Shown one piece after another: positions 1 to 64,000 of a stretch of 64,000 bases of DNA. Each line of letters begins with the position of its first letter. The first letter of the stretch is position 1. The notes under the pieces are model-generated. The model did no database searches. It saw only the letters and a list, made by a program, of their open reading frames with translations, and had not been told where the DNA came from. The position numbers and the translations under genes are program-made. Source of the stretch: Streptomyces nigrescens (GTDB lineage Bacteria; Actinomycetota; Actinomycetes; Streptomycetales; Streptomycetaceae); contig AP026073.1 in NCBI GenBank assembly GCA_024349765.1, positions 7,068,001 through 7,132,000 of the forward strand. Reading direction: 5' to 3'.

Positions 1-29
1 CCGACACTCGACGCGAGAGAAGGACACAG

Positions 30-707
30 ATGCGGGACGCGTACCACGAGGAGCTGGATTCGATCGGCGAGGGCCTGGTCGAAATGGCCCGGCTCGTCGG
101 CTCCGCGATCGGGCGCGCCACCACGGCGATACTCGACGCGGACCTGAAGCTGGCCGAGCACGTCATCGCCGGCGACGAGAAGGTCGACGACCTCCAGCGC
201 GATCTGGAGGCCCGGGCGATCGCCCTGCTGGCGCGGCAGCAGCCGGTCGCCACCGACCTGCGGATCGTCGTCACCTCGCTGCGGATGAGCGCCGATCTGG
301 AGCGCTCCGGCGACCTGGCCCAGCACGTGGCCAAGCTGGCCCGGCTGCGCTTCCCGGAGACGGCCGTGCCGCGCGATCTGCACGCCACCATCCTGGAGAT
401 GGGGCAGCTGGCGCAGCGCCTGATGGCGAAGGCGGCCGAGGTCATCATCACCAAGGACGTCGACCTGGCGCTCCAGCTGGAGCAGGACGACGACGCGATG
501 GACCTGCTGCACCGCACGCTCTTCCAGCACCTGATGGACGACCGCTGGAAGCACGGCATCGAGACGGCCGTGGACGTGACCCTGCTCGGCCGCTACTACG
601 AGCGCTTCGCGGACCACGCGGTGTCGGTCGCCAAGCGGGTGGTCTACCTCGTCACCGGCGAGCACGCCGACGAGATCGCCCCGGCGGCGCCGGTCGAGGG
701 CGCGTAG
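30..707 (+). CDS. phoU: PhoU, phosphate transport/signalling regulator
   Basis: 225 aa, the usual PhoU length. Two repeated three-helix PhoU domains are visible, each with the acidic metal-cluster motif: ERSGD at residues 91-95 and ERFAD at 191-195. In the family PhoU links the Pst phosphate importer to the PhoR/PhoP two-component system and keeps the Pho regulon off when phosphate is ample; it works in the cytoplasm at the membrane. The ATG at 30 follows a purine-rich ribosome site (gagagaagga). Only 29 bases lie upstream, so the promoter and any PHO boxes, normally shared with divergent phoR, are outside the window. No pst genes are in the window. Confidence 0.95.
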   Translation: MRDAYHEELDSIGEGLVEMARLVGSAIGRATTAILDADLKLAEHVIAGDEKVDDLQRDLEARAIALLARQQPVATDLRIVVTSLRMSADLERSGDLAQHVAKLARLRFPETAVPRDLHATILEMGQLAQRLMAKAAEVIITKDVDLALQLEQDDDAMDLLHRTLFQHLMDDRWKHGIETAVDVTLLGRYYERFADHAVSVAKRVVYLVTGEHADEIAPAAPVEGA

Positions 708-835
708 GTCCGCGGTCGGCCCGGTACGTCTGCCTGCGCGCCACCGTGCGCCGTTGCGGTGTGCCTCCGCGCGCCGTTGACGCGCCTCGGCGCGCGGGCA
801 TGCAATGGCTTCAGGTGACCCCTAGGAGGCAATGC

Positions 836-994
836 ATGGCACTCATGGCGGACTCTCCGAACCCCGCGTCCCCGCACACCCCGACGGCCGGCGACCGCCC
901 GCAGCTCCCGCTGCTCGCCGGGTGCAGCTGCGGTCCCGGCTGCAGCTGCGGCTGCCAGTCGGGCGGCGCCTGCCAGTGCGGCGGCGGCTGCTAG
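836..994 (+). CDS. mtpA: Small Cys-rich metallothionein-like protein
   Basis: 52 aa with eight cysteines packed into the last 24 residues as C-x-C and Gly-Cys pairs (GCSCGPGCSCGC, then CQC and a final C). This spacing is typical of a metal-thiolate protein. The ATG at 836 is chosen because AGGAGG at 824-829 lies six bases before it; an ATG at 832 in another frame is only two bases from that site. A gene called mtpA, encoding a putative metallothionein, is known next to phoU in Streptomyces, and the symbol rests on that position plus the cysteines. Likely role: cytoplasmic binding of zinc, copper or nickel. It is followed by a strong terminator and a convergent nickel-binding gene. Confidence 0.8.
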   Translation: MALMADSPNPASPHTPTAGDRPQLPLLAGCSCGPGCSCGCQSGGACQCGGGC

Positions 995-1038
995 CGGCCC
1001 GTCACGACAGGCCCGCGTCACGACAGCACGGCGCCACC

Positions 1039-1074
1039 CGGGCCCCGGCCGGCAGCGATACCGGCCGGGGCCCG
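1039..1074. terminator. Perfect 14-bp hairpin between convergent genes
   Basis: Arms CGGGCCCCGGCCGG (1039-1052) and CCGGCCGGGGCCCG (1061-1074) around an 8-nt loop. It sits between the stops of the metallothionein-like gene and the convergent nickel-binding gene, so it probably terminates both. There is no long T tract, as is usual in Streptomyces. Confidence 0.75.
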
Positions 1075-1083
1075 TTGTGCGGG

Positions 1084-1332
1084 TCACACGCTGAGCGTCA
1101 GCTGGTGGACCTCGTCCGCCTTGTGTCCGGCGCGCTCGTGGATGCGCTGGACGGCCTCCGCCGAGGGCGCCTCCGACAGGCAGAACACCTCACCGGAGTC
1201 GGTGTCGGCCCAGGCGTGCTCGAACGTCACGCCCTCCTCGCCCTGGATGTCGAGGTCCGCCTGGTGCGCCTCTTTGAGCTGCTCGGCCGTGAGGCCCTTC
1301 ATGTTGCGATGGATGTCCATGAACTTGGGCAT
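1084..1332 (-). CDS. SCO4226-like nickel-binding ferredoxin-fold protein (DUF4242)
   Basis: 82 aa. The sequence (MPKFMDIHRNM at the start, ERAGHKADEVHQLTL at the end) matches what I recall of S. coelicolor SCO4226, a ferredoxin-like-fold protein reported to bind nickel and to respond to nickel. The family is DUF4242: a small beta-alpha-beta fold, probably dimeric, with conserved His/Glu residues (FMDIH, CLSEAPSAEAV, RIHERAGH). Start ATG at 1332 follows a gaaggg ribosome site. Its neighbour is a metallothionein-like gene, and nur is present 46 kb away. What it does in the cell is not known; metal buffering or sensing is an inference. Confidence 0.8.
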   Translation of the reverse strand: MPKFMDIHRNMKGLTAEQLKEAHQADLDIQGEEGVTFEHAWADTDSGEVFCLSEAPSAEAVQRIHERAGHKADEVHQLTLSV

Positions 1333-1500
1333 CGCTCTCACCCTTCCCGTCGCGGAGGAATACCGCCTGCCCCTCCCCCGGCCGCCCCTTCCCTCCCTTC
1401 CATGCTGCCTCCGCACGCGCCGGACGTCCCCCGGGACACCGCCCGGCGCCTCGTCCCAACGGCCCCCCGCCGGTTGCGCCGCCGTCCCCCGCCCGGCTCG

Positions 1501-1947
1501 ATGGGACACATGGAGTCGAGTCAGCCCACACCGGAAAGCCGTTCCGTACCGCCCGCCGAACGGTCCCACTGGGTCGCTTTCGCCGGCATCCTGCTGATGC
1601 TGAGCGGCCTGTTCGACCTGATCAACGGCTTCGTCGCCCTGCTCGACCACGGCTACTACGCCACGACCGCCAACCACGGCAACCGCCTGCTGATCTTCAA
1701 CTTCGCCTTCTGGGGCTGGGTGTGGATCATCATCGGCGTGGCCCAGGTCCTGGCGAGCCTGGGCGTCTTCCTCGGGGCGCGGGCCGCGCGGATCACCGGC
1801 ATCGTGCTGGCCTCCGCCTGCCTCGTGGGCCAGCTCATCTTCCTGTCGGCGTTCCCCTACTGGTCGATCTTCGTCATGGCCATGTCCCTGCTCGTCATCT
1901 ACGGCCTGGTCTCCGTCCCCCGGCACGTACCGGGGGAGCGCGTCTGA
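1501..1947 (+). CDS. Four-helix membrane protein (DUF7144-like)
   Basis: About 148 aa from the ATG at 1501 (a second ATG at 1510 is equally possible). After a 25-residue hydrophilic N-terminus there are four hydrophobic segments (WVAFAGILLMLSGLFDL, FNFAFWGWVWIIIGVAQVL, GIVLASACLVGQLIFL, FVMAMSLLVIYGLVSV), then a short basic tail. This layout and the G-W-W-I-G pattern fit the actinobacterial DUF7144 membrane family, whose function is unknown. It is monocistronic, on the opposite strand from the nickel-binding gene. Confidence 0.75.
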   Translation: MGHMESSQPTPESRSVPPAERSHWVAFAGILLMLSGLFDLINGFVALLDHGYYATTANHGNRLLIFNFAFWGWVWIIIGVAQVLASLGVFLGARAARITGIVLASACLVGQLIFLSAFPYWSIFVMAMSLLVIYGLVSVPRHVPGERV

Positions 1948-2089
1948 GGGCCACCGGGACCGTTCCTCCCCCCTGGTCGGCAGCCCCTGCGCCCCAACCG
2001 ACCTGCTGCTGAGCGGATGTTGGGATGCGTTGCCGGTCGCCGTCACTCGACCTCCGCCCCGGGGCAAGAAGAAGTCATCCCCGCCTGAG

Positions 2090-2125
2090 GGCCCGCCACC
2101 TGCCCTTTCTGCCTGGTGGCGGGCC
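2090..2125. terminator. 11-bp hairpin terminator
   Basis: Arms GGCCCGCCACC (2090-2100) and GGTGGCGGGCC (2115-2125), 14-nt loop, then ttct. It lies in the 314-base spacer 1948-2261, where I see no gene. The short open frame before the hairpin (ending near 2087) has no start or recognisable product. Confidence 0.65.
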
Positions 2126-2261
2126 TTCTCGCTGCCCGTGCGCCGTCAGCGGCCGGCCGGCTCCGGCCTGACGTGGTCCGCAGCCCGTCTTCCCGCTCCC
2201 TGCGGTTGATCATGCTGGTAGCGTCGCGATCTTGTACGACTCACCCGGAGAAAGAGGAAAC

Positions 2262-2630
2262 ATGCGTTACGCCCGGACGCTGGGGGCTGTTGCCTTCGCC
2301 GCGGCAGCCACCGTGCTCGCGACCGCGCCCGCACACGCGGCCTCGTACACCGCACACCCCCACTACATGAACAAGGGGAGCGCCGTGTTCAACAGCTCCA
2401 CCAACACGCTCAAGGTGTGCGACAACGCCGCTGACGGCCTCACCGTCATGGTGACGATCGAGGACGACGGCAACTTCTACGGCTACGACATGACCAAGGG
2501 CAGCGGCCAGTGCCGGACGTACACGCCCAAGCTCCGGAACGGACAGCGGTTCACGCTCCAGGCGTTCAACGGCAGGAAGGGCAAGGCCGTTTCGGGCTCC
2601 CACGGGGCCTTGGTCTACGGGATCGTGTAA
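2262..2630 (+). CDS. Small secreted protein of unknown function
   Basis: 122 aa. It has a clear Sec signal peptide: MRYAR, a hydrophobic stretch GAVAFAAAATVLATAP and a likely cut after AHA near residue 26. The mature part of about 95 residues has two cysteines (VCDNAADG and GQCRT) that could form one disulfide and looks like a beta-rich domain. ATG at 2262 follows gagaaagagg. I do not recognise a named family. Small secreted beta proteins of this kind are common in Streptomyces, so an extracellular binding or structural role is only a guess. It is convergent with gpmA across a strong hairpin. Confidence 0.75.
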   Translation: MRYARTLGAVAFAAAATVLATAPAHAASYTAHPHYMNKGSAVFNSSTNTLKVCDNAADGLTVMVTIEDDGNFYGYDMTKGSGQCRTYTPKLRNGQRFTLQAFNGRKGKAVSGSHGALVYGIV

Positions 2631-2744
2631 CAGACCGCACAGAGCGGCAGCGGCAAGGCGGTCGGCGAGTACCGGCGCTCCGGCCACAGGATCCGCCGCA
2701 CTGCCGGCCCACAGGCGGCCCGCAGGCGGCCCAAGAACGCGACG

Positions 2745-2779
2745 GCCCCTCGCCTGCACCGAACATGCAGGTGAGGGGC
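2745..2779. terminator. 14-bp hairpin between convergent genes
   Basis: Arms GCCCCTCGCCTGCA (2745-2758) and TGCAGGTGAGGGGC (2766-2779) pair with a single G-U/C-A position and a 7-nt loop. It lies 14 bases past the gpmA stop (minus strand) and about 115 bases past the secreted-protein gene, so it can terminate both. Confidence 0.75.
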
Positions 2780-2792
2780 GTGATCGCAATCG

Positions 2793-3554
2793 TTACTTCT
2801 TCTTGCCCTGGTTCTTCACGGCCTCGATGGCGGCCTTGGCGGCCTCCGGGTCGAGGTAGGTGCCGCCGGGGGTGATCGGGCGGAAGTCGGCGTCCAGCTC
2901 GTAGGAGAGCGGGATGCCGGTGGGGATGTTCAGGCCGGCGATGTCCGCGTCGGAGATGCCGTCGAGGTGCTTGACCAGGGCGCGCAGGCTGTTGCCGTGG
3001 GCGGCGACCAGGACCGTCTTGCCCGTGAGCAGGTCCGGGACGATGCCGTCGAACCAGTACGGCAGCATGCGGACGACGACGTCCTTGAGGCACTCGGTCT
3101 GCGGGCGCAGCTCCGGCGGGAGCGTGGCGTAGCGGGGGTCGTCGAACTGCGAGAACTCCGCGTCGTTGGCGAGCGCGGGCGGCGGGGTGTCGTACGAGCG
3201 GCGCCAGAGCATGAACTGCTCCTCGCCGAACTCGGCCAGGGTCTGCGCCTTGTCCTTGCCCTGCAGCGCGCCGTAGTGGCGCTCGTTCAGCCGCCACGAA
3301 CGGTGCACGGGAATCCAGTGGCGGTCGGCGGCCTCCAGGGCCAGCTGCGCGGTGCGGATGGCGCGCTTCTGGAGGGAGGTGTGCACGACGTCGGGGAGCA
3401 GGCCGGCGTCCTTGAGCAGCTCTCCGCCGCGGACCGCCTCCTTCTCGCCCTTCTCGTTGAGGTTGACGTCCACCCAGCCGGTGAACAGGTTCTTCGCGTT
3501 CCACTCACTCTCGCCGTGGCGGAGCAGGATCAGCTTGTACGGTGCGTCGGCCAT
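2793..3554 (-). CDS. gpmA: 2,3-bisphosphoglycerate-dependent phosphoglycerate mutase
   Basis: 253 aa, normal for the cofactor-dependent enzyme. The phosphohistidine motif RHGESEWN has His13; further family residues are NERHYG (Glu91) and AAHGNSLR (His186). It interconverts 3- and 2-phosphoglycerate in glycolysis and gluconeogenesis, in the cytoplasm. The ATG at 3554 (MADAPYK) is the natural start; upstream codons in frame lie in an arginine/proline-rich stretch unlike the family. Single gene, divergent from the MFS transporter, with a palindrome in the shared spacer. Confidence 0.96.
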
Positions 3555-3622
3555 GCCGTCGAGCGTAATCGAAATCCGGATATGGCCTTGCCCAGGTCCA
3601 GGACCTGGTCTTCCGCGTGACG

Positions 3623-3641
3623 TTTGACGCTTTTCGTCAAA
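3623..3641. promoter_or_regulatory. Palindrome in the gpmA/MFS divergent spacer
   Basis: Inverted repeat TTTGACG-CTTTT-CGTCAAA, perfect 7-bp arms. It lies 69 bases before the gpmA start and about 150 bases before the transporter start, so it is a candidate operator. A second nested palindrome, CGGTCG-T-CGACCG with flanking GTGAG/CTCAC, lies at 3707-3733, closer to the transporter. The cognate regulator is not identifiable here. Confidence 0.4.
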
Positions 3642-3787
3642 TGACTGGTGGCCGGGGCGGGGCGGTATGTAGGTTGCTACGGCCAGAGCCACTTACACAT
3701 CTGACAGTGAGCCGGTCGTCGACCGCCACTCACCCACCACGCGACACCTCGCACCGCACCGCACACCGCCCGGGGGAATTCACTGTC

Positions 3788-5137
3788 ATGCCCACGCCTA
3801 CTCCGTCCCACGAGTCCCGCCCGGGCCGGTTGTCCGCCCTCCGGCGAGCCGCCGTCGACAGCGTCTCCGGACTGCCCCGGCAGTTCTGGTGGCTCTGGAC
3901 CAGCACCCTGATCAACCGGCTGGGCGCGTTCGTCGCCACGTTCCTGGCCCTCTACCTCACCGTCGAGCGCGGCTACTCCGCCTCGTACGCGGGCCTGGTC
4001 GGCGCGCTCTACGGACTCGGCGGGGTGATCTCCTCCGTGGGCGCCGGGGTGCTGACCGACCGGCTCGGGCGGCGGCCCACGATGCTGATCGCGCAGCTGT
4101 CGACGTCGGTGTCCGTGGCGGTGCTCGGCTTCATGGAGGACCCGGTGGCCATCGCGGTGGTGGCCGGCGTCGTCGGGATGGCGACCAACGCCTCCCGCCC
4201 CGCCGTCCAGGCGATGATGGCCGACATCGTCGCCCCCGAGGACCGGGTGCGCGCCTTCTCCCTCAACTACTGGGCGATCAACCTCGGTTTCGCGATCTCC
4301 TCCACCGCGGCCGGCCTCATCGCGCAGCACGGCTATCTGGCCCTCTTCCTCGGCGAATCGACGCTGGTGCTGACCTGCGCGCTGGTGGTCTTCTGCAAGC
4401 TCCCCGAATCCCGCCCCACCGCCGACACCCCGGCCGGCCCGCAGGACCCCGCCACCGAGGGCGCGTCCGCCGCCCCGGTCTCCATGCTGACCGTGCTGCG
4501 CGACGGCCGCTTCATGACCGTCGTCGGCCTCAACCTCCTGCTGGCCCTGCTCTTCCAGCAGGCCTACGTCTCCATGCCGGTCTCGATGGGACAGGACGGC
4601 TTCTCCAGCGCGGACTTCGGCGCCGTCATCGCGGTCAACGGCATCCTGATCGTCCTCCTGCAGATCCCGGTGACCCGCTTCATCGAGCACCGCAGCCCCG
4701 CGACGCTCCTCATCGGCTCGGCACTGCTCGCCGGCTACGGCTTCGGGCTGACCGCACTGGCCGGCTCGGTCGCCATGTACGCCCTCGCGGTCGCCGTCTG
4801 GACGCTCGGCGAGATCATCAACTCCCCCACCCAGATGGGCCTGGTGGTACGCCTCTCCCCCGTACACGGCCGCGGCCGCTACCAGGGCATGTACGCGCTC
4901 TCCTGGTCCATCGCCTCCCTGTCCGCCCCGCTGATCGGCGGCACGGTCATCGACCACTACGGCGCGAACGCCCTCTGGGCCGGTTGCGCGGTGGTCGGCA
5001 CGGTGGCGGCCCTCGGCTACGGCCTCCTGCTGCGCAGCCTCCCGGCCCAGCCGGCCACGACCACCACTTCCCCTTCCGCTTCCGCTCCGGCCACCGCACC
5101 GGCGGCCGCTCCGGCGACGGGGGAACCGGTCGCGTGA
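3788..5137 (+). CDS. MFS transporter, drug-efflux (DHA1-like) type
   Basis: 449 aa with about 12 hydrophobic segments. Motif A of the major facilitator superfamily is present after TM2 (GVLTDRLGRRPTML). The second half begins after a hydrophilic Ala/Pro-rich central loop (near residues 215-240), and the C-terminus is a Thr/Ser/Ala/Pro-rich tail. Such proteins are proton-driven exporters of small molecules in the cell membrane; the substrate cannot be told from sequence. The ATG at 3788 is used: the reading frame is open upstream but without helices or a ribosome site. It is probably monocistronic. Confidence 0.88.
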   Translation: MPTPTPSHESRPGRLSALRRAAVDSVSGLPRQFWWLWTSTLINRLGAFVATFLALYLTVERGYSASYAGLVGALYGLGGVISSVGAGVLTDRLGRRPTMLIAQLSTSVSVAVLGFMEDPVAIAVVAGVVGMATNASRPAVQAMMADIVAPEDRVRAFSLNYWAINLGFAISSTAAGLIAQHGYLALFLGESTLVLTCALVVFCKLPESRPTADTPAGPQDPATEGASAAPVSMLTVLRDGRFMTVVGLNLLLALLFQQAYVSMPVSMGQDGFSSADFGAVIAVNGILIVLLQIPVTRFIEHRSPATLLIGSALLAGYGFGLTALAGSVAMYALAVAVWTLGEIINSPTQMGLVVRLSPVHGRGRYQGMYALSWSIASLSAPLIGGTVIDHYGANALWAGCAVVGTVAALGYGLLLRSLPAQPATTTTSPSASAPATAPAAAPATGEPVA

Positions 5138-5598
5138 CGGCGGGCTGAGCGCCGGAAACCCGTCGCCCTTCAAGCCCTTCGTGGCCGGCCTCGCGGCCAT
5201 GTCACACGCCGCGACCACGCCCCGGTCCAGGACCTCGTACGTCCGCCTCCCCTGCCGGGCCTCCTCCGAGCAGCCGTACGAAGGCGACCACGAACGCCGC
5301 TGCCGGCCCCGGTTACCGACCCGGCACGCTCGCCGAGGCGCGCGCGCATGGCCTACGCCAAGGCCACCGGTGAGCCGTTCGCCCGCGCTCCGGTGCGCCA
5401 CCGGGTGCCGTGACCAGTCCCCGCAGACGAGGCACCGGGGGCCCGGCCACGCGATGTTCGTGGTAGCCCCACCCCCAAGAGACGTGGCTGCACGGTCGAG
5501 CCGGGCGGGGCGTTTCGGGACGCTGGTGGTGTGTACGGGCGGGCCGGCGAGCGGTCCGGGCGTACGGGCGATCCGGCGGAACGGGCGGGGAGTTGGGC
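5138..5598. other. 461-base spacer with no convincing gene
   Basis: Between the MFS transporter and the secreted hydrolase. All long open frames here lack ribosome sites and have no recognisable protein. A short in-frame stretch from ATG 5348 (MAYAKATGEPFARAP, 21 residues) could be a relic but cannot be assigned. The last 100 bases, rich in ggcggg runs, presumably hold the hydrolase promoter. Confidence 0.4.
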
Positions 5599-6948
5599 AT
5601 GGGCACGGGTGTGGAGCGACGGGTGACGCGGTGGGGCGCGGCGGTCGGGGTGCTGGTGATGGGTGGCGCGCTGGTGGCGGGAGGGGCGATAGCGACGGCC
5701 GGTACGGCGCCGGAGAAGCCATCCGCGACGGGCCGGCCGGCCGGTACGGGGGAAAGCCGTGCGTCGGCAGCCATGACCCTCCCGGCGCCCACCGGCCGCT
5801 ACCAGGTCGGCACGGCGGCCCTGCATCTGATCGACCGTCAGCGGCGCGATCCGTGGGGTGGCGGGACCCCGGGGCACCGGTACCGGGAGTTGATGGTCAG
5901 CGTTCGGTATCCGGCGGGCGCAACGGCCGGGCGGTATCCGCGTGCCGCGCAGATGACGCCGCGTGAGGCGGCCGCGTTCGACCGGATGAACAGCTTCTCG
6001 GAGCAGGTACCGCCGGGGAAGGTCGCCTGGCAGGCCACCCGGACCGCCGCGCACACGGGGGCACCGGTGGCGGCGCGGCGGCCCGGGCAGCGGCTGCCGG
6101 TGGTGCTCTACTCCCCCGGCGCGGGCGATCCGCGCGGATTCGGCAGCACGCTCTGCGACGAACTGGCGTCACGCGGATACGTGGTGGTCACCCTCGACCA
6201 CACCTACGAGGCGCCGGCCGTGGAGTTCCCGGGCGGGCGGGTGGCCCGCAGCGTGATGCCGGCGGAGATCACCAAGGCGCAGAAGGCCGGGCGGATGACG
6301 GAGCTGCTGCGGAAGGTCAGCGCGGTGCGGGTGGCCGACACCCGGTTCGTGCTCGACGAGTTGGGCCGGCGGGGGGACGCCTCCCCGCTGCCGCGCGGGC
6401 TGCGCGGGGTGCCGGACATGGGCGCCGTGGGGATGTTCGGGCAGTCGGCCGGCGGGTTCACCGCGGCGCAGACGATGCACGACGACCGGCGGATCCGGGC
6501 CGCGGCGAACCTGGACGGGGTGATGGGCTACACCCAGCGGGACGACGACCCGTCGAACCCGTCGACGGTCGGCCGGGACGGCGTCGACCGGCCGTTGCTG
6601 CTGATGGGGATGGACGGGGACACCCACCACACGGTGGCCTCCTGGGGCGCGGTCTGGGAACACAGCAAGGGCCGGCACGGCGCCTGGCTGCGCGACCTGA
6701 CGCTGCGCGGCAGCCGCCACGCGACGTACACGGACGCGGAGACGCTGATCCCACAGGTCGCCCGGCGGGTGGGGCTGCCTCCGGCCGAGGTGGCGAAGAT
6801 GATCGGGTCGGTGCGGCCGGCCCGGGCGGTCGCGGCCCAACGGGCCTACGTCTCGGCGTTCTTCGACCGGTGGCTGCGCGGACGGGAGGACGGCGGGCTG
6901 CTGGACCGGCCGTCCGCGCACTACCCGGAGGTCCGGTTCGTACCGTGA
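5599..6948 (+). CDS. Exported alpha/beta hydrolase, PAF-acetylhydrolase/lipase-like
   Basis: 449 aa. The N-terminus has a twin-arginine-containing signal (RRVTRWGAAVGVLVMGGALV), pointing to export. The catalytic domain has the nucleophile elbow MFGQSAGGF, an oxyanion region LYSPGAGDPRGF, and a late His in GSRHATY, with an Asp in LLMGMDGDTHH. This is the arrangement of the bacterial PAF-acetylhydrolase-like lipases. Likely an extracellular esterase or lipase, substrate unknown. ATG 5599 preferred; a TTG at 5593 is in frame. It ends 13 bases before a strong terminator. Confidence 0.82.
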   Translation: MGTGVERRVTRWGAAVGVLVMGGALVAGGAIATAGTAPEKPSATGRPAGTGESRASAAMTLPAPTGRYQVGTAALHLIDRQRRDPWGGGTPGHRYRELMVSVRYPAGATAGRYPRAAQMTPREAAAFDRMNSFSEQVPPGKVAWQATRTAAHTGAPVAARRPGQRLPVVLYSPGAGDPRGFGSTLCDELASRGYVVVTLDHTYEAPAVEFPGGRVARSVMPAEITKAQKAGRMTELLRKVSAVRVADTRFVLDELGRRGDASPLPRGLRGVPDMGAVGMFGQSAGGFTAAQTMHDDRRIRAAANLDGVMGYTQRDDDPSNPSTVGRDGVDRPLLLMGMDGDTHHTVASWGAVWEHSKGRHGAWLRDLTLRGSRHATYTDAETLIPQVARRVGLPPAEVAKMIGSVRPARAVAAQRAYVSAFFDRWLRGREDGGLLDRPSAHYPEVRFVP

Positions 6949-6960
6949 GCACGCAGACCT

Positions 6961-6990
6961 GCCCGGCCGGTCCCCACGGACCGGCCGGGC
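6961..6990. terminator. Perfect 13-bp hairpin between convergent genes
   Basis: Arms GCCCGGCCGGTCC (6961-6973) and GGACCGGCCGGGC (6978-6990), 4-nt loop ccac. Bidirectional terminator between the hydrolase and the methyltransferase, whose stops face each other. Confidence 0.8.
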
Positions 6991-7009
6991 AGCTCGCCTT
7001 CCCGCCCCC

Positions 7010-7888
7010 TCACTCCGGCGACGACGCGTAATGCACCGTCTTCGCCGTCAGCAGGAACAGGTCCGGGCGCCGGTCGACGCCCGCCGGGTCGGCCGGGTCG
7101 AGGAGCCGGTCCAGGGTCGCGAGGTCCTCGGCGTCCAGGTGGTCGGCGAGGGTGTCCCGGCAGCGCTCCAGGGACCGCCGTACGAACTGCCGGGTGCCGT
7201 CCTCCAGCGGGGCCGGCCGGTCCACGAGGAAGGTCCGGCTCCGTGCGCCGGTGAGCCCCGCGGCCCGCAGCATGCCCGGCCAGTCCTCGACCACCGCCAC
7301 CGAGCCGGGCAGCTCGTCCCGCATCCGGCCGAAGCGGACCGCGGTCGCGCCGTCGATGCGTTCCTGCAGGCCAGGACGGCCGAAGCCGAGGTCGCGCGGC
7401 AGCCAGCGGGGCGGCAGTCCGCCCTCGACGATGGCGAGGACGCCGCCCGGGGTGAGCAGGCGGGCCAGCCGGTTCAGGGCGTCCTGCTGGTCGCCGACGT
7501 GGTGCACGACCTGCCCGGACCACACCAGGTCCGCCGGGCCCAGGTCGGCGAGGCCCGCCGGGAATTCGGCGACCCTGGTCCGCAGCGGCACGCCGAGCCG
7601 CTCGGCCCGCTCCCGGGCACGGACCAGCAGCTCCGGCGTGCCGTCCACCGCCGTGACCTCGGCCTGCGGGAACAGCGCCGCCAGTCGGCAGGCGGCCACC
7701 CCGGGGCCGCTGCCGATGTCCAGGACACGACGCGGGCTCAGCTGCGTCAGCTCCTCGAACGCCTGGCGCACGTAGGGGCTGTGGACCTCGCCCTCCAGCT
7801 CCAGCAGATCGGCCATCGCGGCCCAGTCGAAGTCGTCGTCGTGCCCGAGGTGGCCGTGGTGGTGCTGCCCGTGCTTGTCGCCGCTCAT
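7010..7888 (-). CDS. Class I SAM-dependent methyltransferase with His-rich N-terminus
   Basis: 292 aa. SAM-binding motif I is VLDIGSGPGVAA; the acidic post-motif is VTAVDGTPELL, and motif IV/V-like segments are DLVWSGQVVHHVGDQ and LTPGGVLAIVEGG. The first 20 residues are unusual: GDKHGQHHHGHLGHDDD, with five histidines, a possible metal-binding tail. The family acts on small molecules or lipids; the substrate is unknown. Start ATG 7888 follows a ggaaggg-type site. Upstream lies repeat element copy A, so its promoter must sit inside or at the edge of that repeat. Confidence 0.85.
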   Translation of the reverse strand: MSGDKHGQHHHGHLGHDDDFDWAAMADLLELEGEVHSPYVRQAFEELTQLSPRRVLDIGSGPGVAACRLAALFPQAEVTAVDGTPELLVRARERAERLGVPLRTRVAEFPAGLADLGPADLVWSGQVVHHVGDQQDALNRLARLLTPGGVLAIVEGGLPPRWLPRDLGFGRPGLQERIDGATAVRFGRMRDELPGSVAVVEDWPGMLRAAGLTGARSRTFLVDRPAPLEDGTRQFVRRSLERCRDTLADHLDAEDLATLDRLLDPADPAGVDRRPDLFLLTAKTVHYASSPE

Positions 7889-7985
7889 CGCTTCCGTCCC
7901 TCCGGTTGGTGTGCCGTCAGCTCCATGCCGACGATGCGGCTGACCGGGGCACACCGGCAATCTTTATTGCCGTTCCGGCAATCTC

Positions 7986-8419
7986 CCCACGTACCCGTCT
8001 GTCCCGCCGTCGGGGTTGTTCGCCGTTGCGCGCTTTGCGGCGCCCCGTACGTACCCGGCCGTCCCGCCGCGGGTCGTCTCGCCGTTGCGCCTGGCGGCGG
8101 GCGTTGTTTGTCGGGTGCGGTGCCGGCCCTCCAGACTTCGTCCTCCGGTCCAGCCCCTCCCGTGAGTGGGAGTTTCCAAGCTGGTTGGGGGCGGACCTGG
8201 TCTGTTGGCTGCACGCACGTGGCATTACGTACACCCCCACCGGCCTTTCCCACTCCTCCAACGGGAGGGGACGGGCCGGAGGGGCCGGTTGTGTGGACGT
8301 AAAGCGTCAGCAGTCCACACAACCGGCCCCGGAGGCCCGTCACCGCACCCAACAACCACCCAGCCCGCCGCAGGCGCAACGGCGAGAAACCACCACGGCG
8401 GGACAGCCAGGTACGTGGG
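7986..8419. repeat. Composite palindromic repeat element, copy A
   Basis: About 434 bases, ending one base before the stop codon of the downstream YbjN-like gene. The element is closely similar, in inverted orientation, to copy B at 22296-22673. Its ends are mirror images: it opens CCCACGTACC and closes GGTACGTGGG, each followed inward by GTCCCGCCG, CGCCGTTGCGCC and GGGTGCGGTG-type blocks. The core is a perfect hairpin with 18-bp arms (8281-8298 and 8313-8330) around a 14-nt loop. Copy A also carries an extra tandem copy of the outer block (about 7990-8035 and 8048-8095). No protein frame is convincing. It could be a non-autonomous mobile element or a structured RNA. Confidence 0.85.
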
Positions 8420-8944
8420 CTACTCGCCCCTACGCGTCAGATGCGCGAAAGCGTCCAAGTTCCGCGTCGACTCCCCCCGCGAGACCCGCCACGCGTACTC
8501 CTTGCGGATGGCCGTGGCGAAGCCCATTTCGAGGAGGGTGTTGAAGCTGCCGTCGGCGTTCTCGAGGACGGTGCCGAGGATGCGGTCCAGCTCGTCCGGT
8601 GTGACCGCGATGAGCGGCAGCTTGCCGGCGAGGTAGATGTCGCCGAGCTTGTCGATCGCGTAACTCACGCCGTAGAGGCGGGTGTTGCGCTCCAGGAGCC
8701 ACCGGTGCACGGCCTCGTGGTTCTCGTCCGGGCGGCGGACGACGAAGGCGTTGATGGAGAGGGAGTGCCGGCCGACGATGAGCGAGCAGGTCGTCGACAG
8801 CTTGCGGGTCCCGGGGAGCTTGACGACGTAGTTGCCGTCGGACGGGGACTCCCATTCCAGGCCGGCGTCGTCCAGCGCCGTCTCGATCACCCGCCGTGCG
8901 TCCGCGGGGCGTACGTCGTCAGCCTGGGGCAGGTCGTCAGCCAT
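8420..8944 (-). CDS. YbjN domain-containing protein
   Basis: 174 aa. The central domain (about residues 15-150; [64 protein letters not shown]) fits the YbjN family, a type III secretion chaperone-like fold. This family is very often encoded beside mshA in actinomycetes, as here: its ATG overlaps the mshA stop by eight bases, so the two are co-translated. Function is unclear; in other bacteria YbjN is tied to stress tolerance. Cytoplasmic. Its stop codon abuts repeat copy A. Confidence 0.85.
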
Positions 8945-10307
8945 GGGCCGATCGTAGGTGACGCCGCCGCTCCTGCATCGCGGCGGTGTAGACGTCGCCG
9001 GTGGCCGCGGCGGCGGTGTCCCAGCCGAAGGACTGCGCGTGCCGGGCGGCGTCGGCGCCCATGCGGGTGGCGAGGTCCGGGTCCTCGAGGAAGCGCCGCA
9101 GGGCGCGGGCGTAGTCGGCGGGGTCGTGGCCGGTGACGAGGAAGCCGCTGACGCCGTCGCGGACGGCCACCGGCAGGCCGCCGACCGCGGCGGCGATGAC
9201 CGGGGTGCCGCAGGCCTGGGCCTCGATGGCGACCAGGCCGAAGGACTCGCTGTACGAGGGCATGACCAGGACGGAGGCGGCGCGGTACCAGTCGGCGAGC
9301 TGTTCCTGGCCGACCGGCGGGCGGAACCGCACGAGGTCGGCGATGCCCAGCCGGGCGGCGAGCTTCTGCAGGCCCTCGGGCTTGGCCAGGCCGCTGCCGC
9401 TGGGGCCGCCGACGACCGGTACGACGAGCCGGGAGCGCAGTGAGGGGTCCTCGGCCAGCAGGGCGGCGGTCGCGCGCAGCAGGATGTCGGGGGCCTTGAG
9501 GGGCTGTATGCGCCCGGCGAAGAGCGGGATGACCGCGTCCTGGGGGAGGCCGAGGCGGGCGCGGGCCGCGGCCCGGCTCTCGGCGATGCCGCCGTGGGTG
9601 GGCCGGAAGCGGTCGAGGTTGACGCCGGGGTGGACGACCGCGACCCGGCCGGGGGCGGCGTCGTAATGCCGGATCAGCTCGTCGGCCTCCTCGGCGGTGT
9701 TGGCTATCAGGCGGTCGGCGGCCCGGACGACCTGGGTCTCGCCGATGACCCGGGCGGCCGGCTCGGGGGTGTCACCGACGGCCAGGGCGGCGTTCTTGAC
9801 CTTGGCCATGGTGTGCATGGCGTGCACCAGCGGGACGCCCCAGCGCTCGGCGGCGAGCCAGCCGACGTGGCCGGAGAGCCAGTAGTGGGAGTGGACCAGG
9901 TCGTAGTAGCCGGGGCGGTGGCCGGCCCAGGCCTGCATCACGCCGTGGGTGAAGGCGCACAGCTGGGCGGGGAGCTCCTCCTTGGCCAGGCCCTCGTAGG
10001 GGCCGGCGTCGACGTGCCGGACGAGGACGCCGGGGGCGAGGTCGACGGCGGGCGGGAGGGTGCCCGTGGTGGCGCGGGTGAAGATCTCCACCTCGATGTT
10101 GATCGAGGCGAGCTTCTTGGCGAGCTCGACGATGTAGACGTTCATGCCGCCGGCGTCGCCGGTGCCGGGCTGGTGCAGCGGGGAGGTGTGGACGCTGAGC
10201 ATCGCCACCCGGCGCGGACGGCGCGCGCCGCCGGGCAGACGCAGCCGCGACGGTGCCGGGAACGGGCCATGGGGACGGCTGCGGAGCCGGGACACATAGG
10301 GGCTCAC
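8937..10307 (-). CDS. mshA: MshA, D-inositol-3-phosphate glycosyltransferase
   Basis: 456 aa, GT4-family glycosyltransferase. The N-terminal signature [20 protein letters not shown] is the MshA UDP-sugar/acceptor region; the C-terminal sugar-nucleotide site reads [24 protein letters not shown]. It joins UDP-GlcNAc to 1-L-myo-inositol-1-phosphate, the first step of mycothiol synthesis, in the cytoplasm. The GTG start at 10307 is preceded by a full AGGAGG, which settles the start despite a 35-residue basic N-terminal extension. First gene of a pair with the YbjN-like gene. mshD, the last mycothiol gene, lies 9 kb away. Confidence 0.95.
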
Positions 10308-10403
10308 GTCGAGCTACCTCCTAGCCGGGGCGCGGCGGCACGCCACCGACCTGCTGCAACAACACATCCGGGCGATGCATTTCCGTCCGGCGGTCCATCG
10401 TCG

Positions 10404-10418
10404 CACTTTGCCAAAGTG
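10404..10418. promoter_or_regulatory. Candidate operator, mshA/methyltransferase spacer
   Basis: CACTTTG-C-CAAAGTG, perfect 7-bp inverted repeat in the 188-base divergent spacer, about 100 bases before the mshA start. It is followed by three GTGACCG repeats (about 10418-10455), two of them within GCACGTGACCG. These could be regulator or promoter elements; the binding protein is unknown. Confidence 0.45.
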
Positions 10419-10495
10419 TGACCGTTCGGTGCACGTGACCGATCGCACGTGACCGTGGGACAAGGAGGGCTCCGGCCCCCCATACTCTCGAAGCC

Positions 10496-11320
10496 ATGCC
10501 CCGCCGCCCCACCCCCGCTCACCCCGCGCCGACCCGGCCCGTCGGCAGTGCGACCCGCGGGACCACCAACCCCAACCGGCTGCGCCGGATGGACCGCTGG
10601 ATAGCCGCGGAACACGGCACCGCGCTGCGCCGCGCGGCCGACCCGGTCGCGGTCGACCTCGGCTACGGCGCCGCGCCCTGGACCGCCGTCGAGCTGCTGG
10701 GCCGGCTGCGCACGGTCCGCCCCGACGCCCGGGTCGTCGGCATAGAGATCGACCCGGCGCGGGTGGCGGCCGCCCGCCCGTACGAGAAGCCGGGGCTGGA
10801 CTTCCTGCACGGCGGCTTCGAGGTGCCGCTGCCCGGCGACCGGGGGCGGGCGCCGGTCCTGATACGGGCCGCGAACGTGCTGCGGCAGTACGACGAGGAC
10901 GAGGTGGCCGCCGTCTGGCGGCGGCTGTGTGCGCGGCTGGCCCCCGGCGGGCTGCTGGTCGAGGGCACCTGCGACGAGATAGGGCGCCGGCACGTATGGG
11001 TGGCGCTGGGCCCCGAAGGGCCTCGCACGGTCACCTTCGCGGCCCGGCTCGGCACCCTGGAGACCCCCTCCGACCTGGCCGAACGCCTCCCCAAGGCGCT
11101 GATACACCGCAATGTGCCGGGCGAACCGGTGCACGCCTTCCTGCGCGACTTCGACCGGGCCTGGGCGGCCGCCGCCCCGCTGGGTGCGCTCGGGGCGCGG
11201 CAGCGGTGGCGGGCCGCGGTGACGTCCCTCGCGGCGGACTGGCCGCTGGCCGGTGACCCGCGGCGGCGGCGCCAGGGCGAGGTCACCGTGCGCTGGGAGG
11301 CGCTGGCGCCGCGCGGCTAG
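10496..11320 (+). CDS. SAM-dependent methyltransferase-like protein
   Basis: 274 aa. Rossmann-type SAM motifs are present: VDLGYGAAPWTAVELL (motif I with tyrosine in place of a glycine-rich turn), VVGIEIDPARV, and LIRAANVLRQYDEDEV / LAPGGLLVEGTCDE. The N-terminus is short and Pro/Arg-rich. Substrate unknown. A -10-like CATACT lies 11 bases before the ATG, so the transcript may have almost no leader. Divergent from mshA, a pairing I recall from other Streptomyces. Confidence 0.8.
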   Translation: MPRRPTPAHPAPTRPVGSATRGTTNPNRLRRMDRWIAAEHGTALRRAADPVAVDLGYGAAPWTAVELLGRLRTVRPDARVVGIEIDPARVAAARPYEKPGLDFLHGGFEVPLPGDRGRAPVLIRAANVLRQYDEDEVAAVWRRLCARLAPGGLLVEGTCDEIGRRHVWVALGPEGPRTVTFAARLGTLETPSDLAERLPKALIHRNVPGEPVHAFLRDFDRAWAAAAPLGALGARQRWRAAVTSLAADWPLAGDPRRRRQGEVTVRWEALAPRG

Positions 11321-11375
11321 GCGCGGTCCGGTGCGTTCGTCCCCGCGAGCGCCCGCGCGCCCGCCCGGACCACGG

Positions 11376-12263
11376 TCACACCGCCAGCGGGGTCGCCGCC
11401 GGGCCGCGGGCCGCGGCGGGCCGGGCCGCCAGTTCGCGCAGCCGCCGCTCGGTCGTCGAGCCGCGCGGGGCCGTGTACGTGACCAGCGCCTGGTCCGGGT
11501 CGGTGGTCAGCCGGAAGCTCTCGAAGGTGATCTCCAGCTCGCCGACGTCCGGGTGCCTCAGGCGCTTGGTCCCGCGCAGGCACTCGCGCACCGACTGGGC
11601 CTCCCAGATCCGCCGGAAGTCCGCGCTGCGCGCCAGCAGTTCGTTCACGACCTCGCAGATCCGCGGGTCGTCCGGGTGCCGGCCGCTGTCGGCGCGCAGA
11701 TTGCCGACCACCTCGACGGCCTTGTCCTCCCAGTCGGGGTGCAGCGCGCGGGCCGCCGGGTCGAGGAAGACCAGCAGTGCGGTGTTCCGCCGGTCCGGGC
11801 TGAGCGCGTCCAGGTCGAAGGCGATCCGGCCGCCGAGCGCGTTCCAGGCCAGGATGTCCAGGCCGCGGCCGATGACCATGGCCGGGACGGTGCTCGCCAT
11901 GGCGTCCAGCAGCTGCCGGATCTCCGGCCGTACGGTCCGCCCGGCAACCGGCCCGGGCACGCACTCCGCCTCGCTCCGGCGCCGGGGCACGGCGATGTTG
12001 CGCAGGTACGTCACCTCGCCGCCGGACAGTCGCAGCGCCCGCGCGATGGCGTCCAGGACGGAGTCGGAGATGGCGGGCGCCCGGCCCTGCTCGATGCGGG
12101 TGTAGTAGTCGACGCTGATCCCGGCGAGCTGGGCGACCTCCTCGCGCCGCAGCCCGCGCACCCGGCGGCGGCCGATCCCGCTCGGCAGGCCCAGGTCGGC
12201 CGGGTCGAGCGCGGCGCGGCGCGCCTTGAGGAACGAGCTGATCTCGATTTCCGCGTGCAGCAT
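11376..12263 (-). CDS. MmyB-type helix-turn-helix regulator
   Basis: 295 aa. N-terminal HTH (about residues 12-80; RGLRREEVAQLAGISVDYYTRIEQG) followed by the MmyB-like ligand-binding domain (about 105-270; WNALGGRIAFDLDALSPDRRN, TALLVFLDP, NLRADSGRHPDDPRI, HPDVGELEITFESFRL). This two-domain plan belongs to the large actinobacterial family thought to sense small hydrophobic ligands. It is divergent from an aldo-keto reductase with a 219-base shared spacer, so it probably controls that reductase and itself. ATG 12263. Confidence 0.9.
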   Translation of the reverse strand: MLHAEIEISSFLKARRAALDPADLGLPSGIGRRRVRGLRREEVAQLAGISVDYYTRIEQGRAPAISDSVLDAIARALRLSGGEVTYLRNIAVPRRRSEAECVPGPVAGRTVRPEIRQLLDAMASTVPAMVIGRGLDILAWNALGGRIAFDLDALSPDRRNTALLVFLDPAARALHPDWEDKAVEVVGNLRADSGRHPDDPRICEVVNELLARSADFRRIWEAQSVRECLRGTKRLRHPDVGELEITFESFRLTTDPDQALVTYTAPRGSTTERRLRELAARPAAARGPAATPLAV

Positions 12264-12482
12264 CCGTCCAGTATGCGCCGCGGCGCCGCAAGGGTGGTTC
12301 CGCCGGACCCAGGCTGTGACGGGCCTGGTCCGCTCCGGCCGGCCCCACCAGTCTGGTGCGCACGCATCCACCGATGCACCGCATCCACCACCGCACCACG
12401 GGCACCGACGCGCACGCACGCGCCGGTGCGGGGCACGTCCGTGCCGGTGCGGGCACCCACGAGAACGGACAGGGAGCAGCTC

Positions 12483-13490
12483 ATGCAGCGCAGGATCCTC
12501 GGCGGCACCGGCATCTCGGTCAGCGAGTACGCGCTCGGCGCGATGATGCTCGGCGCCTGGGGCAACACCGATCAGGACGACTGCGTACGGATCGTGCACC
12601 GTGCGCTGGACGCCGGTATCAACTTCGTGGACACCGCGGACATGTACGCGGCGGGCGGGTCCGAGGAGATCGTCGGCAAGGCGCTCAAGGGGCGCCGCGA
12701 CGACGTCGTACTGGCCAGCAAGTTCTTCAACCCGATGGGCCCGGACGCCAACCACGGCGGCACCTCCCGGCGTTGGATCGTGCGCGCGGTGGAGGACAGC
12801 CTGCGCCGGCTGGACACCGACCACCTCGACCTCTACCAGGTGCACCGCCCCGACCCCACCACCGACATCGACGAGACGCTGTCCGCGCTCTCGGACCTGG
12901 TCCGCTCCGGCAAGGTGCGGGCGATCGGCACCTCGACGTTCCCCGCCGAGGAGATCGTCGAGGCGCAGTGGACCGCCGAGCGCCGCGGCCACGTCCGCTT
13001 CCGCACCGAGCAGCCGCCGTACTCGATGCTGGCGCGCGGGGTGGAGAACGCGGTGCTGCCGACCGCGCAGCGCCACGGCATGGGCGTGCTGACCTGGGGC
13101 CCGCTCAGCGCCGGCTGGCTCTCCGGCCGCGATCTGTCGGCCAGTTCGCGGGCCGCCATGGAGTCCCGGAAGTTCGACCTGTCGGTCCCGGAGAACGCCC
13201 GCAAGGCCGAGGCGGTCCGCGCGCTGTCCGAGGTCGCGTCCGACGCCGGTCTCACCCTCCCCCACCTGGCCACCGCCTTCGTCCGCTCGCACCCGGCGGT
13301 GACCTCGGTCATCATCGGCCCGCGCACCCTCGACCAGTTGGAGAGCCTGCTGGACGGCGCCGAGGTCACCCTCGACGCGGACGTCCTGGACCGGATCGAC
13401 GCCATCGTCCCCCCGGGCACCGACCTCAACCGCGCCGACAACTACTACCTGCCCCCGGCCGTCGCGGATCCGGCACTGCGGCGCCGCTGA
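12483..13490 (+). CDS. Aldo-keto reductase
   Basis: 335 aa TIM-barrel oxidoreductase. The catalytic set is visible: DTADMYAAGGSEE (Asp and Tyr), ASKFFN (Lys), YQVHRPDP (His); the C-terminal NADPH site reads SVIIGPRTLDQLESLL. It reduces aldehydes or ketones, or oxidises aryl alcohols, using NADPH; the substrate is unknown. ATG 12483 follows gacagggagcagc. The spacer to the divergent MmyB-type regulator is rich in short CACC/GCAC and GTGCGGGCAC repeats, likely regulatory. Convergent with the Nudix gene. Confidence 0.9.
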   Translation: MQRRILGGTGISVSEYALGAMMLGAWGNTDQDDCVRIVHRALDAGINFVDTADMYAAGGSEEIVGKALKGRRDDVVLASKFFNPMGPDANHGGTSRRWIVRAVEDSLRRLDTDHLDLYQVHRPDPTTDIDETLSALSDLVRSGKVRAIGTSTFPAEEIVEAQWTAERRGHVRFRTEQPPYSMLARGVENAVLPTAQRHGMGVLTWGPLSAGWLSGRDLSASSRAAMESRKFDLSVPENARKAEAVRALSEVASDAGLTLPHLATAFVRSHPAVTSVIIGPRTLDQLESLLDGAEVTLDADVLDRIDAIVPPGTDLNRADNYYLPPAVADPALRRR

Positions 13491-13503
13491 CGCGGGTCCG
13501 CGC

Positions 13504-14001
13504 TCAGGCCAGGTGCAGCGCGGCGAGCAGCGCGTCGACCAGTGGCCGGTCCCGTTCCTGGGTGAGCCGGCCCCGGGCCTCCTCCGGCGGCAGCCACACC
13601 AGCCGGTCGACCTCGTCGGTCGGCGTGAACGCCCCCGCCAGCGCCTCGGCGGCCCAGTAACGGACCTGCTTGGGCCGCCCGTTGGCGAAGTAGTACGAGG
13701 TCGGCAGGGGCGCGCCGGGGCGGCAGTCCATGCCGGTCTCCTCGGCCACCTCGCGGACCGCGCCGGCCAGTGCGTCCTCGCCGCGCTTGAGCTTGCCCTT
13801 CGGGTGCGACCAGTCGTCATATTTCGGCCGGTGGACGAGCGCGATCTCCAGCCCGTGCTCGGCGGACGGGCGACGCCGCCACAGGACACAGCCCGCGGCC
13901 CGCACCGCCTTGCCGGCGTCCGGCTTACGTGCGTCCGCCTTGCGTGCGTCCGGCTTGCGTGCGTCCGGCTTGCGGGCCGGCCGCTCTCCGGGGGCGGTCA
14001 T
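13504..14001 (-). CDS. Nudix hydrolase with KPDAR-repeat N-terminus
   Basis: 165 aa. A complete Nudix box runs from residue 69 to 91 (G-x5-E-x7-REVAEETGM). The rest (VRAAGCVLWRR, LVHRPKYDDWSHPKGK) matches the MutT1/diadenosine-polyphosphate type that cleaves nucleoside or inositol di- and polyphosphates, but there is no C-terminal phosphoglycerate-mutase-like domain as in mycobacterial MutT1. Residues 9-30 are a 15-bp tandem repeat reading KPDAR or close variants, probably a flexible basic tail. Last gene of the ppk1-CHAD-Nudix group; ATG overlaps the CHAD stop as ATGA. Confidence 0.9.
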   Translation of the reverse strand: MTAPGERPARKPDARKPDARKADARKPDAGKAVRAAGCVLWRRRPSAEHGLEIALVHRPKYDDWSHPKGKLKRGEDALAGAVREVAEETGMDCRPGAPLPTSYYFANGRPKQVRYWAAEALAGAFTPTDEVDRLVWLPPEEARGRLTQERDRPLVDALLAALHLA

Positions 14002-15320
14002 CGGTCCACCCCCTTCAGCGCCTTCTCCCGTGACAGCCAGACGCGGCCGAAGGCGTAGCGGGCCGCCTCGACCTGGTGGCGCTGGTCGGCGTGGAGGACG
14101 CCGAGGGCGTACGCGGTGGCCGGGGCGATGCGCGGGGTGCGGGCCGCGGCGGCGGCTGCGGCGGCGGCCTCGGCGGCGTCGCGGTGGCCCTCCAGGAGCC
14201 GGGCCGCCTCCGCCAGACGGGGGTCGGCGTGCTCGGGGACGAGCACCTCCTGGGCGTAGCGGCTCAGCCGGAGCAGCACCCGGACCTGGTGCCAGGACGC
14301 GTCCTGGCGGGCGCCGTCGGCCAGCGCCTCGGCGTTGTACGGCTGGCCGGCGCGGACCAGCGGCAGCGCGCCGACCGCCTCGGCGAGCCGGCGGCCGGAC
14401 TGCTCGGCGAGCGGCGGCAGCGCCTCGGCGGCCGGGACGTCCGCGGCCGCACGGATCAGCGGCACCTCGGAGGCGAGCACGGCGACGGAGTCGGCGACCG
14501 CGTGGAAGCGGGACGAGCCCAGGGCCTGGAGCGCGGCGGAGTGGGCGCGGGTGCGGGCGAGGGTGAGCTGGCGGTCCAGCAGCGCCCCGGCCCGCGCGGC
14601 ACCGGCCGCGAGAACGGCATCGGCGTCCGGGACCTCGGCCTCCCGCCCCTCGGCGGGCCCGGTGTCGGGGGCCTCCGTCCTACGGGCGCCGGTGTCCCGC
14701 GCGTCGGCGTTCCGGGCTCCGGCGTTCCGGGCGCCGGTGGCCCGGGTTCCGCCCGGTGGTTCGGCGCGCTCGGTCCGTGCGCCGCGGCCGGTGCGCGGGG
14801 CGCGGTCGGTGCCGCGCTCGGGGCGGTCGGTGCGGCCGGTCAGGCGCGTCAGGGCGGCCATCAGCCGGTCGCGGCGGGCCGCGCAGGCCTGTTCGCGGGC
14901 CAGGGTCCCGGACAACCAGCCCAGTTCGGCGAGGAGTTGGTCGGCCCAGGCCTCTTCGGTCAGCGGCCGGAAGGTGTGCAGGGTGGCGCTGATCCGGCGG
15001 GCCGCGCGGCGCAGCCCGCGGGCGGCCGCGCCGGCGCCCTCGGCGTCCGGGCCGCTCTCCCGGTGCAGCCGCAGACCGCGCAGGAAGTCCGCGGACTGCT
15101 GGTGGAGGTAGCCGGCGAGCACGTCCTCGGCGGTGCGCCCGGCGAGGTGCGGGCCGGCTCCGGCACCGGCCGCCGGGTCGTCGTACGGCACCGGCGGACC
15201 GTACGGTCCGTAGGGTCCGTCCACCACCGCGGCACGGGCGCCGGCCGCCCCGCCGGGCTCGCATCCGGTGCCGAGGAGACCGGCCGGCCCCCCGGTCCGC
15301 TGGTCAGGTCGCTGGGCCAC
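13998..15320 (-). CDS. CHAD domain protein, polyphosphate-associated
   Basis: 440 aa. After a Gly/Ala/Pro-rich N-terminus, a CHAD-type all-helical domain begins near residue 60 ([24 protein letters not shown]) with conserved basic residues ([35 protein letters not shown]). It is split by a low-complexity linker at about 165-220 (repeated GARN/GART). CHAD domains bind inorganic polyphosphate through these basic residues and can locate on polyP granules. Overlap with ppk1 (17 bases) and with the Nudix gene makes one translational unit, so a role in polyP binding or degradation is well supported by context. Confidence 0.9.
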
Positions 15321-17589
15321 GCCGGCGCCTCCGGGCGTCGATGAGCATTTCCTGTACGTTGCGCAGCGGCGCGCCGTCCGCGTCCACGGCGCGCCGGGTC
15401 CAGTCGCCGTCCGGGCCCAGGTGCCAGGAGGACGTGGTGTCCGAGGTACCGGTCTCCAGGAGCCGGTTGAGGGCGGCGCGGTGCGCCGGGTCGGTGACCC
15501 GGACCAGCGCCTCGATCCGCCGGTCGAGGTTGCGGTGCATCATGTCGGCGCTGCCGAGCCACACCTCGGGCTCGCCGCCGTTGCCGAAGACGAAGATCCG
15601 GGAGTGTTCCAGGAAGCGGCCGAGGATGCTGCGCACCCGGACGTTCTCGCTGAGTCCGGGCACTCCCGGTCGCAGCGCGCAGATGCCGCGCACCCAGACG
15701 TCGACCGGGACGCCGGCCTGCGAGGCGCGGTAGAGCGCGTCGATGACGGCCTCGTCGACCATCGAGTTGACCTTGATGCGGACGTAGGCGGGCCGGCCCG
15801 CGCGCTGGTGCGCGATCTCCTTGGTGATCCGCTGGATCAGGCCGTCGCGCAGGGACTTGGGGGCGACCAGGAGGCGGCGGTAGGTCTCCCGGCGGGAGTA
15901 GCCGCTCAGCCGGTTGAAGAGGTCGGAGAGGTCGGCGCCCACCTGCGCATCGGCGGTCAGCAGCCCGAGGTCCTCGTAGAGCCGGGCCGTCTTGGGGTGG
16001 TAGTTGCCGGTGCCCACGTGGGAGTAGCGGCGCAGCATGTCGCCCTCCTGGCGGACCACGAGGGAGAGCTTGCAGTGCGTCTTCAGGCCGACCAGGCCGT
16101 AGACGACGTGGCAGCCCGCCTCCTCCAGCTTGCGGGCCCACTTGATGTTGGCCTGTTCGTCGAACCGGGCCTTGATCTCGACCAGCACCAGGACCTGCTT
16201 GCCGGATTCGGCCGCGTCTATCAGGGCGTCGACGATCGGCGAGTCGCCGGAGGTGCGGTAGAGGGTCTGCTTGATGGCGAGCACGTCGGGGTCGGCCGCG
16301 GCCTGCTCCAGGAACGCCTGCACGGAGGTGGAGAAGGAGTCGTAGGGGTGGTGCAGCAGGACGTCGCGGGCGCGCAGCGCGGCGAAGATGTCCGGGGCCG
16401 AGGCGGACTCCACCTCGGCGAGGTCGCGGTGGGTGCCGGCGACGAACTTGGGGTACTTCAGCTCGGGCCGGTCCAGCGCTCCTATGCCGAACAGTCCGGT
16501 CAGGTCCAGCGGGCCGGGCAGCGGGTAGACCTCGGCGTCGGAGATCTTCAGTTCCTGGACGAGCAGGTCGAGCACCGCCGGGTCGATGGACTCCTCGACC
16601 TCCAGCCGGACCGGCGGTCCGAACCGCCGCCGCATCAGCTCCTTCTCCAGTGCCTGGAGGAGGTTCTCGGCGTCGTCCTCCTCGACCTCCAGGTCCTCGT
16701 TGCGGGTCACCCGGAACATGTGGTGCGCGCGCACCTCCATGCCCGGGAACAGCTCCTCCAGGTGGGCGGCGATGACGTCCTCGATGGGGACGTAGCGCTG
16801 CGGGGAGGCCTCCAGGAAGCGGGAGAGCAGCGGCGGGACCTTGACCCGGGCGAAGTGGTCGTGGCCGCTGACCGGGTTGCGGACGACGACGGCCAGGTTC
16901 AGCGAGAGGCCGGAGATGTACGGGAAGGGGTGCGCGGGGTCCACGGCCAGCGGCGTGAGCACCGGGAAGATCTGCTGCCGGAACAGGGTGAACAGCCGGG
17001 CCTGTTCCTTCTCGGTCAGATCGGGCCAGCGGATCAGGTGGATGCCCTGGTCGGCGAGGTCGGGGGCGATGTCCTGCTGGAAGCAGGCGGCGTGCCGGGC
17101 CATGAGCTCGCGCGAGCGGGTCCAGATCAGGTCCAGCACCTCGCGGGGCTGGAGGCCGGAGGCGGAGCGGGTGGCGACGCCGGTCGCTATCCGCCGCTTG
17201 AGTCCGGCGACCCGGACCATGAAGAACTCGTCGAGGTTGCTGGCGAAGATCGCCAGGAAGTTGGCGCGTTCGAGCAGCGGGGTGGCCGGGTCCTCGGCGA
17301 GTTCGAGCACCCGCTCGTTGAACGCCAGCCAGCTGCGTTCCCGGTCCAGGAAGCGGTCGGCGGGCAGCTCCGTGCCGTCCGCGCCCACCTCGCCCTGGTC
17401 CACGTACGCGTCCGGGTCGGCGTCGAGGTCGGGTTCCAGGCCCGGCACCGTCCCGCGGACCGCGTGCGGCCGGTGTGCGGCGATGGAGCCCACGGAAGGC
17501 TGGGCCGAGGGGGCCGCCGGGGCCTTGGCGGGCCTGGTGGCCGGCATCTCGGGCTGGACCTGTGCCTGAGCGCTGGGCTGCTGGTTCAT
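15304..17589 (-). CDS. ppk: Polyphosphate kinase 1
   Basis: 761 aa: about 75 disordered N-terminal residues and then the four PPK1 domains. [25 protein letters not shown] starts the N domain, followed by the H domain and two PLD-like catalytic domains. The [19 protein letters not shown] segment carries the conserved His region for autophosphorylation, and [24 protein letters not shown] the second conserved His region. It makes polyP from ATP reversibly, at the membrane or granules. ATG 17589 (MNQQPS); a longer frame is less likely. First gene of ppk-CHAD-Nudix. Pho control is known for ppk in Streptomyces, but I could not find a clear PHO box upstream. Confidence 0.96.
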
Positions 17590-18006
17590 GGCCTTATTCT
17601 TCCGCGTCCGGGGGGTTCCAGGCGCGTCAGGAGGAGGCGGCGCGAGATGGAGCCTCGGGTTGGGGAGGTTCGGCACAGCGGGCTGCATTCAGCGATGCTC
17701 GCAACCGACCTTGAATCAGCGGTAACGCGGATGTGGCGCACAGGCAAGCGGGACGCTACGGCGCGGGGCCGGGCGGCGGGCCGCGGCGGCGCCCGGAGCG
17801 GGCGGTACCCGCGGCCACTTTGCCACCGCGCCGTCACTCTGTCACCGCCACCGTGACACATGAGAAATACCCTCAGCCTCAATTAAGCAAGACCTCATGC
17901 AATTCGGCGGAGCGCACCGGATTTCTCGCCCAAGATTTTCCGTGTCGCAGCGAAAGAGCCGCGAAGGGGAAATGTAAAAGAAATTCATCGAGCCGCGGAG
18001 AAATCC
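17590..18006. other. 417-base ppk upstream region with an AT-richer patch
   Basis: Holds the ppk promoter on the minus strand and, farther on, the leader of the small ORF at 18007. Around 17828-17860 a GTCAC-TCT-GTCAC direct repeat is followed by GTGACAC, making both direct and inverted GTCAC units. This is a possible regulator site but not a good PHO box. Bases 17865-18000 are clearly less GC-rich than the surroundings (AATTAAGC, GATTTTCC, GTAAAAGAAATTC), suggesting recently acquired or rapidly changing DNA. No gene seen. Confidence 0.5.
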
Positions 18007-18174
18007 ATGAGCTTCCGCAAGGTCGTCATCGCCGTCCCCGCCCGCCCGGCCGAGCCGGCCCGCCGGGGCGTCCCCGCCCGCCCGGCCCACCACTGCGGCC
18101 ACGGCGACGTCGTCGTCAGCCACCGCGGCGGCGCGCGGACGACCGCCCCCGCCCGCCGGGCGATCGGCGGCTGA
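18007..18174 (+). CDS. Small ORF, 55 residues, unknown
   Basis: Reads MSFRKVVIAVPARP at the start and ARRAIGG at the end, basic and Pro/Ala-rich, with a central HHCGHGD that could bind metal. It is followed 13 bases later by a strong hairpin, and preceded by a purine-rich stretch (gccgcggagaaatcc), so it may be a real transcription unit. A decayed ABC exporter follows at 18349. A small peptide next to an ABC exporter recalls exported-peptide loci, but there is no clear leader motif or modifying enzyme, so this is speculative. It could also be chance coding. Confidence 0.4.
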   Translation: MSFRKVVIAVPARPAEPARRGVPARPAHHCGHGDVVVSHRGGARTTAPARRAIGG

Positions 18175-18186
18175 TGGACCGTCGGT

Positions 18187-18217
18187 GACGGGCCCCGGTG
18201 CTGCGCCGGGGCCCGTC
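18187..18217. terminator. 12-bp hairpin after the small ORF
   Basis: Arms GACGGGCCCCGG (18187-18198) and CCGGGGCCCGTC (18206-18217), 7-nt loop. It lies between the 55-residue ORF and the ABC remnant. It is followed by an unusual A/G-rich stretch (18240-18345) of loosely repeated GGAAAGGCC units. Confidence 0.7.
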
Positions 18218-18348
18218 CCGGATCGCCGCGACCGGGCCGGCGAACGCCGGGAAGAACCTGAGAAAAACCTGAGAAAGGCACCGGAAAGGCCGGGGAAAGG
18301 CCGTGAAAGGCCACCGGAAGGCCGGGAAAAGAGCCGGGAAGAGCGGGA

Positions 18349-19324
18349 ATGACGACGACGTACACGGCGGCGGAGAAAGGCGGACGCGGAAGAGCGGTCC
18401 GGCGTTCGTTCCGCGCTTTCTGGCCGCTGCTCAAAGGAGACCGGCGCTGGCTGGCGGTGATATGCGGCTGCGTGGTGGTCGCCTCCCTCACCGAAACCGC
18501 GGCCATTCCGCTGTTCGGCGAATTAACCGATCACGCCCTGCGGAAGGGCTCCCTGGACGCCTTCTGGGGACCGGCCGGCCAGTGGCTCGCGGTGGCCGTC
18601 TTCGGCGCCCTGATCGGCTACCTCGGCAACTCGCTGGCCGTGTGGGTGGCGGAACGCTTCGTGCTGCGGCTACGGGCCCGGGTCTTCGGGCACGTCCAGC
18701 TGCTGCCGCCGCACTTCTTCCAGCACCACCGGCAGGGCGATCTCGTCGCCCGGCTCACCGGAGACGTCGAGGCCATCGAGCAGATGATCGTCGAGGAATC
18801 CCTCGGCAACATCGTGCTCACCCAGGCGTACCGCCGGGAACGGGCGGAGGAGCGGCGGCTGGCGACCGAGGCCCGCGCGTGGCTGCGCGCCTCGGTGCGC
18901 GGGGCCCGGGTGAGCGAGCTCTACGCCCAGCTCGTCGAGGTGATCGAGACGGTCTGTGTGCTGGCCGTCATCGGGCTCGGCGTCTGGGAGATCTCCGCGG
19001 GCCGGATGACCCTCGGCCAGCTGCTCGTGTTCGCCGCCTTCCTCAGCTGCCTCTACCCGGGTCCTCGTCCTCGACGAGCCGACCGCCGGACTCGACGCGC
19101 TCTCCGCCCGCCGGGTGATCGCACCGCTGCGCCGGCTGATGTCCGGCCGCTCGACCGTGCTGATCACCCACGACCTCCAGCTGGCCCCCGACGCCGACCG
19201 CATCCTGGTGCTCGACCGCGGCCGGCCGGTGGAGTCCGGCCGGCACGCGGAACTGCTCGCCCGCGCCGGGACGTACGCCCACCTGCACCGGTCAACCGCC
19301 GGGCAGCCGGCCCCGGTTGGCTGA
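18349..19324 (+). pseudogene. ABC exporter remnant with two internal deletions and a frameshift
   Basis: The first 155 residues are a normal exporter membrane domain (FWPLLKGDRRWLAVI, FFQHHRQGDLVARLTGDVEAIEQ, IVEESLGNIVLT). At about 18820 the protein jumps in frame straight to QAYRRERAEERR, skipping roughly two helices (some 80 residues). It continues to FAAFLSCLYP near 19057. There the frame shifts and the text resumes at RVLVLDEPTAGLD, the Walker B region, then ITHDLQLAPDADRILVLDRG to the stop at 19324. Walker A, Q-loop and signature are gone (some 200 residues), so it cannot hydrolyse ATP. A rare TTA (bldA) codon is at 18523. About 976 bases remain of an expected 1750. Confidence 0.88.
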
Positions 19325-19326
19325 GG

Positions 19327-20268
19327 TCAGGTCTCCGACCGGTACATCAGGTCCGTCTCGTGCGTGACGAACCCCATCCGCTCGTAGACGCTCACCGCCG
19401 CCGCGTTGTCGGCGTCGACGTACAGCATCGCGGTCGGCAGCCCCTGCCCGGCCAGGTGGCGCAGCCCGACCGAGGTGAGCGCCTTGCCCAGGCCGCCGCC
19501 CTGCGCGCCCGGCCGGACGCCGAGGACGTAGACCTCCCCCAGGCCCTCCTCGGCGTGCACCTTCGTCCAGTGGAAGCCGACCAGCCGCCCGCCCTGCTCG
19601 GCCAGGAAGAAGCCCTTGGGGTCGAACCACGCCTCGGCCTTGCGGTCCTCCAGGTCGCGCTGGGTCAGCGAACCCTGCTCGGGGTGGTGCGCGAAGGCCT
19701 CGGCGTTCACCTCCAGCCAGGCCGCGTCGTCGGTGCCCGGCTGGAAGGTCCGTACGGTCACGCCCTCGGGCAGTACGGGCTCGGGCAGCTCCAGGTCACC
19801 CAGCGAGCGCCGCATCTGCCGCAGCTCGCGGAACATCGTCAGGCCCAGGGTCTGCGCGAGGTGCCGGGCGGCCGGGTGCCCGCCGTGCGCCCAGACCCGC
19901 AGCCGGCGCCCGGACAGCTCCAGCAGCTCGGCGCCCAGCGCCCGGCCGTGCCCGCGGCCGCGGTGCCCGGCGTGCACCACCAGCTCGGCGGCCGGCGCCT
20001 CCACCGGGTCGGTGTCCTCCAGCTGGCCGTAGCCGACCAGCAGCTCCTCGCCCGCCTCCCCGTGCGCGTACACCAGCACATGCGCGACACCCGGGCGCTT
20101 GCCGCCCCGCAGCTGCAGCCGTCCCTGTTCGGACACCGCGGGCTGCCCGTCCGTGCGCGCGGCCCGTTCGATCAGCTCCAGGACGGCCGCGGCCGTTTCC
20201 GGCGCGACCTCGTCGACCACCTGGATCCTGCGGCCGGTCCGGCCCATCTCCTGTGCAGCGTCAGTCAT
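19327..20268 (-). CDS. mshD: MshD, mycothiol synthase
   Basis: 313 aa with two tandem GNAT acetyltransferase domains, the MshD plan. Domain 1 has ELVVHAGHRGRGHGRALGAELL; domain 2 has VYVLGVRPGAQGGGLGKALTSVGLRHL, the catalytic acetyl-CoA loop. The MshD segments WLEVNAEAFAHHPEQGSLT and WFDPKGFFLAEQGGRLVGFHWTK are clear. It acetylates Cys-GlcN-inositol with acetyl-CoA to finish mycothiol, in the cytoplasm. ATG 20268. Its stop lies three bases past the end of the ABC remnant on the other strand, so the remnant is pressed against it. Confidence 0.95.
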   Translation of the reverse strand: MTDAAQEMGRTGRRIQVVDEVAPETAAAVLELIERAARTDGQPAVSEQGRLQLRGGKRPGVAHVLVYAHGEAGEELLVGYGQLEDTDPVEAPAAELVVHAGHRGRGHGRALGAELLELSGRRLRVWAHGGHPAARHLAQTLGLTMFRELRQMRRSLGDLELPEPVLPEGVTVRTFQPGTDDAAWLEVNAEAFAHHPEQGSLTQRDLEDRKAEAWFDPKGFFLAEQGGRLVGFHWTKVHAEEGLGEVYVLGVRPGAQGGGLGKALTSVGLRHLAGQGLPTAMLYVDADNAAAVSVYERMGFVTHETDLMYRSET

Positions 20269-20466
20269 GTGTGCAGCGTACGACCCTGCCGGGGTGTCGC
20301 ACCGGCATCAGGGCGCCGCCGTACGGTTCTGCCCGGCGGGCCACGCCGGTGCCGCCCGCCGGTCCGCCGCTCACCGGCAACCGTCCCGTAACCCGGCACC
20401 CCCTGTTGCGCTACGCGCGTCAACAATAAGCTGCGGTCCGCTCAGGACCATCCAGGAGGGGAACCC

Positions 20467-22293
20467 ATGCCAGCGACACCGCAACGGCGCCGCGCCATCA
20501 GCAGATTGAGGACCGGTTCGGCCGCACTGGCCGCCGCCGTCGGGATCGGCGTCACCGTCGCCGCCCTGCCGGCCGGGGCCGACACCGTGCACCCTGACCG
20601 GACCGGTCACCCCGGCCGCACCGTCGACGTCCAGCTGCTCTCCTTCAACGACTTCCACGGCAACCTCGAACCGCCGCAGGGCTCCTCCGGCACGGTCGAG
20701 GAACTGCAGGCCGACGGCACCAAGAAGAGCGTGCCGGCCGGCGGGGTCGAGTACCTGGCCCAGTCCCTGCGCACGGCCCGCAAGGGCCACCCCTACTCGG
20801 TCACCGCGGCGGCGGGCGACCTGGTCGGCGCCAGCCCGCTGCTGTCCGGGCTGTTCCACGACGAGCCGACCATCGAGGCCATGAACAAGCTGGGCCTGGA
20901 CGTCACCTCCGTCGGCAACCACGAATTCGACGAGGGCCGCGCGGAGTTGACCCGGCTGCAGAACGGCGGCTGCCACCCCAAGGACGGCTGCTACGAGGAC
21001 GGCAAGAAGTTCGCCGGCGCGGACTTCCCGTACCTGACCGCCAACGTCACCGACGAGAAGACCGGCAAGCCGCTGCTCAAGCCGTACACCGTGTGGCGGC
21101 ACAAGGGCGTGAAGATCGGCTTCATCGGCGTGACCCTCGAAGGCACCCCGGACATCGTCAGCGCCAACGGCATCAAGGGCCTGAAGTTCCACGACGAGGT
21201 CGAGACGATCGACAAGTACGCCAAGGTCCTCGACAAGCAGGGCGTCAAGGCGATCGTGGCCCTCATCCACGAAGGCGGCCTGCCCGCCTCCACCTCCTAC
21301 AACTACAACTGCGACAGCCCCGGCCCCGGCGACGGCATCTCCGGCCCGATCACCGAGATCGCCAAGCACGTCACGTCCAAGGTCGACGCGCTGGTCACCG
21401 GCCACACCCACCAGGCGTACGCCTGCACCATCCCCGACCCGTCGGGCCGGCCGCGCACCGTCACCTCCGCCGCGTCCTACGGCAAGCTCTACACCGACAC
21501 CGAGCTGACCTACGACCGGCGCACCCACGACATCGTCCGCACCAGCGTCAAGGCGCCCGGTGCGGTCAACCACGTGGTCGACCGCACCCAGCCCAAGGCC
21601 GCGGACATGACGTCCCTGATCGGCCGCTGGAACAAGCTGGCCGCGCCGGTCGCGGCCCGCCCGGTCGGCCACATCGCCGCCGACATCGCCGGCCGCGGCG
21701 CGAACGCCCCCGAGTCCCCGCTCGGCGACGTCATCGCCGACGCCCAGCTCGAAGCGACCAAGGCCGCCGACAAGGGCGGCGCCCAGCTCGCCCTGATGAA
21801 CCCCGGCGGCATCCGCTCCGACCTCGCCTACCAGGCGTCCGGCTCCGAGGGCGACGGCGTCGTCACCTACGGCGAGGCGTTCACGGTCCAGCCGTTCACC
21901 AACATGATGAACGTCGTCGACCTCACCGGCGCCCAGCTGCTGACCGCCCTCCAGCAGCAGGTCAGCGGCCCCAACGAGGCGTCCCCCAAGATCCTCCAGG
22001 TCTCCACGGGTCTCACCTACACCCTCGACATGACCAAGAAGGGCGCCGACCGCGTCGTCAAGGACTCCGTCGAACTGAACGGCGCCGCGCTCGACCCCGC
22101 CAAGACCTACCGCGTCGCGATGAACGAGTTCCTCGCCGGCGGCGGTGACGGCTTCGCCGCCTTCAAGGACGCCAAGAACAAGTACGTCGGCCCGTCCGAC
22201 CTGGACGCCTTCACGGCGTACCTGACGGCGCACTCCTCGGCGTCTTCGCCGCTTTCGCCGCCTGCGGCGTCTCGCATTCACGTGGTGAAGTAA
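20467..22293 (+). CDS. Secreted bifunctional metallophosphatase/5'-nucleotidase
   Basis: 608 aa. Signal peptide of about 39 residues with an Arg-rich n-region (QRRRAISRLR). Two-domain UshA-like enzyme: metallophosphatase motifs NDFHGN (62-66), GNHEFDEG (about 155) and VTGHTHQAY (about 310), then the C-terminal 5'-nucleotidase domain (MNPGGIRSDL, FTVQPFTNMMNVVDLTG, NEFLAGGGDGFAAF). It removes phosphate from extracellular nucleotides to feed uptake. This is the SCO4152-type enzyme, which I recall as part of the Pho regulon, though I see no clear PHO box in 20269-20466. Start ATG 20467 has AGGAGG eight bases ahead. Its stop abuts repeat copy B. Confidence 0.93.
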   Translation: MPATPQRRRAISRLRTGSAALAAAVGIGVTVAALPAGADTVHPDRTGHPGRTVDVQLLSFNDFHGNLEPPQGSSGTVEELQADGTKKSVPAGGVEYLAQSLRTARKGHPYSVTAAAGDLVGASPLLSGLFHDEPTIEAMNKLGLDVTSVGNHEFDEGRAELTRLQNGGCHPKDGCYEDGKKFAGADFPYLTANVTDEKTGKPLLKPYTVWRHKGVKIGFIGVTLEGTPDIVSANGIKGLKFHDEVETIDKYAKVLDKQGVKAIVALIHEGGLPASTSYNYNCDSPGPGDGISGPITEIAKHVTSKVDALVTGHTHQAYACTIPDPSGRPRTVTSAASYGKLYTDTELTYDRRTHDIVRTSVKAPGAVNHVVDRTQPKAADMTSLIGRWNKLAAPVAARPVGHIAADIAGRGANAPESPLGDVIADAQLEATKAADKGGAQLALMNPGGIRSDLAYQASGSEGDGVVTYGEAFTVQPFTNMMNVVDLTGAQLLTALQQQVSGPNEASPKILQVSTGLTYTLDMTKKGADRVVKDSVELNGAALDPAKTYRVAMNEFLAGGGDGFAAFKDAKNKYVGPSDLDAFTAYLTAHSSASSPLSPPAASRIHVVK

Positions 22294-22295
22294 CG

Positions 22296-22673
22296 CCCAC
22301 GTAGTTGTCTGCGGCGCCGCGGTTGTTGCTCGCCGTTGCGCCTGCGGCGGGCCAGGTTGTTGTTGGGTGCGGTGACGGGCCTCCGGGGCCGGTTGTGTGG
22401 ACTGCTGACGCTTTACGTCCACACAACCGGCCCCTCCGGCCCGTCCCCTCCCGTGAGAGGGGAAGTTAAGGACGGTGGGGGTGCAGGTAATGCCCACGAG
22501 CCCGCAGGCAACAGACCAGGCCCGCCCCCAACCAGCTCAGCAACTCCCACTCACGGGAGGGGCTGGACCGGAGGACGAAGTCTGGAGGGCCGGCACCGCA
22601 CCCGACACACAAACGCCCGCCACCAGGCGCAACGGCGAACAAGCCCCGCGGCGGGACAGACGGGTACGTGGGG
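22296..22673. repeat. Composite palindromic repeat element, copy B
   Basis: About 378 bases filling the whole gap between two convergent stop codons (22293 and 22674). On the minus strand it reads closely along copy A, including the outer CACGTACCC-GTCCCGCCG block, the CGCCGTTGCGCC block, and the CCTCCCGTGAG block. The core perfect hairpin has arms at 22385-22402 and 22417-22434 with the same 14-nt loop as copy A. Left and right halves are themselves inverted versions of each other, so the window holds four half-units. It may also act as a bidirectional terminator here. Confidence 0.85.
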
Positions 22674-23534
22674 TCAAGAGAAATCGGCCACGTGGTCCCG
22701 CGCCCACTGGGCGAACGTGCGCGCGGGGTGGCCCGTGATCCGTTCGACCGCGTCGGAGAGTGGGAAGGCCGGGGCGTCGACCGTGTTGCCGAACCACCGG
22801 ACCAGCTCCAGGGCCGCCTCCTTCGGCAGGTGGGGGCCGGACATCGCCTCGGCGGCGGCCTCCTCGGTGATCTGCTCGACCCGGGTCTCGCGGCCGATCG
22901 CCCGGCCGATCTCGGCGACCTGGTCGGCGACGGTCAGCGACTCGGGGCCGGTGACGAGGTAGACCTGGCCGGTGTGGGTGCCGGTGCGGTCCAGGAGGGC
23001 GACGGCGGCGACGTCCGCGAGGTCCGCCTCGTGGACCGGGACGCCCTGGGCGCCCGGGTGGGCGTCGCGGACCACTCCGGTGTCGCGGATCGCCGGACCC
23101 CAGGCCAGTGCGTTGGTGGCGTAGTTGCCGCCGCGGACGAAGGTCCACTCCAGGCCGGAGGCGCGCACCGCGCGCTCCAAAGTGGCGTGCATCCGGGAGA
23201 TGAAGTTGTTCTCGTCGGCGGGGGTGTCGGTCACCCCCATCGAGGAGTTGAGGACGATCCGGCGGACGCCGGCCTTGGCCGCGGCCTCGGCCAGGGCGAC
23301 CGCGGCCCGTTCGCCGCCGGCCGCCAGGTTGAGGAAGAGGGCGTCGGCACCGGCGAGGAGGGGCACGAAGTCGGCGGCGTCGCCGGTGAGATCGGCGCGT
23401 ACCACCTCCGCCCCGGCGGGCAGTTGGGCGCGCGCCGGGTCGCGGGTCAGGGCGCGTACGGCGACGCCGTCCGCGAGGAGCCGGTCGACGAGGCTGCGGC
23501 CGATGTTGCCGGTTGCTCCGGTTACCACGATCAT
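22674..23534 (-). CDS. NmrA-family NAD(P)-binding protein
   Basis: 286 aa Rossmann protein of the atypical SDR/NmrA group. The dinucleotide motif is VTGATGNIGRSLVDRLL at residues 4-20; the RxxRDP cofactor segment is VRALTRDPARAQL; no classical YxxxK pair is evident where expected (LNSSMGVTD). Such proteins act as redox sensors or as quinone/azo reductases. ATG 23534. It is divergent from a DUF2993 gene with a 189-base spacer carrying a TACC-TAC-GGTA palindrome. Stop touches repeat copy B. Confidence 0.85.
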   Translation of the reverse strand: MIVVTGATGNIGRSLVDRLLADGVAVRALTRDPARAQLPAGAEVVRADLTGDAADFVPLLAGADALFLNLAAGGERAAVALAEAAAKAGVRRIVLNSSMGVTDTPADENNFISRMHATLERAVRASGLEWTFVRGGNYATNALAWGPAIRDTGVVRDAHPGAQGVPVHEADLADVAAVALLDRTGTHTGQVYLVTGPESLTVADQVAEIGRAIGRETRVEQITEEAAAEAMSGPHLPKEAALELVRWFGNTVDAPAFPLSDAVERITGHPARTFAQWARDHVADFS

Positions 23535-23671
23535 GGGGCCACCTTCGGGAGGAACGGTAGGGGCGCGGAGGCGCGGGAAGCGCCGGACGAGCGCTGACGG
23601 TAATTCAGCAACCGTCGGGGACGCGAAAAGATTTCCTCAAGAGCGTCACGACAAGCTTCGCGTTTCCGACA

Positions 23672-23682
23672 TACCTACGGTA
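23672..23682. promoter_or_regulatory. Palindrome in the NmrA-like/DUF2993 divergent spacer
   Basis: TACC-TAC-GGTA lies inside a less GC-rich run, about 140 bases from the NmrA-like start and 42 bases before the DUF2993 start. It resembles the CTTACCGTAGGTA-type sites of HxlR regulators when read on the minus strand, but no HxlR gene is adjacent. Candidate operator only. Confidence 0.35.
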
Positions 23683-23723
23683 AGACTTGCGTTCGAGGGA
23701 CCCGATCGTGGTGGGATGTGCGG

Positions 23724-25109
23724 ATGCGAACCCCCACACGCATATCTTCACCCTCGCCCGAGCCCGCCGCCTCGTACCGCCCCCACACCCCCGTCACGAG
23801 CGGCGCCGAGGGCGACCCCTCCGGCGACACCAGAAGGCTCTCCCCGGTCAACCCGTACGCCGATCTGGCCGCCCTCGCCGACCCCGAGCCGGACCCCGCC
23901 GCGGAGACCGGACCGGAGGACGACTTCTCCGCGTACGCCGGAACCACGCGCCGCCGCAGCTACCTCAACGAGCGTGACGACAGCGACGATCCGCTGGGGC
24001 TCGGGCTGCGCTCCGACGAGGACGAGGCCTGGTCGCCGCCCAACCACCGCCGGACCAAGCGCGGGATCAGCCGCTTCGCCGCGGTCCCGATCACCGTGAA
24101 GCTGCTGGTCGCGGTGCTGGTGTGCACCGCCTTCCTCACCCTCTTCGACCGGTTCGCGGTGCTGTACGCGCAGAACAAGACCGCGGAGAAGCTCAAGTCC
24201 GCGCTGCATCTGAACGCCACGCCCGAAGTCGACATCCAGGGCTTCCCGTTCCTCACCCAGGTCCTGGACAAGCGGGTCGACCAGGTGAAGGTCACCATCC
24301 CCGACCTGGCCGCCGACCGGGTCTCGCTGGCGAAGTTCGAGGCGACCGCGCGCGACGTCCGCCTGGACGGCGATCTGCCCAGTTCCATCAAGGGCGCCAC
24401 GATCGGCTCCATGCACGGCGACGTGCTGCTGGCCTTCGACGACATGAACCGCGAACTCGGCTCCTCCCAGGTGAAGTTCAGCGGCATGGGACACGATTCG
24501 GTGCGCGCGGTGGGCCAGTTGCCGATCGCCGGGCAGGAGCTCCGTGTCCGGGCCGAGGCGCGCATCCGGCGGGCCGGCGACCGGGGGGTCTCCACCGACA
24601 TCAGCCGGATGCGGCTGGACATCGGCGACGTCGCCGTCTACCGGCCGGGCACCGGCAAGGAGGAGGGCCTGCGGCTGACCCGCAAGGCCGCCGCCGAGCT
24701 CAGCCAACAGGCCGCCAAGGTCAAGGCGATGCTGAGCATCCCGGCGATCGCCGAGCGGATCGGCATCCCGAAGAAGTACCTCGACGAGGCGATGCGCAGC
24801 GACGACAAGCTGCACCGGCTGACCGGGTCGCCGCGCTTCGTCCACGAGCTGATGAAGGTCAACCTCGTCGACGTGGTGATGGACCACCCCTGGCTGCTGC
24901 AGAAGGTCGGCATCGACCCGAAGGTCCTCGGGGCGCTGAGCGGCCTGACCAAGCCGCAGCTCGCGGACCGGCTGTCGCTCTCCTTCCAGCTCCCCAAGAC
25001 CCCCGGTGACGTCCGGCTGCGCAACATCTCCGTCGAACGGGACGGCATCCGGGCCGAACTGTCGGGGACCAACCTGCCGTTCGGGGACGCGGCAGGGAAG
25101 AAGAAGTGA
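23724..25109 (+). CDS. DUF2993 (LmeA-like) membrane-anchored protein
   Basis: 461 aa. The first 110 residues are acidic, Pro-rich and probably disordered. One transmembrane segment (VKLLVAVLVCTAFLTLFDRFAV, about 118-140) is followed by the extracytoplasmic DUF2993 domain beginning NKTAEKLKSALHLNATPEVDIQGFPFLTQ. The same EVDIQGFPFLTQ signature occurs in a second gene at 40184. Mycobacterial LmeA, of this family, is a mannosyltransferase-maintenance lipid-binding protein in the envelope, so an envelope role is likely. ATG 23724 used; GTG 23718 is in frame. Convergent with the histidine kinase. Confidence 0.85.
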   Translation: MRTPTRISSPSPEPAASYRPHTPVTSGAEGDPSGDTRRLSPVNPYADLAALADPEPDPAAETGPEDDFSAYAGTTRRRSYLNERDDSDDPLGLGLRSDEDEAWSPPNHRRTKRGISRFAAVPITVKLLVAVLVCTAFLTLFDRFAVLYAQNKTAEKLKSALHLNATPEVDIQGFPFLTQVLDKRVDQVKVTIPDLAADRVSLAKFEATARDVRLDGDLPSSIKGATIGSMHGDVLLAFDDMNRELGSSQVKFSGMGHDSVRAVGQLPIAGQELRVRAEARIRRAGDRGVSTDISRMRLDIGDVAVYRPGTGKEEGLRLTRKAAAELSQQAAKVKAMLSIPAIAERIGIPKKYLDEAMRSDDKLHRLTGSPRFVHELMKVNLVDVVMDHPWLLQKVGIDPKVLGALSGLTKPQLADRLSLSFQLPKTPGDVRLRNISVERDGIRAELSGTNLPFGDAAGKKK

Positions 25110-25117
25110 CGTAGGGC

Positions 25118-25141
25118 GCGGCGGGCTGCTCAGCCCGCCGC
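25118..25141. terminator. Hairpin overlapping the kinase stop codon
   Basis: Arms GCGGCGGGCT (25118-25127) and AGCCCGCCGC (25132-25141), loop gctc. The stop codon of the minus-strand histidine kinase (25130-25132) lies inside it. Bidirectional terminator for the convergent DUF2993 gene and the two-component operon. Confidence 0.65.
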
Positions 25142-26596
25142 GGGCGGCTCCGGCGAGCCGGGCGGCGGGGTGGGCCTGCCCGGTGGCGGGGTCGGTGCGC
25201 CCGGCAGGGTGAGCACCGCCTCGGTGCCGCCGAGGTCGGCCGAGCGCAGTCGTACCGCGCCGCCCGCCTGCTCCGCCGTACGGGCCACGATCGACAGGCC
25301 CAGCCCGCTGCCGGGCAGGCTGCGGGCGGACGGCGAGCGCCAGAACCGCTCGAAGACGTGCGGCAGTTCGTCCTGCGGGATGCCCGGGCCGTGGTCGCGC
25401 ACGGTCAGCGCCCCGCCGGCCAGCCGGACCTCGACCGTGCCGCCCGGCGGGCTGAACTTCACCGCGTTGTCGAGCAGGTTGACCACCGCCCGCTCCAGCG
25501 CGGCCGGCTCGGCCCGCACGTACCAGGGCGCGATATCCGCGGCGAGGGTGAGCGACGGGCCGCGCAGCCGGGCCCGCTCCAGCGCCGAGCCGACGATCTC
25601 GTGCAACGCCACGACCTCGACCGCGCTCTGCCCCGGCTCGGGCGGCCGGGACAGCTCCTGCAGATCGCCGATCAGCGCCGCCAGCTCGCCCATCTGCGCC
25701 TTCACCGACGCCAGCAGGGCCGCCTTGTCGGCGGGCGGGATCGGGCGGCCGGACTGCTCGCTGCGCACCAGCAGGTCGATGTTGGTACGGAGCGAGGTCA
25801 GCGGGGTGCGCAGCTCGTGGCCGGCGTCCGCGATCAGCTGCTGCTGGAGGTCGCGGGAGGCGGCCAGCGCCGCGGTCATCGCGTTGAACGAGCGGGACAG
25901 CCGGGCGATCTCGTCGTCGCCGTCCGCCGGGATGCGGATGGCCAGGTCCTGCGTACGGGCGACGTGCTCGACGGCGTCGGTGAGCCGGTCGACGGGCTTC
26001 AGGCCGGCCCGGGCCACCCACAGCCCGGCGGTCGCCGCGCCCAGCACGCCCACTCCGGCGACCACCAGCAGTACCAGCGCGAGCTGGTTGAGCGGGTCGG
26101 TGACCTGCTTCATCGGCATCGCGACGGAGATCGCCAGCCGGTTGCCCGCCGCGTCGGTGAGCGGCCCCTCGAAGGGCTTGGTCGACACCCGCATCTCGGC
26201 CCCGTCCTGGGCCCGGGTGGTGTGCTCCGACTGCGTCAGCCGCCCCGCGGCCACCGCGGTGTCCGCGCGCTGCGGCGGGATCGGCGACTTGTCCGGCGAG
26301 GTGCAGACGTAGCCGCCGGCCGACACCAGCTGGATGGTGTACGGGGTGGGCTGGAAGTGCACTCCGTCCGGACTGTTGCAGTAGGCGGTGAGCGCCCGGA
26401 CGTAGCCGGCGTCCACCTCGACGCTGCTGAGCTGGGTGTCGAGCTGCTCGGTCAGCCGGTCCCGGGTGATCAGCCAGCAGGCGGCGGCCGAGAGGGCCAC
26501 CGCGAAGGCCACCGCCACCGCCGTGAGCATCGCCAGCCGCGAGCGCAGCGGCAGCCGGTGGAACCGGGCCATCGGGCCCGGACGGCCGGTGCTCAT
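25130..26596 (-). CDS. Sensor histidine kinase (OmpR-partner type)
   Basis: 488 aa. Transmembrane segments at about 21-44 and 171-195 flank an extracytoplasmic sensor of some 125 residues. That sensor contains two cysteines (AYCNSPDG and GYVCTSPD), possibly a disulfide. A HAMP domain follows, then HisKA with His260 ([14 protein letters not shown]), and HATPase boxes [18 protein letters not shown] and GSGLGLSIV. The C-terminal 25 residues are Pro/Gly repeats. It phosphorylates the response regulator encoded just upstream, which it overlaps by four bases. I recall this pair as SCO4155/SCO4156. The signal is unknown. Confidence 0.92.
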
Positions 26597-27330
26597 TCCG
26601 CCCCGCCCTCCGCCCGCAGGACGTAGCCGACCCCCCGCACGGTGTGCACCAGGCGCGGTTCGCCGCCCGCCTCCGTCTTGCGGCGCAGGTACATCACGTA
26701 CACGTCGAGGGAGTTGGAAGTGGGCTCGAAGTCGAAGCCCCAGACGGCCTTGAGGATCTGCTCGCGGGTGAGGACCTGGCGCGGATGGGCGAGGAACATC
26801 TCCAGCAGGGTGAACTCCGTACGGGTCAGCTCGACCGGCCGGCCGCCGCGGATCACCTCCCGGGTGGCGAGGTTCATCCGCAGGTCGGCGAAGCTCAGCG
26901 TCTCGTCCTCCGCGGGCTGCGCGCCGGCCGCCGCCGCGTAGGAGCTGCGGCGCAGCAGGGCGCGGATCCGGGCGAGCAGTTCGTCGAGCTCGAAGGGTTT
27001 GACGAGGTAGTCGTCGGCACCGGCGTCCAGGCCGGTGACCCGGTCGCCGACGGTGTCGCGGGCGGTGAGCATCAGGATCGGCACGGTGACCCCGCTCGCC
27101 CGCAGCCGGCGGGCGGCCGTCAGCCCGTCCATGCGGGGCATCAGGACGTCCAGCACGATCAGTTCGGGGTCGTAGCCGGCGACCTTCTCGACCGCGTCCA
27201 GACCGTCGACCGCCTCCTCGGTCCCGTACCCCTCGAAGACGAGCGAGCGCCGCAGCGCCTCGCGGACCGCGGGCTCGTCGTCGACGATGAGGATGCGGGC
27301 GGGGTGGTCACCGTGCTCGGCGGGGCTCAT
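26593..27330 (-). CDS. OmpR-family response regulator
   Basis: 245 aa. Receiver domain (1-125) with acidic pair DDEP at 17-20, phosphoacceptor Asp61 ([12 protein letters not shown]) and the KPFELDELL switch region, then a winged-helix DNA-binding domain (about 150-240; [39 protein letters not shown]). First gene of the operon with the sensor kinase; the gene pair faces away from nothing, being followed upstream by the HtrA-like gene on the same strand. ATG 27330. Target genes may include the HtrA-like protease next door, as in many stress two-component systems, but this is inference. Confidence 0.93.
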
Positions 27331-27441
27331 GTGCGTGGTTACCTCGGCTGGGATACGGAAAAGGTCGGCTGCTCTTCAGCCTTGCACGGCAGGTGGCGAT
27401 CTGGGGGTGACGCGGAGCGTCTCGTGCCGGGGTGGCGGTCG

Positions 27442-27474
27442 GTGGGGGCACCTCCCAGGGGTAGCTGGGGGAGG
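27442..27474. repeat. Short GGGGGCACCTCCC-type palindrome
   Basis: In the spacer between the response regulator and the protease, CTCCCAG and CTGGGGGAG pair around gggtag, preceded by GGGGGCACC. A similar run (GGGGGCACCTCCCGGC) lies at about 30651-30668 upstream of glnR. It looks like a small dispersed intergenic palindrome, possibly a terminator for the HtrA-like gene (stop at 27484 is upstream in transcription). Confidence 0.4.
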
Positions 27475-27483
27475 GCGGGCCTC

Positions 27484-28542
27484 TCAGACGCCGCTGTTGC
27501 TTCCGCCGCTGCCGCCGCCGCGCAGCGAGTCGAGGTCGGCCTTGACGGTGTTGATCGGGATGGCGAAGCCCAGGCCGACGCTGCCCGCGGTGCTGCTGTT
27601 GGCCGAACTCGGCGAGTACATCGCGGAGTTGATGCCGACGATCTGGCCCTGGAGGTTGATCAGGGCCCCGCCGGAGTTGCCGGGGTTGAGCGAGGCGTCG
27701 GTCTGTATCGCCTTGTACGAGGTCTTCGAGGAGCCGGTGTCGCCGTTGTACTGGTTGCCGCCGAACTCGAACGGCCAGCCGCCGCCGTCGCCCGGGCCGC
27801 CCTGCCGTCCCTGCCGGCCCTGCCCGTCCTCCTTGGGGACGGTCACGTCGCGGTTGAGGGCGGAGACGATGCCGCTGGTCACCGAGCCGGTCAGGCCCTC
27901 CGGCGAGCCGATCGCCACCACGCCGTCGCCGACCGCGATCTTGTCGGAGTCGCCGAGCGAGGCCGGGGTGAGCCCCTTCGCCTTCTGGACCTTGATCAGC
28001 GCCAGGTCCTTGTCCGGGTCGGTGCCGACGACCTTGGCGGTCTTCCGGCTGCCGTCGCTGAAGGTCACCTGGACCGTGTCGGCGCCGGAGACCACGTGGT
28101 TGTTGGTGATGACCTCGCCGCTGCGGGTGAGCACGACTCCGGAGCCGGTGGACTCCCCGTCGGTGGTGCGCGCCTTGATCTCCACGATCGACGGGCTGAC
28201 CGCCTTGGCCACCGCCGAGACGCCGCTGCCGCTGTTCTTGCCCGCGTTCACCAGCGGGGTGCCGACGGTGTTCTGGTCGGCGCGCGTGGTCGCGCCCGCG
28301 ATCAGCGCCGCGCTGCCGCCCCCGATGAGACCGGAGGCGAGCGCGACCGCCGCGATCAGCGCGACCGGCTTACGGACCCGCGGCGGCGCACCGGGCGGTG
28401 CCTCGGCCGCGACGGCCGTCCCGCCGTGCCCCGGTGCGTACGGGGGCGGCGGCGGGAAGGCCTGCCCGGACCCGTGCGCGAACCCCTGCGTGAACCCCTG
28501 CTGGTGGATCTCATCGCCGCTTCGGCGGTAGCTGTCGGTCAT
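27484..28542 (-). CDS. HtrA/DegP-like membrane-anchored serine protease without PDZ
   Basis: 352 aa. Pro/Gly/His-rich cytoplasmic N-terminus, one transmembrane segment (about 59-82; VALIAAVALASGLIGGGSAAL), then a trypsin-like S1C domain outside the cell. Catalytic triad: His in TNNHVVSG, Asp in DKDLALIKV, Ser in NPGNSGGALI. After the domain only a Ser/Gly tail remains, so the usual PDZ domain is absent. It probably degrades or processes misfolded envelope proteins. ATG 28542 chosen; an in-frame ATG at 28566 is possible. A Gly/Gln-rich insertion (QGRQGRQGGPGDGGG) lies within the protease domain. Confidence 0.9.
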   Translation of the reverse strand: MTDSYRRSGDEIHQQGFTQGFAHGSGQAFPPPPPYAPGHGGTAVAAEAPPGAPPRVRKPVALIAAVALASGLIGGGSAALIAGATTRADQNTVGTPLVNAGKNSGSGVSAVAKAVSPSIVEIKARTTDGESTGSGVVLTRSGEVITNNHVVSGADTVQVTFSDGSRKTAKVVGTDPDKDLALIKVQKAKGLTPASLGDSDKIAVGDGVVAIGSPEGLTGSVTSGIVSALNRDVTVPKEDGQGRQGRQGGPGDGGGWPFEFGGNQYNGDTGSSKTSYKAIQTDASLNPGNSGGALINLQGQIVGINSAMYSPSSANSSTAGSVGLGFAIPINTVKADLDSLRGGGSGGSNSGV

Positions 28543-28650
28543 GAGATGACTGTGCGTGCGGTGCATGAGAACCGTCTGAGAACGCCGTGAGAGACCCGAC
28601 AGAAGTAGATATGCCCGGTATGAAGAGGCCCGGTGCGGCGCCGCGCGCGG

Positions 28651-29676
28651 TCAGCCGCCGCAGCCGCACGACCGCCGGACGACCAGCCGCGACGGGAACT
28701 GCCGCAGCCGCTCGCGGCGGGAGCCGACCACCCGCAGCCCGTCGTCCAGGACCAGGTCGACCGCGGCCCGCGCCATCGCCTGACGGTCCGAGGCGACCGT
28801 GGTCAGCGGCGGGTCGGTGAGCCCGGCCTCCTTGACGTCGTCGAAGCCGGCCACCGCCAGCTCGCCGGGCACGTCGATGCGCAGCTCGCGGGCGGCCCGC
28901 AGCACACCGATGGCCTGGTCGTCGGTCGCGCACATGATGGCCGGCGGCCGGTCGGGCCCGGCCAGCAGCTTCAGCGCGGCCTGGTAGGCGTCATAGCGGT
29001 TGTAGGCGGCCTGGTGGTAGTGGCCGTCCGGGGAGCGGCCGGACTCCAGCATGGCGCGCCGCCAGCCCTCGACGTGGTCGGTGACCGGGTCGCCGGACTT
29101 CGGGGTCTCCTCCGTGCCGCCGAGGAAGGCGACGTAGGGGTGCCCGTGCTCCAACAGGTGCCGGGTCGCCAGCTGGGCGCCCCAGATGTCGTCGGTCATC
29201 ACCGCGACGTCGTCGATGGCGTCCGGCCGGCGGTGCAGCAGCACCACCCGGGCGTCCCACGCGTCGATCTCGGCGGCGGCGTGCTCACTGGGGCCCTGGC
29301 TGATCAGGATCAGCCCGGCCACCCGCATGCCGAGGAACGCCCGGAGGTAGTGCACCTCGCGCTCGTCGAGGTAGTTGGCGTTGCCGACCAGCACCATCTT
29401 GCCGCGCTCGGCGGCGGCCTGTTCGACGGCGTGCGCCATCTCCGCGAAGAACGGCTGCCGGGTGTCCGGCACGATCAGGCCTATGAGGTCGGTCCGGCGG
29501 GACGCCATCGCCTGCGCGACACGGTCCGGCCGGTAGCCGAGCTCCTTGATGGCGGCGAGCACCCGCTCGCGCGTGGCCGGGGCGACCGGCCGTGGTCCGT
29601 TGTTGATGACGTAACTGACAACGGCGGTGGACGTCCCCGCCAGTCTTGCCACATCATCCCGCGTCACCTTGGCCAC
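28651..29676 (-). CDS. LacI-family transcriptional regulator
   Basis: 341 aa. N-terminal LacI HTH and hinge ([24 protein letters not shown] ... [24 protein letters not shown]), then a periplasmic-binding-protein-like sensor ([26 protein letters not shown] through [20 protein letters not shown]). It ends with CGCGG; two close cysteines at the C-terminus are slightly unusual. It lies between glnR and the protease on the same strand, as I recall for SCO4158. Target operon and ligand are not evident from neighbours. The intervening 29677-29700 gap to glnR is only 24 bases. Confidence 0.92.
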
Positions 29677-29700
29677 GCGCGGCAGTCTACGCGGGTGGTC

Positions 29701-30546
29701 CTACCTGCGGGCAGGCCGTGGGCCTGCGGAGTCCGCGGGCGCGGTGACCGCCGGGTCCGGGCCGTCGCCGCCCGCCGTGGTGCGGCTCTGCGCGGTGCCC
29801 GCCTTACGGTCGGATTCCGCCCGCTTCGCCCCGTCGTCCTTGGCCTTGCCACCGCCCTCCGCGGAGCGCTCGGGCTTCTCGGGGGTGACGAAGCGGTAGC
29901 CGACGTTGCGGACCGTGCCGATCAGCGACTCGTGCTCGGGACCGAGCTTGGCGCGCAGCCGGCGGACGTGGACATCGACCGTCCGGGTGCCGCCGAAGTA
30001 GTCGTAGCCCCAGACCTCCTGCAGGAGCTGGGCGCGGGTGAAGACCCGGCCCGGGTGCTGCGCGAGGTACTTCAGCAGCTCGAACTCCTTGAAGGTCAGG
30101 TCCAGCACCCGGCCCTTCAGCTTGGCGCTGTAGGTGGCCTCGTCCACCGAGAGGTCGCCGTTGCGGATCTCCATCGGCCCGTCGTCGGTGGTGATCTGCT
30201 GGCGGCCCATCGCCAGCCGCAGCCGCGCCTCGACCTCGGCGGGGCCGGCCGTGTCCAGCATGACGTCGTCGACGCCCCAGTCGGCGGTGACGGCGGCCAG
30301 GCCGCCCTCGGTGACGACAAGGATCAACGGGCAGCCGGGGCCGGTGGACCGCAGCAGCTGGCACAGCGAGCGCACGTGGGGAAGGTCACGCCGGCCGTCG
30401 ATCAGTATGACGTCGGCGCCGGGGGTGTCGATGAGCGCCGGGCCCTCGGCCGGGGCCACCCGCACGCTGTGCAGCAGCAGCCCGAGCGCCGGGAGCACCT
30501 CCGTCGACGGCTGGAGTGCGTTGGTCAGCAGCAGGAGCGAACTCAC
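29701..30546 (-). CDS. glnR: GlnR, global nitrogen regulator
   Basis: 281 aa. The first 30 residues ([23 protein letters not shown]) and the receiver with Asp50 ([13 protein letters not shown]) are those of GlnR, an orphan OmpR-type regulator that is not phosphorylated in the normal way and forms a homodimer through this Asp pocket. The winged helix ([33 protein letters not shown]) is near-canonical. The last 50 residues form a charged, disordered tail. It activates glnA, glnII, amtB and related genes during nitrogen limitation. Upstream, a 620-base spacer has a terminator-like hairpin. Confidence 0.96.
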
Positions 30547-31166
30547 CTGCGACCACCTACCCGGTTCTCGGGGTGTTGCATCCTCTTCTGCTCGCGGTCC
30601 TGCCTGCTTCGCTCGCCCATGACGTCTGGTTCCTCCTCGGTCCCTGCGACGGGGGCACCTCCCGGCTCGGCCGGGGTGTCTGCGGCACTGCTTCGTACGG
30701 TCCTCGCAGCCGCGCGGAACGTGGCTGAAAGCACAAAAGGACCCGGGGGCAACGCTGCCCGGATCCTTCTTGCCCAGCAGAATAGCTCAGATGGGTACCC
30801 GACCCGAGGCCGATTTTGCACGTTCTTGTGTTCCGTCGATCACTTCGAGTGGTCATCGCGTGTCTCCGTTGACGGTCGCCGGGGCATGGATCATGACTTC
30901 CCGAACCGCCTGAACGGCCCAGCGACAGGGCGAGTTGGGAGCCTGCGGAGAGCCCCCGCCGCCGGCCCGCCCACGGCCTTCGACCAGCGGTCCGGCCGGC
31001 CCCGCGATGGCTCGATCCGACCGCGGAGGCGTCCCGGCATTCGGACATGATCAGTCCGCACCACGGGACGACACGACCCCGACGACCGGCGGCGGGCGGC
31101 CGCTCCCGGGGTTGGGGAGCGCACGGGGAGCGCACGGGTGCGCGCACCGGCACACCTCCCCGCGGC
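30547..31166. other. 620-base glnR upstream region
   Basis: No protein-coding gene seen. It should hold the glnR promoter and its leader. Notable parts are the GGGGGCACCTCCC run near 30651, the terminator-like hairpin at 30737-30768, and a moderately AT-richer patch around 30770-30900 (GATTTTGCACGTTCTTGTG). The distal half (30950-31160) is GC-rich and featureless apart from repeated GGGGAGCGCACGG. It marks the boundary between the conserved glnR block and the accessory two-gene unit. Confidence 0.5.
30737..30768 (-). terminator. Terminator-like hairpin 190 bases upstream of glnR
   Basis: On the minus strand AAGGATCCGGGCA pairs with TGCCCCCGGGTCCTT (two-base bulge, one mismatch), followed by TTTTGTGCTTT. 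The T-rich tail after the stem is uncommon in this GC-rich genome and points to rho-independent termination on the glnR strand. It could end transcripts from the accessory genes upstream, or attenuate glnR if the glnR promoter lies above it. Confidence 0.6.
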
Positions 31167-33419
31167 TCAGTCGTCGGTCTCGGTGCCGTCGTCGACCGGG
31201 TCCTCCTCGTCCGAGGGCGGCCGGTGGTTGTCGATCTGGTGGTGGACCCGGATCGCGGCCTCGCGCAGCTCGTGCCATTCGTCGGCGTCGGTGAACAGCG
31301 GCGGATAGGTCCGGCCCTCGCCCAGGTCACGCAGCTTGGCCAGGGCGTTCTCCGCGCCGCTCAGCGCGAGCCCCAGTGCCCTGCGCTGCTCGGCGATCCG
31401 CGCCCCGACGGGACGGTCGTCCGACGCCTCGGCATCCTGCCCCGCCGCCGACCCCGCCGCCGACTGCGCCTCGTCCGTCCCGGCACCGGGCTGCGCTCCG
31501 GTCGGGCCGGCCGTCCGGGGAACCGGCGGCATCGCGTCCGCGATCGTCTTTCGCGCCCTGGCCTCGTCCGACGCGTAGACGACGTCCCACGGCAGCAGCG
31601 GCACCTCGTCCTCGCCGTGCCGGCGGATCCGGTCCGGCGCCGCCAGATCCACCGCGACGTGCTGGTAGGCCCCGTCCGCCGCCGCCTCCTCCGGCAGCCC
31701 GAACTCCTGCCGTGAACTGGCATTGCGCGGCAGCCGGCCCGCTTCGAACCGCTGCGCCGCCAGCGCCAGGGTCCACAGCCCGAGCTCATTGCCCTCGGCG
31801 GCCAGCCCGCCGACGACGAGATGGGCATCGGCGCGGAAGGGCACCTTCCCCGGCTCCCGGCGGGTGCCCAGGGCCGACCCGACGTTGCTGGTGATCAGCT
31901 TGTCCGCGATCAGGGCCGTGCCGCCGGCCAGCGCGAGGGTGCAGCGGGCGTTGACGTCGCCCGCCAGGGCGGGCGCCACCAGACTGGTGAAGTCGTCGGT
32001 CGGCACCGGGATCCAGCCGCCGGACAGCACGGCCTTGCACAGCACACCGCCGTTGCTCCAGGCCTTCCGGGCCTGCTTGACGGCCGCCTTCTTCTCCGCC
32101 CGCCACGGCTCGTCCACCACCGGGCCCAGCAGCCCCGCATAGCCCTTGGCGGTCATCCGCCGCTCGTTCTTGATCTCCTTGGCCCGCCCGCGCAGCTCGG
32201 CGTAGAGCTCCGCCCGGGTCAGCACGTGGAGGAGGTAGACCGCGCGCCACAGCGGCGTCGCGGGGATGCCCGGGTCGCGGAAGATGGCCGGGGTGTCGGC
32301 GGCCGGGCGGCGGCCCACCGCGAGGGCGTACACCTCGCCCAGTTGCTCCTCGTTGCCCCACTCGCGCGCCCGGGTCTGCACGACGAGCTTGAGCGCGCGG
32401 GTGGCGACCTCCAGGTTCTGGGCCGCCGCGTCCCACGGTTTGAACTCCACGTGCACCGAGGCGAGGATCGAGCGCAGGGCGTCGTCGAAGACATCGGCGG
32501 CGGGCAGCATGCCGCCTTCGTGCGCCTGGGTTCCCACGACGATGTGGGCCGGCACCACGTACGTCTGGGCGATCTGGACGGCGCGCAGCGAAGGCACCTC
32601 GCCCGCCGACTCCCTGCCGAATTCCTCCCGCAGCAGCTCACGCCGCAGCTCCCGGCCCAGCGCCCACCGCTGGGTCCGCGACTTCAGCGGCTCGTTGGCC
32701 GGCTGCTTGCGCTCGGCGAGCAGCGCCTCGGTCGCCGCCTCGGCCGCCTCCTCCTTCGTGGCGCCCGGGCCGGCCATCACCTTCCAGGCGCTGGCCAGCC
32801 GGGTGATGCCGTCCCTGGCCACCAGCGTGTGCACCGGCTCGGTGCCGTCGGTGAAGGCGATGACGACCGGGTGCACGATCAGCGCCCGGGTCACCCGCCG
32901 GGCCAGGATCGACTCCTCGTAGGAGTTGATGTGCAACGTGGCGTGGACGGTCTGCCAGATGTGCTTCCGGAGATGCGCCAGGTCCCGGTACTCGTAGCGC
33001 AGGATCGCCTGCGGCCGCCCGTCCGCGTCCATGCCGGTGACCTGGGGATCATCGACGTCCAGCACCTCCTGGCCGGTACGCGGCTGGATGCCCGGGAACA
33101 GCTCGGTCAGCCACACCCTCGTGTGCACGGAGCGGAGGGTGGCGCCGTCGACGTGCTCCTCCAGGAGCAGGCTGCCGTCCGAGCCGCCCGGCTGCCGCAA
33201 TTGCACGGCGACGAGTTCCGGGGCGACCGACGCGCGCGCGACCGCGTGCCAGGCGTCCTCGGGGAGCGAGGCCAGCGCGCTGTCCTGTCCGGCCTTCACC
33301 AGCTTCATCCGGTCGTCGACGTGCGAGGCGCCCGGCAGCTCCCGCGCGACGTCGGAGACCACGACTTGTTCCTTGCCCCACTCCACGGTGATCGGCGCTT
33401 GCGCCTCGGACTTCGACAT
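31167..33419 (-). CDS. Large unknown protein with a ParB/DGQHR-like segment
   Basis: 750 aa; I do not recognise a named family. At about residues 179-216 the text PVVIAFTDGTEP...LVARDGITRLASAWKVMAG resembles the ParB-like fold pattern (PVVV, DG, then D-G-x-x-R-L and a small-residue helix), also seen in DGQHR proteins such as DndB. The middle (about 235-450) is helical and rich in Arg/Glu; residues about 655-690 are low complexity, and the end is acidic (SDEEDPVDDGTETDD). No transmembrane segment or signal. ATG 33419 has ggaggg just ahead. It lies 48 bases after the DUF3800 gene, so the two form an operon. Probable cytoplasmic DNA- or nucleotide-acting protein. Confidence 0.8.
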   Translation of the reverse strand: MSKSEAQAPITVEWGKEQVVVSDVARELPGASHVDDRMKLVKAGQDSALASLPEDAWHAVARASVAPELVAVQLRQPGGSDGSLLLEEHVDGATLRSVHTRVWLTELFPGIQPRTGQEVLDVDDPQVTGMDADGRPQAILRYEYRDLAHLRKHIWQTVHATLHINSYEESILARRVTRALIVHPVVIAFTDGTEPVHTLVARDGITRLASAWKVMAGPGATKEEAAEAATEALLAERKQPANEPLKSRTQRWALGRELRRELLREEFGRESAGEVPSLRAVQIAQTYVVPAHIVVGTQAHEGGMLPAADVFDDALRSILASVHVEFKPWDAAAQNLEVATRALKLVVQTRAREWGNEEQLGEVYALAVGRRPAADTPAIFRDPGIPATPLWRAVYLLHVLTRAELYAELRGRAKEIKNERRMTAKGYAGLLGPVVDEPWRAEKKAAVKQARKAWSNGGVLCKAVLSGGWIPVPTDDFTSLVAPALAGDVNARCTLALAGGTALIADKLITSNVGSALGTRREPGKVPFRADAHLVVGGLAAEGNELGLWTLALAAQRFEAGRLPRNASSRQEFGLPEEAAADGAYQHVAVDLAAPDRIRRHGEDEVPLLPWDVVYASDEARARKTIADAMPPVPRTAGPTGAQPGAGTDEAQSAAGSAAGQDAEASDDRPVGARIAEQRRALGLALSGAENALAKLRDLGEGRTYPPLFTDADEWHELREAAIRVHHQIDNHRPPSDEEDPVDDGTETDD

Positions 33420-33467
33420 GAACCCTCCGTCGTTCTGTGCTGGTTGCGGACCGGTCGGCACGGGTCA

Positions 33468-34166
33468 TCACTGCGCGGTGGGGCCGTCGGCCCACGGCAG
33501 GGCGGCGCCGAACGAGCCCCACAGGAACTCCCGCTCCGGGCGCTTGGCGACGCTCTGGTAGGCGGCGTACGCGAGCAGGTCGGCGGCCTGCAGGAAGTAG
33601 TTGATCCGGGCCGACTCGAAGAGCGGGACGCCCACGATGCGGCGGTCGCGCCCGGGCAGGTCGTGGTAGGCATCGACCAGGCAGGTGTCGGTGCCGTCGC
33701 CGTCGACGACCACCACGCCGTATTCGTCCGCGGCGGCGAGTTCGGCGTTGATCCGGTGCAGCCAGGCGCGCTGGAGGGCCGGGCGGTCCCGTCCGTAGTC
33801 GTCCGTCTCGCGGTGGACGGCGGTCACCCGCGCCCGGGGGATCGCGGCGACGGCTTCCAGGCCGCGGCGGATCACCCCGCGGCAGGCGGCCAGGTGGGCC
33901 TCGCGCGCGGCGCCGGTCAGTCCGGGGCGGTAGAGGTGGCGGCCGCGGCCCGCGGCGAGGTCCTGGGCGTGCAGCGAGGCGTGGATCGGCAGTTGCAGGG
34001 CGGGGTCCTCCTCCAGGGAGGCGCGGAAGCGCAGCAGCTCCCCTTTGGCGGCCTCGAGGTCGTCCAGGTGGACGGACAGCGAGGCGAACGCCGTGATCGT
34101 GCGGGCGTCGCCGGCGTCGTCGCCGTAGATGATCCGCAGGGGCGCGGCGGACTTCTTGGTGGCCAT
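33468..34166 (-). CDS. DUF3800 domain protein
   Basis: 232 aa. The DUF3800 plan is visible: an N-terminal acidic strand motif YGDDAGD (14-20), a central LHAQDL (65-70), an acidic strand VVVVDGDGTD (151-160), and the family's C-terminal helix QAADLLAYAAYQ (193-204). DUF3800 is thought to have an RNase H-like fold with clustered acidic residues, so a nuclease is plausible, and such genes are common on mobile or defence islands. First gene of a two-gene unit with the 750-residue protein. ATG 34166; the frame is open to 34226 but without a better site. Confidence 0.82.
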   Translation of the reverse strand: MATKKSAAPLRIIYGDDAGDARTITAFASLSVHLDDLEAAKGELLRFRASLEEDPALQLPIHASLHAQDLAAGRGRHLYRPGLTGAAREAHLAACRGVIRRGLEAVAAIPRARVTAVHRETDDYGRDRPALQRAWLHRINAELAAADEYGVVVVDGDGTDTCLVDAYHDLPGRDRRIVGVPLFESARINYFLQAADLLAYAAYQSVAKRPEREFLWGSFGAALPWADGPTAQ

Positions 34167-34572
34167 GAACAGCCGTCTCCCGTACCGGGCCGCATTGAGG
34201 CGCCGTGCGCACGCCATCGTCCGCACCCTCTTGGCATGGAGCGTTCCCTCTCACCACGCGCACGCGCAGCGCGGCACGAGCGGCCGGGTACGCGCTCTGC
34301 GGCGGATCAGGCCTCATGGGAGGCACCACTCACCCCAAGCAGCAGCCGCCGCCCGCCGGTTCTCCTACGGGAACTCGGCTGCGGGCGACGGCGTCCAGGA
34401 TCATTCCCGGACCCCGTACACACCTCGTCGCCGTGTGTGACGTGTTGACCACACGATAGCGGCGCGCCCGTATGACCTACACATAAATCCGCGATCTCCG
34501 GGGGGAGTTGGGTTTACTCGCAGGTCATACGGGCGCGGGTGCGGTAAGGGACCGGTCGGCGGGCGGCCGGGG
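34167..34572. other. 406-base spacer upstream of the DUF3800 unit
   Basis: Must contain the promoter for the two-gene unit. Short plus-strand frames (for example ATG 34316 to 34459) lack support. The segment 34395-34500 is less GC-rich than its surroundings, and a long perfect inverted repeat lies at 34463-34537 beside the ABC exporter stop. Confidence 0.45.
34463..34537. repeat. Perfect 16-bp inverted repeat with 43-nt loop
   Basis: Arms CGCGCCCGTATGACCT (34463-34478) and AGGTCATACGGGCGCG (34522-34537). The loop includes aaatcc and gggttt, which can extend pairing. It starts 36 bases past the ABC exporter stop on that strand. There is no T tract, and the loop is long for a terminator. It could be an operator pair, a structured RNA, or the scar/ends of a small mobile element at the island border. 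Confidence 0.6.
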
Positions 34573-36585
34573 TCAGTCGGCCTCCACCACCGCCTCGGCG
34601 AACTGGGCCGCGTACAGCCGGGCATAGGCGCCGTCGGCCGCCAACAGGGCGTCGTGGGAGCCCTGTTCGACGATGGCGCCGTTCTCCATGACGAGGATGG
34701 TGTCGGCGTCCCGGATCGTGGAGAGGCGGTGTGCGATCACGAAACTGGTGCGCCCGGACCGCAGTTGGGCCATCGCGTGCTGGATGAGGACCTCGGTGCG
34801 GGTGTCGACCGAGCTGGTGGCCTCGTCGAGGACGAGGATGGCGGGCTCGGCGAGGAAGGCCCGGGCGATGGTGATCAGCTGCTTCTCGCCGACCGAGACG
34901 TTGCTGCCCTCGTCGTCGAGGACGGTGTCGTAGCCGTCGGGGAGGGTGCGCACGAAGCGGTCGACGTGGGTGGCCTTCGCGGCCGCCACGATCTTGTCCA
35001 TCGAGGTGCCGGCCGGCGCGCCGTAGGCGATGTTCTCCGCGATCGTGCCGCCGAAGAGCCAGGTGTCCTGGAGGACCATGCCGATGTTGGCCCGCAGCTC
35101 CTCGCGGGACATCGCGGCGATGTCCACGCCGTCCAGGGTGATCCGGCCGCCGCGCACCTCGTAGAACCGCATCAGGAGGTTGACCAGGGTGGTCTTGCCG
35201 GCGCCGGTCGGGCCGACGATGGCGACCGTCTGGCCGGGGTGGACGGCCAGCGACAGGTCCTCGATCAGCGGCTTGTCCTGGGCGTAGGAGAACGAGACGG
35301 ACTCGAACCCGACGTGGCCGCGGACGTGTTCGGGGCGGGCCGGCCGCTCGGGGTCGGGGTCCTGCTCCCGGGCGTCGAGGAGTTCGAAGACCCGCTCGGC
35401 GGAGGCGACGCCGGACTGGACGAGGTTGGCCATCGAGGCGACCTGGGTCAGCGGCTGGCTGAACTGGCGGGAGTACTGGATGAACGCCTGGACGTCACCG
35501 ATGGACAGCGCCCCGGAGGCGACGCGCAGCCCGCCGACCACCGCGACCAGCACGTAGTTCAGGTTGCCGATGAACATCATCGCGGGCTGGATGATGCCGG
35601 AGATGAACTGGGCCCGGAAGCCGGCCGCGTAGAGCGCCTCGTTCTGCTCGCGGAAGAGCTCGGCGGACTCCTTCTGCCGGCCGAAGACCTTCACCAGGCT
35701 GTGGCCGGTGTACATCTCCTCGATGTGGGCGTTGAGCTTGCCGGTGGTCTTCCACTGCTGGACGAACTGCGGCTGCGCCCGCTTGCCGATCTTGGTGGCG
35801 ACGACCACCGAGACCGGGACCGTGACCAGCGCGACCAGGGCCAGCAGCCAGGAGATCCAGAACATCATGGCGAGCACGCCGAGGATGGTCAGCAGCGAGG
35901 ACACGATCTGGCTGAGGGTCTGCTGCAGCGTCTGCTGGATGTTGTCGATGTCGTTGGTGGCCCGGGAGAGGACCTCCCCGCGCTGCTGCTTGTCGAAGTA
36001 GCTGAGCGGCAGCCGGCCGAGCTTCTCCTCGACCTGCTCGCGCAGCCGGAAGACGGTCCGCTGGACGACCTTGGTGGCGATCCGGGCCTGGACGAACCCG
36101 AAGAGCGAGGCCCCGGCGTAGATCACGGCGACCCAGAGCAGGACCACGCCCACCGTGCCGAAGTCGATGCCGTGGCCGGGCACGAACGGCATGGCGCCGA
36201 GCATGTCGGCCAGCCCGCCCTGGCCGTGCGCCCGCAGCCGGGCCACGGCCTGGGCCTTGGTGATGCCCTCGGGCAGCCGGCGGCCGATGATGCCGGACAT
36301 GATCAGGTCGGTGGCGTGGCCGAGGACCTTGGGGCCGACGACCGTCAGCGCCACGCTCGCCACCCCCAGCAGCAGGGCGACGGAGATGATGCCGCGCTCG
36401 GGCCGCATCTGGCCCAGCAGGCGCTTGCCGGAGCCCTTGAAGTCCATGGATTTCTCGGTGGGTTGCCCGCCCATGAAGCGGGCCGGGCCGGCCGCCGGGG
36501 CCGGCCCTCGTCTGGGGGCCGCCGTGGTCGTCCCCTCGGTGGCCGCCGGGGCGCGGGTGGCCGCCCCCTTGTCCGCGGTGGTCAC
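34573..36585 (-). CDS. ABC exporter half-transporter, subunit 2
   Basis: 670 aa. N-terminal 45 residues are Ala/Thr/Pro-rich; a six-helix exporter membrane domain is followed by the nucleotide-binding domain from about residue 430. Walker A is GPTGAGKTT and Walker B ILVLDEATSSVD with the catalytic Glu intact, but the signature reads NVSVGEKQL instead of LSGGQ. Together with subunit 1 (GTGA overlap of four bases) it forms a heterodimer in which this degenerate signature faces subunit 1's defective Walker B. Drug or lipid export is typical for the family; the substrate is unknown. GTG start at 36585. Confidence 0.92.
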   Translation of the reverse strand: MTTADKGAATRAPAATEGTTTAAPRRGPAPAAGPARFMGGQPTEKSMDFKGSGKRLLGQMRPERGIISVALLLGVASVALTVVGPKVLGHATDLIMSGIIGRRLPEGITKAQAVARLRAHGQGGLADMLGAMPFVPGHGIDFGTVGVVLLWVAVIYAGASLFGFVQARIATKVVQRTVFRLREQVEEKLGRLPLSYFDKQQRGEVLSRATNDIDNIQQTLQQTLSQIVSSLLTILGVLAMMFWISWLLALVALVTVPVSVVVATKIGKRAQPQFVQQWKTTGKLNAHIEEMYTGHSLVKVFGRQKESAELFREQNEALYAAGFRAQFISGIIQPAMMFIGNLNYVLVAVVGGLRVASGALSIGDVQAFIQYSRQFSQPLTQVASMANLVQSGVASAERVFELLDAREQDPDPERPARPEHVRGHVGFESVSFSYAQDKPLIEDLSLAVHPGQTVAIVGPTGAGKTTLVNLLMRFYEVRGGRITLDGVDIAAMSREELRANIGMVLQDTWLFGGTIAENIAYGAPAGTSMDKIVAAAKATHVDRFVRTLPDGYDTVLDDEGSNVSVGEKQLITIARAFLAEPAILVLDEATSSVDTRTEVLIQHAMAQLRSGRTSFVIAHRLSTIRDADTILVMENGAIVEQGSHDALLAADGAYARLYAAQFAEAVVEAD

Positions 36586-38315
36586 GCCGCCTCCTGCTCG
36601 GTGAGCTGGGAGAGCACGATCTCCCGGTAGGTCTCGTTGTCGGCCATCAGCTCGGTGTGGGTGCCGGTGCCCACGATGCGGCCCTCGTCCAGCACGACGA
36701 TCCGGTCGGCGCCGCGGATCGTGGCGACCCGCTGGGCGACGATCACCACCGTCGCCCGGTCCGTCTCGCGGGAGAGCGCGGCGCGCAGTGCGGCGTCGGT
36801 GGCGTAGTCCAGCGCGGAGAAGGAGTCGTCGAAGAGGTAGATCTCGGGCCGGCGGACCAGTGCGCGGGCGATCGCCAGCCGCTGCCGCTGGCCGCCGGAG
36901 ACGTTGGAGCCGCCCTGTGCGACGGGCGCGTCCAGACCGCCCTCCATCCGTTCGACGAAGTCGCGGGCCTGGGCGGTCTCCAGGGCCTGCCACAGCTCGT
37001 CGTCGGTGGCGTCCGGGTTGCCGTAGCGGAGGTTGCTCGCCACCGTGCCGGAGAAGAGGTACGGCTTCTGCGGGACCAGGCCGATGGCGCCGGCCAGCGT
37101 CTCCGGGTCGAGACCGCGCACGTCCTCGCCGTCGACCAGGACCGCGCCGCCGGTCGCGTCGAAGAGCCGGGGCACGAGCCCGAGGAGGGTGGACTTGCCG
37201 CTGCCGGTGGAGCCGATGACGGCGGTGGTCTCACCGGGGCGGGCGGTGAGCGAGATGTCCTTGAGGACCGGCTGCTCGGCACCGGGGAAGCGGAACTCGA
37301 CGTTGCGGAGCTCCAGTTCGCCGCGGCGGCGCAGCGTGGTGACGGGGTCCTGCGGCGGGACGACGCTGGAGTCCGTGGCCAGCACCTCCTGGATGCGCTC
37401 GGCGCAGACCTCGGCGCGCGGCAGCATCATCACCATGAACGTCGCCATCATGATCGACATGAGGATGTACATCAGGTAGCTGAGGAAGGCCGTCAGCGCG
37501 CCGATCTGCATCCCGCCGCTGTCGATGCGCAGCCCGCCGAACCAGACGACGGCCACGCTGGAGAGGTTCACGATCAGCATGACCAGCGGGAACATCATCG
37601 ACATCAGCCGGCCGGCGCGGAGCGAGACGTCGTAGAGGCCGGTGTTGGCCCCGGCGAACCGCTCGCGCTCGTGCCGGTCGCGGACGAAGGCGCGGATCAC
37701 ACGGATGCCGGTGATCTGCTCGCGCAGCACGCGGTTGACGGTGTCGATGCGCTCCTGCACGCCGCGGAAGAGCGGCCGCATCCGGCGCACGATCAGTGAG
37801 ACGAGGATCCCGAGGACCGGGACGATGACCAGCAGGAGGCCGGACAGCGGCACGTCCTGGTTGAGCGCCATGACGACGCCGCCGACGCACATGATCGGCG
37901 CGGAGACCATCATCGTGAACGTCATCAGCACCAGCATCTGGACCTGCTGGACGTCATTGGTGGTACGGGTGATCAGCGACGGGGCGCCGAAGGTGCCGAC
38001 CTCTCGGGCGGAGAAGGACTGCACCCGGTCGAAGACCGCGGCGCGGATGTCCCGGCCGAGGGCCATGGCCGTGCGCGCGCCGAAGTAGACGGCACCGATC
38101 GCGCAGACGATCTGCAGCAGGGTGACGGCGATCATGAAACCGCCGGTGCGGAAGATGTAGCCCGTGTCCCCCTGCACGACACCGTTGTCAATGATGTCGG
38201 CGTTGAGGGTGGGGAGGTAGAGGGTGGCCAGGGTCTGGATCAGCTGGAGCAGCACGATCAGGGTCATCGAGCGCCGGTGGGGGCGCAAATGCGCCCGCGC
38301 GAGTCGTACCAACAC
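36582..38315 (-). CDS. ABC exporter half-transporter, subunit 1
   Basis: 577 aa, six-helix membrane domain then nucleotide-binding domain. Walker A GSTGSGKST and signature NVSGGQRQR are canonical, but Walker B is IYLFDDSFSALD: Asp replaces the catalytic Glu. This is the mark of the degenerate site of heterodimeric exporters such as TM287/288-like proteins. It is first in the two-gene operon and translationally coupled to subunit 2. GTG 38315 used as start (MLVRLARAHLRPHRR); the basic N-terminus precedes TM1. Function: membrane exporter; substrate unknown. Confidence 0.92.
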   Translation of the reverse strand: MLVRLARAHLRPHRRSMTLIVLLQLIQTLATLYLPTLNADIIDNGVVQGDTGYIFRTGGFMIAVTLLQIVCAIGAVYFGARTAMALGRDIRAAVFDRVQSFSAREVGTFGAPSLITRTTNDVQQVQMLVLMTFTMMVSAPIMCVGGVVMALNQDVPLSGLLLVIVPVLGILVSLIVRRMRPLFRGVQERIDTVNRVLREQITGIRVIRAFVRDRHERERFAGANTGLYDVSLRAGRLMSMMFPLVMLIVNLSSVAVVWFGGLRIDSGGMQIGALTAFLSYLMYILMSIMMATFMVMMLPRAEVCAERIQEVLATDSSVVPPQDPVTTLRRRGELELRNVEFRFPGAEQPVLKDISLTARPGETTAVIGSTGSGKSTLLGLVPRLFDATGGAVLVDGEDVRGLDPETLAGAIGLVPQKPYLFSGTVASNLRYGNPDATDDELWQALETAQARDFVERMEGGLDAPVAQGGSNVSGGQRQRLAIARALVRRPEIYLFDDSFSALDYATDAALRAALSRETDRATVVIVAQRVATIRGADRIVVLDEGRIVGTGTHTELMADNETYREIVLSQLTEQEAA

Positions 38316-38505
38316 ACAATGAGCCTAAGTGAACACTTGCCTTCGGCAATCGAATTTCCGGAAGGCCGCCGGGAGCGGGACGAAAGCCGCCACCGGAACT
38401 CGTCCCGGACGGCCCCGGCCGCCGCGTACGCCATCATGGAGGCGGCAACGACGGGGCCGCCGCCACCGAGGGCGGTCCCCCGACCGACACGACGAAGAGG
38501 CCGCC

Positions 38506-38769
38506 GTGACAACAACTGGCACCGTGCGCTACTGGGCCGCGGCCAAGGCCGCCGCGGGCACGGCAGAGGAGCCCTACAGGGCGGCGACGCTCGCCGAGGC
38601 GCTCGACGCGGCGCGCGCCGCGCACGCCGCGAACCCCGAGTTCGCCCGGGTGCTGATGCGCTGCTCGTTCCTGGTGGACGGCGATCCGGTGGGCACCCGC
38701 GACCACGCCGGGGTGCCGCTGGCCGAGGGCGGCACCGTCGAGGTCCTGCCGCCGTTCGCGGGAGGGTGA
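38506..38769 (+). CDS. MoaD/ThiS-family small sulfur carrier
   Basis: 87 aa beta-grasp protein ending in PFAGG, the C-terminal di-glycine that is adenylated and thiocarboxylated in sulfur carriers. The GTVRYWAAAKAAAGTAEEPYRAATLAEALDAA start and FLVDGDPVG, LAEGGTVEVLPPFAGG end are typical of MoaD, the small subunit of molybdopterin synthase. GTG 38506 preceded by gaagagg. No moaE or other cofactor genes are close, but a rhodanese and DsrE protein follow within 5 kb, so it sits in a sulfur-transfer neighbourhood. Could alternatively serve thiamine or another sulfur-carrier pathway. Confidence 0.88.
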   Translation: MTTTGTVRYWAAAKAAAGTAEEPYRAATLAEALDAARAAHAANPEFARVLMRCSFLVDGDPVGTRDHAGVPLAEGGTVEVLPPFAGG

Positions 38770-38779
38770 GCAGCCGATC

Positions 38780-39943
38780 ATGAGCGACCACCAGCCGCAG
38801 GGCCACCAGCCGTACCAGCCGCACGACCCGTACGCGCCGCAGAGCCCGTACGCCCCACAGGACCCGTACGGGTCGCAGGCCCCGTACGGGCAGCCCGGCC
38901 CCTACGCCCCGCAGGACGCCTACGGCCGGCCGGCCCCCTACGGGCAGCCCGAGCCCTACCAGGAGCAGCAGTACGGCGGGCCCGACCCCTACGGGCAGCC
39001 GGCGCCCCAGCCGGCCACCGCCCCGCACGACCCCCAGGGCGCCTACGGCGACCCGTACGGGCAGCCCGGGCACGGCCACGGCCGGCCCGGACCGGAGCAG
39101 CCCGGGCACGCCGCGCCGCTGCCCGCCCCGCAGCCGGCCGCGACCGCCACCATGGCGGCCGCCCCGCCCTCGCTGCCCGCCGCGCCGCTCAAGCCCAACC
39201 AGCGCGCCCGCCTGGAGGGCCGCTCGCCGATCATCCCGCCGGGCATCCAGCCGGCCGCGCTGACCGCCGTCCTCGCGCTGCTGCTGGCCCTGACCGCGCC
39301 GCTGGCCCAGCCGGTGCTCGCGGTGCCGGTGGTGCTCCTCCAGGCGGTCACCGCCGCCGGCTGGTTCCGGCTGAACGGCATGTGGCCGGCCCGCCAGGGC
39401 ATCGCGCTGGCGTTCCTGGCCGGGCTGGCCACCGACGCGGCGCTGCTGGCCACGGACCCCGCGAGCGCGCCCCTGGTGGGCATCGGCACGCTCGGCGTGT
39501 GGTGCCTGCTGGTCCTGATCCTCCAGCTGCGCAACCGCAGCAGCGCGGACGAGCGGATGTACGCGCTGACCGCGGGCCTGACCTCGACCGCGCTGGCGGT
39601 ACTCGCGGCCGGCCACCTGGCCGCGAACCCGCACGCGGTGGTCGTCGGCGCGGCCGCGGTCGGGGTGGCCACGCTCGCCCGGGCGCTGCCGCTGCCCTCG
39701 TTCGTCTCGGTCGGGATCTCGCTGGTGGCGGCGGCCGGTGCCGGTATCGCGGCCGGCCAGCTGACCGGCCTGGGCACGTCCGGCGCCCTGCTGGGCCTGG
39801 CGGCCGGCGGCTGCGCCCTGATCGGCCTGCGGGTGGCCAGCTACGACTACCCGTCCCGCTTCGTCCACATGACGGCCGGCGTGGCCCTGCCCCTGGCCCT
39901 CGCCGCCCCCGCGGTGTACGTCCTGGGGCGGGCCCTGGGCTAG
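38780..39943 (+). CDS. Membrane protein with Pro/Tyr/Gln-rich repetitive N-terminus
   Basis: 387 aa. Residues 1-125 are an imperfect repeat of PYGQP, PYAPQ and DPYG units, likely disordered and cytoplasmic. Residues 150-387 hold about seven hydrophobic segments (ALTAVLALLLALTAPLAQ, VLAVPVVLLQAVTAAGW, IALAFLAGLATDAALL, LGVWCLLVLILQL, ALAVLAAGHLA, VGISLVAAAGAGIAAG, MTAGVALPLALAAPAVYVLG). I recall this architecture conserved in Streptomyces near moaD, without known function. It starts ten bases after the MoaD-like stop, so they are likely cotranscribed. ATG 38780. Confidence 0.8.
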   Translation: MSDHQPQGHQPYQPHDPYAPQSPYAPQDPYGSQAPYGQPGPYAPQDAYGRPAPYGQPEPYQEQQYGGPDPYGQPAPQPATAPHDPQGAYGDPYGQPGHGHGRPGPEQPGHAAPLPAPQPAATATMAAAPPSLPAAPLKPNQRARLEGRSPIIPPGIQPAALTAVLALLLALTAPLAQPVLAVPVVLLQAVTAAGWFRLNGMWPARQGIALAFLAGLATDAALLATDPASAPLVGIGTLGVWCLLVLILQLRNRSSADERMYALTAGLTSTALAVLAAGHLAANPHAVVVGAAAVGVATLARALPLPSFVSVGISLVAAAGAGIAAGQLTGLGTSGALLGLAAGGCALIGLRVASYDYPSRFVHMTAGVALPLALAAPAVYVLGRALG

Positions 39944-39994
39944 GGCCTGACCCATCGGGCGGGCCCCGGGCCCGACGACCCGCGCCGGATACTC

Positions 39995-40043
39995 AGCGGC
40001 GGCCGCGGGCGAGCGCTTCCGGCGCCCGCCCGCGGCCGCCGCT
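39995..40043. terminator. Perfect 17-bp hairpin
   Basis: Arms AGCGGCGGCCGCGGGCG (39995-40011) and CGCCCGCGGCCGCCGCT (40027-40043) around a 15-nt loop, followed by ccccttt. Terminator for the MoaD/membrane-protein unit; the rest of the 240-base spacer up to 40183 holds the promoter of the next gene. Confidence 0.75.
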
Positions 40044-40183
40044 CCCCTTTGGGGAAGGCGTCGTTTAGGGTCTGATCCACCGGACAGGCCCCTGGGGACC
40101 GTCCGGATCGCAGGCAGGGGGCCTGCACACCAAGCGACGGGGCCGGCCGGGCAGTGCCGGCCCAGTGTGGGGGTAGTGGTTCG

Positions 40184-40885
40184 ATGCGTGCACTGAAGGT
40201 GTTGTTGGTCCTCGTCGTCATATTCGGCGGGCTCTTCGTGGCCGCCGACCGGGTGGCGGTGAATCTCGTCGAGGACAAGGCCGCGGAGAAGATCCGCAGC
40301 AGCCAGGGGCTCGACAAGAACCCGGAGGTCACCATCAAGGGCTTCCCGTTCCTGACCCAGGTCGCCGGGCGGGACCTGCAGGAGGTGGACGCCGAGCTCG
40401 GCGGGATCGAGGCCCGCGCCGGCGGGCACGCGCTGCGCATCGACAAGCTGTCGGCGCAGTTCCACGACGTGGCGCTGACCAGCGACTACATGTCCATCGA
40501 GAGCGCGGCCACGGCCACCGGCAACGCCCGGATCAGCTACGCGGACCTCACCAAGGCCGCGGGCGGCGGCGTCAAGATCACCTACGGCGGGCAGAAGAAC
40601 GGCCGCAGCCAGGTCAAGATCTCGCCGAACCTGCCGCTCCTCAGCTCGCTGGACGTGACCGGCTCGATCAGCATCGTCCACGGCACCACCGTGCGGCTGC
40701 GCGCCGACGGGCTGCCCGCGATGTGCCGCGCGCTGCCGGGCTGCGAGTCCAAGGTGCGGGCCCAGACCGACCACGACTGGAAGCTGGACCAGCTGCCGGG
40801 CAACCTGAAGCTGGACAAGGTGGCGACGCTGGCCGACGGACTGTCGATCTCCGCCTCCGGCACGGACGTCAAGCTTCCCGGCTGA
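40184..40885 (+). CDS. DUF2993 (LmeA-like) protein, short form
   Basis: 233 aa. N-terminal signal/anchor (ALKVLLVLVVIFGGLFVAADR) then a DUF2993 domain starting DKAAEKIRSSQGLDKNPEVTIKGFPFLTQVAGRDLQEVD. This shares the KGFPFLTQ signature with the 461-residue protein at 23724 but lacks its long cytoplasmic tail, so the two are paralogues with different anchoring. A central CRALPGCESK pair of cysteines may form a disulfide in the envelope. ATG 40184. Probably an envelope lipid-binding protein. Downstream hairpin at 40900-40923 (GGCGGGCC/GGCCCGCC) is a likely terminator. Confidence 0.87.
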   Translation: MRALKVLLVLVVIFGGLFVAADRVAVNLVEDKAAEKIRSSQGLDKNPEVTIKGFPFLTQVAGRDLQEVDAELGGIEARAGGHALRIDKLSAQFHDVALTSDYMSIESAATATGNARISYADLTKAAGGGVKITYGGQKNGRSQVKISPNLPLLSSLDVTGSISIVHGTTVRLRADGLPAMCRALPGCESKVRAQTDHDWKLDQLPGNLKLDKVATLADGLSISASGTDVKLPG

Positions 40886-40899
40886 CCCCGGGCGCCCGC

Positions 40900-40923
40900 G
40901 GCGGGCCGCCCCACCGGCCCGCC
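40900..40923 (+). terminator. 8-bp hairpin after the short DUF2993 gene
   Basis: Arms GGCGGGCC (40900-40907) and GGCCCGCC (40916-40923), 8-nt loop, 15 bases past the stop codon. Modest stem, no T tract. Confidence 0.45.
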
Positions 40924-41093
40924 ACCCGGCCCGCCGTCCGACCCGACCACTCGGTCGTCCATTTACTGAGACACCCGGGTCCGCACCCCAGACCCCCCAC
41001 CGCCGAACGACCTCCGGCGCCCGGCCCGTGGCCGCCCGATCCCGGCGCGCATCCCACATCACGGACAGACGCGTCTCGCCATTCGACACGCCG

Positions 41094-41123
41094 GTGACAT
41101 GCCCGGCTCCGCGTCCCTACGAT
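41094..41123 (+). promoter_or_regulatory. Promoter of the sseA leader peptide
   Basis: -35 GTGACA (41094-41099), 18-bp spacer, -10 TACGAT (41118-41123). The leader ATG at 41131 lies seven bases after the -10, so the transcript would start at or next to the ATG: a leaderless mRNA. Confidence 0.6.
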
Positions 41124-41130
41124 CGGTGCC

Positions 41131-41238
41131 ATGCAGAGCGCATTGAGCCGTTCCCGTCCGCGGGGACTGGCGGTCCTCACGAAGCGGCGGGCAGTGGACC
41201 TGTGCCGCGTCGCCGCCATGCTCTGTCGCCCTGTCTGA
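41131..41238 (+). CDS. Cys-containing regulatory leader peptide of sseA
   Basis: 35 aa, basic, ending RRAVDLCRVAAMLCRPV. This matches what I recall of the actinobacterial putative leader peptides found before sulfur-metabolism genes (pattern VDLCRV plus late Cys codons). Two Cys codons stand near the 3' end. The idea is that ribosome stalling when cysteinyl-tRNA is scarce changes RNA folding downstream and raises expression of the sulfur genes. It lies 223 bases before sseA with no promoter needed in between. The downstream spacer 41239-41461 can form several GC-rich stems (GGCCGGCCGGCC region near 41293, CCGGAAGCCTCCGG near 41380) but I could not settle an antiterminator model. Confidence 0.75.
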   Translation: MQSALSRSRPRGLAVLTKRRAVDLCRVAAMLCRPV

Positions 41239-41461
41239 CGGGGTGCGCCCCTCCCCCAAGCTCGTCACGAGCCCGGGGTGTTCCCCTCGCCCGCCCGGCC
41301 GGCCGGCCGCTCCGGCCGAATCCCCCGCGTGTCCCCCGCACCGCGCCGCTCCGGCGCCCCGACGATCGTCAGTGGGCCGTCCGGAAGCCTCCGGCGCGCG
41401 CCCGGCGTACCCGCGTGCCACTTCCCCAACCGCCCCCGTAACTGCCCCGGAGGAGAAGAAC

Positions 41462-42307
41462 ATGAGCCGTAGCGACGTCCTCGTAGACGCCGACTGGGTC
41501 GAGGCCCACCTCGAGGACCCGAAGGTCGTGATCGTCGAGGTCGACGAGGACACCTCGGCCTACGACAAGAACCACATCAAGAACGCGGTCCGGATCGACT
41601 GGAAGAAGGACCTCCAGGACCCGGTCCGCCGCGACTTCGTCGACCAGGCGGGCTTCGAGCAGCTGCTCTCGGCCAAGGGCATCGCCAACGACGACACCGT
41701 CGTCCTCTACGGCGGCAACAACAACTGGTTCGCCTCCTACGCGTACTGGTACTTCAAGCTCTACGGCCACGACAGCGTCAAGCTGCTCGACGGCGGCCGC
41801 AAGAAGTGGGAGCTGGACTCCCGCGACCTGGTCGACGGCTCCGAGGTCCCCAACCGCCCGGCCACCCAGTACCAGGCGAAGGCCCAGGACACCTCCATCC
41901 GCGCCTTCCGTGACGACGTCGTCGCCGCGATCGGCAGCCTCAACCTGGTCGACGTCCGGTCCCCCGACGAGTTCAGCGGCAAGCTGCTCGCCCCCGCGCA
42001 CCTGCCGCAGGAGCAGTCGCAGCGCCCCGGCCACGTGCCCAGCGCCCGCAACATCCCGTGGTCGAAGAACGCCAACGACGACGGCACCTTCAAGTCGGAC
42101 GAGGAGCTCAAGGCCCTCTACGAGGAGGAGTCGGTCGACCTGGCCAAGGACACCATCGCCTACTGCCGGATCGGTGAGCGCTCCGCGCTGACCTGGTTCG
42201 TGCTGCACGAGCTGCTCGGCCAGACCAACGTCAAGAACTACGACGGCTCCTGGACCGAGTACGGCTCCCTGGTCGGCGTCCCGATCGAGCTCGGCGCCAA
42301 CAAGTAA
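41462..42307 (+). CDS. sseA: Thiosulfate/3-mercaptopyruvate sulfurtransferase (rhodanese)
   Basis: 281 aa with two tandem rhodanese domains. The first (1-130) is inactive; the second has the catalytic loop AYCRIGERSA with Cys235, the thiosulfate-type CRxGxR loop. It moves sulfane sulfur from thiosulfate to acceptors such as cyanide or thioredoxin, in the cytoplasm. AGGAG lies eight bases before the ATG. Cotranscribed with the DUF1416 gene 39 bases downstream, ending at a strong terminator. The Cys leader peptide upstream suggests control by cysteine supply. The acronym follows common usage; Streptomyces annotations often say cysA. Confidence 0.93.
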   Translation: MSRSDVLVDADWVEAHLEDPKVVIVEVDEDTSAYDKNHIKNAVRIDWKKDLQDPVRRDFVDQAGFEQLLSAKGIANDDTVVLYGGNNNWFASYAYWYFKLYGHDSVKLLDGGRKKWELDSRDLVDGSEVPNRPATQYQAKAQDTSIRAFRDDVVAAIGSLNLVDVRSPDEFSGKLLAPAHLPQEQSQRPGHVPSARNIPWSKNANDDGTFKSDEELKALYEEESVDLAKDTIAYCRIGERSALTWFVLHELLGQTNVKNYDGSWTEYGSLVGVPIELGANK

Positions 42308-42346
42308 ACAAGGCTTCTCCCCCGAACCCCTCAAGGAAGTACCCCT

Positions 42347-42634
42347 ATGTGTGGAGCACAGGCCGGCGGCCCGGACGCCTCGACCATCAAGCCCGGTGAG
42401 ACCACGATCCAGGGCAGCGTGACCCGCGACGGCCAGCCCGTCACCGGTTACGTCCGACTCCTGGACAGCACCGGCGAGTTCACCGCCGAGGTTCCCACCT
42501 CCGCGACCGGACAGTTCCGCTTCTACGCGGCCGAGGGCACCTGGACGCTGCGCGCGCTCGTCCCCGGCGCCACGGCGGACCGCACCGTCGTCGCCCAGCA
42601 GGGCGGGCTGGCGGAGGTCGCCATCGCCGTCTGA
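42347..42634 (+). CDS. DUF1416 domain protein
   Basis: 95 aa. Starts MCGAQAGG and continues with a small transthyretin-like beta fold (GETTIQGSVTRDGQPVTGYVRLLD, EVPTSATGQFRFYAAEGTWTLRAL). DUF1416 proteins are found in actinobacteria right after the thiosulfate sulfurtransferase gene, as here, and the near-N-terminal Cys2 may accept sulfur; that last point is inference. Ribosome site aaggaag before ATG 42347. Cytoplasmic. Ends 36 bases before a 14-bp terminator. Confidence 0.9.
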   Translation: MCGAQAGGPDASTIKPGETTIQGSVTRDGQPVTGYVRLLDSTGEFTAEVPTSATGQFRFYAAEGTWTLRALVPGATADRTVVAQQGGLAEVAIAV

Positions 42635-42670
42635 CGGCGACCCTTGTCCGTACCTTCCGTACGGCCGTGA

Positions 42671-42715
42671 GGGCCGCACCCCCGAGGCTTGGACGCCTTG
42701 GCGGGGGTGCGGCCC
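42671..42715 (+). terminator. 14-bp hairpin terminator after sseA-DUF1416
   Basis: Arms GGGCCGCACCCCCG (42671-42684) and CGGGGGTGCGGCCC (42702-42715), 17-nt loop that itself contains aggc/gcct pairing, followed by ttcgcgtt. Confidence 0.8.
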
Positions 42716-42790
42716 TTCGCGTTGCCCCGGCCCCGGAACCGGGCCGCGCCCCGGCTTCTTTCCGGACCCCCGCGGATTTACCGTGGAATT

Positions 42791-43078
42791 GTGTACGCGC
42801 ACCAACGGACGCCCGCAGAGCGCCGTCACCGCCGGTACTTCGTGCTGATGGGCGTGTGCCTCGTGCTGTTCGTGCTGGCCTGGGGCGTGGTCCGGCTGTG
42901 GTCGGTGCCGGTCGCGGTCGGCATGTGCGTCGTCGCCATGGTCATCCCGCCGGTCGCGGCGATCATCGGCAACCGCCGCGAGCCCGGCGAACGCTGGTGG
43001 GACGAGTCCGGCGACCCGGAATCGGACCGCTGGTGGCGGGAGCTCGACGACCGCGGCGACGACAAGCACCCGCGGTAG
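42791..43078 (+). CDS. DUF3099-like small membrane protein
   Basis: 95 aa with two hydrophobic helices (FVLMGVCLVLFVLAWGVVRLW and VAVGMCVVAMVIPPVAAIIG) and an acidic, Trp-rich C-terminus (GERWWDESGDPESDRWWREL). This fits the actinobacterial DUF3099 family of unknown function. GTG 42791. The last codons and stop are part of a perfect 17-bp tandem duplication (43061-43094), so the stop codon occurs twice in succession in the DNA. Convergent with the DsrE-family gene. Confidence 0.82.
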   Translation: MYAHQRTPAERRHRRYFVLMGVCLVLFVLAWGVVRLWSVPVAVGMCVVAMVIPPVAAIIGNRREPGERWWDESGDPESDRWWRELDDRGDDKHPR

Positions 43079-43151
43079 ACAAGCACCCGCGGTAGCGTCC
43101 CCCGACCGCCCGGGGCGGTCAGGGGCCACCGCGGCCGGCACCCGCGAGCGG

Positions 43152-43517
43152 TCAGTACACCAGCGCCTGCACGTCGTCCGGCATGATCTCGCTGACGAAG
43201 ACCTGGGCCCCGGCGATGCCCGCGCCCTCGATCAGGTCCTTCTGCTCGATGTTGCGGCGGGCCGCACACTGCGTGCAGACCGTGATCGCGCCGCCGCCCG
43301 CGCGGATGCCGTCGATCAGTTCCGGCAGTGGTGCGGCGTGCGGCAGCTCGAACTCCGCCGCCCGCCCGGGCAGCGCGAACCACACCGACTCCCCGGTCAG
43401 CCAGAGCGACACCTCGACGCCGCTGGCCGCCGCCACCGCCGCCACCGTGAACGCCTGCGAGCACCGCTCGGGTGCATCCGTCCCCGCCGTCACCTTGATC
43501 ACGAGCTTCTTCGCCAT
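43152..43517 (-). CDS. DsrE-family sulfur-relay protein
   Basis: 121 aa. DsrE fold (KLVIKVTAGTDAPERCSQAFTVAAVAAASGVEVSLWLTG) with a conserved cysteine pair CTQC at 81-84, the likely sulfur-accepting site. Family members pass sulfur in relay systems (DsrE, TusD), and here the gene lies 0.8 kb from a rhodanese and a DUF1416 gene, strengthening a sulfane-sulfur role. ATG 43517. Single gene on the minus strand, convergent with the DUF3099 gene, divergent from a tiny membrane protein gene. Confidence 0.87.
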   Translation of the reverse strand: MAKKLVIKVTAGTDAPERCSQAFTVAAVAAASGVEVSLWLTGESVWFALPGRAAEFELPHAAPLPELIDGIRAGGGAITVCTQCAARRNIEQKDLIEGAGIAGAQVFVSEIMPDDVQALVY

Positions 43518-43629
43518 GAGGCAAGAGTAGGCGCGGGCCGGCGGCAGACCTCACAGCGCCGTGGCCGATGCCGCCGACTAGACTCGCAAGCGGTCCGTTA
43601 CTTCCTCACTCCGTCCAAGGAGCGCACCC

Positions 43630-43731
43630 GTGCTTGAGGCATTCTTCACCACCCTGCTGGTCCTGGTCGCCGTCGGCGTGATCGCGTTCGCCGGTCTGAC
43701 CTGGGCGAAGCTGTTCCAGGGCCAGCGCTGA
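43630..43731 (+). CDS. 33-residue single-helix membrane peptide
   Basis: GTG start at 43630 follows aaggagcgcac. The peptide is almost entirely one transmembrane helix (EAFFTTLLVLVAVGVIAFAGL) with a basic C-terminal tail (WAKLFQGQR). Such a tiny gene, with a good ribosome site and clean hydrophobic pattern, sits 48 bases before the nitrobindin-like gene. I recall similar unannotated ORFs at this place in other Streptomyces. Function unknown; single-helix peptides often modulate membrane complexes. Confidence 0.7.
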   Translation: MLEAFFTTLLVLVAVGVIAFAGLTWAKLFQGQR

Positions 43732-43778
43732 CGCACGCGGACACCCCTTTCCCCTCTCTACAGATCGCCTGAGCTCTC

Positions 43779-44366
43779 ATGATCGAGATCCCCTCCGACC
43801 TGAACCCGGCCCTGGTGCCGCTCGCCTTCCTCCTCGGCCACTGGGAGGGCGCCGGCGTCGCCGACTTCCCCGGTGCCGAGAAGTGCAACTTCGGGCAGGA
43901 GGTCACGTTCTCCCACGACGGCCGTGACTTCCTGGAGTACACCTCGCACAGCTGGGTGCTCGACTCCGAGGGCAAGAAGGTCCGCCCGCTGGAGAGCGAG
44001 AGCGGCTACTGGCGGGTGGACGCGGACCGCAAGGTCGAGGTCGTGATGGTCCGGGACCAGGGCGTCGTCGAGGTCTGGTACGGCGAGCTGGCCCACCAGA
44101 AGCCGCAGATCGACCTGGTCACCGACGCCATCGCGCGGACCGCCGCGTCCGGCCCGTACAGCGGCGGCAAGCGGCTCTACGGCTACGTCAACAGCGATCT
44201 GATGTGGGTGGGCGAGAAGTCGACCCCGGACGTGCCGCTGCGGCCGTACATGTCCGCGCACCTGAAGAAGGTCGCCGGCCTCAAGGAGTGGGCCGAGAGC
44301 CTGCCCGACGACATGCCGGACGGGGTCTCCTTCTTCAACCCCGACGGCACTCCGTACCAGGGCTGA
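43779..44366 (+). CDS. FABP-like/nitrobindin-family heme-binding beta-barrel protein
   Basis: 195 aa. Ten-stranded beta-barrel family (DUF1794, THAP4/nitrobindin-like), with the N-terminal motif GHWEGAGVADFPGAEKC that matches the nitrobindin GxWxGxG lid and a late segment HLKKVAGLKEWAE. Members bind heme in an open pocket and can isomerise peroxynitrite; here the proximal His would be near the C-terminal MSAHLKKV. ATG 43779. Followed immediately by a cobalamin riboswitch that controls the next operon, so transcription probably ends before 44380. Confidence 0.85.
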   Translation: MIEIPSDLNPALVPLAFLLGHWEGAGVADFPGAEKCNFGQEVTFSHDGRDFLEYTSHSWVLDSEGKKVRPLESESGYWRVDADRKVEVVMVRDQGVVEVWYGELAHQKPQIDLVTDAIARTAASGPYSGGKRLYGYVNSDLMWVGEKSTPDVPLRPYMSAHLKKVAGLKEWAESLPDDMPDGVSFFNPDGTPYQG

Positions 44367-44379
44367 CCGGCCCGCACGC

Positions 44380-44510
44380 ACAGCTTGACGCGCCCCCGCG
44401 GGGGAAGTCCGGTGAGAGTCCGGCACTGACCCGCAACGGTGAGCGGAAGCCTCCTTCCGCAAGTCCGATCGCCCGCGGCGGCGCACGTTCCCGACAACTC
44501 GCCGTGGACT
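44380..44510 (+). promoter_or_regulatory. Cobalamin (B12) riboswitch
   Basis: The conserved core is plain: a GGGGGAAGTCCGGTGAGAGT run, then CCGGCACTGACCCGCAACGG (the B12-box region), then AGTCCGATCGCCC. It lies about 90-220 bases before the first transporter gene on the same strand. In Streptomyces such elements shut off B12 uptake or B12-independent isozymes when adenosylcobalamin is present. This is the strongest evidence that the following ABC importer carries cobalamin. The boundaries are approximate. Confidence 0.9.
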
Positions 44511-44598
44511 GCGAGGGGACGCCGCCGGGCACCAGCGCGCCGGGCCGCCGCTCCTTCCTTCCCCCAGGACGCGGCCCGAGCGTTGAGGTGTCCGCCCC

Positions 44599-45642
44599 TT
44601 GGCCCGCCCCGCCCGCACCGCGCCCCTGGTGGCCGCGCTCCTCCTCGCCCTGCTCGGCTCCGTGCTGTGCGGGACCGGCCTCGGCGCCGCCGGGGTGGGC
44701 TGGGCGGAGGTGGTCCACCACCTCACCGCCGGCCTGACCGGCGGCACGATCACCTCCGACGAGGTCTCCGCCTACACCATCGTGTGGGAGCTGCGCTTCC
44801 CGCGGGCCCTGCTGGCCGCGGTCGTCGGCGCCGGGCTCTCCGCCGTCGGCGTGGCCGTCCAGGCGCTGGTCCGCAACGCGCTCGCCGACCCGTTCGTCCT
44901 CGGCATCTCCTCCGGCGCGGCGGTCGGCGCCAATGCCGTACTGCTCTTCGGGGCGCTGGGCGGGCTCGGTGTCTGGGCGCTGTCGGTGTCCGCGTTCGGC
45001 TCCGCGCTGCTCGCCATGACCCTGGTCTACGCGGCCGCCCGCACCGCCCAGGGGCTGACCCCGCTGCGGCTGGTGCTGACCGGCACCGCGATGTACTACG
45101 GCTTCTCCGCGATCAGCACGCTGATGGTGTTCACCGCCGACCGCGGCGAGGCGGCCCGCTCGGCCATGATGTGGCTGCTCGGCAGCCTGAGCGGGGCCGG
45201 CTGGGGATCGCTGCCGATCGCGGTGGTGGCGGTGGCCGCCGCGCTGGTCCATCTGCGGCTCTCCGCCGGCCGGCTGAACGCGCTGGCCATGGGCGACGAG
45301 ACCGCCGCCACGCTCGGGGTGGACGCCGGGCGGCTGCGCCGGGAGCTGTTCGTGGTGGCCGCCGCGGTCACCGGCGCGGTGGTCGCGGTCAGCGGCGCGA
45401 TCGGCTTCGTCGGGCTGATGGTGCCGCATGTGACGCGGATGCTGACCGGCGCCGACCACCGCCGGGTGCTGGCCGTCGCCCCGCTGGTCGGCGCGGTGCT
45501 GCTGGTGTGGGTGGACCTGGTCTCACGGGTGCTGCTGGCGCCCGTCGAGCTGCCGGTCGGCGTGGTCACCGCCGTCATCGGGGTCCCGTGCTTCGTGCTG
45601 CTGATGCGGCGGCGCGGCTACACGTTCGGGGGCGGTGCCTGA
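44599..45642 (+). CDS. BtuC-type (FecCD) ABC importer permease
   Basis: 347 aa, about ten helices, FecCD family. Typical marks: LRFPRALLAAVVGAGLSAVGVAVQALVRNALADPFVLGISSGAAVGA and GAIGFVGLMVPHVTRMLTGADHRRVLAVAPLVGA, the coupling region that docks onto the ATPase. TTG start at 44599 after ttgagg, ten bases ahead. Family members import iron-siderophores or vitamin B12; the riboswitch points to B12. First gene of a three-gene operon; its stop overlaps the ATPase start (TGATG). Confidence 0.92.
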   Translation: MARPARTAPLVAALLLALLGSVLCGTGLGAAGVGWAEVVHHLTAGLTGGTITSDEVSAYTIVWELRFPRALLAAVVGAGLSAVGVAVQALVRNALADPFVLGISSGAAVGANAVLLFGALGGLGVWALSVSAFGSALLAMTLVYAAARTAQGLTPLRLVLTGTAMYYGFSAISTLMVFTADRGEAARSAMMWLLGSLSGAGWGSLPIAVVAVAAALVHLRLSAGRLNALAMGDETAATLGVDAGRLRRELFVVAAAVTGAVVAVSGAIGFVGLMVPHVTRMLTGADHRRVLAVAPLVGAVLLVWVDLVSRVLLAPVELPVGVVTAVIGVPCFVLLMRRRGYTFGGGA

Positions 45643-46436
45643 TGCGGCTGGACATCACCGGTCTGTCGGTGGAGGTGGCCGGGACCCGGCTGGTCCACGA
45701 CATCACCCTGCGGGCCGCGAGCGGCCGGGTCGTCGGCCTGGTCGGCCCCAACGGCAGCGGCAAGTCCACGCTGCTGCGCTGCGTCTACCGCGCGCTGCCC
45801 CCGGCCGCCGGCGCGGTCCGGCTGGACGGCGCGGACCTGCACGCCATGGACGCCCGGGCCGGGGCCCGGCTGCTGGCCGCGCTGCCCCAGGAGTCCGGGA
45901 CCGAGTTCGACTTCACCGTGGCCGAGGTCGTGGCGATGGGGCGGCTGCCGCACCAGCGCGGCACGGGCCGGCCGAGCGCCGCGGACACCGCGGTGTGCGC
46001 GCGGGCCCTGGCCCGGGTCGGCGCGGCCCATCTGGCCGGGCGGGGCTTCCCCGGGCTGTCCGGCGGCGAGAAGCAGCGGGTGCTGATCGCCCGCGCGCTG
46101 GCCCAGGAGCCGCGCGTCCTGGTCCTCGACGAACCGACCAACCACCTCGACATCGCCCAGCAGTTGGCGGTCCTGGCCCTCGTCCGGGACGGCGACGCCG
46201 CCGGGGCACGGCCGACGGTGCTGACCGCCCTGCACGACCTCAACCTGGCCGCCCGGTACTGCGACGAGCTCCACGTCCTCTCCCGGGGCCGGATCGCCGC
46301 CGCCGGCCCGCCGTACGACGTGCTCACCCCCGAGCTGCTGGCCGAGGTCTTCGGCGTGCGCGCCCACCGCGTCCGGCACCCCGAATCCGGCGCCGTCCAG
46401 CTGCTGTTCGACCGTCTGCCGCCCGCCTCGTCCTAA
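45642..46436 (+). CDS. BtuD-type ABC importer ATPase
   Basis: 264 aa single nucleotide-binding domain: Walker A GPNGSGKST (about 35-43), signature LSGGEKQRVLIARAL, Walker B VLVLDEPTNHLD, H-loop TALHDLNLA. It powers the permease encoded just upstream, with which it overlaps by one base. Organisation permease-ATPase-binding protein under one B12 riboswitch. ATG 45642. Confidence 0.93.
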   Translation: MRLDITGLSVEVAGTRLVHDITLRAASGRVVGLVGPNGSGKSTLLRCVYRALPPAAGAVRLDGADLHAMDARAGARLLAALPQESGTEFDFTVAEVVAMGRLPHQRGTGRPSAADTAVCARALARVGAAHLAGRGFPGLSGGEKQRVLIARALAQEPRVLVLDEPTNHLDIAQQLAVLALVRDGDAAGARPTVLTALHDLNLAARYCDELHVLSRGRIAAAGPPYDVLTPELLAEVFGVRAHRVRHPESGAVQLLFDRLPPASS

Positions 46437-46445
46437 GGACCCGTC

Positions 46446-47480
46446 ATGCCCCGCCGTTCCGCCGCGCTGCTCACCGTCCTCGCCCTGGCCCTGACCGGCT
46501 GCGGCGCCCGGGTCGCCGACGATCCCGCCGGCGCCGGCACCGCCGGCCGGGAGACCGCCGGCGGGCGCCCCGGCCACCGCCCCGTCACCGTCGAGAACTG
46601 CGGGGTGCGCAAGACCTACGACCACCCGCCGCGCCGGGTGGTCACCAACGACGTCGGCATCACCGAGATCATGTTCGCGCTGGGCCTCGCGGACCGGATG
46701 GCCGGTTACGTCATGCCGGACGACAAGGGGCGGGTCGACGCCGTCCCGTGGAAGGCCGCCTACGGCCGGGTCCCCTGGCTGTCGAAGAAGACCCTCACCA
46801 GGGAACTCGCCCTGGACGCCCGGGCCGATCTGGTCTTCGCGGGCTGGAACTACGGCTTCGGCGAGGACAACGGCCTGACCCCGGCGTCCCTGGAGAAGCT
46901 CGGCATCGACACTTACGTGCTGACCGAGTCCTGCCGGCACGGCGCGGACGGCGGCGCCCGCGGCGTCATGCCGCCCCTGGAGGCGCTCTACACCGACCTG
47001 ACGAACCTCGGGAAGATCTTCGGCGTCGAGGACCGCGCCGCCGCCCTGGTGAAGCGCTACCGGCGGCAGATCGCCGAGGCCGCCGACCGGGCCGCCGCCC
47101 ACCGGCCCTCCGTCTTCCTCTACGACGACGGCCGCGACAAGCCGCTGACCGCGGGCCGGTACGCCGGTCCGCACGACATCATCACCAAGGCCGGCGGGGT
47201 CAACGCCATGGCGGACCTCAAGGACTCCTGGACGACCGTCGGCTGGGAAACCGTCGTCGAGCGCGACCCCGACGTCATCGTCATCAACGACTACGGCGAC
47301 ACCTCCGCCGCACAGAAGAAGGCGTTCCTGCTGTCCTACCCGCCGCTCGCCCACGTCTCCGCGATCAAGCACCGGCGGATCCACGTCATGGACTACGCCG
47401 AGCTCGTCGAGAGCCCCCGCAACCCGGCCGCGGTCGGCGCCCTGGCGCGCTATCTGCGCGGTGTACGCGCGGGCGGCTGA
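46446..47480 (+). CDS. BtuF-type ABC importer binding lipoprotein
   Basis: 344 aa lipoprotein. Lipobox LTGC with Cys19 as the lipid-modified residue; a Gly/Ala-rich linker; then a class III periplasmic-binding fold (RRVVTNDVGITEIMFALGLADRMAGYVMPD ... ADLVFAGWNYGFGEDNGLTPASLEKLGIDTYVLTES ... VVERDPDVIVINDYGD). It catches the ligand (B12 from the riboswitch evidence, though some family members take heme or siderophores) outside the cell and hands it to the permease. Starts ten bases after the ATPase stop. ATG 46446. Confidence 0.9.
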   Translation: MPRRSAALLTVLALALTGCGARVADDPAGAGTAGRETAGGRPGHRPVTVENCGVRKTYDHPPRRVVTNDVGITEIMFALGLADRMAGYVMPDDKGRVDAVPWKAAYGRVPWLSKKTLTRELALDARADLVFAGWNYGFGEDNGLTPASLEKLGIDTYVLTESCRHGADGGARGVMPPLEALYTDLTNLGKIFGVEDRAAALVKRYRRQIAEAADRAAAHRPSVFLYDDGRDKPLTAGRYAGPHDIITKAGGVNAMADLKDSWTTVGWETVVERDPDVIVINDYGDTSAAQKKAFLLSYPPLAHVSAIKHRRIHVMDYAELVESPRNPAAVGALARYLRGVRAGG

Positions 47481-47535
47481 CCCGAGGTACGGCCGGGGGC
47501 TGACGCGGCGCGTACCCCGCCGCCGTCCACCCTCC

Positions 47536-47541
47536 TACACT
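47536..47541 (+). promoter_or_regulatory. Leaderless-type -10 of nur
   Basis: TACACT seven bases before the GTG at 47548, so transcription should begin at the start codon. The -35 is not obvious (GTACCCC region near 47512). Confidence 0.45.
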
Positions 47542-47547
47542 GGCGGT

Positions 47548-47985
47548 GTGGTGACCACCGACTGGCAGAGCGACCTCCGCAGGCGCGGATACCGGCTGAC
47601 CCCGCAGCGGCAGCTCGTCCTGGAGGCCGTGGACAGGCTGGAACACGCCACCCCGGACGACATCCTCACCGAGGTACGCAAGACGGCCGGCGGCGTGAAC
47701 ATCTCCACGGTCTACCGGACCCTGGAGCTCCTGGAGGAGCTGGGCCTGGTCAGCCACGCCCACCTCGGCCACGGCGCGCCGACGTACCACCTCGCCGACC
47801 GCCACCACCACATCCACCTGGTGTGCCGGGACTGCACCGAGGTCATCGAGGCGGACCTGTCGGTGGCCGAGCCGTTCACCGCGACGCTGCGCGAACAGTT
47901 CGGCTTCGAGACCGATATGAAGCACTTCGCGATCTTCGGGCGGTGTGCGGGCTGCCGCGCCAAGGCCGCCGGCGACGAGGGCTGA
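47548..47985 (+). CDS. nur: Nur, nickel-responsive Fur-family regulator
   Basis: 145 aa Fur-family repressor. All the metal ligands I recall for S. coelicolor Nur are at the same positions: the nickel site His70, His72, His126, and the second site His33, His86, His88, His90. Structural zinc cysteines are CRDC (93-96) and CAGC (133-136). With nickel bound, Nur represses nickel uptake and the iron superoxide dismutase gene sodF, so that SodN is used instead. Two adjacent GTG codons (47548, 47551) can serve as start. Likely leaderless. Sits after the B12 importer, suitable since both involve metal cofactors. Confidence 0.95.
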   Translation: MVTTDWQSDLRRRGYRLTPQRQLVLEAVDRLEHATPDDILTEVRKTAGGVNISTVYRTLELLEELGLVSHAHLGHGAPTYHLADRHHHIHLVCRDCTEVIEADLSVAEPFTATLREQFGFETDMKHFAIFGRCAGCRAKAAGDEG

Positions 47986-48017
47986 AGCCACCCCGGCCGA
48001 AAGCCGCGACCGCGTCG

Positions 48018-48023
48018 TAGGCT
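48018..48023 (+). promoter_or_regulatory. Leaderless-type -10 of ygfZ
   Basis: TAGGCT seven bases before the ATG at 48030. No ribosome site precedes the ATG, fitting leaderless translation. Confidence 0.5.
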
Positions 48024-48029
48024 GGGCCC

Positions 48030-49010
48030 ATGCTGCGACAATCACCCGTCAGCCCGCTGCTGTCGCTGCCCGGCGCCGTCCCCGCCGAGGCCCCCGACGA
48101 AGGCGTCGCCGCGCACTACGGCGACCTCTTCCGGGAGCAGCGCGCCCTCGCCGACGGCACCGGCTTCGTGGACCTCTCGCACCGCGGCGTGGTCACCGTC
48201 AGCGGCCCCGAGCGGCTGAGCTGGCTGCATCTGCTGCTCACCCAGCACGTCAGCGAACTCCCGCCCGGCCAGGCCACGGAGGCGCTGATCCTCTCCGCGC
48301 ACGGCCACATCGAGCATGCGCTGTACCTCGTCGACGACGGGGAGACGACCTGGCTGCACACCGAGCCGGGGGGCCAGGAGGCGCTGATCGCCTACCTGGA
48401 GAGCATGAAGTTCTTCTACCGGGTCGAGATCGCCGACCGGACCGACGAGATCGCGGTGGTCCACCTGCCGGCCGGGTCGATCACCGAGGCCCCCGAGGGC
48501 ACCGTCGTCCGGGAGACCGCGCACGGCCGTGATCTGTTCCTGCCGCGCGCGGAGCTGCCGGCGTTCGCGGACGCCCACGGCCCGGCGATCGGCGTGCTGG
48601 CGCTGGAGGCGCTGCGCGTCGAGGCGCACCGCCCGCGGCTCGGCCTGGAGACCGACCACCGCACCATCCCGCACGAGCTCGGCTGGATCGGCACCGCCGT
48701 CCACCTCCAGAAGGGCTGCTACCGCGGCCAGGAGACCGTCGCCCGGGTCCACAACCTGGGGAAGCCGCCGCGCCGGCTGGTCTTCCTGCACCTGGACGGC
48801 AGCGAGGTGCACCTGCCCCCGCACGGCGCCCCGGTCCGGCTCGCCGCCGACGGCGAGGAGGGCCGCCAACTCGGCTTCGTCACCACCTCGGCCCGCCACC
48901 ACGAACTCGGCCCCATCGCGCTGGCCCTGGTCAAGCGCAACGTCCCCGTGGACGCACAACTGACCGCGGGCGGCACGGCGGCGGCACAGGAGGTGGTGGT
49001 GGAGCCGTAG
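48030..49010 (+). CDS. ygfZ: YgfZ/CAF17-family folate-binding Fe-S maintenance protein
   Basis: 326 aa. Glycine-cleavage T-like fold. The YgfZ signature K-G-C-Y-x-G-Q-E is present as KGCYRGQETVARVHN, with the tetrahydrofolate-linked cysteine. Segments FVDLSHRGVVTVSGPERLSWLHLLLTQHV and LIAYLESMKFFYRVEI are typical. It supports maturation or repair of some Fe-S enzymes using a folate cofactor. It is located right after nur, an arrangement I recall in other Streptomyces. ATG 48030, leaderless. Convergent with dtd over a 156-base GC-rich spacer. Confidence 0.93.
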   Translation: MLRQSPVSPLLSLPGAVPAEAPDEGVAAHYGDLFREQRALADGTGFVDLSHRGVVTVSGPERLSWLHLLLTQHVSELPPGQATEALILSAHGHIEHALYLVDDGETTWLHTEPGGQEALIAYLESMKFFYRVEIADRTDEIAVVHLPAGSITEAPEGTVVRETAHGRDLFLPRAELPAFADAHGPAIGVLALEALRVEAHRPRLGLETDHRTIPHELGWIGTAVHLQKGCYRGQETVARVHNLGKPPRRLVFLHLDGSEVHLPPHGAPVRLAADGEEGRQLGFVTTSARHHELGPIALALVKRNVPVDAQLTAGGTAAAQEVVVEP

Positions 49011-49166
49011 GGGGAATACCCACCCCGCTCCACCACGTTGTGGCCCCGCAGGGGGCGTTCGCTTCCCCTAGGGAATCCGTTCGCCTCCCCCCTACGGGCC
49101 CTCACCGGCGCCTCGTCCCCCTGCGGCCGCCGCTGCCCCGAGCCCCCACCCCGGCCCGCCCGCCCC

Positions 49167-49592
49167 TCACACCTCGACCAGGACCGTGAACGGCCCGTCG
49201 TTGGTCAGCGAGACCTTCATCTGCGCGCCGAAGCGGCCGGTCTCGACGTGGGCGCCCAGCGCCCGCAGCCGGGCGACGACCTCGTCGACGAGCGGTTCGG
49301 CGACCGGGCCGGGGGCCGCGGCGTTCCAGGTGGGACGGCGGCCCTTGCGCGCGTCACCGTAGAGAGTGAACTGGCTGATCACCAGCAGCGGCGCCCCGGT
49401 GTCCGAGCAGGACTTCTCGCCCTGCAGCATCCGTACCGACCACAGCTTGCGGGCGAGCTGTGCCGCCTTCTCCGGGGTGTCGTCGTGGGTGACGCCCACC
49501 AGTACGCACAGCCCCTCCCCGACGATCTCCCCGACCGTCTCGCCCGCCACCTCGACGCGGGCGCCGTCAACTCTCTGCACCACGGCTCGCAT
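49167..49592 (-). CDS. dtd: D-aminoacyl-tRNA deacylase
   Basis: 141 aa, complete DTD. The start [15 protein letters not shown], the catalytic-pocket [17 protein letters not shown] and the late Gly-cis-Pro-type motif LTNDGPFTV (with the family's NxGP pattern) are all intact. It removes D-amino acids and glycine wrongly joined to tRNAs. The frame is open beyond the start, but the ATG at 49592 gives the family N-terminus. Alone on its strand, back to back with rsiG. Confidence 0.95.
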
Positions 49593-49766
49593 ACCCGCCA
49601 TCATGCCGGGCGGCGGTACGGCTTCGGACAGCCGTGCCCCTACGGGGGCCGTTCGGGTGCCATGGCCCTGCAGAAGGACCGCACAGAGTGGCACGATGCG
49701 TGCACGTGGTGCGTTTCATGGACAACATGCCCTGGACGCGGCCCGGACGAGGGGACGGAACCATTC

Positions 49767-50552
49767 ATGAGCACTGCCGGCGCCGGACAGACACCCGGTC
49801 CCGTACCGAGCGCCCGTACGACACCGACCGAACCACCGGCTCCGGCCGCCACCACCGCGTCCGGCACCGGCCGGTCGGCACCCGCCGCCCCGGCGGCCCC
49901 CGGCGCGTCGACGACCACCACCGCATCCCCCACCACAGCCACCACAGCCACCACGACGACCACGGCAGCGGCTCCCGGTGAGCCGGCCGGCACCAAGGAC
50001 GGCCCCATGCTCCAGGCAGGCCAGGCGCAGCACCCCCGCCCCCCGCAGCAGCGCGACCGCTGCCGCCCGGCCGGCACACCCGATCTCTCCGGGCTGGGGC
50101 TGCCCGAGCTGCGCGTCGTACGCCGGGACTCGCAGCAGGAGGAGGCCGATCTGAGCTATCTACGGCGGCTGCTGCAGGGCCGGATCGACATCCTGCGGGC
50201 CGAGATCGCCCGCCGCACCGCCCAGCACTCCCCGCTGCTGGACCGGCTGCCGGAGATCCTCACGGACCTGCCGTCGCGGCACCGCTCGTCCGCCCGGCAT
50301 GTGACGCTCGGCACACCGCACAGCGAGGAGTACCGCAGGATGGCGGACGAGATGCTCGGCGAGGTCGAGCTGTCCGACCTCACCGCGCGGACCGACCAGG
50401 AGCTGCACGACGCGATGGGCCGGCTGATCCGCTACGAACGCCAGGTCTCACAGCGCCGTGGGGCGCTGCAGCGCACCACCGACGAGTGCAGTGCGGAAAT
50501 CGCCCGCAGGTACCGTGAAGGCGAAGCACAAGTGGACGACCTGCTGTCCTGA
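49767..50552 (+). CDS. rsiG: RsiG, c-di-GMP-responsive anti-sigma factor for WhiG
   Basis: 261 aa from ATG 49767. Two helices each carry the exact RsiG signature E-x3-S-x2-R-x3-Q-x3-D: residues 126-141 (Glu126, Ser130, Arg133, Gln137, Asp141) and 224-239 (Glu224, Ser228, Arg231, Gln235, Asp239). In Streptomyces this coiled coil binds a c-di-GMP dimer and holds the sporulation sigma factor WhiG inactive. The first 80 residues are Thr/Ala/Pro-rich and unusually long; an internal ATG at 50007 (MLQAGQ) would give the length typical of RsiG, so the true start is uncertain. Cytoplasmic. Confidence 0.93.
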   Translation: MSTAGAGQTPGPVPSARTTPTEPPAPAATTASGTGRSAPAAPAAPGASTTTTASPTTATTATTTTTAAAPGEPAGTKDGPMLQAGQAQHPRPPQQRDRCRPAGTPDLSGLGLPELRVVRRDSQQEEADLSYLRRLLQGRIDILRAEIARRTAQHSPLLDRLPEILTDLPSRHRSSARHVTLGTPHSEEYRRMADEMLGEVELSDLTARTDQELHDAMGRLIRYERQVSQRRGALQRTTDECSAEIARRYREGEAQVDDLLS

Positions 50553-50609
50553 CGGGCCACGAGCCTCCCGGGCGCGGGTCGGCCCCCGTCCCCGTCCGGA
50601 AGGCCGCCG

Positions 50610-51605
50610 ATGACCTCGTCCTCGCCCACCCCGATATCCGTTCCGACCCCGCGTTCCCCCGAGGACGTCTCCCCCGTCCTCGCGGAGGTCGTGCGCTCCG
50701 GCTTCGTCGAGGGCCGGCACCGCGGCTCGCTGGTGGTACTGGCGGCGGACGGCAGCGTCGAGACGGCGCTGGGCGATGTGACGGCGCCGGTCTTCCCGCG
50801 TTCCACGAACAAGCCGATGCAGGCCGCGGCCGTCCTGCGCGCGGGTCTTGAGCTCTCCGGCGAGCGGCTGGCGCTGGCCGCCGCGAGCCACTCCGGCGAG
50901 TCCTTCCACCTCGATCTCGTCCGGACCATGCTGGCCGAGCACCAGCTGACCGCCGACCAGCTCCAGACGCCGCCCGACCTGCCGCTGGACCCGGAGGAGG
51001 CGGAGTCGTACCTCGCCGCGGGCCAGGTCCGCGACCGGCTGGCGATGAACTGCTCGGGCAAGCACACCGCGATGCTCGCCGCCTCGGCGCGCAACGGCTG
51101 GCCGCTGGCCTCGTACCTGGACCCGGCGCATCCGCTGCAGCAGCTGGTGGCCGAGGCCGTGCGCGGCGCGAGCGGCGAGGACGTCGCGCACGTCGGTACG
51201 GACGGCTGCGGCGCCCCGCTGCTCTCGCTCTCCCTGACGGGCCTGGCCCGCGCCTTCCGGTACTTCGTGCTGGCGGACCCGGGCACGCCCGAGCGGCGGG
51301 TGGCGGACGCGATGCGCGCCCACCCGGAGTACGTCGCCGGCACCCGCCGCCCCGACACCTGGCTGATGCAGGAACTGCCCGGCACGCTGTCCAAGATGGG
51401 CGCCGAGGCGGTGCAGGCGCTGGCCCTGCCGGACGGCCGGGCGCTGGCCTTCAAGATCGACGACGGTGCCGGGCGCGCGCTCGGCCCGGTCCTCGCCCGC
51501 ACCCTCCGCCTGATGGGCGTCGACGCGCCGGTGCTGTCCCGTCTGGCGGAGGTCCCGCTGCTGGGCGGCGGGGTCCGGGTGGGCGAGATCCGCGCGGCGT
51601 TCTGA
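50610..51605 (+). CDS. Type III (ReAV-like) L-asparaginase
   Basis: 331 aa, asparaginase II family of the Rhizobium ReAV/ReAIV class. The Ser-Lys tandem STNK (Ser65-Lys68) and the zinc set NCSGKH (Cys148, Lys151) plus GTDGCGAP (Cys200) match the residues known for ReAV. It hydrolyses L-asparagine to aspartate and ammonia. The N-terminus has no signal, so it is cytoplasmic. ATG 50610. It follows rsiG by 58 bases on the same strand and is probably cotranscribed at times. Useful for nitrogen supply, a theme shared with glnR elsewhere. Confidence 0.92.
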   Translation: MTSSSPTPISVPTPRSPEDVSPVLAEVVRSGFVEGRHRGSLVVLAADGSVETALGDVTAPVFPRSTNKPMQAAAVLRAGLELSGERLALAAASHSGESFHLDLVRTMLAEHQLTADQLQTPPDLPLDPEEAESYLAAGQVRDRLAMNCSGKHTAMLAASARNGWPLASYLDPAHPLQQLVAEAVRGASGEDVAHVGTDGCGAPLLSLSLTGLARAFRYFVLADPGTPERRVADAMRAHPEYVAGTRRPDTWLMQELPGTLSKMGAEAVQALALPDGRALAFKIDDGAGRALGPVLARTLRLMGVDAPVLSRLAEVPLLGGGVRVGEIRAAF

Positions 51606-51799
51606 CCCGGCCCTCGGGCGCCGACTCCCCTGGGGTGGCGCCGGCGCGGGGTGCGCCGGCGCTGCCGGGAGGGCGATGGCCTGCATAAAGTGGCGATGAC
51701 GGTGCAGGAACAAGTGCACGCAGGTACCGCACGGGTATCACGCACTCGTCCCGCACCGATCATGCAGGTACCACTCACGACAGCAGGAGGCCGGCGACC

Positions 51800-52231
51800 A
51801 TGAGCGACGCGAATCCCCAGCCGCAGGGGCCCGAGTCGATCGAGCATGCGCATGACCCCGAGGTACTGCAGCTCGCGTCCAAGGTGTTCGATCTGGCGCG
51901 GCACGGAGACACCGACACCGTCGCCGCGTACGTGGACGCCGGCGTACCCGCCAATCTGACGAACGACAAGGGCGACTCGCTCGTGATGCTGGCGGCGTAC
52001 CACGGCCACCCGGCGACGGTGGAGGCGCTGCTGCAGCGCGACGCCGATCCCGACCGCCCCAACGACCGCGGCCAGACGCCGCTGGCCGGTGCGGTGTTCA
52101 AGGGCGACGACGAGGTCGTCAAGGTACTGATGGCGCACGGGGCCGACCCGTCGGCGGGCGCGCCGTCGGCGATCGAGACGGCGCGGATGTTCCAGAAGAC
52201 GGAGCTGCTGAAGCTGTTCGGCGTGGAGTGA
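51800..52231 (+). CDS. Ankyrin-repeat protein
   Basis: 143 aa: a short acidic N-terminus then about three ankyrin repeats (NLTNDKGDSLVMLAAYHGHPATVEALLQRDADPD, RPNDRGQTPLAGAVFKGDDEVVKVLMAHGADPS). Small stand-alone ankyrin proteins are common in Streptomyces, bind partner proteins and have no known single function; some are placed next to catalase genes, but none is here. The 194-base upstream spacer has two copies of GCAGGTACC (about 51720 and 51765), possible regulator sites. aggagg before ATG 51800. Confidence 0.88.
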   Translation: MSDANPQPQGPESIEHAHDPEVLQLASKVFDLARHGDTDTVAAYVDAGVPANLTNDKGDSLVMLAAYHGHPATVEALLQRDADPDRPNDRGQTPLAGAVFKGDDEVVKVLMAHGADPSAGAPSAIETARMFQKTELLKLFGVE

Positions 52232-52346
52232 TCGAGGTGGAGTGCGTGGGGTGATCGGCGTGCGGTGCGTGGAGTGATCGGCGTGGGGTGATCGGCGTCG
52301 TCCGTCCCGCCGGGTGGTCCTCCGTGGCGGCGGTCCCGGGGCGTGC
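52232..52346. repeat. Degenerate GTGATCGGCGT tandem repeats after the ankyrin gene
   Basis: Downstream of the stop, GTGATCGGCGT-type units recur three times (about 52251-52290), mixed with GTGGAGTGCGTGGGG units, showing a locally duplicated spacer. No gene. Confidence 0.5.
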
Positions 52347-52377
52347 TTGACCTCAAGTTTGATTGAGGTCATAGCGT
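52347..52377 (+). promoter_or_regulatory. SoxR/MerR-type promoter with 19-bp spacer
   Basis: -35 TTGACC (52347-52352), exactly 19 bp, -10 TAGCGT (52372-52377). The spacer holds a perfect palindrome ACCTCAAGTTTGATTGAGGT (52350-52369), which matches the SoxR box pattern (CCTCAAG...CTTGAGG). Long-spacer promoters with a centred palindrome are the hallmark of MerR-family activators. The FMN reductase ATG is 60 bases downstream. Confidence 0.8.
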
Positions 52378-52437
52378 CGGGTCCCGACGGCGATCCCGCC
52401 GTCCACCGACCCCGGCCGTCCGCCACGGAGGACCCGC

Positions 52438-53004
52438 ATGTCCGAGCACACCTACCGCCTCGCAGTGATCGTCGCCAGCACCCGGGAGGGCCGGTTCGCG
52501 CCCGTCATCGCGAACTGGTTCTCCCGGCAGGCGGAGACCCGCGCCCAGGTCGACCTCGATGTGATCGACCTGGCCGAGGTCCGCCCGTACGAGCTGCGCC
52601 ACGGCAGCGAGGAGTACGAGACCTTCGCCAAGCGCGTGGAACAGGCGGACGCGTTCGTGGTGATCACCCCGGAGTACAACCACTCCTTCCCGGCCCCGCT
52701 CAAGCACGCCATCGACCTGCTGTTCCCGCAGTGGCGGGCCAAGCCGGTCGGCTTCGTCTCGTACGGCGGGATCTCCGGCGGGCTCCGCGCCGTCGAGCAA
52801 CTGCGGCTGGTCTTCGCCGAGTTGCACGCGACGACGGTGCGCGAAACGGTGAGCTTCGCGCTGGCCGGCAACCTCTTCGACGACCAGGGCCGGCTGCACG
52901 ACCCGGCCCCCGCCGAAAAAGCCGCCGACGCCCTGCTCCGCCAGCTGGAGTGGTGGGCCCTGGCCCTCCGCGAGGCCCGCACGGCACGCCCTTACGGGGG
53001 CTAG
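52438..53004 (+). CDS. NADPH-dependent FMN reductase
   Basis: 188 aa flavodoxin-like reductase. The FMN loop VIVASTREGRFAPVIANWF at the N-terminus and the ITPEYNHSFPAPLKHAIDLLF motif are those of the NAD(P)H-dependent FMN/azo-reductase family. S. coelicolor SoxR is known to control such a reductase (SCO2478 as I recall), and this gene has a SoxR-type promoter, so it is likely switched on by redox-active compounds. Cytoplasmic homodimer/tetramer in the family. ATG 52438 after ggaggaccc. Followed by a repeat-rich spacer. Confidence 0.9.
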   Translation: MSEHTYRLAVIVASTREGRFAPVIANWFSRQAETRAQVDLDVIDLAEVRPYELRHGSEEYETFAKRVEQADAFVVITPEYNHSFPAPLKHAIDLLFPQWRAKPVGFVSYGGISGGLRAVEQLRLVFAELHATTVRETVSFALAGNLFDDQGRLHDPAPAEKAADALLRQLEWWALALREARTARPYGG

Positions 53005-53187
53005 TCCGCGCCCCTACGGGGTCGTTACGGGGGGCGCGCCTTTACGGGGGTAGGGCGCGTCCTCACTGGGGCCGGGGCGCACCCTTACGGGGGTAGGGCG
53101 CGCCCCCAACCGGGGCCGGGGCCGACCCTTACGGGCCCCTGGGGCCCACCCTTACGGGCCCTGCGGACCAGCCCGGCCGGAACGCCG
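53005..53187. repeat. Repetitive CCCTTACGGGG-type spacer
   Basis: Between the convergent reductase and TetR genes. Units such as CCCCTACGGGG, CCCTTACGGGGGTAGGGCGCG and GGGGCCGGGGC repeat imperfectly at least five times. Several form hairpins (CCCCTACGGGG, GGGCCCC), so it may act as a bidirectional terminator array. No gene seen. Confidence 0.6.
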
Positions 53188-53775
53188 TTATCCCGGCTCC
53201 CCCGCCGGCCCGATCGTGCGGTCGACGAGTGCGGCGATCAGCCCGTCGGTCTCCTCGGCGGGCACCACACCGGGCAGGGTGAGCTGCTCCAGCATCAGCC
53301 CGGTCATGGCGAGATACGTCAGCAGCACGGCGGTCCGGTCGCCCGGCAGCCCGCTCTCCAGATGGAAGCCGATGTCGTCGTCGAGCGTCGCCCGCATGAC
53401 CCGGGTCAACTCGGCCTGCAGCTCGGGGCGGCGGGTCGCCTCCAGGCGCAGCTCCAGCATCGCCAGATAGCCGGTGCGGTTCTCGGTCACTCGGCGGTTG
53501 ATCCACCGCATCAGGTCGGCCACCAGCGCCCGGTCGCGCGGCGCCGCCATCACCTCGGCGACCTCGTCCGGGTCGGGCGCGATCCGCTGGTGGATCTGGC
53601 CGGTGACCTGGGCCAGCAGATCGTCCCTGTTGGAGAAGTAGTTGGACGCGGTGCCGCCGGGCACCCCCGCGGCCGCGTCGACGGCCCGGAAGGTGAGCCC
53701 GCGCGCACCGTCCCGCGCCAGTACCTCGATCGCGGCATCCACCAACGCCGCCCGCCGCTCCGGATTACGCACCAT
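53188..53775 (-). CDS. TetR-family regulator
   Basis: 195 aa. N-terminal HTH (NPERRAALVDAAIEVLARDGARGLTFRAVDAAAGVPGGTASNYFSNRDDLLAQV) and a larger helical ligand domain. The start ATG 53775 (MVRNPERR) is clear even though the frame runs upstream through tandem repeats. It is divergent from a VOC-family gene, with the palindrome ACAACT-GG-AGTTGT in the shared spacer as the probable operator for both genes. Ligand unknown. Confidence 0.9.
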   Translation of the reverse strand: MVRNPERRAALVDAAIEVLARDGARGLTFRAVDAAAGVPGGTASNYFSNRDDLLAQVTGQIHQRIAPDPDEVAEVMAAPRDRALVADLMRWINRRVTENRTGYLAMLELRLEATRRPELQAELTRVMRATLDDDIGFHLESGLPGDRTAVLLTYLAMTGLMLEQLTLPGVVPAEETDGLIAALVDRTIGPAGEPG

Positions 53776-54105
53776 CTCGCCCACCTCGCATCTTGCCGAC
53801 CGTATCCCCGGCACACCGGGATCCCGAGCGCCTCGGAAACCCTGGAAGTCCGGGAAAGCCCGGGAAAGCCCGGGAAAGCCCGGATACCTCGCCACCCCGA
53901 GCACCCCGGACACCTTGGAGCTTCGGACGCCTCGGACGCCTCGGACATCTCGGATTCTCTGGAAATTTTCGAATTCCTCTTGCAACCACTACAGCCAGAG
54001 TACTACAACTGGAGTTGTTGCACCGGTGGTGGGCCGTAACCGCCCTGACCCGGTGGCACACCACCGCGCCGCCGGACCGCCCGGCCGCGCCCGGAGAGGA
54101 TCCCT
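53776..54105. other. 330-base divergent spacer with two tandem repeats
   Basis: Contains three perfect copies of the 10-bp unit CGGGAAAGCC (53851-53880), then a 9-bp unit CTTCGGACG/CCTCGGACG about four times (53921-53956), and near the VOC gene an AT-richer stretch with the TetR-type palindrome. The repeats lie upstream of the TetR gene and may affect its promoter. No gene seen. Confidence 0.65.
54005..54018. promoter_or_regulatory. TetR-type operator upstream of the VOC gene
   Basis: ACAACT-GG-AGTTGT, perfect 6-bp arms, in the form typical of TetR operators with ACAAC/GTTGT half-sites. It is 88 bases before the VOC start and 230 bases before the TetR start, suggesting control of the VOC gene and possibly of the regulator. 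Confidence 0.55.
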
Positions 54106-54519
54106 ATGCGCTTCGCCAAGTTCGGCACCGCCCTGCTCACCGACGACGTCGCGGCCAGCACCCGCTTCTACGTCGACCACTTCGGCTTCCGGCCGCTCGT
54201 CGAGCTCGACTGGTACGCCAGCCTCCAGCACCCCCAACACCCCGACTGCGCCCTGGACTTCACCCTGCGCGGACACGAGGCCATGCCTGTGGACTTCCGC
54301 CACCAGAAGACCGCCGGCGCCCTCCTCGGCTTCATGGTGGAGGACGCCGCGGGCGAGGAGGCCGCCCTGCGCGCCAAGGGGGTCCCGATCGCCGTACCGC
54401 TGCGCGACGAGCCCTGGGGGCAGCGCCGCTTCAACGTCTGGGCCCCCGAGGGCACCCTGATCGAGGTCCTCCAGACCATCGACCCGGACCCGGAGTGGAT
54501 GGCCGCCCAGGGGCTCTGA
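54106..54519 (+). CDS. VOC-family (glyoxalase/bleomycin-resistance fold) protein
   Basis: 137 aa single-domain vicinal-oxygen-chelate protein: VAASTRFYVDHFGFRPLVELDWYASLQHPQHPD, then EEAALRAKGVPIAVPLRDEPWGQRRFNVWAPEGTLIEVLQ, with the final Glu metal ligand. As a dimer such proteins bind or degrade toxic small molecules. It is probably under control of the divergent TetR gene. ggagaggatcc before ATG 54106. Confidence 0.88.
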   Translation: MRFAKFGTALLTDDVAASTRFYVDHFGFRPLVELDWYASLQHPQHPDCALDFTLRGHEAMPVDFRHQKTAGALLGFMVEDAAGEEAALRAKGVPIAVPLRDEPWGQRRFNVWAPEGTLIEVLQTIDPDPEWMAAQGL

Positions 54520-54581
54520 GGGCGCGCCGACCGTCGCCCACCAACCGCTCCCCGGCCCTGGATACTTGTGCCGGCGGGAGG

Positions 54582-54650
54582 AACGCGTCGGAACGCGCTG
54601 GAGCACACCGGAGCGCGTCGGAACGCGTCAGCACTCGCCAGAACTCGTCA
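54582..54650. repeat. GGAACGCGTCGG tandem repeats before the HxlR gene
   Basis: Five imperfect units of about 12 bp (GGAACGCGTCGG, GGAACGCGCTGG, GGAGCGCGTCGG, GAACGCGTCAGC, CAGAACTCGTCAG) fill the spacer just upstream of the HxlR start, in promoter position. No gene. Confidence 0.6.
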
Positions 54651-54680
54651 GGACGCCATCAGGGGGAGCCGGGCCCGGTC

Positions 54681-55034
54681 ATGAGCGCACGCAACAAGCC
54701 GTACGAATGCGGGCTGGACGCCGCGGTGGACGTCATCGGCGGCAAATGGAAGGTGCTGCTGCTGTGGGCGCTGGCCGAGCGCCCGCACCGGTTCGGCGAA
54801 CTGCGCCGCGGCCTGCCGAAGATCACCGAGAAGGTGCTGACCCAGCAGCTGCGCGAGCTGGAGGCCGACGGCATCGTGCACCGCGAGACCTTCCCCCAGG
54901 TGCCGCCGAGGGTCGAGTACTCCCTCACCGAGGCCGGCCGCTCCCTCAACGAGGCGCTGGCTCCCCTCGGCGCCTGGGGCACGGCCCATATGTCCCACTT
55001 GGAGGCCACGTACGACCAACGGCACCCGGGGTAG
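54681..55034 (+). CDS. HxlR-family regulator
   Basis: 117 aa winged-helix regulator of the HxlR family: redox-type cysteine Cys10 (KPYECGLDAAVDVIGGKWKVLLLWAL), recognition region FGELRRGLPKITEKVLTQQLRELEADGIVHRETFPQVPPRVEYSLTEAGRSL. Cys10 in this group can sense quinones or aldehydes. Alone on its strand, no divergent target; the VOC gene upstream on the same strand ends 162 bases earlier. ATG 54681. Convergent with the methyltransferase. Confidence 0.9.
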   Translation: MSARNKPYECGLDAAVDVIGGKWKVLLLWALAERPHRFGELRRGLPKITEKVLTQQLRELEADGIVHRETFPQVPPRVEYSLTEAGRSLNEALAPLGAWGTAHMSHLEATYDQRHPG

Positions 55035-55046
55035 TGGGGGCGGGAG

Positions 55047-55880
55047 TCACGCGTCCCGCACCGCCGTGGCGATGTGCACCCGCATCGCGCACGGGATCCG
55101 GCCGTCCGGCAGTGCCAGGGCCGCCGCCTCCCGCGCGAAGCGGACCCGTAGTTCCGCGGTGACGGCGGGGTCGAGCGGCCCCAGGTCGTAGATGCCGCCC
55201 ACGGTCGCCCAGACGCGCTCCGGCGGTCCGGTCAGATCGATCCGTACGGTCTCCCAGCGCACGGGCCCGAACCCGGCCGGACCGAACACCGCGTCGAACC
55301 CCTCGCGGCTCCGCAACCGCCGGTCGCCGAGCGAGGGAATCCGCTGGCCGGCGGGTGCGGCCTCGAACAGCGGCCGGGCCACGCGCAGGAACGCCGCATA
55401 CCCCTCGTCCCCGGCCGCGCCGCCGCCCACGGCGACCGCCAGCGTGCCGCCGGGCGCCAGCACCCGTGCCACCTCGGCCGCGACCTGCTCGGCCTCACCC
55501 ATCAGCATCAGCGCCATATGGGACACACAGCCGTCGAACCGGCCGTCCTCGAAGGGGAGTTGCTGGGCACGTCCTCTCCGCAGGTCGGCCTGGGCGACAC
55601 CGGGGCGGCGGCGGGCCAGCGCCAACTCCTCGGCGGACAGGTCGAGTCCGGCCAGCGCCCGGGCGGGCCGCCGGCCCCGCTCGGCGAGGAGTTCGAGCAA
55701 CAGCCCGTCACCGCACCCGAGATCCAGTACCCGGTCGCAGGCCGCCACCCGGTCCCGGAGGATCTCGTAGCTCGACCGCCCGTCCTCGGCCCGCCCGTGC
55801 GCCATCGTCCGTACGGTCACCGCGGGGTGCGCCGCGTGGAACGCCCGCAAAAACGCTTCCTGCTCCCGAACCGTCGCCAT
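55047..55880 (-). CDS. SAM-dependent methyltransferase
   Basis: 277 aa. Motif I VLDLGCGDGLLLELL, acidic loop LAGLDLSAEELALARRR, and CVSHMALMLMGEAEQVAAEVARVLAPGGTLAVAVG, a UbiE-like class I methyltransferase. It begins with MATVREQEAFLRAFHAAHPAVT and has Pfam methyltransf_11-like order. Small-molecule methylation is likely, target unknown. ATG 55880 with no strong ribosome site. Its stop is 12 bases from the HxlR stop on the other strand. Confidence 0.88.
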   Translation of the reverse strand: MATVREQEAFLRAFHAAHPAVTVRTMAHGRAEDGRSSYEILRDRVAACDRVLDLGCGDGLLLELLAERGRRPARALAGLDLSAEELALARRRPGVAQADLRRGRAQQLPFEDGRFDGCVSHMALMLMGEAEQVAAEVARVLAPGGTLAVAVGGGAAGDEGYAAFLRVARPLFEAAPAGQRIPSLGDRRLRSREGFDAVFGPAGFGPVRWETVRIDLTGPPERVWATVGGIYDLGPLDPAVTAELRVRFAREAAALALPDGRIPCAMRVHIATAVRDA

Positions 55881-55958
55881 CCCGCGATCGTAGACACGAC
55901 TTCGGGAGACGGGCGGGCGATACGGGGAACGGCGCCGGGCGGCCGGCTGCGGGGTGGC

Positions 55959-56372
55959 CTACCCGTCGCCTTCGGGCCCCTCCTGCAACGACCAGCCGTT
56001 GCCGTCGGGGTCGGTGAAGTAGACGAACGAGTTCCACGTCCCACCGGGACCGTCGGCCAGCGCGCCGTCCTCGACGTGCTGCACGGGGCTCGCCGCCACA
56101 CCCCGCTCGACCAACTGCGCCCGGGCCGCGGCGACATCGGACACCACCAGCTGGAGCCCCTGCACGGAACCGGGCGGCACCTCGGTGACCCCGGCACCCG
56201 CCCCGATGACGATCGAGCACTCCGATCCGGGCGGGGTCAGCTGCACGATGCGCGCCCGGCCGCCGACCGAGACGTCGTGGTCGACGTCGAAGCCCAGCTG
56301 CTCGCTGTAGAAGCGCTTGGCCCGCTCCACATCGGCCACCGGAACCGGCACCAGTTCGAGCTTCCAGTCCAT
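55959..56372 (-). CDS. VOC-family protein (glyoxalase fold)
   Basis: 137 aa. MDWKLELVPVPVADVERAKRFYSEQLGFDVDHDV start, then CSIVIGAGAGVTEVPPGSVQGLQLVVSDVAAARAQLVERGV and FVYFTDPDGNGWSLQEGP end, a typical single-domain VOC protein with the late Glu. Role unknown (detoxification is usual for the fold). Start ATG 56372 is preceded by ggaagggcggcg. The upstream DNA on this strand is a repeat-rich spacer of 443 bases. Confidence 0.9.
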   Translation of the reverse strand: MDWKLELVPVPVADVERAKRFYSEQLGFDVDHDVSVGGRARIVQLTPPGSECSIVIGAGAGVTEVPPGSVQGLQLVVSDVAAARAQLVERGVAASPVQHVEDGALADGPGGTWNSFVYFTDPDGNGWSLQEGPEGDG

Positions 56373-56815
56373 GACACGCCGCCCTTCCACACGACGACGG
56401 CAAGAGCACCCGCAAGAGCGCCCCGGCAGCACCGCACTCCGCACTCCGCACTCCGCACTCCGCAACGACGGGACCCGCCGCGACGACAAGAGCTGACGAG
56501 CCCCACCGCGCGCCGCACGAAGCCCACAGCGAGGAGCGCGCAAGGAGCCCGCAGGCCCGCAAGGAGCCCGCTGCGAAAGATCTGCTGCGCGAGCAATCCG
56601 CTGCGAGCAATCCGCTGCAAGAAGTCTACGGAGCGTTCGGCGGTCATGCGCGGCGCGCGGCCAGGCGCGGATGGCGAGGCGCGGATGGCGAGGCGCGGAT
56701 GGCGAGGCGCGGATGGCGAGGGGCGGATGGCGAGGCGCGGAGGACCAGGCGTGGCTGGAAGACCGGCCGAGGGGAACGATTGACGGAGTGAGCACTCACT
56801 CCGTAGCATGGAGGC
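56373..56815. repeat. 443-base spacer with several tandem repeat families
   Basis: Holds four perfect 7-bp units CGCACTC (56433-56460), two copies each of GCAAGGAGCCCGC and GAGCAATCCGCTGC (56540-56625), and five 14-bp units ATGGCGAGGCGCGG or near it (56671-56740, exact period 14). A period of 14 is not a multiple of three, so this is not a coding repeat. The end of the spacer carries the TetR promoter. No gene seen. Confidence 0.7.
56780..56809 (+). promoter_or_regulatory. TetR promoter with overlapping operator
   Basis: -35 TTGACG (56780-56785), 18-bp spacer, -10 TAGCAT (56804-56809), and ATG seven bases later at 56816: a near-leaderless promoter. A perfect palindrome with 10-bp arms ACGGAGTGAG and CTCACTCCGT, two bases apart, fills the spacer (56783-56804). 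The GAGTGAG/CTCACTC core is typical of TetR operators. The regulator therefore very likely represses its own gene. Confidence 0.8.
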
Positions 56816-57478
56816 ATGACCCCACAACCTGCACGCCGGCGCGCACCCGGCATGAGTGTGGAACAGCGCCGGGCCATGATCGTGGCCGCCGCGCTGCCGT
56901 TGGTGGCGGAGTACGGCGCGGCCGTCACCACCAGTCAGATCGCCCGCGCGGCGGGCATCGGCGAGGCCACGATCTTCCGGGCCTTCAAGGACAAGGACGA
57001 GGTGCTGGACGCCTGCGTCCGCGAGGCGGTCAGCACGGACCACGTCCTGCGCGAACTGGCCTCGGTCTCCCTGGACGAGCCGCTCGCCGCCCGGCTGACG
57101 GAAGCGGCCGAGGCGCTGCGCGCCCATATGGAGCGGATCGGTACAGTCGTCGGCTCCCTGCACGCCTCCGGCCACCTCCGCGGCCGCGGCCGCGAGCCCG
57201 GCCCCGTCACCCCGGAGGCCGGGGCCAAGGCGGACGGACCGCCGGAGGACCCCCGGGCCCGGTCCGTCGCCGCGCTGCGTCAAGCCGTCACCGAACTGAT
57301 CGAACCGGACCGGGACGCCTTCCGACTGGCCCCCGAGAAGGTCGCCGGCGCCTTCCTGGGCCTCCTCTTCACCCGCCTCCCCAGCCCTGTCTCAGAGGCC
57401 GACGCCCCCCTCACCAGCGAGGAACTCATCGCCGTCCTCCTCCACGGCACCCTCACCCACCCCGGCAACGACACGTAA
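56816..57478 (+). CDS. TetR-family regulator, autoregulated
   Basis: 220 aa. HTH MIVAAALPLVAEYGAAVTTSQIARAAGIGEATIFRAFKDKDEVLDACV, then a variable helical domain with a Gly/Arg-rich insertion (about 122-145) and a C-terminal segment FRLAPEKVAGAFLGLLFTRLPS. It begins seven bases after its -10. There is no adjacent target on the same strand except perhaps the VOC gene at 57863, 384 bases downstream. Ligand unknown. Confidence 0.9.
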   Translation: MTPQPARRRAPGMSVEQRRAMIVAAALPLVAEYGAAVTTSQIARAAGIGEATIFRAFKDKDEVLDACVREAVSTDHVLRELASVSLDEPLAARLTEAAEALRAHMERIGTVVGSLHASGHLRGRGREPGPVTPEAGAKADGPPEDPRARSVAALRQAVTELIEPDRDAFRLAPEKVAGAFLGLLFTRLPSPVSEADAPLTSEELIAVLLHGTLTHPGNDT

Positions 57479-57862
57479 GACCACCCGCGGCCCCCCACTC
57501 CGCCCCTCAGGCCACGCACCGCCGCCTGCCGCCGCCTCCACCGACGCACCACCACGCCCCGGCGACAACGAACCCGGCACCTCGAACCCGGCACCTCGAA
57601 CCCGCTCCGCGCCGCGGCGACAGCGACGAGCCGCCGTCCCCTCGGACGACGCATGGCCGCATCCTCCCAACGGCCCGTCGTCCGGGCCGGCAATGACGCA
57701 CGCACGCCGCGCCCCCGCACCCCGGCAACGACGCGTGCCGCCCCGCCAACGGCCAACCACCGCGCCCCGGCAACGACGAACGATCGCTTCCCCCAGCCAC
57801 GAGCCGCGAGCCGCGAGCCGCGAGTGACCGTGCCCGTCCGCCCCAACCCTCAGGAGCCCCAC
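57479..57862. repeat. 384-base repeat-rich spacer
   Basis: Contains two 14-bp units CCCGGCACCTCGAA (57568-57600 region), several CCCGGCAACGACG units (57700-57785), and three CGCGAGC units (57797-57825) just before the VOC gene. The dominant pattern is C-rich on this strand with ACGAC interruptions. I see no gene and no clear terminator for the TetR gene. Confidence 0.6.
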
Positions 57863-58237
57863 ATGCCCGTGACCCTCAACCACACGATCGTCCCGGCCGT
57901 CGACCACCGTGCCACTGCGCGCTTCTTTGCGCAGGTCATGGGGCTGCCGGAGCTTCCGCCGGCCGGTCGGCTGGGGCATTTTGCGCCGGTTCGGGTCAAC
58001 GAGACGCTCACCCTTGACTTCATGACCGTGCCGGATGCCGAAGGCCACCATCTCGCCTTCGACGTGGACCCCGAGACCTTCGACGGGATCCTCTCCCGCA
58101 TCGAGGCGGCCGGCGTCTCCTACGGCAACGACCCCGCCACCCCGGACAACGGCCGCATCGACCACCCGCTGTGCCCCCGCGGCCTGTTCTTCGCCGACGA
58201 CTCCGGCAACCTCTACGAGGTGATGTCGCCCGCGTAG
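57863..58237 (+). CDS. VOC-family protein
   Basis: 124 aa. LNHTIVPAVDHRATARFFAQVMGLPELPPAGRLGHFAPVRVNETLTLDFM with the first His metal ligand (HTI), then HHLAFDVDPETFDGILSRIEAAG (second His) and GLFFADDSGNLYEVM (Glu): the full set of VOC metal ligands. Probably a dimeric metalloenzyme for small toxic compounds. aggagcc before ATG 57863. Convergent with the aldo-keto reductase across 45 bases. Confidence 0.9.
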   Translation: MPVTLNHTIVPAVDHRATARFFAQVMGLPELPPAGRLGHFAPVRVNETLTLDFMTVPDAEGHHLAFDVDPETFDGILSRIEAAGVSYGNDPATPDNGRIDHPLCPRGLFFADDSGNLYEVMSPA

Positions 58238-58282
58238 CCGGCCCGCGAGGACCAGCCGGCCGGGGTGGCCGGCCCCGGCCGG

Positions 58283-59275
<993 letters not shown>

Positions 59276-59330
59276 AGTGCTGCTACCTCCTGGACGGGCC
59301 GGGCGGGTCGTGTGATCAACCCCGCTCTGG

Positions 59331-59361
59331 ACGGTAGGAGTTGGAGTGCGCTCCAAGTCAA
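59331..59361 (-). promoter_or_regulatory. MerR-type promoter of the aldo-keto reductase
   Basis: On the minus strand -35 TTGACT (59356-59361), exactly 19 bp, -10 TACCGT (59331-59336). The palindrome TTGGAG-TGCG-CTCCAA (59341-59356) lies in the spacer. A 19-bp spacer is too long for unaided RNA polymerase and is diagnostic of MerR-family twisting activators. Confidence 0.75.
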
Positions 59362-59407
59362 CACGGCGCGGGGCGGGATCGGTTCCGGCCTCGGTCCCGG
59401 CCCCTCG

Positions 59408-59734
59408 TCAGCCCGCGCCCTCGGCTATGGCGCGCAGGGCCTGGCAGTGGGCGGCGAACGCGGTGCGGCCGTCGGAGGTGAGGGCGAGCCAGGTGCGTGG
59501 GCGCTTGCCGACGTGGCCCTTGGTGACGGCGACGTAGCCGGCCTTCTCCAGGGTGGAGACCTGGCGCGAGAGGACCGAGTCACTCACCTCCACGGTATCG
59601 CGGACGAAGGCGAACTCGGCCTTGTCGGCGGCCGCCAGGGTCGCCACGATGGAGAAGCGGACGGGCGCGTGGATGACCTCGTCGAGCCCGTGCCGCGGGT
59701 GAGCCCCCTGGGGCAACTGCCGCGAGGTGCTCAC
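59408..59734 (-). CDS. Winged-helix transcriptional regulator (MarR/ArsR-like)
   Basis: 108 aa. Single winged-helix domain: HAPVRFSIVATLAAADKAEFAFVRDTVEVSDSVLSRQVSTLEKAGYVAVTKGHVGKRPRTWLALTSDGRTAFAAH. This is the HTH_34-type regulator often encoded with a small membrane partner, as here: its GTG start overlaps the membrane gene stop by four bases (GTGA). Expected to repress its operon through direct-repeat sites at 60219-60249 and be relieved by an unknown signal relayed by or linked to the membrane protein. Confidence 0.88.
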   Translation of the reverse strand: MSTSRQLPQGAHPRHGLDEVIHAPVRFSIVATLAAADKAEFAFVRDTVEVSDSVLSRQVSTLEKAGYVAVTKGHVGKRPRTWLALTSDGRTAFAAHCQALRAIAEGAG

Positions 59735-60156
59735 CGGCGGGCCTCCGCATATCCGCCTATCAGCCCCGGAAGGGCCACCAGCACCGCTCCGGCCACCCAC
59801 CATGCCGTGACGCCCCGGAACCAGATGAGGCCCGGCACCAGCACCGCGTTGTAGAGCAGGCCCCAGGCGATGATCAGGCCGGCGCGCCAGCGGCCGAAGC
59901 CGCGCCGGGCCACCCGCTGCCGGGCCGCGTACACCGACAGTCCGCCCACGGTGGCGCACCAGAAGATGCTGCCGAGTACCACTCCGTACGGCTGCCCCAG
60001 CAATCCGAGGGCCAGCACCATCACCCCGGACCCACAGCCGTAGATCACCTGATAGCGGACGGACCACTTCGTGCTCGCCCGGACCGTACTGCTCAACTCC
60101 TGTGCGCGGGCCAGCGCGGCCGCCGCGTCCTCGGATGCGTATGCCTGCTCCGGCAT
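59731..60156 (-). CDS. Four-helix membrane protein, partner of the winged-helix regulator
   Basis: 141 aa. A 45-residue hydrophilic N-terminus, then about four hydrophobic helices (YQVIYGCGSGVMVLALGLL, YGVVLGSIFWCATVGGLSVYA, FGRWRAGLIIAWGLLYNAVLV, VTAWWVAGAVLVALPGLIGGY). Start ATG 60156 is preferred over a farther ATG at 60240, because the latter lies within the operator repeats. First gene of a two-gene operon with the regulator. Function unknown. Confidence 0.82.
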   Translation of the reverse strand: MPEQAYASEDAAAALARAQELSSTVRASTKWSVRYQVIYGCGSGVMVLALGLLGQPYGVVLGSIFWCATVGGLSVYAARQRVARRGFGRWRAGLIIAWGLLYNAVLVPGLIWFRGVTAWWVAGAVLVALPGLIGGYAEARR

Positions 60157-60458
60157 GTCAGTCCCCCCTGGCGTTCCATCGGTTCGGCTCCCCCGCCGAA
60201 CCCGTGCTTTCAGCATGCCAAGTACTTTCCACTTCGACAAGTACTTTCCTGAAAATCAGTTCGAACGAGTGACACTCGCTCACACGCCGTCAGGTACTGT
60301 GTGCCGTCCCAGCAGTGGAGTGACCGAGGAGGTGAGACCGATACCCCGCCAGTTCAGGCAGGCGCGCCCGTCTCCCGTCCGCGTGGTCCACCGCTTCAGG
60401 TGACCTTCCGGCACAGGTGAGTCGGGCCGCCCTCGGCGCCCCGAAAGGCTCACCACAC
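60157..60458. other. 302-base spacer with two opposing promoters
   Basis: Minus-strand side holds the operator repeats and the promoter of the membrane protein/regulator pair. Toward the plus-strand gene lies a CGAGTG-A-CACTCG palindrome (60266-60278) and a TACTGT -10-like hexamer near 60295. A short frame from GTG 60320 to 60403 has no clear ribosome site and is not called. Confidence 0.45.
60219..60249 (-). promoter_or_regulatory. Direct-repeat operator of the winged-helix/membrane pair
   Basis: Two perfect 12-base copies, GGAAAGTACTTG on the minus strand, at 60219-60230 and 60238-60249, 19 bases apart. Each contains the palindrome AAGTACTT. They lie about 65-95 bases before the membrane gene start, in promoter position, so they are the probable binding sites of the regulator encoded in the same operon. 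Confidence 0.65.
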
Positions 60459-61394
60459 ATGCCGTCATCGCACCTGGCACGACCCTCACGCTCTTCAGGC
60501 CCCCCAGGCCCTGCACGCTCCGCACCCCCTCCACCCCCGGACGTCGTCTCCCGGCTGCGTGCCGCCGGCTGCGTCTTCGCCGAGGACGAGGCGGCGCTGC
60601 TGTGCGCCACCGCCCGTACGCCCGATGAGCTCGCCGCCATGGTGGAACGCCGTGCCCTCGGCCAGCCCCTGGAACACGTCCTGGGCTGGGCGGAGTTCTG
60701 CGGGCTGCGGATCGCCGTCGACCCGGGTGTCTTCGTGCCGCGCCGCCGTACGGAGTTCCTCGTGGAGCAGGCGCTCGGCCTGCGGCGCCGGCCCGTCGGC
60801 CCGGAGCCCGGTGCGCGCCGGCGGCCCACCGTGGTCGTCGATCTGTGCTGCGGTTCCGGAGCGGTGGGCGCCGCACTGGCCGCCGGTCTGGAACGGGTCG
60901 AGCTGTACGCGGCCGATGTCGAGCCCGCCGCGGTGCGCTGCGCCCGCCGCAATGTCGGGCCCGTCGGGGGCACGGTCCACGAGGGCGACCTCTTCGGCCC
61001 GCTGCCCCCGGGGCTCCGCGGCCGCGTCGACGTCCTGGTGGCCAACGTGCCCTACGTACCGACCGAAGAGGTGGGGCTGTTGCCCGCGGAGGCCCGCGAG
61101 TACGAGCCGCTGGTGGCGCTCGACGGCGGGGTGGACGGGCTCGACGTGCTGCGCCGGGTGACCGGGGCCGCGCCGCAGTGGCTGGCGCCCGGCGGGCATC
61201 TGCTGGTCGAGACGAGCGAACGGCAGGCGCCGCGGGCCGTCGAGGCGTTCACCGAGGCGGGGCTGCGCCCGCGGATCGCCCGCTCGGAGGAGCTGTACGC
61301 CACGGTGATCGTCGGGACCCGGCCGGACCCGGCGGCCCACGGAAACCGCGGTGGGAAATCCGGTGAGGGCCGGTCCGGTGGCGCCCTATCGTGA
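60459..61394 (+). CDS. PrmC/HemK-like protein methyltransferase family
   Basis: 311 aa. N-terminal helical domain (DVVSRLRAAGCVFAEDEAALLCATARTPDELAAMVERRALGQPLEHVLGWAEFCGLRIAVDPGVFVPRRRTEFLV) typical of PrmC/HemK, then SAM motif VVVDLCCGSGAVGAAL and the catalytic NVPYVP (an N-x-P-Y variant of NPPY). The family methylates the glutamine of release-factor GGQ motifs, but this one is not next to prfA and is a paralogue, so the substrate is open. ATG 60459 after aaagg; a GTG at 60417 is in frame. The C-terminal 25 residues are Gly-rich. Confidence 0.87.
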   Translation: MPSSHLARPSRSSGPPGPARSAPPPPPDVVSRLRAAGCVFAEDEAALLCATARTPDELAAMVERRALGQPLEHVLGWAEFCGLRIAVDPGVFVPRRRTEFLVEQALGLRRRPVGPEPGARRRPTVVVDLCCGSGAVGAALAAGLERVELYAADVEPAAVRCARRNVGPVGGTVHEGDLFGPLPPGLRGRVDVLVANVPYVPTEEVGLLPAEAREYEPLVALDGGVDGLDVLRRVTGAAPQWLAPGGHLLVETSERQAPRAVEAFTEAGLRPRIARSEELYATVIVGTRPDPAAHGNRGGKSGEGRSGGALS

Positions 61395-61398
61395 CGCC

Positions 61399-62220
61399 AT
61401 GTCTCCCTCGATGGCTTCGATGAGCTATGACCGCCACTGTTCCGAAATCGTCGCGCAGACGGCCCTGTTGGTGTCCCACGTCGAAGGTGCCGAACTGGCC
61501 ACCCCCGTCCCCGCCTGCCCCGGCTGGAACCTCGGCCAGCTGCTGCGCCACCTGGGCGAAGCACATCGCTGGGTGGAGACGATCGTGCGGACCCGGGCCA
61601 CCGGGCCGGTGCCCGAGGAGCGGATCAACAACGTCTCCGACGCGACGGACCAGGACCCGGCCGAACTCGCCGGGTGGCTCACCGAAGGTGCCGGGCAACT
61701 GGCGGACGCGTTGCGGACGGCGGGGCCGGAGGCCGCGGTGTGGACCGTGGCCCCCGGTGGCACGCCGGTTTTCTGGGCCCGCCGTATGACCCACGAGACG
61801 GTGGTGCACCGCGCGGACGCGGCCTTCGCCGTCGGGGCGGACTTCACCGTGGACGACGAGGTCGCCCTCGACGCCCTGGACGAGTGGATGAGTTTCGGCC
61901 ACCTGCCGCCCGTATTCGAGACCAGGCCCGACCTGCCCGCCCTCCTGGCCGGCGGCCGGACCCTGTGCTTCCGGGCCACCGGCACCGCCCCGGATGCCGG
62001 CGCGGAATGGCTGGTCGGCCTGGAGGGCGACACGCTCGCCTCGCGCCGCGGCGGGGGCCCGGCCACCGTCACCGCCCGAGGCCCGCTGGCGGACCTGCTG
62101 CTGTTCGTCTACGGCCGGCGGTTCGCCCCCGGTGGCTCCGGCGGCGGCGTCGAGGTCGTCGGCGATGCGGCGCTGCTCGACGCCTGGCTCGACGCCACCA
62201 GCTTCTGGCTCAGGGAGTGA
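61399..62220 (+). CDS. Maleylpyruvate isomerase-family, mycothiol-dependent enzyme
   Basis: 273 aa. N-terminal DinB-like metal-binding domain with the three-ligand set (LLRHLGEAHRWVETIVR, MTHETVVHRADA) and the C-terminal MDMPI domain. In actinobacteria this family uses mycothiol as cofactor, for example the maleylpyruvate isomerase; mshA and mshD are both in this window. Substrate unknown. A -10 TATCGT seven bases before the ATG indicates leaderless transcription. It begins four bases past the PrmC-like stop. Confidence 0.88.
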   Translation: MSPSMASMSYDRHCSEIVAQTALLVSHVEGAELATPVPACPGWNLGQLLRHLGEAHRWVETIVRTRATGPVPEERINNVSDATDQDPAELAGWLTEGAGQLADALRTAGPEAAVWTVAPGGTPVFWARRMTHETVVHRADAAFAVGADFTVDDEVALDALDEWMSFGHLPPVFETRPDLPALLAGGRTLCFRATGTAPDAGAEWLVGLEGDTLASRRGGGPATVTARGPLADLLLFVYGRRFAPGGSGGGVEVVGDAALLDAWLDATSFWLRE

Positions 62221-62290
62221 GCCGGAAGCCGGGGCGGAAGGGGGCCAGGGGCCGGGGGGCGGAAGGAGGCTCAGCCCTCGGGACGTACCG

Positions 62291-62851
62291 TTACGCACCG
62301 TCCGCGTGCGCACCGTCCGCGTGCGCGGCGTCCACGTGCGCACCGTCCGTGTGCGCACCGTCCGCGTGGGCACCCTCCGTGTGCACGGCGTCCCAGGCCG
62401 CCCGGGAGGCGGCGATGGCCGGGCGGTGGGCGATCGACCAGTCCGCGAGGGCCTTCACGAGGTGGGTGAGGCTGCGCCCCAGCTCCGTCAGCTCGTACTC
62501 GACCTTGGGCGGAACGGTGGGGTACACGGTCCGCTTCACCAGCCCGTCGCGCTCCAGGCGCCGGACGGTGAGGGTCAGCATCCGCTGCGAGATGTTGCCG
62601 GGGATGGCGCGCTGCAGCTCCTTGAACCGCTTGGTGCCGGGGGAGAGTTCGACGACCACGTAGACGGACCACTTGTCCCCGAGCCGGTCCAGTGCGTCCC
62701 GGACACCGCACTCGTCCTGCGGCGTCTCACACACGATCACCGTCCCGGCCGACCCTGATTCCGACCCCGGCCCCGCTTCCGACCCCGCCCCCAGTCTCGG
62801 TTCCGGTTCAGGTTCCGCCGAGGTGGTTACCCCCGTGTGCCCTACTGACAT
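62291..62851 (-). CDS. HxlR-family regulator with AHADG-repeat tail
   Basis: 186 aa. N-terminal acidic/Pro-rich leader (about 40 residues), then the HxlR winged helix with conserved Cys (DECGVRDALDRLGDKWSVYVVVEL, FKELQRAIPGNISQRMLTLTVRRLERDGLVKRTVYPTVPPKVEYELTELG). The last 30 residues repeat AHADG, AHTDG, AHVDA units, encoded by a 15-bp DNA repeat at about 62294-62365, giving six histidines: a possible metal-binding tail or simple slippage product. AGGAGG before ATG 62851. Divergent from the SDR-like gene, its probable target. Confidence 0.9.
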   Translation of the reverse strand: MSVGHTGVTTSAEPEPEPRLGAGSEAGPGSESGSAGTVIVCETPQDECGVRDALDRLGDKWSVYVVVELSPGTKRFKELQRAIPGNISQRMLTLTVRRLERDGLVKRTVYPTVPPKVEYELTELGRSLTHLVKALADWSIAHRPAIAASRAAWDAVHTEGAHADGAHTDGAHVDAAHADGAHADGA

Positions 62852-62921
62852 CAAAGTGCCTCCTTACGCGCCGAAGTTGCCCTCCGGATGATGGGACCAC
62901 ACAGCTCAGGAGGGGGATCCC

Positions 62922-63800
62922 ATGATTCTGATCACCGGCGCCAACGGCGCCCTCGGCCGACTCGTCGCCGCCGAACTGGCCGGCCGGGACGACGTCGTCC
63001 TCGGCACCCGCACACCCGAATCCACCACGGATTCCACCCACGCCGCTCAGGCCGCTCAGGCCCCCCGGCCCACTCAAGCTCCCCGGCGCCGCATCGACTT
63101 CGACGACCCGGCCTCCCTCGACTTCACCGGCGTGGACACCCTGCTGCTCATCTCCGCCGGGTACGGCGAGGACGACATCGTCATCGCCCGGCACGACGCC
63201 GCGATCACGGCGGCCGAGAAGGCGGGCGTGCGGCACCTCGTCTACACCAGCCTCAGCGGCGACGGCGACCACCTGGCGTACGCGCTGGCCCACCGCTGGA
63301 CCGAACGCCGCCTCGCCCGCAGCCCGTTGGCGTGGACGGTGCTGCGCAACGGGCTCTACGCCGAGTTCCTCGCCGCCATCGCCGCTCCGGGACCCGACGG
63401 CACCATCGCGGCGCCGCTGGGCACGGGCCGGCTGGCCGCGGTGGCCCGCGCCGACCTCGCGGCGGTGGCGGCACGGGTGGCGACCGAGCCGGAGCGGCAC
63501 GCCGGGCGGGTGTACGAGCTGGTGGGCGAACGGGCTCTGGGCGGCGCCGAGTTGGCGGACGCGGTCGGCGGCTCGTACGAACCCGGCTCGCTCGGCGCGG
63601 CCCGGGAGGCGATCGCCGCGTCCGGCGGGGCGCTGCCGTACCAGGTCCCGATGCTGGTGGGCACGTACTCGGCGATCGCCGGCGGCTTCCTGGACGGCTC
63701 CGGCATCGAGGCGAACGCGCTGCGGACGCTCCTCGGCCGCGCGCCCCGCCCCGCCCTGGACGCCTACCGGACCGCGGTCGCCGCGCCGTCCGCGGCCTAG
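62922..63800 (+). CDS. NmrA/SDR-like NAD(P)-binding oxidoreductase
   Basis: 292 aa. Rossmann motif ILITGANGALGRLVAAEL; atypical SDR (QOR/NmrA type) with HLVYTSLSGDGDHLAYALAHRWTERRLARSPLAWTVLRNGLYAEF. Residues 33-55 are a small Ala/Gln/Pro repeat. HxlR-SDR divergent pairs of this kind commonly form quinone- or aldehyde-responsive modules (as in QorR/QOR2), so it likely reduces such compounds. ATG 62922 has AGGAGG seven to twelve bases ahead. Its stop overlaps the stop of the convergent partial gene by four bases. Confidence 0.9.
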   Translation: MILITGANGALGRLVAAELAGRDDVVLGTRTPESTTDSTHAAQAAQAPRPTQAPRRRIDFDDPASLDFTGVDTLLLISAGYGEDDIVIARHDAAITAAEKAGVRHLVYTSLSGDGDHLAYALAHRWTERRLARSPLAWTVLRNGLYAEFLAAIAAPGPDGTIAAPLGTGRLAAVARADLAAVAARVATEPERHAGRVYELVGERALGGAELADAVGGSYEPGSLGAAREAIAASGGALPYQVPMLVGTYSAIAGGFLDGSGIEANALRTLLGRAPRPALDAYRTAVAAPSAA

Positions 63801-64000
63801 TCCGGCACCGCCTCGCCGGTGGCCTCGGCCTCGATGAGGGAGGACATGGCGCGGGTCGGGACGATGCGGTGGAGGCGGAAGCCGGAGCGGGTGAGGAGGT
63901 CCTCGAACTCCGCGGCGGTGCGTTCGCGGCCCCGGACGACCATGAGCATGACGATGTCGAGGGCGAGGGCCGGGTGCGGGGAGCCGTCGGCGGGCAGGAC
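63797..64000 (-). CDS. C-terminal part of an O-methyltransferase (truncated by window end)
   Basis: 67 residues remain, reading LALDIVMLMVVRGRERTAAEFEDLLTRSGF and ending MSSLIEAEATGEAVPD. The DxxMLxxxxGRERTxxEF...LLxxxGF pattern and the final SLIEA strand match the C-terminal SAM domain of plant-type/actinobacterial O-methyltransferases (Methyltransf_2 class). The rest lies beyond base 64000. Likely a small-molecule O-methyltransferase; the substrate is unknown. Confidence 0.85.
   Translation of the reverse strand, partial: VLPADGSPHPALALDIVMLMVVRGRERTAAEFEDLLTRSGFRLHRIVPTRAMSSLIEAEATGEAVPD

Follow-up and report, generated by a model that had tools for sequence, protein, structure and literature searches.

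Structure and genomic context of the two copies

The window, i.e. the whole stretch of 64,000 nucleotides of Streptomyces nigrescens DNA that was analysed, contains two copies of a nested palindromic element in opposite orientation (Table 1). Copy A is situated between a methyltransferase gene and a YbjN-family gene. The second, inverted copy reported in the earlier note was located as copy B between two convergent genes, 2 bp past the TAA stop codon of the first and 1 bp from the TGA that ends the second. A BLAST comparison of the window with the family, counting stretches of at least 25 bp with at least four overlapping hits, found copies A and B only.

Table 1. Features of copies A and B and of the adjoining genes in the window.
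Feature	Position	Strand	Remarks
Copy A, whole element	7986..8419	+	GTAAAGCGTCAGCA loop lies on the + strand; TAG stop of the YbjN gene adjoins the right edge
Outer block 1 (CCCACGTACC ... GCGCTTTGCGGCGCC)	7986..8044	+	
Outer block 2	8045..8104	+	repeats block 1 in tandem at a spacing of 59-60
Left inner arm	8105..8132	+	partner of 8331-8358
Left hairpin unit of copy A	8133..8163	+	
Variable middle segment	8164..8260	+	separates the two halves of copy A
5' arm of perfect 18-bp stem	8281..8298	+	
14-nt loop GTAAAGCGTCAGCA	8299..8312	+	identical in all 64 host cores found by pattern
3' arm of perfect 18-bp stem	8313..8330	+	
Right inner arm	8331..8358	+	partner of 8105-8132
Right outer block	8359..8419	+	inverted relative to blocks 1 and 2
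Copy B, inverted	22296..22672	-	loop 22403-22416, arms 22385-22402 and 22417-22434
Methyltransferase gene	7010..7888	-	5' side toward copy A, about 97 bp off; Pfam
YbjN-family gene	8420..8944	-	stop codon 8420-8422 touches copy A; Pfam
5'-nucleotidase gene	20506..22293	+	ends at copy B; Pfam
NmrA-like gene	22674..23534	-	ends at copy B; Pfam

The outer ends of copy A read CCCACGTACC (7986-7995) and GGTACGTGGG (8410-8419). The nested inverted repeats described earlier for this copy were borne out by measurement: the outer arms (7986-8031/8374-8419, 46 nt) are 87% complementary, the inner arms (8105-8132/8331-8358 and 8142-8163/8261-8282) 86% in both pairs, and the hairpin arms (8267-8298/8313-8344, 32 nt), which enclose the perfect 18-bp stem, 88%. 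Also the perfect hairpin with its 18-bp arms and 14-nt loop was present as described. The extra tandem duplication of the outer block is real, with 7989-8009 recurring at 8049-8069 at a spacing of 60, but it is not peculiar to copy A; extra outer blocks are found also in other copies of the family, and the length of the element varies between copies. The open reading frames listed across copy A overlap in several frames and were treated as spurious, in line with the previously noted lack of a protein frame. The folding energy of the region 7980-8425 was -296.7 kcal/mol on the + strand and -305.4 kcal/mol on the - strand (z-scores -14.8 and -15.1, respectively), and none of 100 shuffled sequences folded as well on either strand.

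Copy number and distribution

A 22-nt pattern search allowing up to three mismatches identified 64 hairpin cores, belonging to 61 elements, in the host genome, which has two contigs and 9.33 Mb in total; 57 of the cores were exact, four had one mismatch, one had two and two had three. A control pattern had no sites in the same genome. Such patterns miss copies that lack the loop, and they were used for counting because similarity to copy A was scored for 40 of 183 candidates. The closest relative of copy A among these 40 was 93% similar, though the cores were identical. The 8.25-Mb contig carried all 64 cores and the 1.07-Mb contig carried none (probability about 0.0004 under uniform placement). 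The centre of the chromosome, 2.62-4.31 Mb, held one of the 61 listed core positions. The second replicon of strain BHT-5-2 (2.8 Mb) carried five cores, compared with none on the 1.07-Mb contig of the host.

Streptomyces endophytica HNM0140 had 51 cores, 46 of them exact. The exact 28-nt core was found in 50 stretches of a collection of named genome contigs, which may lack near relatives or the host itself, 42 of them in HNM0140 and eight in NRRL S-337. The loop hairpin pattern GACGTAAAGCG-N(0-2)-CAGCAGTC was present in seven of 392 sampled Streptomyces genomes, with 64 matches in the host, 75 in S-337 (G194), 44 in BHT-5-2 (G337), 20 in G175, seven in G191, two in G265 and one in G064; the reversed control pattern had no matches in the 392 genomes. 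A search allowing up to two mismatches gave 13 of the 392 genomes, those other than the host and S-337 having one or two hits each with one or two mismatches. The many copies in Streptomyces genomes that the earlier note suggested looking for were thus found, and together with the sites that are empty in relatives (see below) they support its reading of an interspersed repeat.

Short matches were found in nine of 61 relatives, host included, and strong ones only in the host (the whole element) and in G036 (a unit of about 50 bp). In G036 the matching region (L032, 1280-2057) is a tandem array with a period of about 195 bp whose units are related to copy A's left hairpin; the loop hairpin pattern had no match in this genome. 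Plasmid or phage origin was also considered and rejected: in record sets from which records near the host may be absent, no phage record matched, and a single plasmid record, BHT-5-2 p1, matched 38% of the query at 76.6%.

The elements span 234-662 bp in the host and 190-729 bp in BHT-5-2. Most host elements have a single loop hairpin and a different left half, and doublet cores are present at L094, L095 and L096. In BHT-5-2, 17 of 31 segments include two loop hairpins with the cores 234-258 bp apart, inverted in 16 of the 17 pairs. At L095 and L096 of the host the two loop hairpins are likewise in inverted orientation, one stem in L095 being TTTCCGGAC. A sister version of the element with an outer end like CCGTACGTTTTCGGCTTTCCCGCCGT was seen at L095, L096, L099 and L103 of the host and at L274 of BHT-5-2. 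In the draft genome of S-337 several cores lie a few hundred bases from contig starts, so such repeats may be breaking draft assemblies.

Placement relative to genes

The 64 host cores are contained in 59 stretches, in which the element edges were set by BLAST against other copies; genes were called with an in-house composition script rather than a published gene finder, for these stretches as well as for a 400-kb background. Of the 84 flanking gene 3' ends of the 61 host elements, 67 were within 10 bp of the element edge, four at 12-20 bp and three far away, while the remaining ten overlapped the BLAST-defined edge by 14-38 bp, which leaves the edges themselves uncertain. Only three of 37 flanking gene 5' ends were within 10 bp. 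The earlier note had placed copy A upstream of a methyltransferase gene. The 5' side of that gene does face the element, but the position looks incidental, the shared trait of most copies being that they directly follow a stop codon.

Twenty-nine of the 61 host elements lie between convergent, 25 between co-directional and six between divergent genes, with one unresolved; the 400 kb of host chromosome contained 63 convergent, 179 co-directional and 64 divergent pairs (convergent against divergent, Fisher p 0.0004). A similar placement was found in BHT-5-2, where 17 segments were convergent, 13 co-directional, none divergent and one unresolved (n = 31), and where the distance to the element was at most 25 bp for 36 of 48 gene 3' ends and at most 10 bp for 22 of them.

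An end of the CCCACGT or ACGTA type was recognised at 61 of 81 listed gene ends, CCCACGTAC being the commoner form and CCCACGTAG the minority, and 37 of these 61 begin 0-3 nt past the stop codon. The base profile just outside both end types is T-rich. The stop codon was TGA in 33 of 67 element-adjoining genes compared with 74% of 274 control genes, and the fraction of G or C at the third position of the last codon was 0.63 compared with 0.88. ACGTAG ends seem to supply the TAG stop on the right side of L006 and the left sides of L008, L011 and L098 in the host, and on the left sides of L294 and L306 in BHT-5-2. A general explanation by which insertion makes the stop codon was rejected, since the stops at L015 (left), L104 and L095 (left) align with those of element-free relatives, and native stops therefore occur. 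At L015 the left gene stops at the aligned position in G374; in the relatives compared at L096 the alignment around the stops is less clear.

Loop conservation and stem covariation

The loop, GTAAAGCG(N)CAGCA, is 13-14 nt long in the family and is kept while the stem changes by paired substitutions. The form GCGTCAGCA was present in 64 of 64 host cores and 50 of 51 HNM0140 cores, and GCGCAGCA in 44 of 49 BHT-5-2 cores and 20 of 29 G175 cores, the rest having GCGAAGCA; each count covers the cores findable by its own pattern. Each genome mostly has a single version, but with exceptions: S-337 has both GCGACAGCA and GCGTCAGCA loops, and GCGAAGCA is a minor loop in BHT-5-2, G175 and G191.

Sixty distinct stems were obtained from eight genome groups. 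They include quite different sequences (GTTGTGTGGAC, GTGTGTCGGAC, GTGTGCAGGAC and TTTCCGGAC), and in 20 compared rows the unbroken stem was 13-32 bp long in 14 and 5-8 bp in six. At each of the stem positions 5-14, 53-58 of the 60 stems were Watson-Crick paired and shuffled partners gave means of 21-46; the stems are related by descent, so the shuffles overstate the significance and do not provide probabilities. Altogether, 551 of the 600 cells were Watson-Crick pairs, nine G-T pairs and 40 mismatches. The scarcity of G-T pairs points to pairing at the DNA level or to templated correction rather than to selection on RNA, and a constraint acting on RNA only was rejected on the same count. Rfam gave no match in the window at the curated threshold; the 17 sub-threshold matches were to 16 microRNA models and one chrB-b. 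The structured RNA proposed earlier is a possible reading that neither the pairing counts nor the Rfam result favours.

The four one-mismatch host cores (positions 2208278, 4908101, 6084636 and 7859769) are alike in reading GTCCCC where the common form has GTCCAC. The opposite arm has changed too in L093 and L098, and the flank-matched HNM0140 stretches of two of these cores (L079 and L042) have the common form, which suggests that the variant may have spread within one genome.

Comparison of shared sites between strains

Based on the flanking sequence, 42 of the 64 host cores could be paired with an HNM0140 core on the same side, and 44 of the 59 host stretches had a flank match among the 50 core-bearing HNM0140 and S-337 loci. 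Ten of the 59 matched ten of 29 BHT-5-2 stretches, with both flanks visible for eight of the ten in the rows shown, at about 82-94% identity. Host and BHT-5-2 thus share sites, yet differ in loops and stems.

Genes near the elements differ by about 2% between the host and HNM0140. In a gapped comparison of 38 of the 42 pairs (L094, L095 and L096 excluded), the right halves of copies at the same site differed by 15.0% at +50 from the loop and by 25.8% at +100, compared with 14.2 and 24.2% between copies at different sites; inspection by eye agreed. In the bins from -40 to +40 around the loop the difference was 0-7% in same-site and different-site pairs alike, the zero divergence of the core being partly by construction because the HNM0140 loci were fetched by the exact 28-nt core; free of this bias, 46 of 51 HNM0140 cores were exact. 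The left half keeps a site signal, with 0.5% difference between same-site and 4.7% between different-site copies at -180, so any exchange has been incomplete or uneven. We read the resemblance of copies to their genome more than to their site as probable continuing exchange between copies. A tight consensus in which point changes accumulate very fast at a few free positions would also give such a result.

Divergence of adjoining gene ends

The 3' ends of genes next to elements (edge distance -12 to +20, flank of at least 400 bp, 90% identity) differed between the host and HNM0140 by 9.2% in the last 15 bp, 13.2% at 15-30 bp, 5.1% at 30-60 bp and 2.7% at 60-120 bp, and by 1.8-2.0% further in. 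In the same first four bins, 29 gene ends away from elements gave 4.1, 2.3, 2.2 and 2.7%, a second set of 97 control ends 1.9, 3.0, 2.9 and 2.1%, and the 35 convergent ends among the latter 2.9, 3.8, 3.9 and 2.7%. Compared with the convergent controls, the two bins of the last 30 bp were clearly in excess (p 5e-6 and 4e-9), unlike the 30-60 bp bin (p 0.15). That gene ends always diverge faster was rejected as an explanation, since neither control set showed this, apart from the 4.1% of the smaller one in its last 15 bp.

Calculated per gene, and with alignments ending more than 5 bp short dropped, the last 30 bp differed by 11.6% in 48 element ends and by 2.3% in 95 control ends (Mann-Whitney p 2.7e-13), and no difference between the two was found at 120-600 bp. 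In the comparison with the 97 control ends, the element set was slightly less diverged at 480-900 bp (2.0 vs 2.5%). The changed codons in 35 gap-free ends were synonymous in 113 cases and non-synonymous in 40, so that the fast change of the DNA leaves the proteins mostly conserved. The substitutions at the element-adjacent gene ends showed no adenine-specific pattern. Divergence was raised also in flanks on gene 5' sides, with uncontrolled values of 6.2 and 6.7% within 30 bp.

Sites without the element

Several sites occupied in the host are empty in relatives. The element of L104 is absent from HNM0140, S-337 has a spacer of about 25 bp instead of the element at L095, and a few to about 40 bp separate the L100 gene pair in other Streptomyces, with no element between them. 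In HNM0140 the copy B site has other genes and no family sequence. At this site (L187, about 433-1646) two small adjoining genes, by eye toxin-antitoxin-like, and a membrane-protein-like gene were observed. The copy A site has only an outer remnant in S-337 and an element with a two-mismatch core in HNM0140, where also partial elements remain at the L098 and L106 sites.

Target duplications, which the earlier note had thought worth looking for together with empty sites, were not found: none of the 41 host elements with both ends recognised had direct repeats of 3-9 bp at its edges, and 2-bp repeats occurred once against 1.9 expected. Judging from these alignments, the element appears to replace a short spacer rather than to leave a duplication. 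An autonomous partner was looked for in the 2.2-kb stretches that separate the inverted cores of two pairs (L092 and L093) and not found there, as these contain ordinary genes (by eye of the GNAT type, the LysR type and a permease) and no transposase. The Y1/RAYT transposase family (PF01797) had no members in the host (G000) or HNM0140 (G319). S-337 has a single Y1 gene, with no family sequence within about 1.5 kb.

Discussion

With moderate confidence we regard copy A as a REP- or REPIN-like palindromic repeat of gene 3' ends, about ten times the size of a classical REP, kept uniform by exchange between copies and having mutagenic edges. This reading rests on the many copies, the adjacency to stop codons, the kept loop on a covarying stem, the turnover at shared sites and the fast-changing flanks.

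According to PMC3733652, REPs are 20-40 bp long and have short loops and GTAG or CGTC tags; most convergent REPs of P. entomophila and S. wittichii lie less than 20 bp from both 3' ends, co-directional REPs lie close to the upstream gene, and the ends of GTAG REPs often give the TAG stop. The words 'Streptomyces' and 'Actinobact' do not occur in its main text. The REP/BIME class (GTAG- and CGTC-tagged) and the Streptomyces family are both of high copy number, intergenic and palindromic, lie near gene 3' ends in convergent or co-directional placement, form dimers and have ends that possibly supply a TAG stop. The Streptomyces elements differ in the sizes given above for the host and BHT-5-2, in the perfect 18-bp stem of copy A and in the kept 13-14-nt loop; no REP tag was seen by eye at the foot of the loop hairpin, although some outer ends read CCCACGTAG. 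The REPIN (PMC3116915) is a unit of two inverted hairpins and a spacer, as in the two-hairpin segments of BHT-5-2. The Streptomyces units are far larger than REPINs associated with RAYTs, and RAYT/Y1 genes are missing from the host and HNM0140. E. coli inverted repeats that form cruciforms are enriched just after stop codons (PMC6060812); inverted repeats of longer arm and short spacer mostly belong to intrinsic terminators there, rather than forming one sequence family that shares a kept loop. An account of the Streptomyces family was not found in the titles and abstract openings of the best-ranked open-access matches of a literature search, and an earlier one in a subscription paper is possible. 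The main text of the paper describing HNM0140 (PMC10111032) does not contain 'repeat' or 'palindrom'.

The following course of events would account for the observations. Single-stranded or supercoiled DNA may allow the nested palindrome to be extruded as a hairpin or cruciform, which may then be cut or cause template switching. The cut or mis-copied element would be repaired by copying from another copy; conversion between copies is what we infer from the compared sequences. Repeated exchange of this kind would keep the hairpin and loop uniform within each genome while reshuffling the variable blocks, and the adjoining gene ends would acquire mutations through error-prone synthesis at the borders of repaired tracts. 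Directly after a stop codon such DNA may be least harmful, and a hairpin in that position may also stop transcription arriving from either side or slow ribosomes, as reported for the REPs of E. coli.

A putative protein recognising the loop is likely. A stronger form of the idea, which we put forward only tentatively and think rather improbable, is that of a loop-tagged, self-homogenising recombination unit: a loop-specific protein would open or cut the hairpin, copies would overwrite each other, and the last 30-60 bp of genes would be mutated. Loop and stems would then drift together genome-wide, so that each lineage has its own version. If this holds, the family would be inherited as a local mutator acting on the 3' ends of genes.

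Bacterial MITEs (Correia/NEMIS and RUP) are non-coding, have inverted ends and occur in many copies, all of which the Streptomyces family shares, and the family could be a MITE-like non-autonomous transposon with a putative transposase favouring T-rich gene ends, its turnover being repeated excision and re-insertion. We consider this possible, if doubtful. The recognised ends just past stop codons, the T-rich profile outside both ends and the element-free sites at L104, at L095 in S-337 and at copy B in HNM0140 would fit it. It is opposed by the lack of direct repeats at the 41 testable elements, by the ordinary genes found between the nearest inverted pairs where a parent transposon was sought, by the absence of Y1 genes from the host and HNM0140, and by the fact that no near-identical copy of copy A was present among the 40 candidates scored. 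The non-autonomous mobile element proposed in the earlier note stands in so far as a non-coding repeat appears to be spreading by copying, but not as a classic MITE.

The hairpin might act at the transcript level as a two-sided terminator, a stabiliser of mRNA 3' ends or a ribosome-stalling structure, and be kept by selection. The enrichment of convergent pairs and the very stable fold on both strands are consistent with this, and ribosome stalling in E. coli has been reported for REPs at most 15 nt from a stop codon (PMC12306157). Nevertheless, we think it unlikely: the covarying cells are almost all Watson-Crick, which is unexpected under RNA selection alone, termination does not need a kept 14-nt loop, and the loop hairpin was present in only seven of the 392 sampled Streptomyces.

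Mutagenic homing resembling that of diversity-generating retroelements, in which a hairpin after the stop codon rewrites the gene end, would explain the hairpin directly after the gene and the confinement of divergence to the last 30-60 bp; it is scarcely credible given that the changes are mostly synonymous and not adenine-specific and that dozens of different genes are concerned. Finally, chance or the local duplication of ordinary spacer DNA, with no other copies in related genomes, which the earlier note had named as the case against the element, can safely be dismissed with 64 cores found genome-wide against none for the control and with other species carrying the family.

The family combines an unusual size with a kept loop on covarying stems, signs of homogenisation within genomes and a fast-changing border; it departs from REPs in size and loop and in having no RAYT in the host. 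The title of a 1988 review reportedly asks whether REP-type repeats evolve by gene conversion. The present family offers a natural test of that question, with about 60 marked sites per genome, many of them common to close strains, a loop version mostly tied to its genome and a turnover of the remaining sequence that can be measured. It also ties a palindrome to raised substitution in the adjoining gene ends, and its kept loop provides a motif by which a recogniser protein may be sought in Streptomyces.
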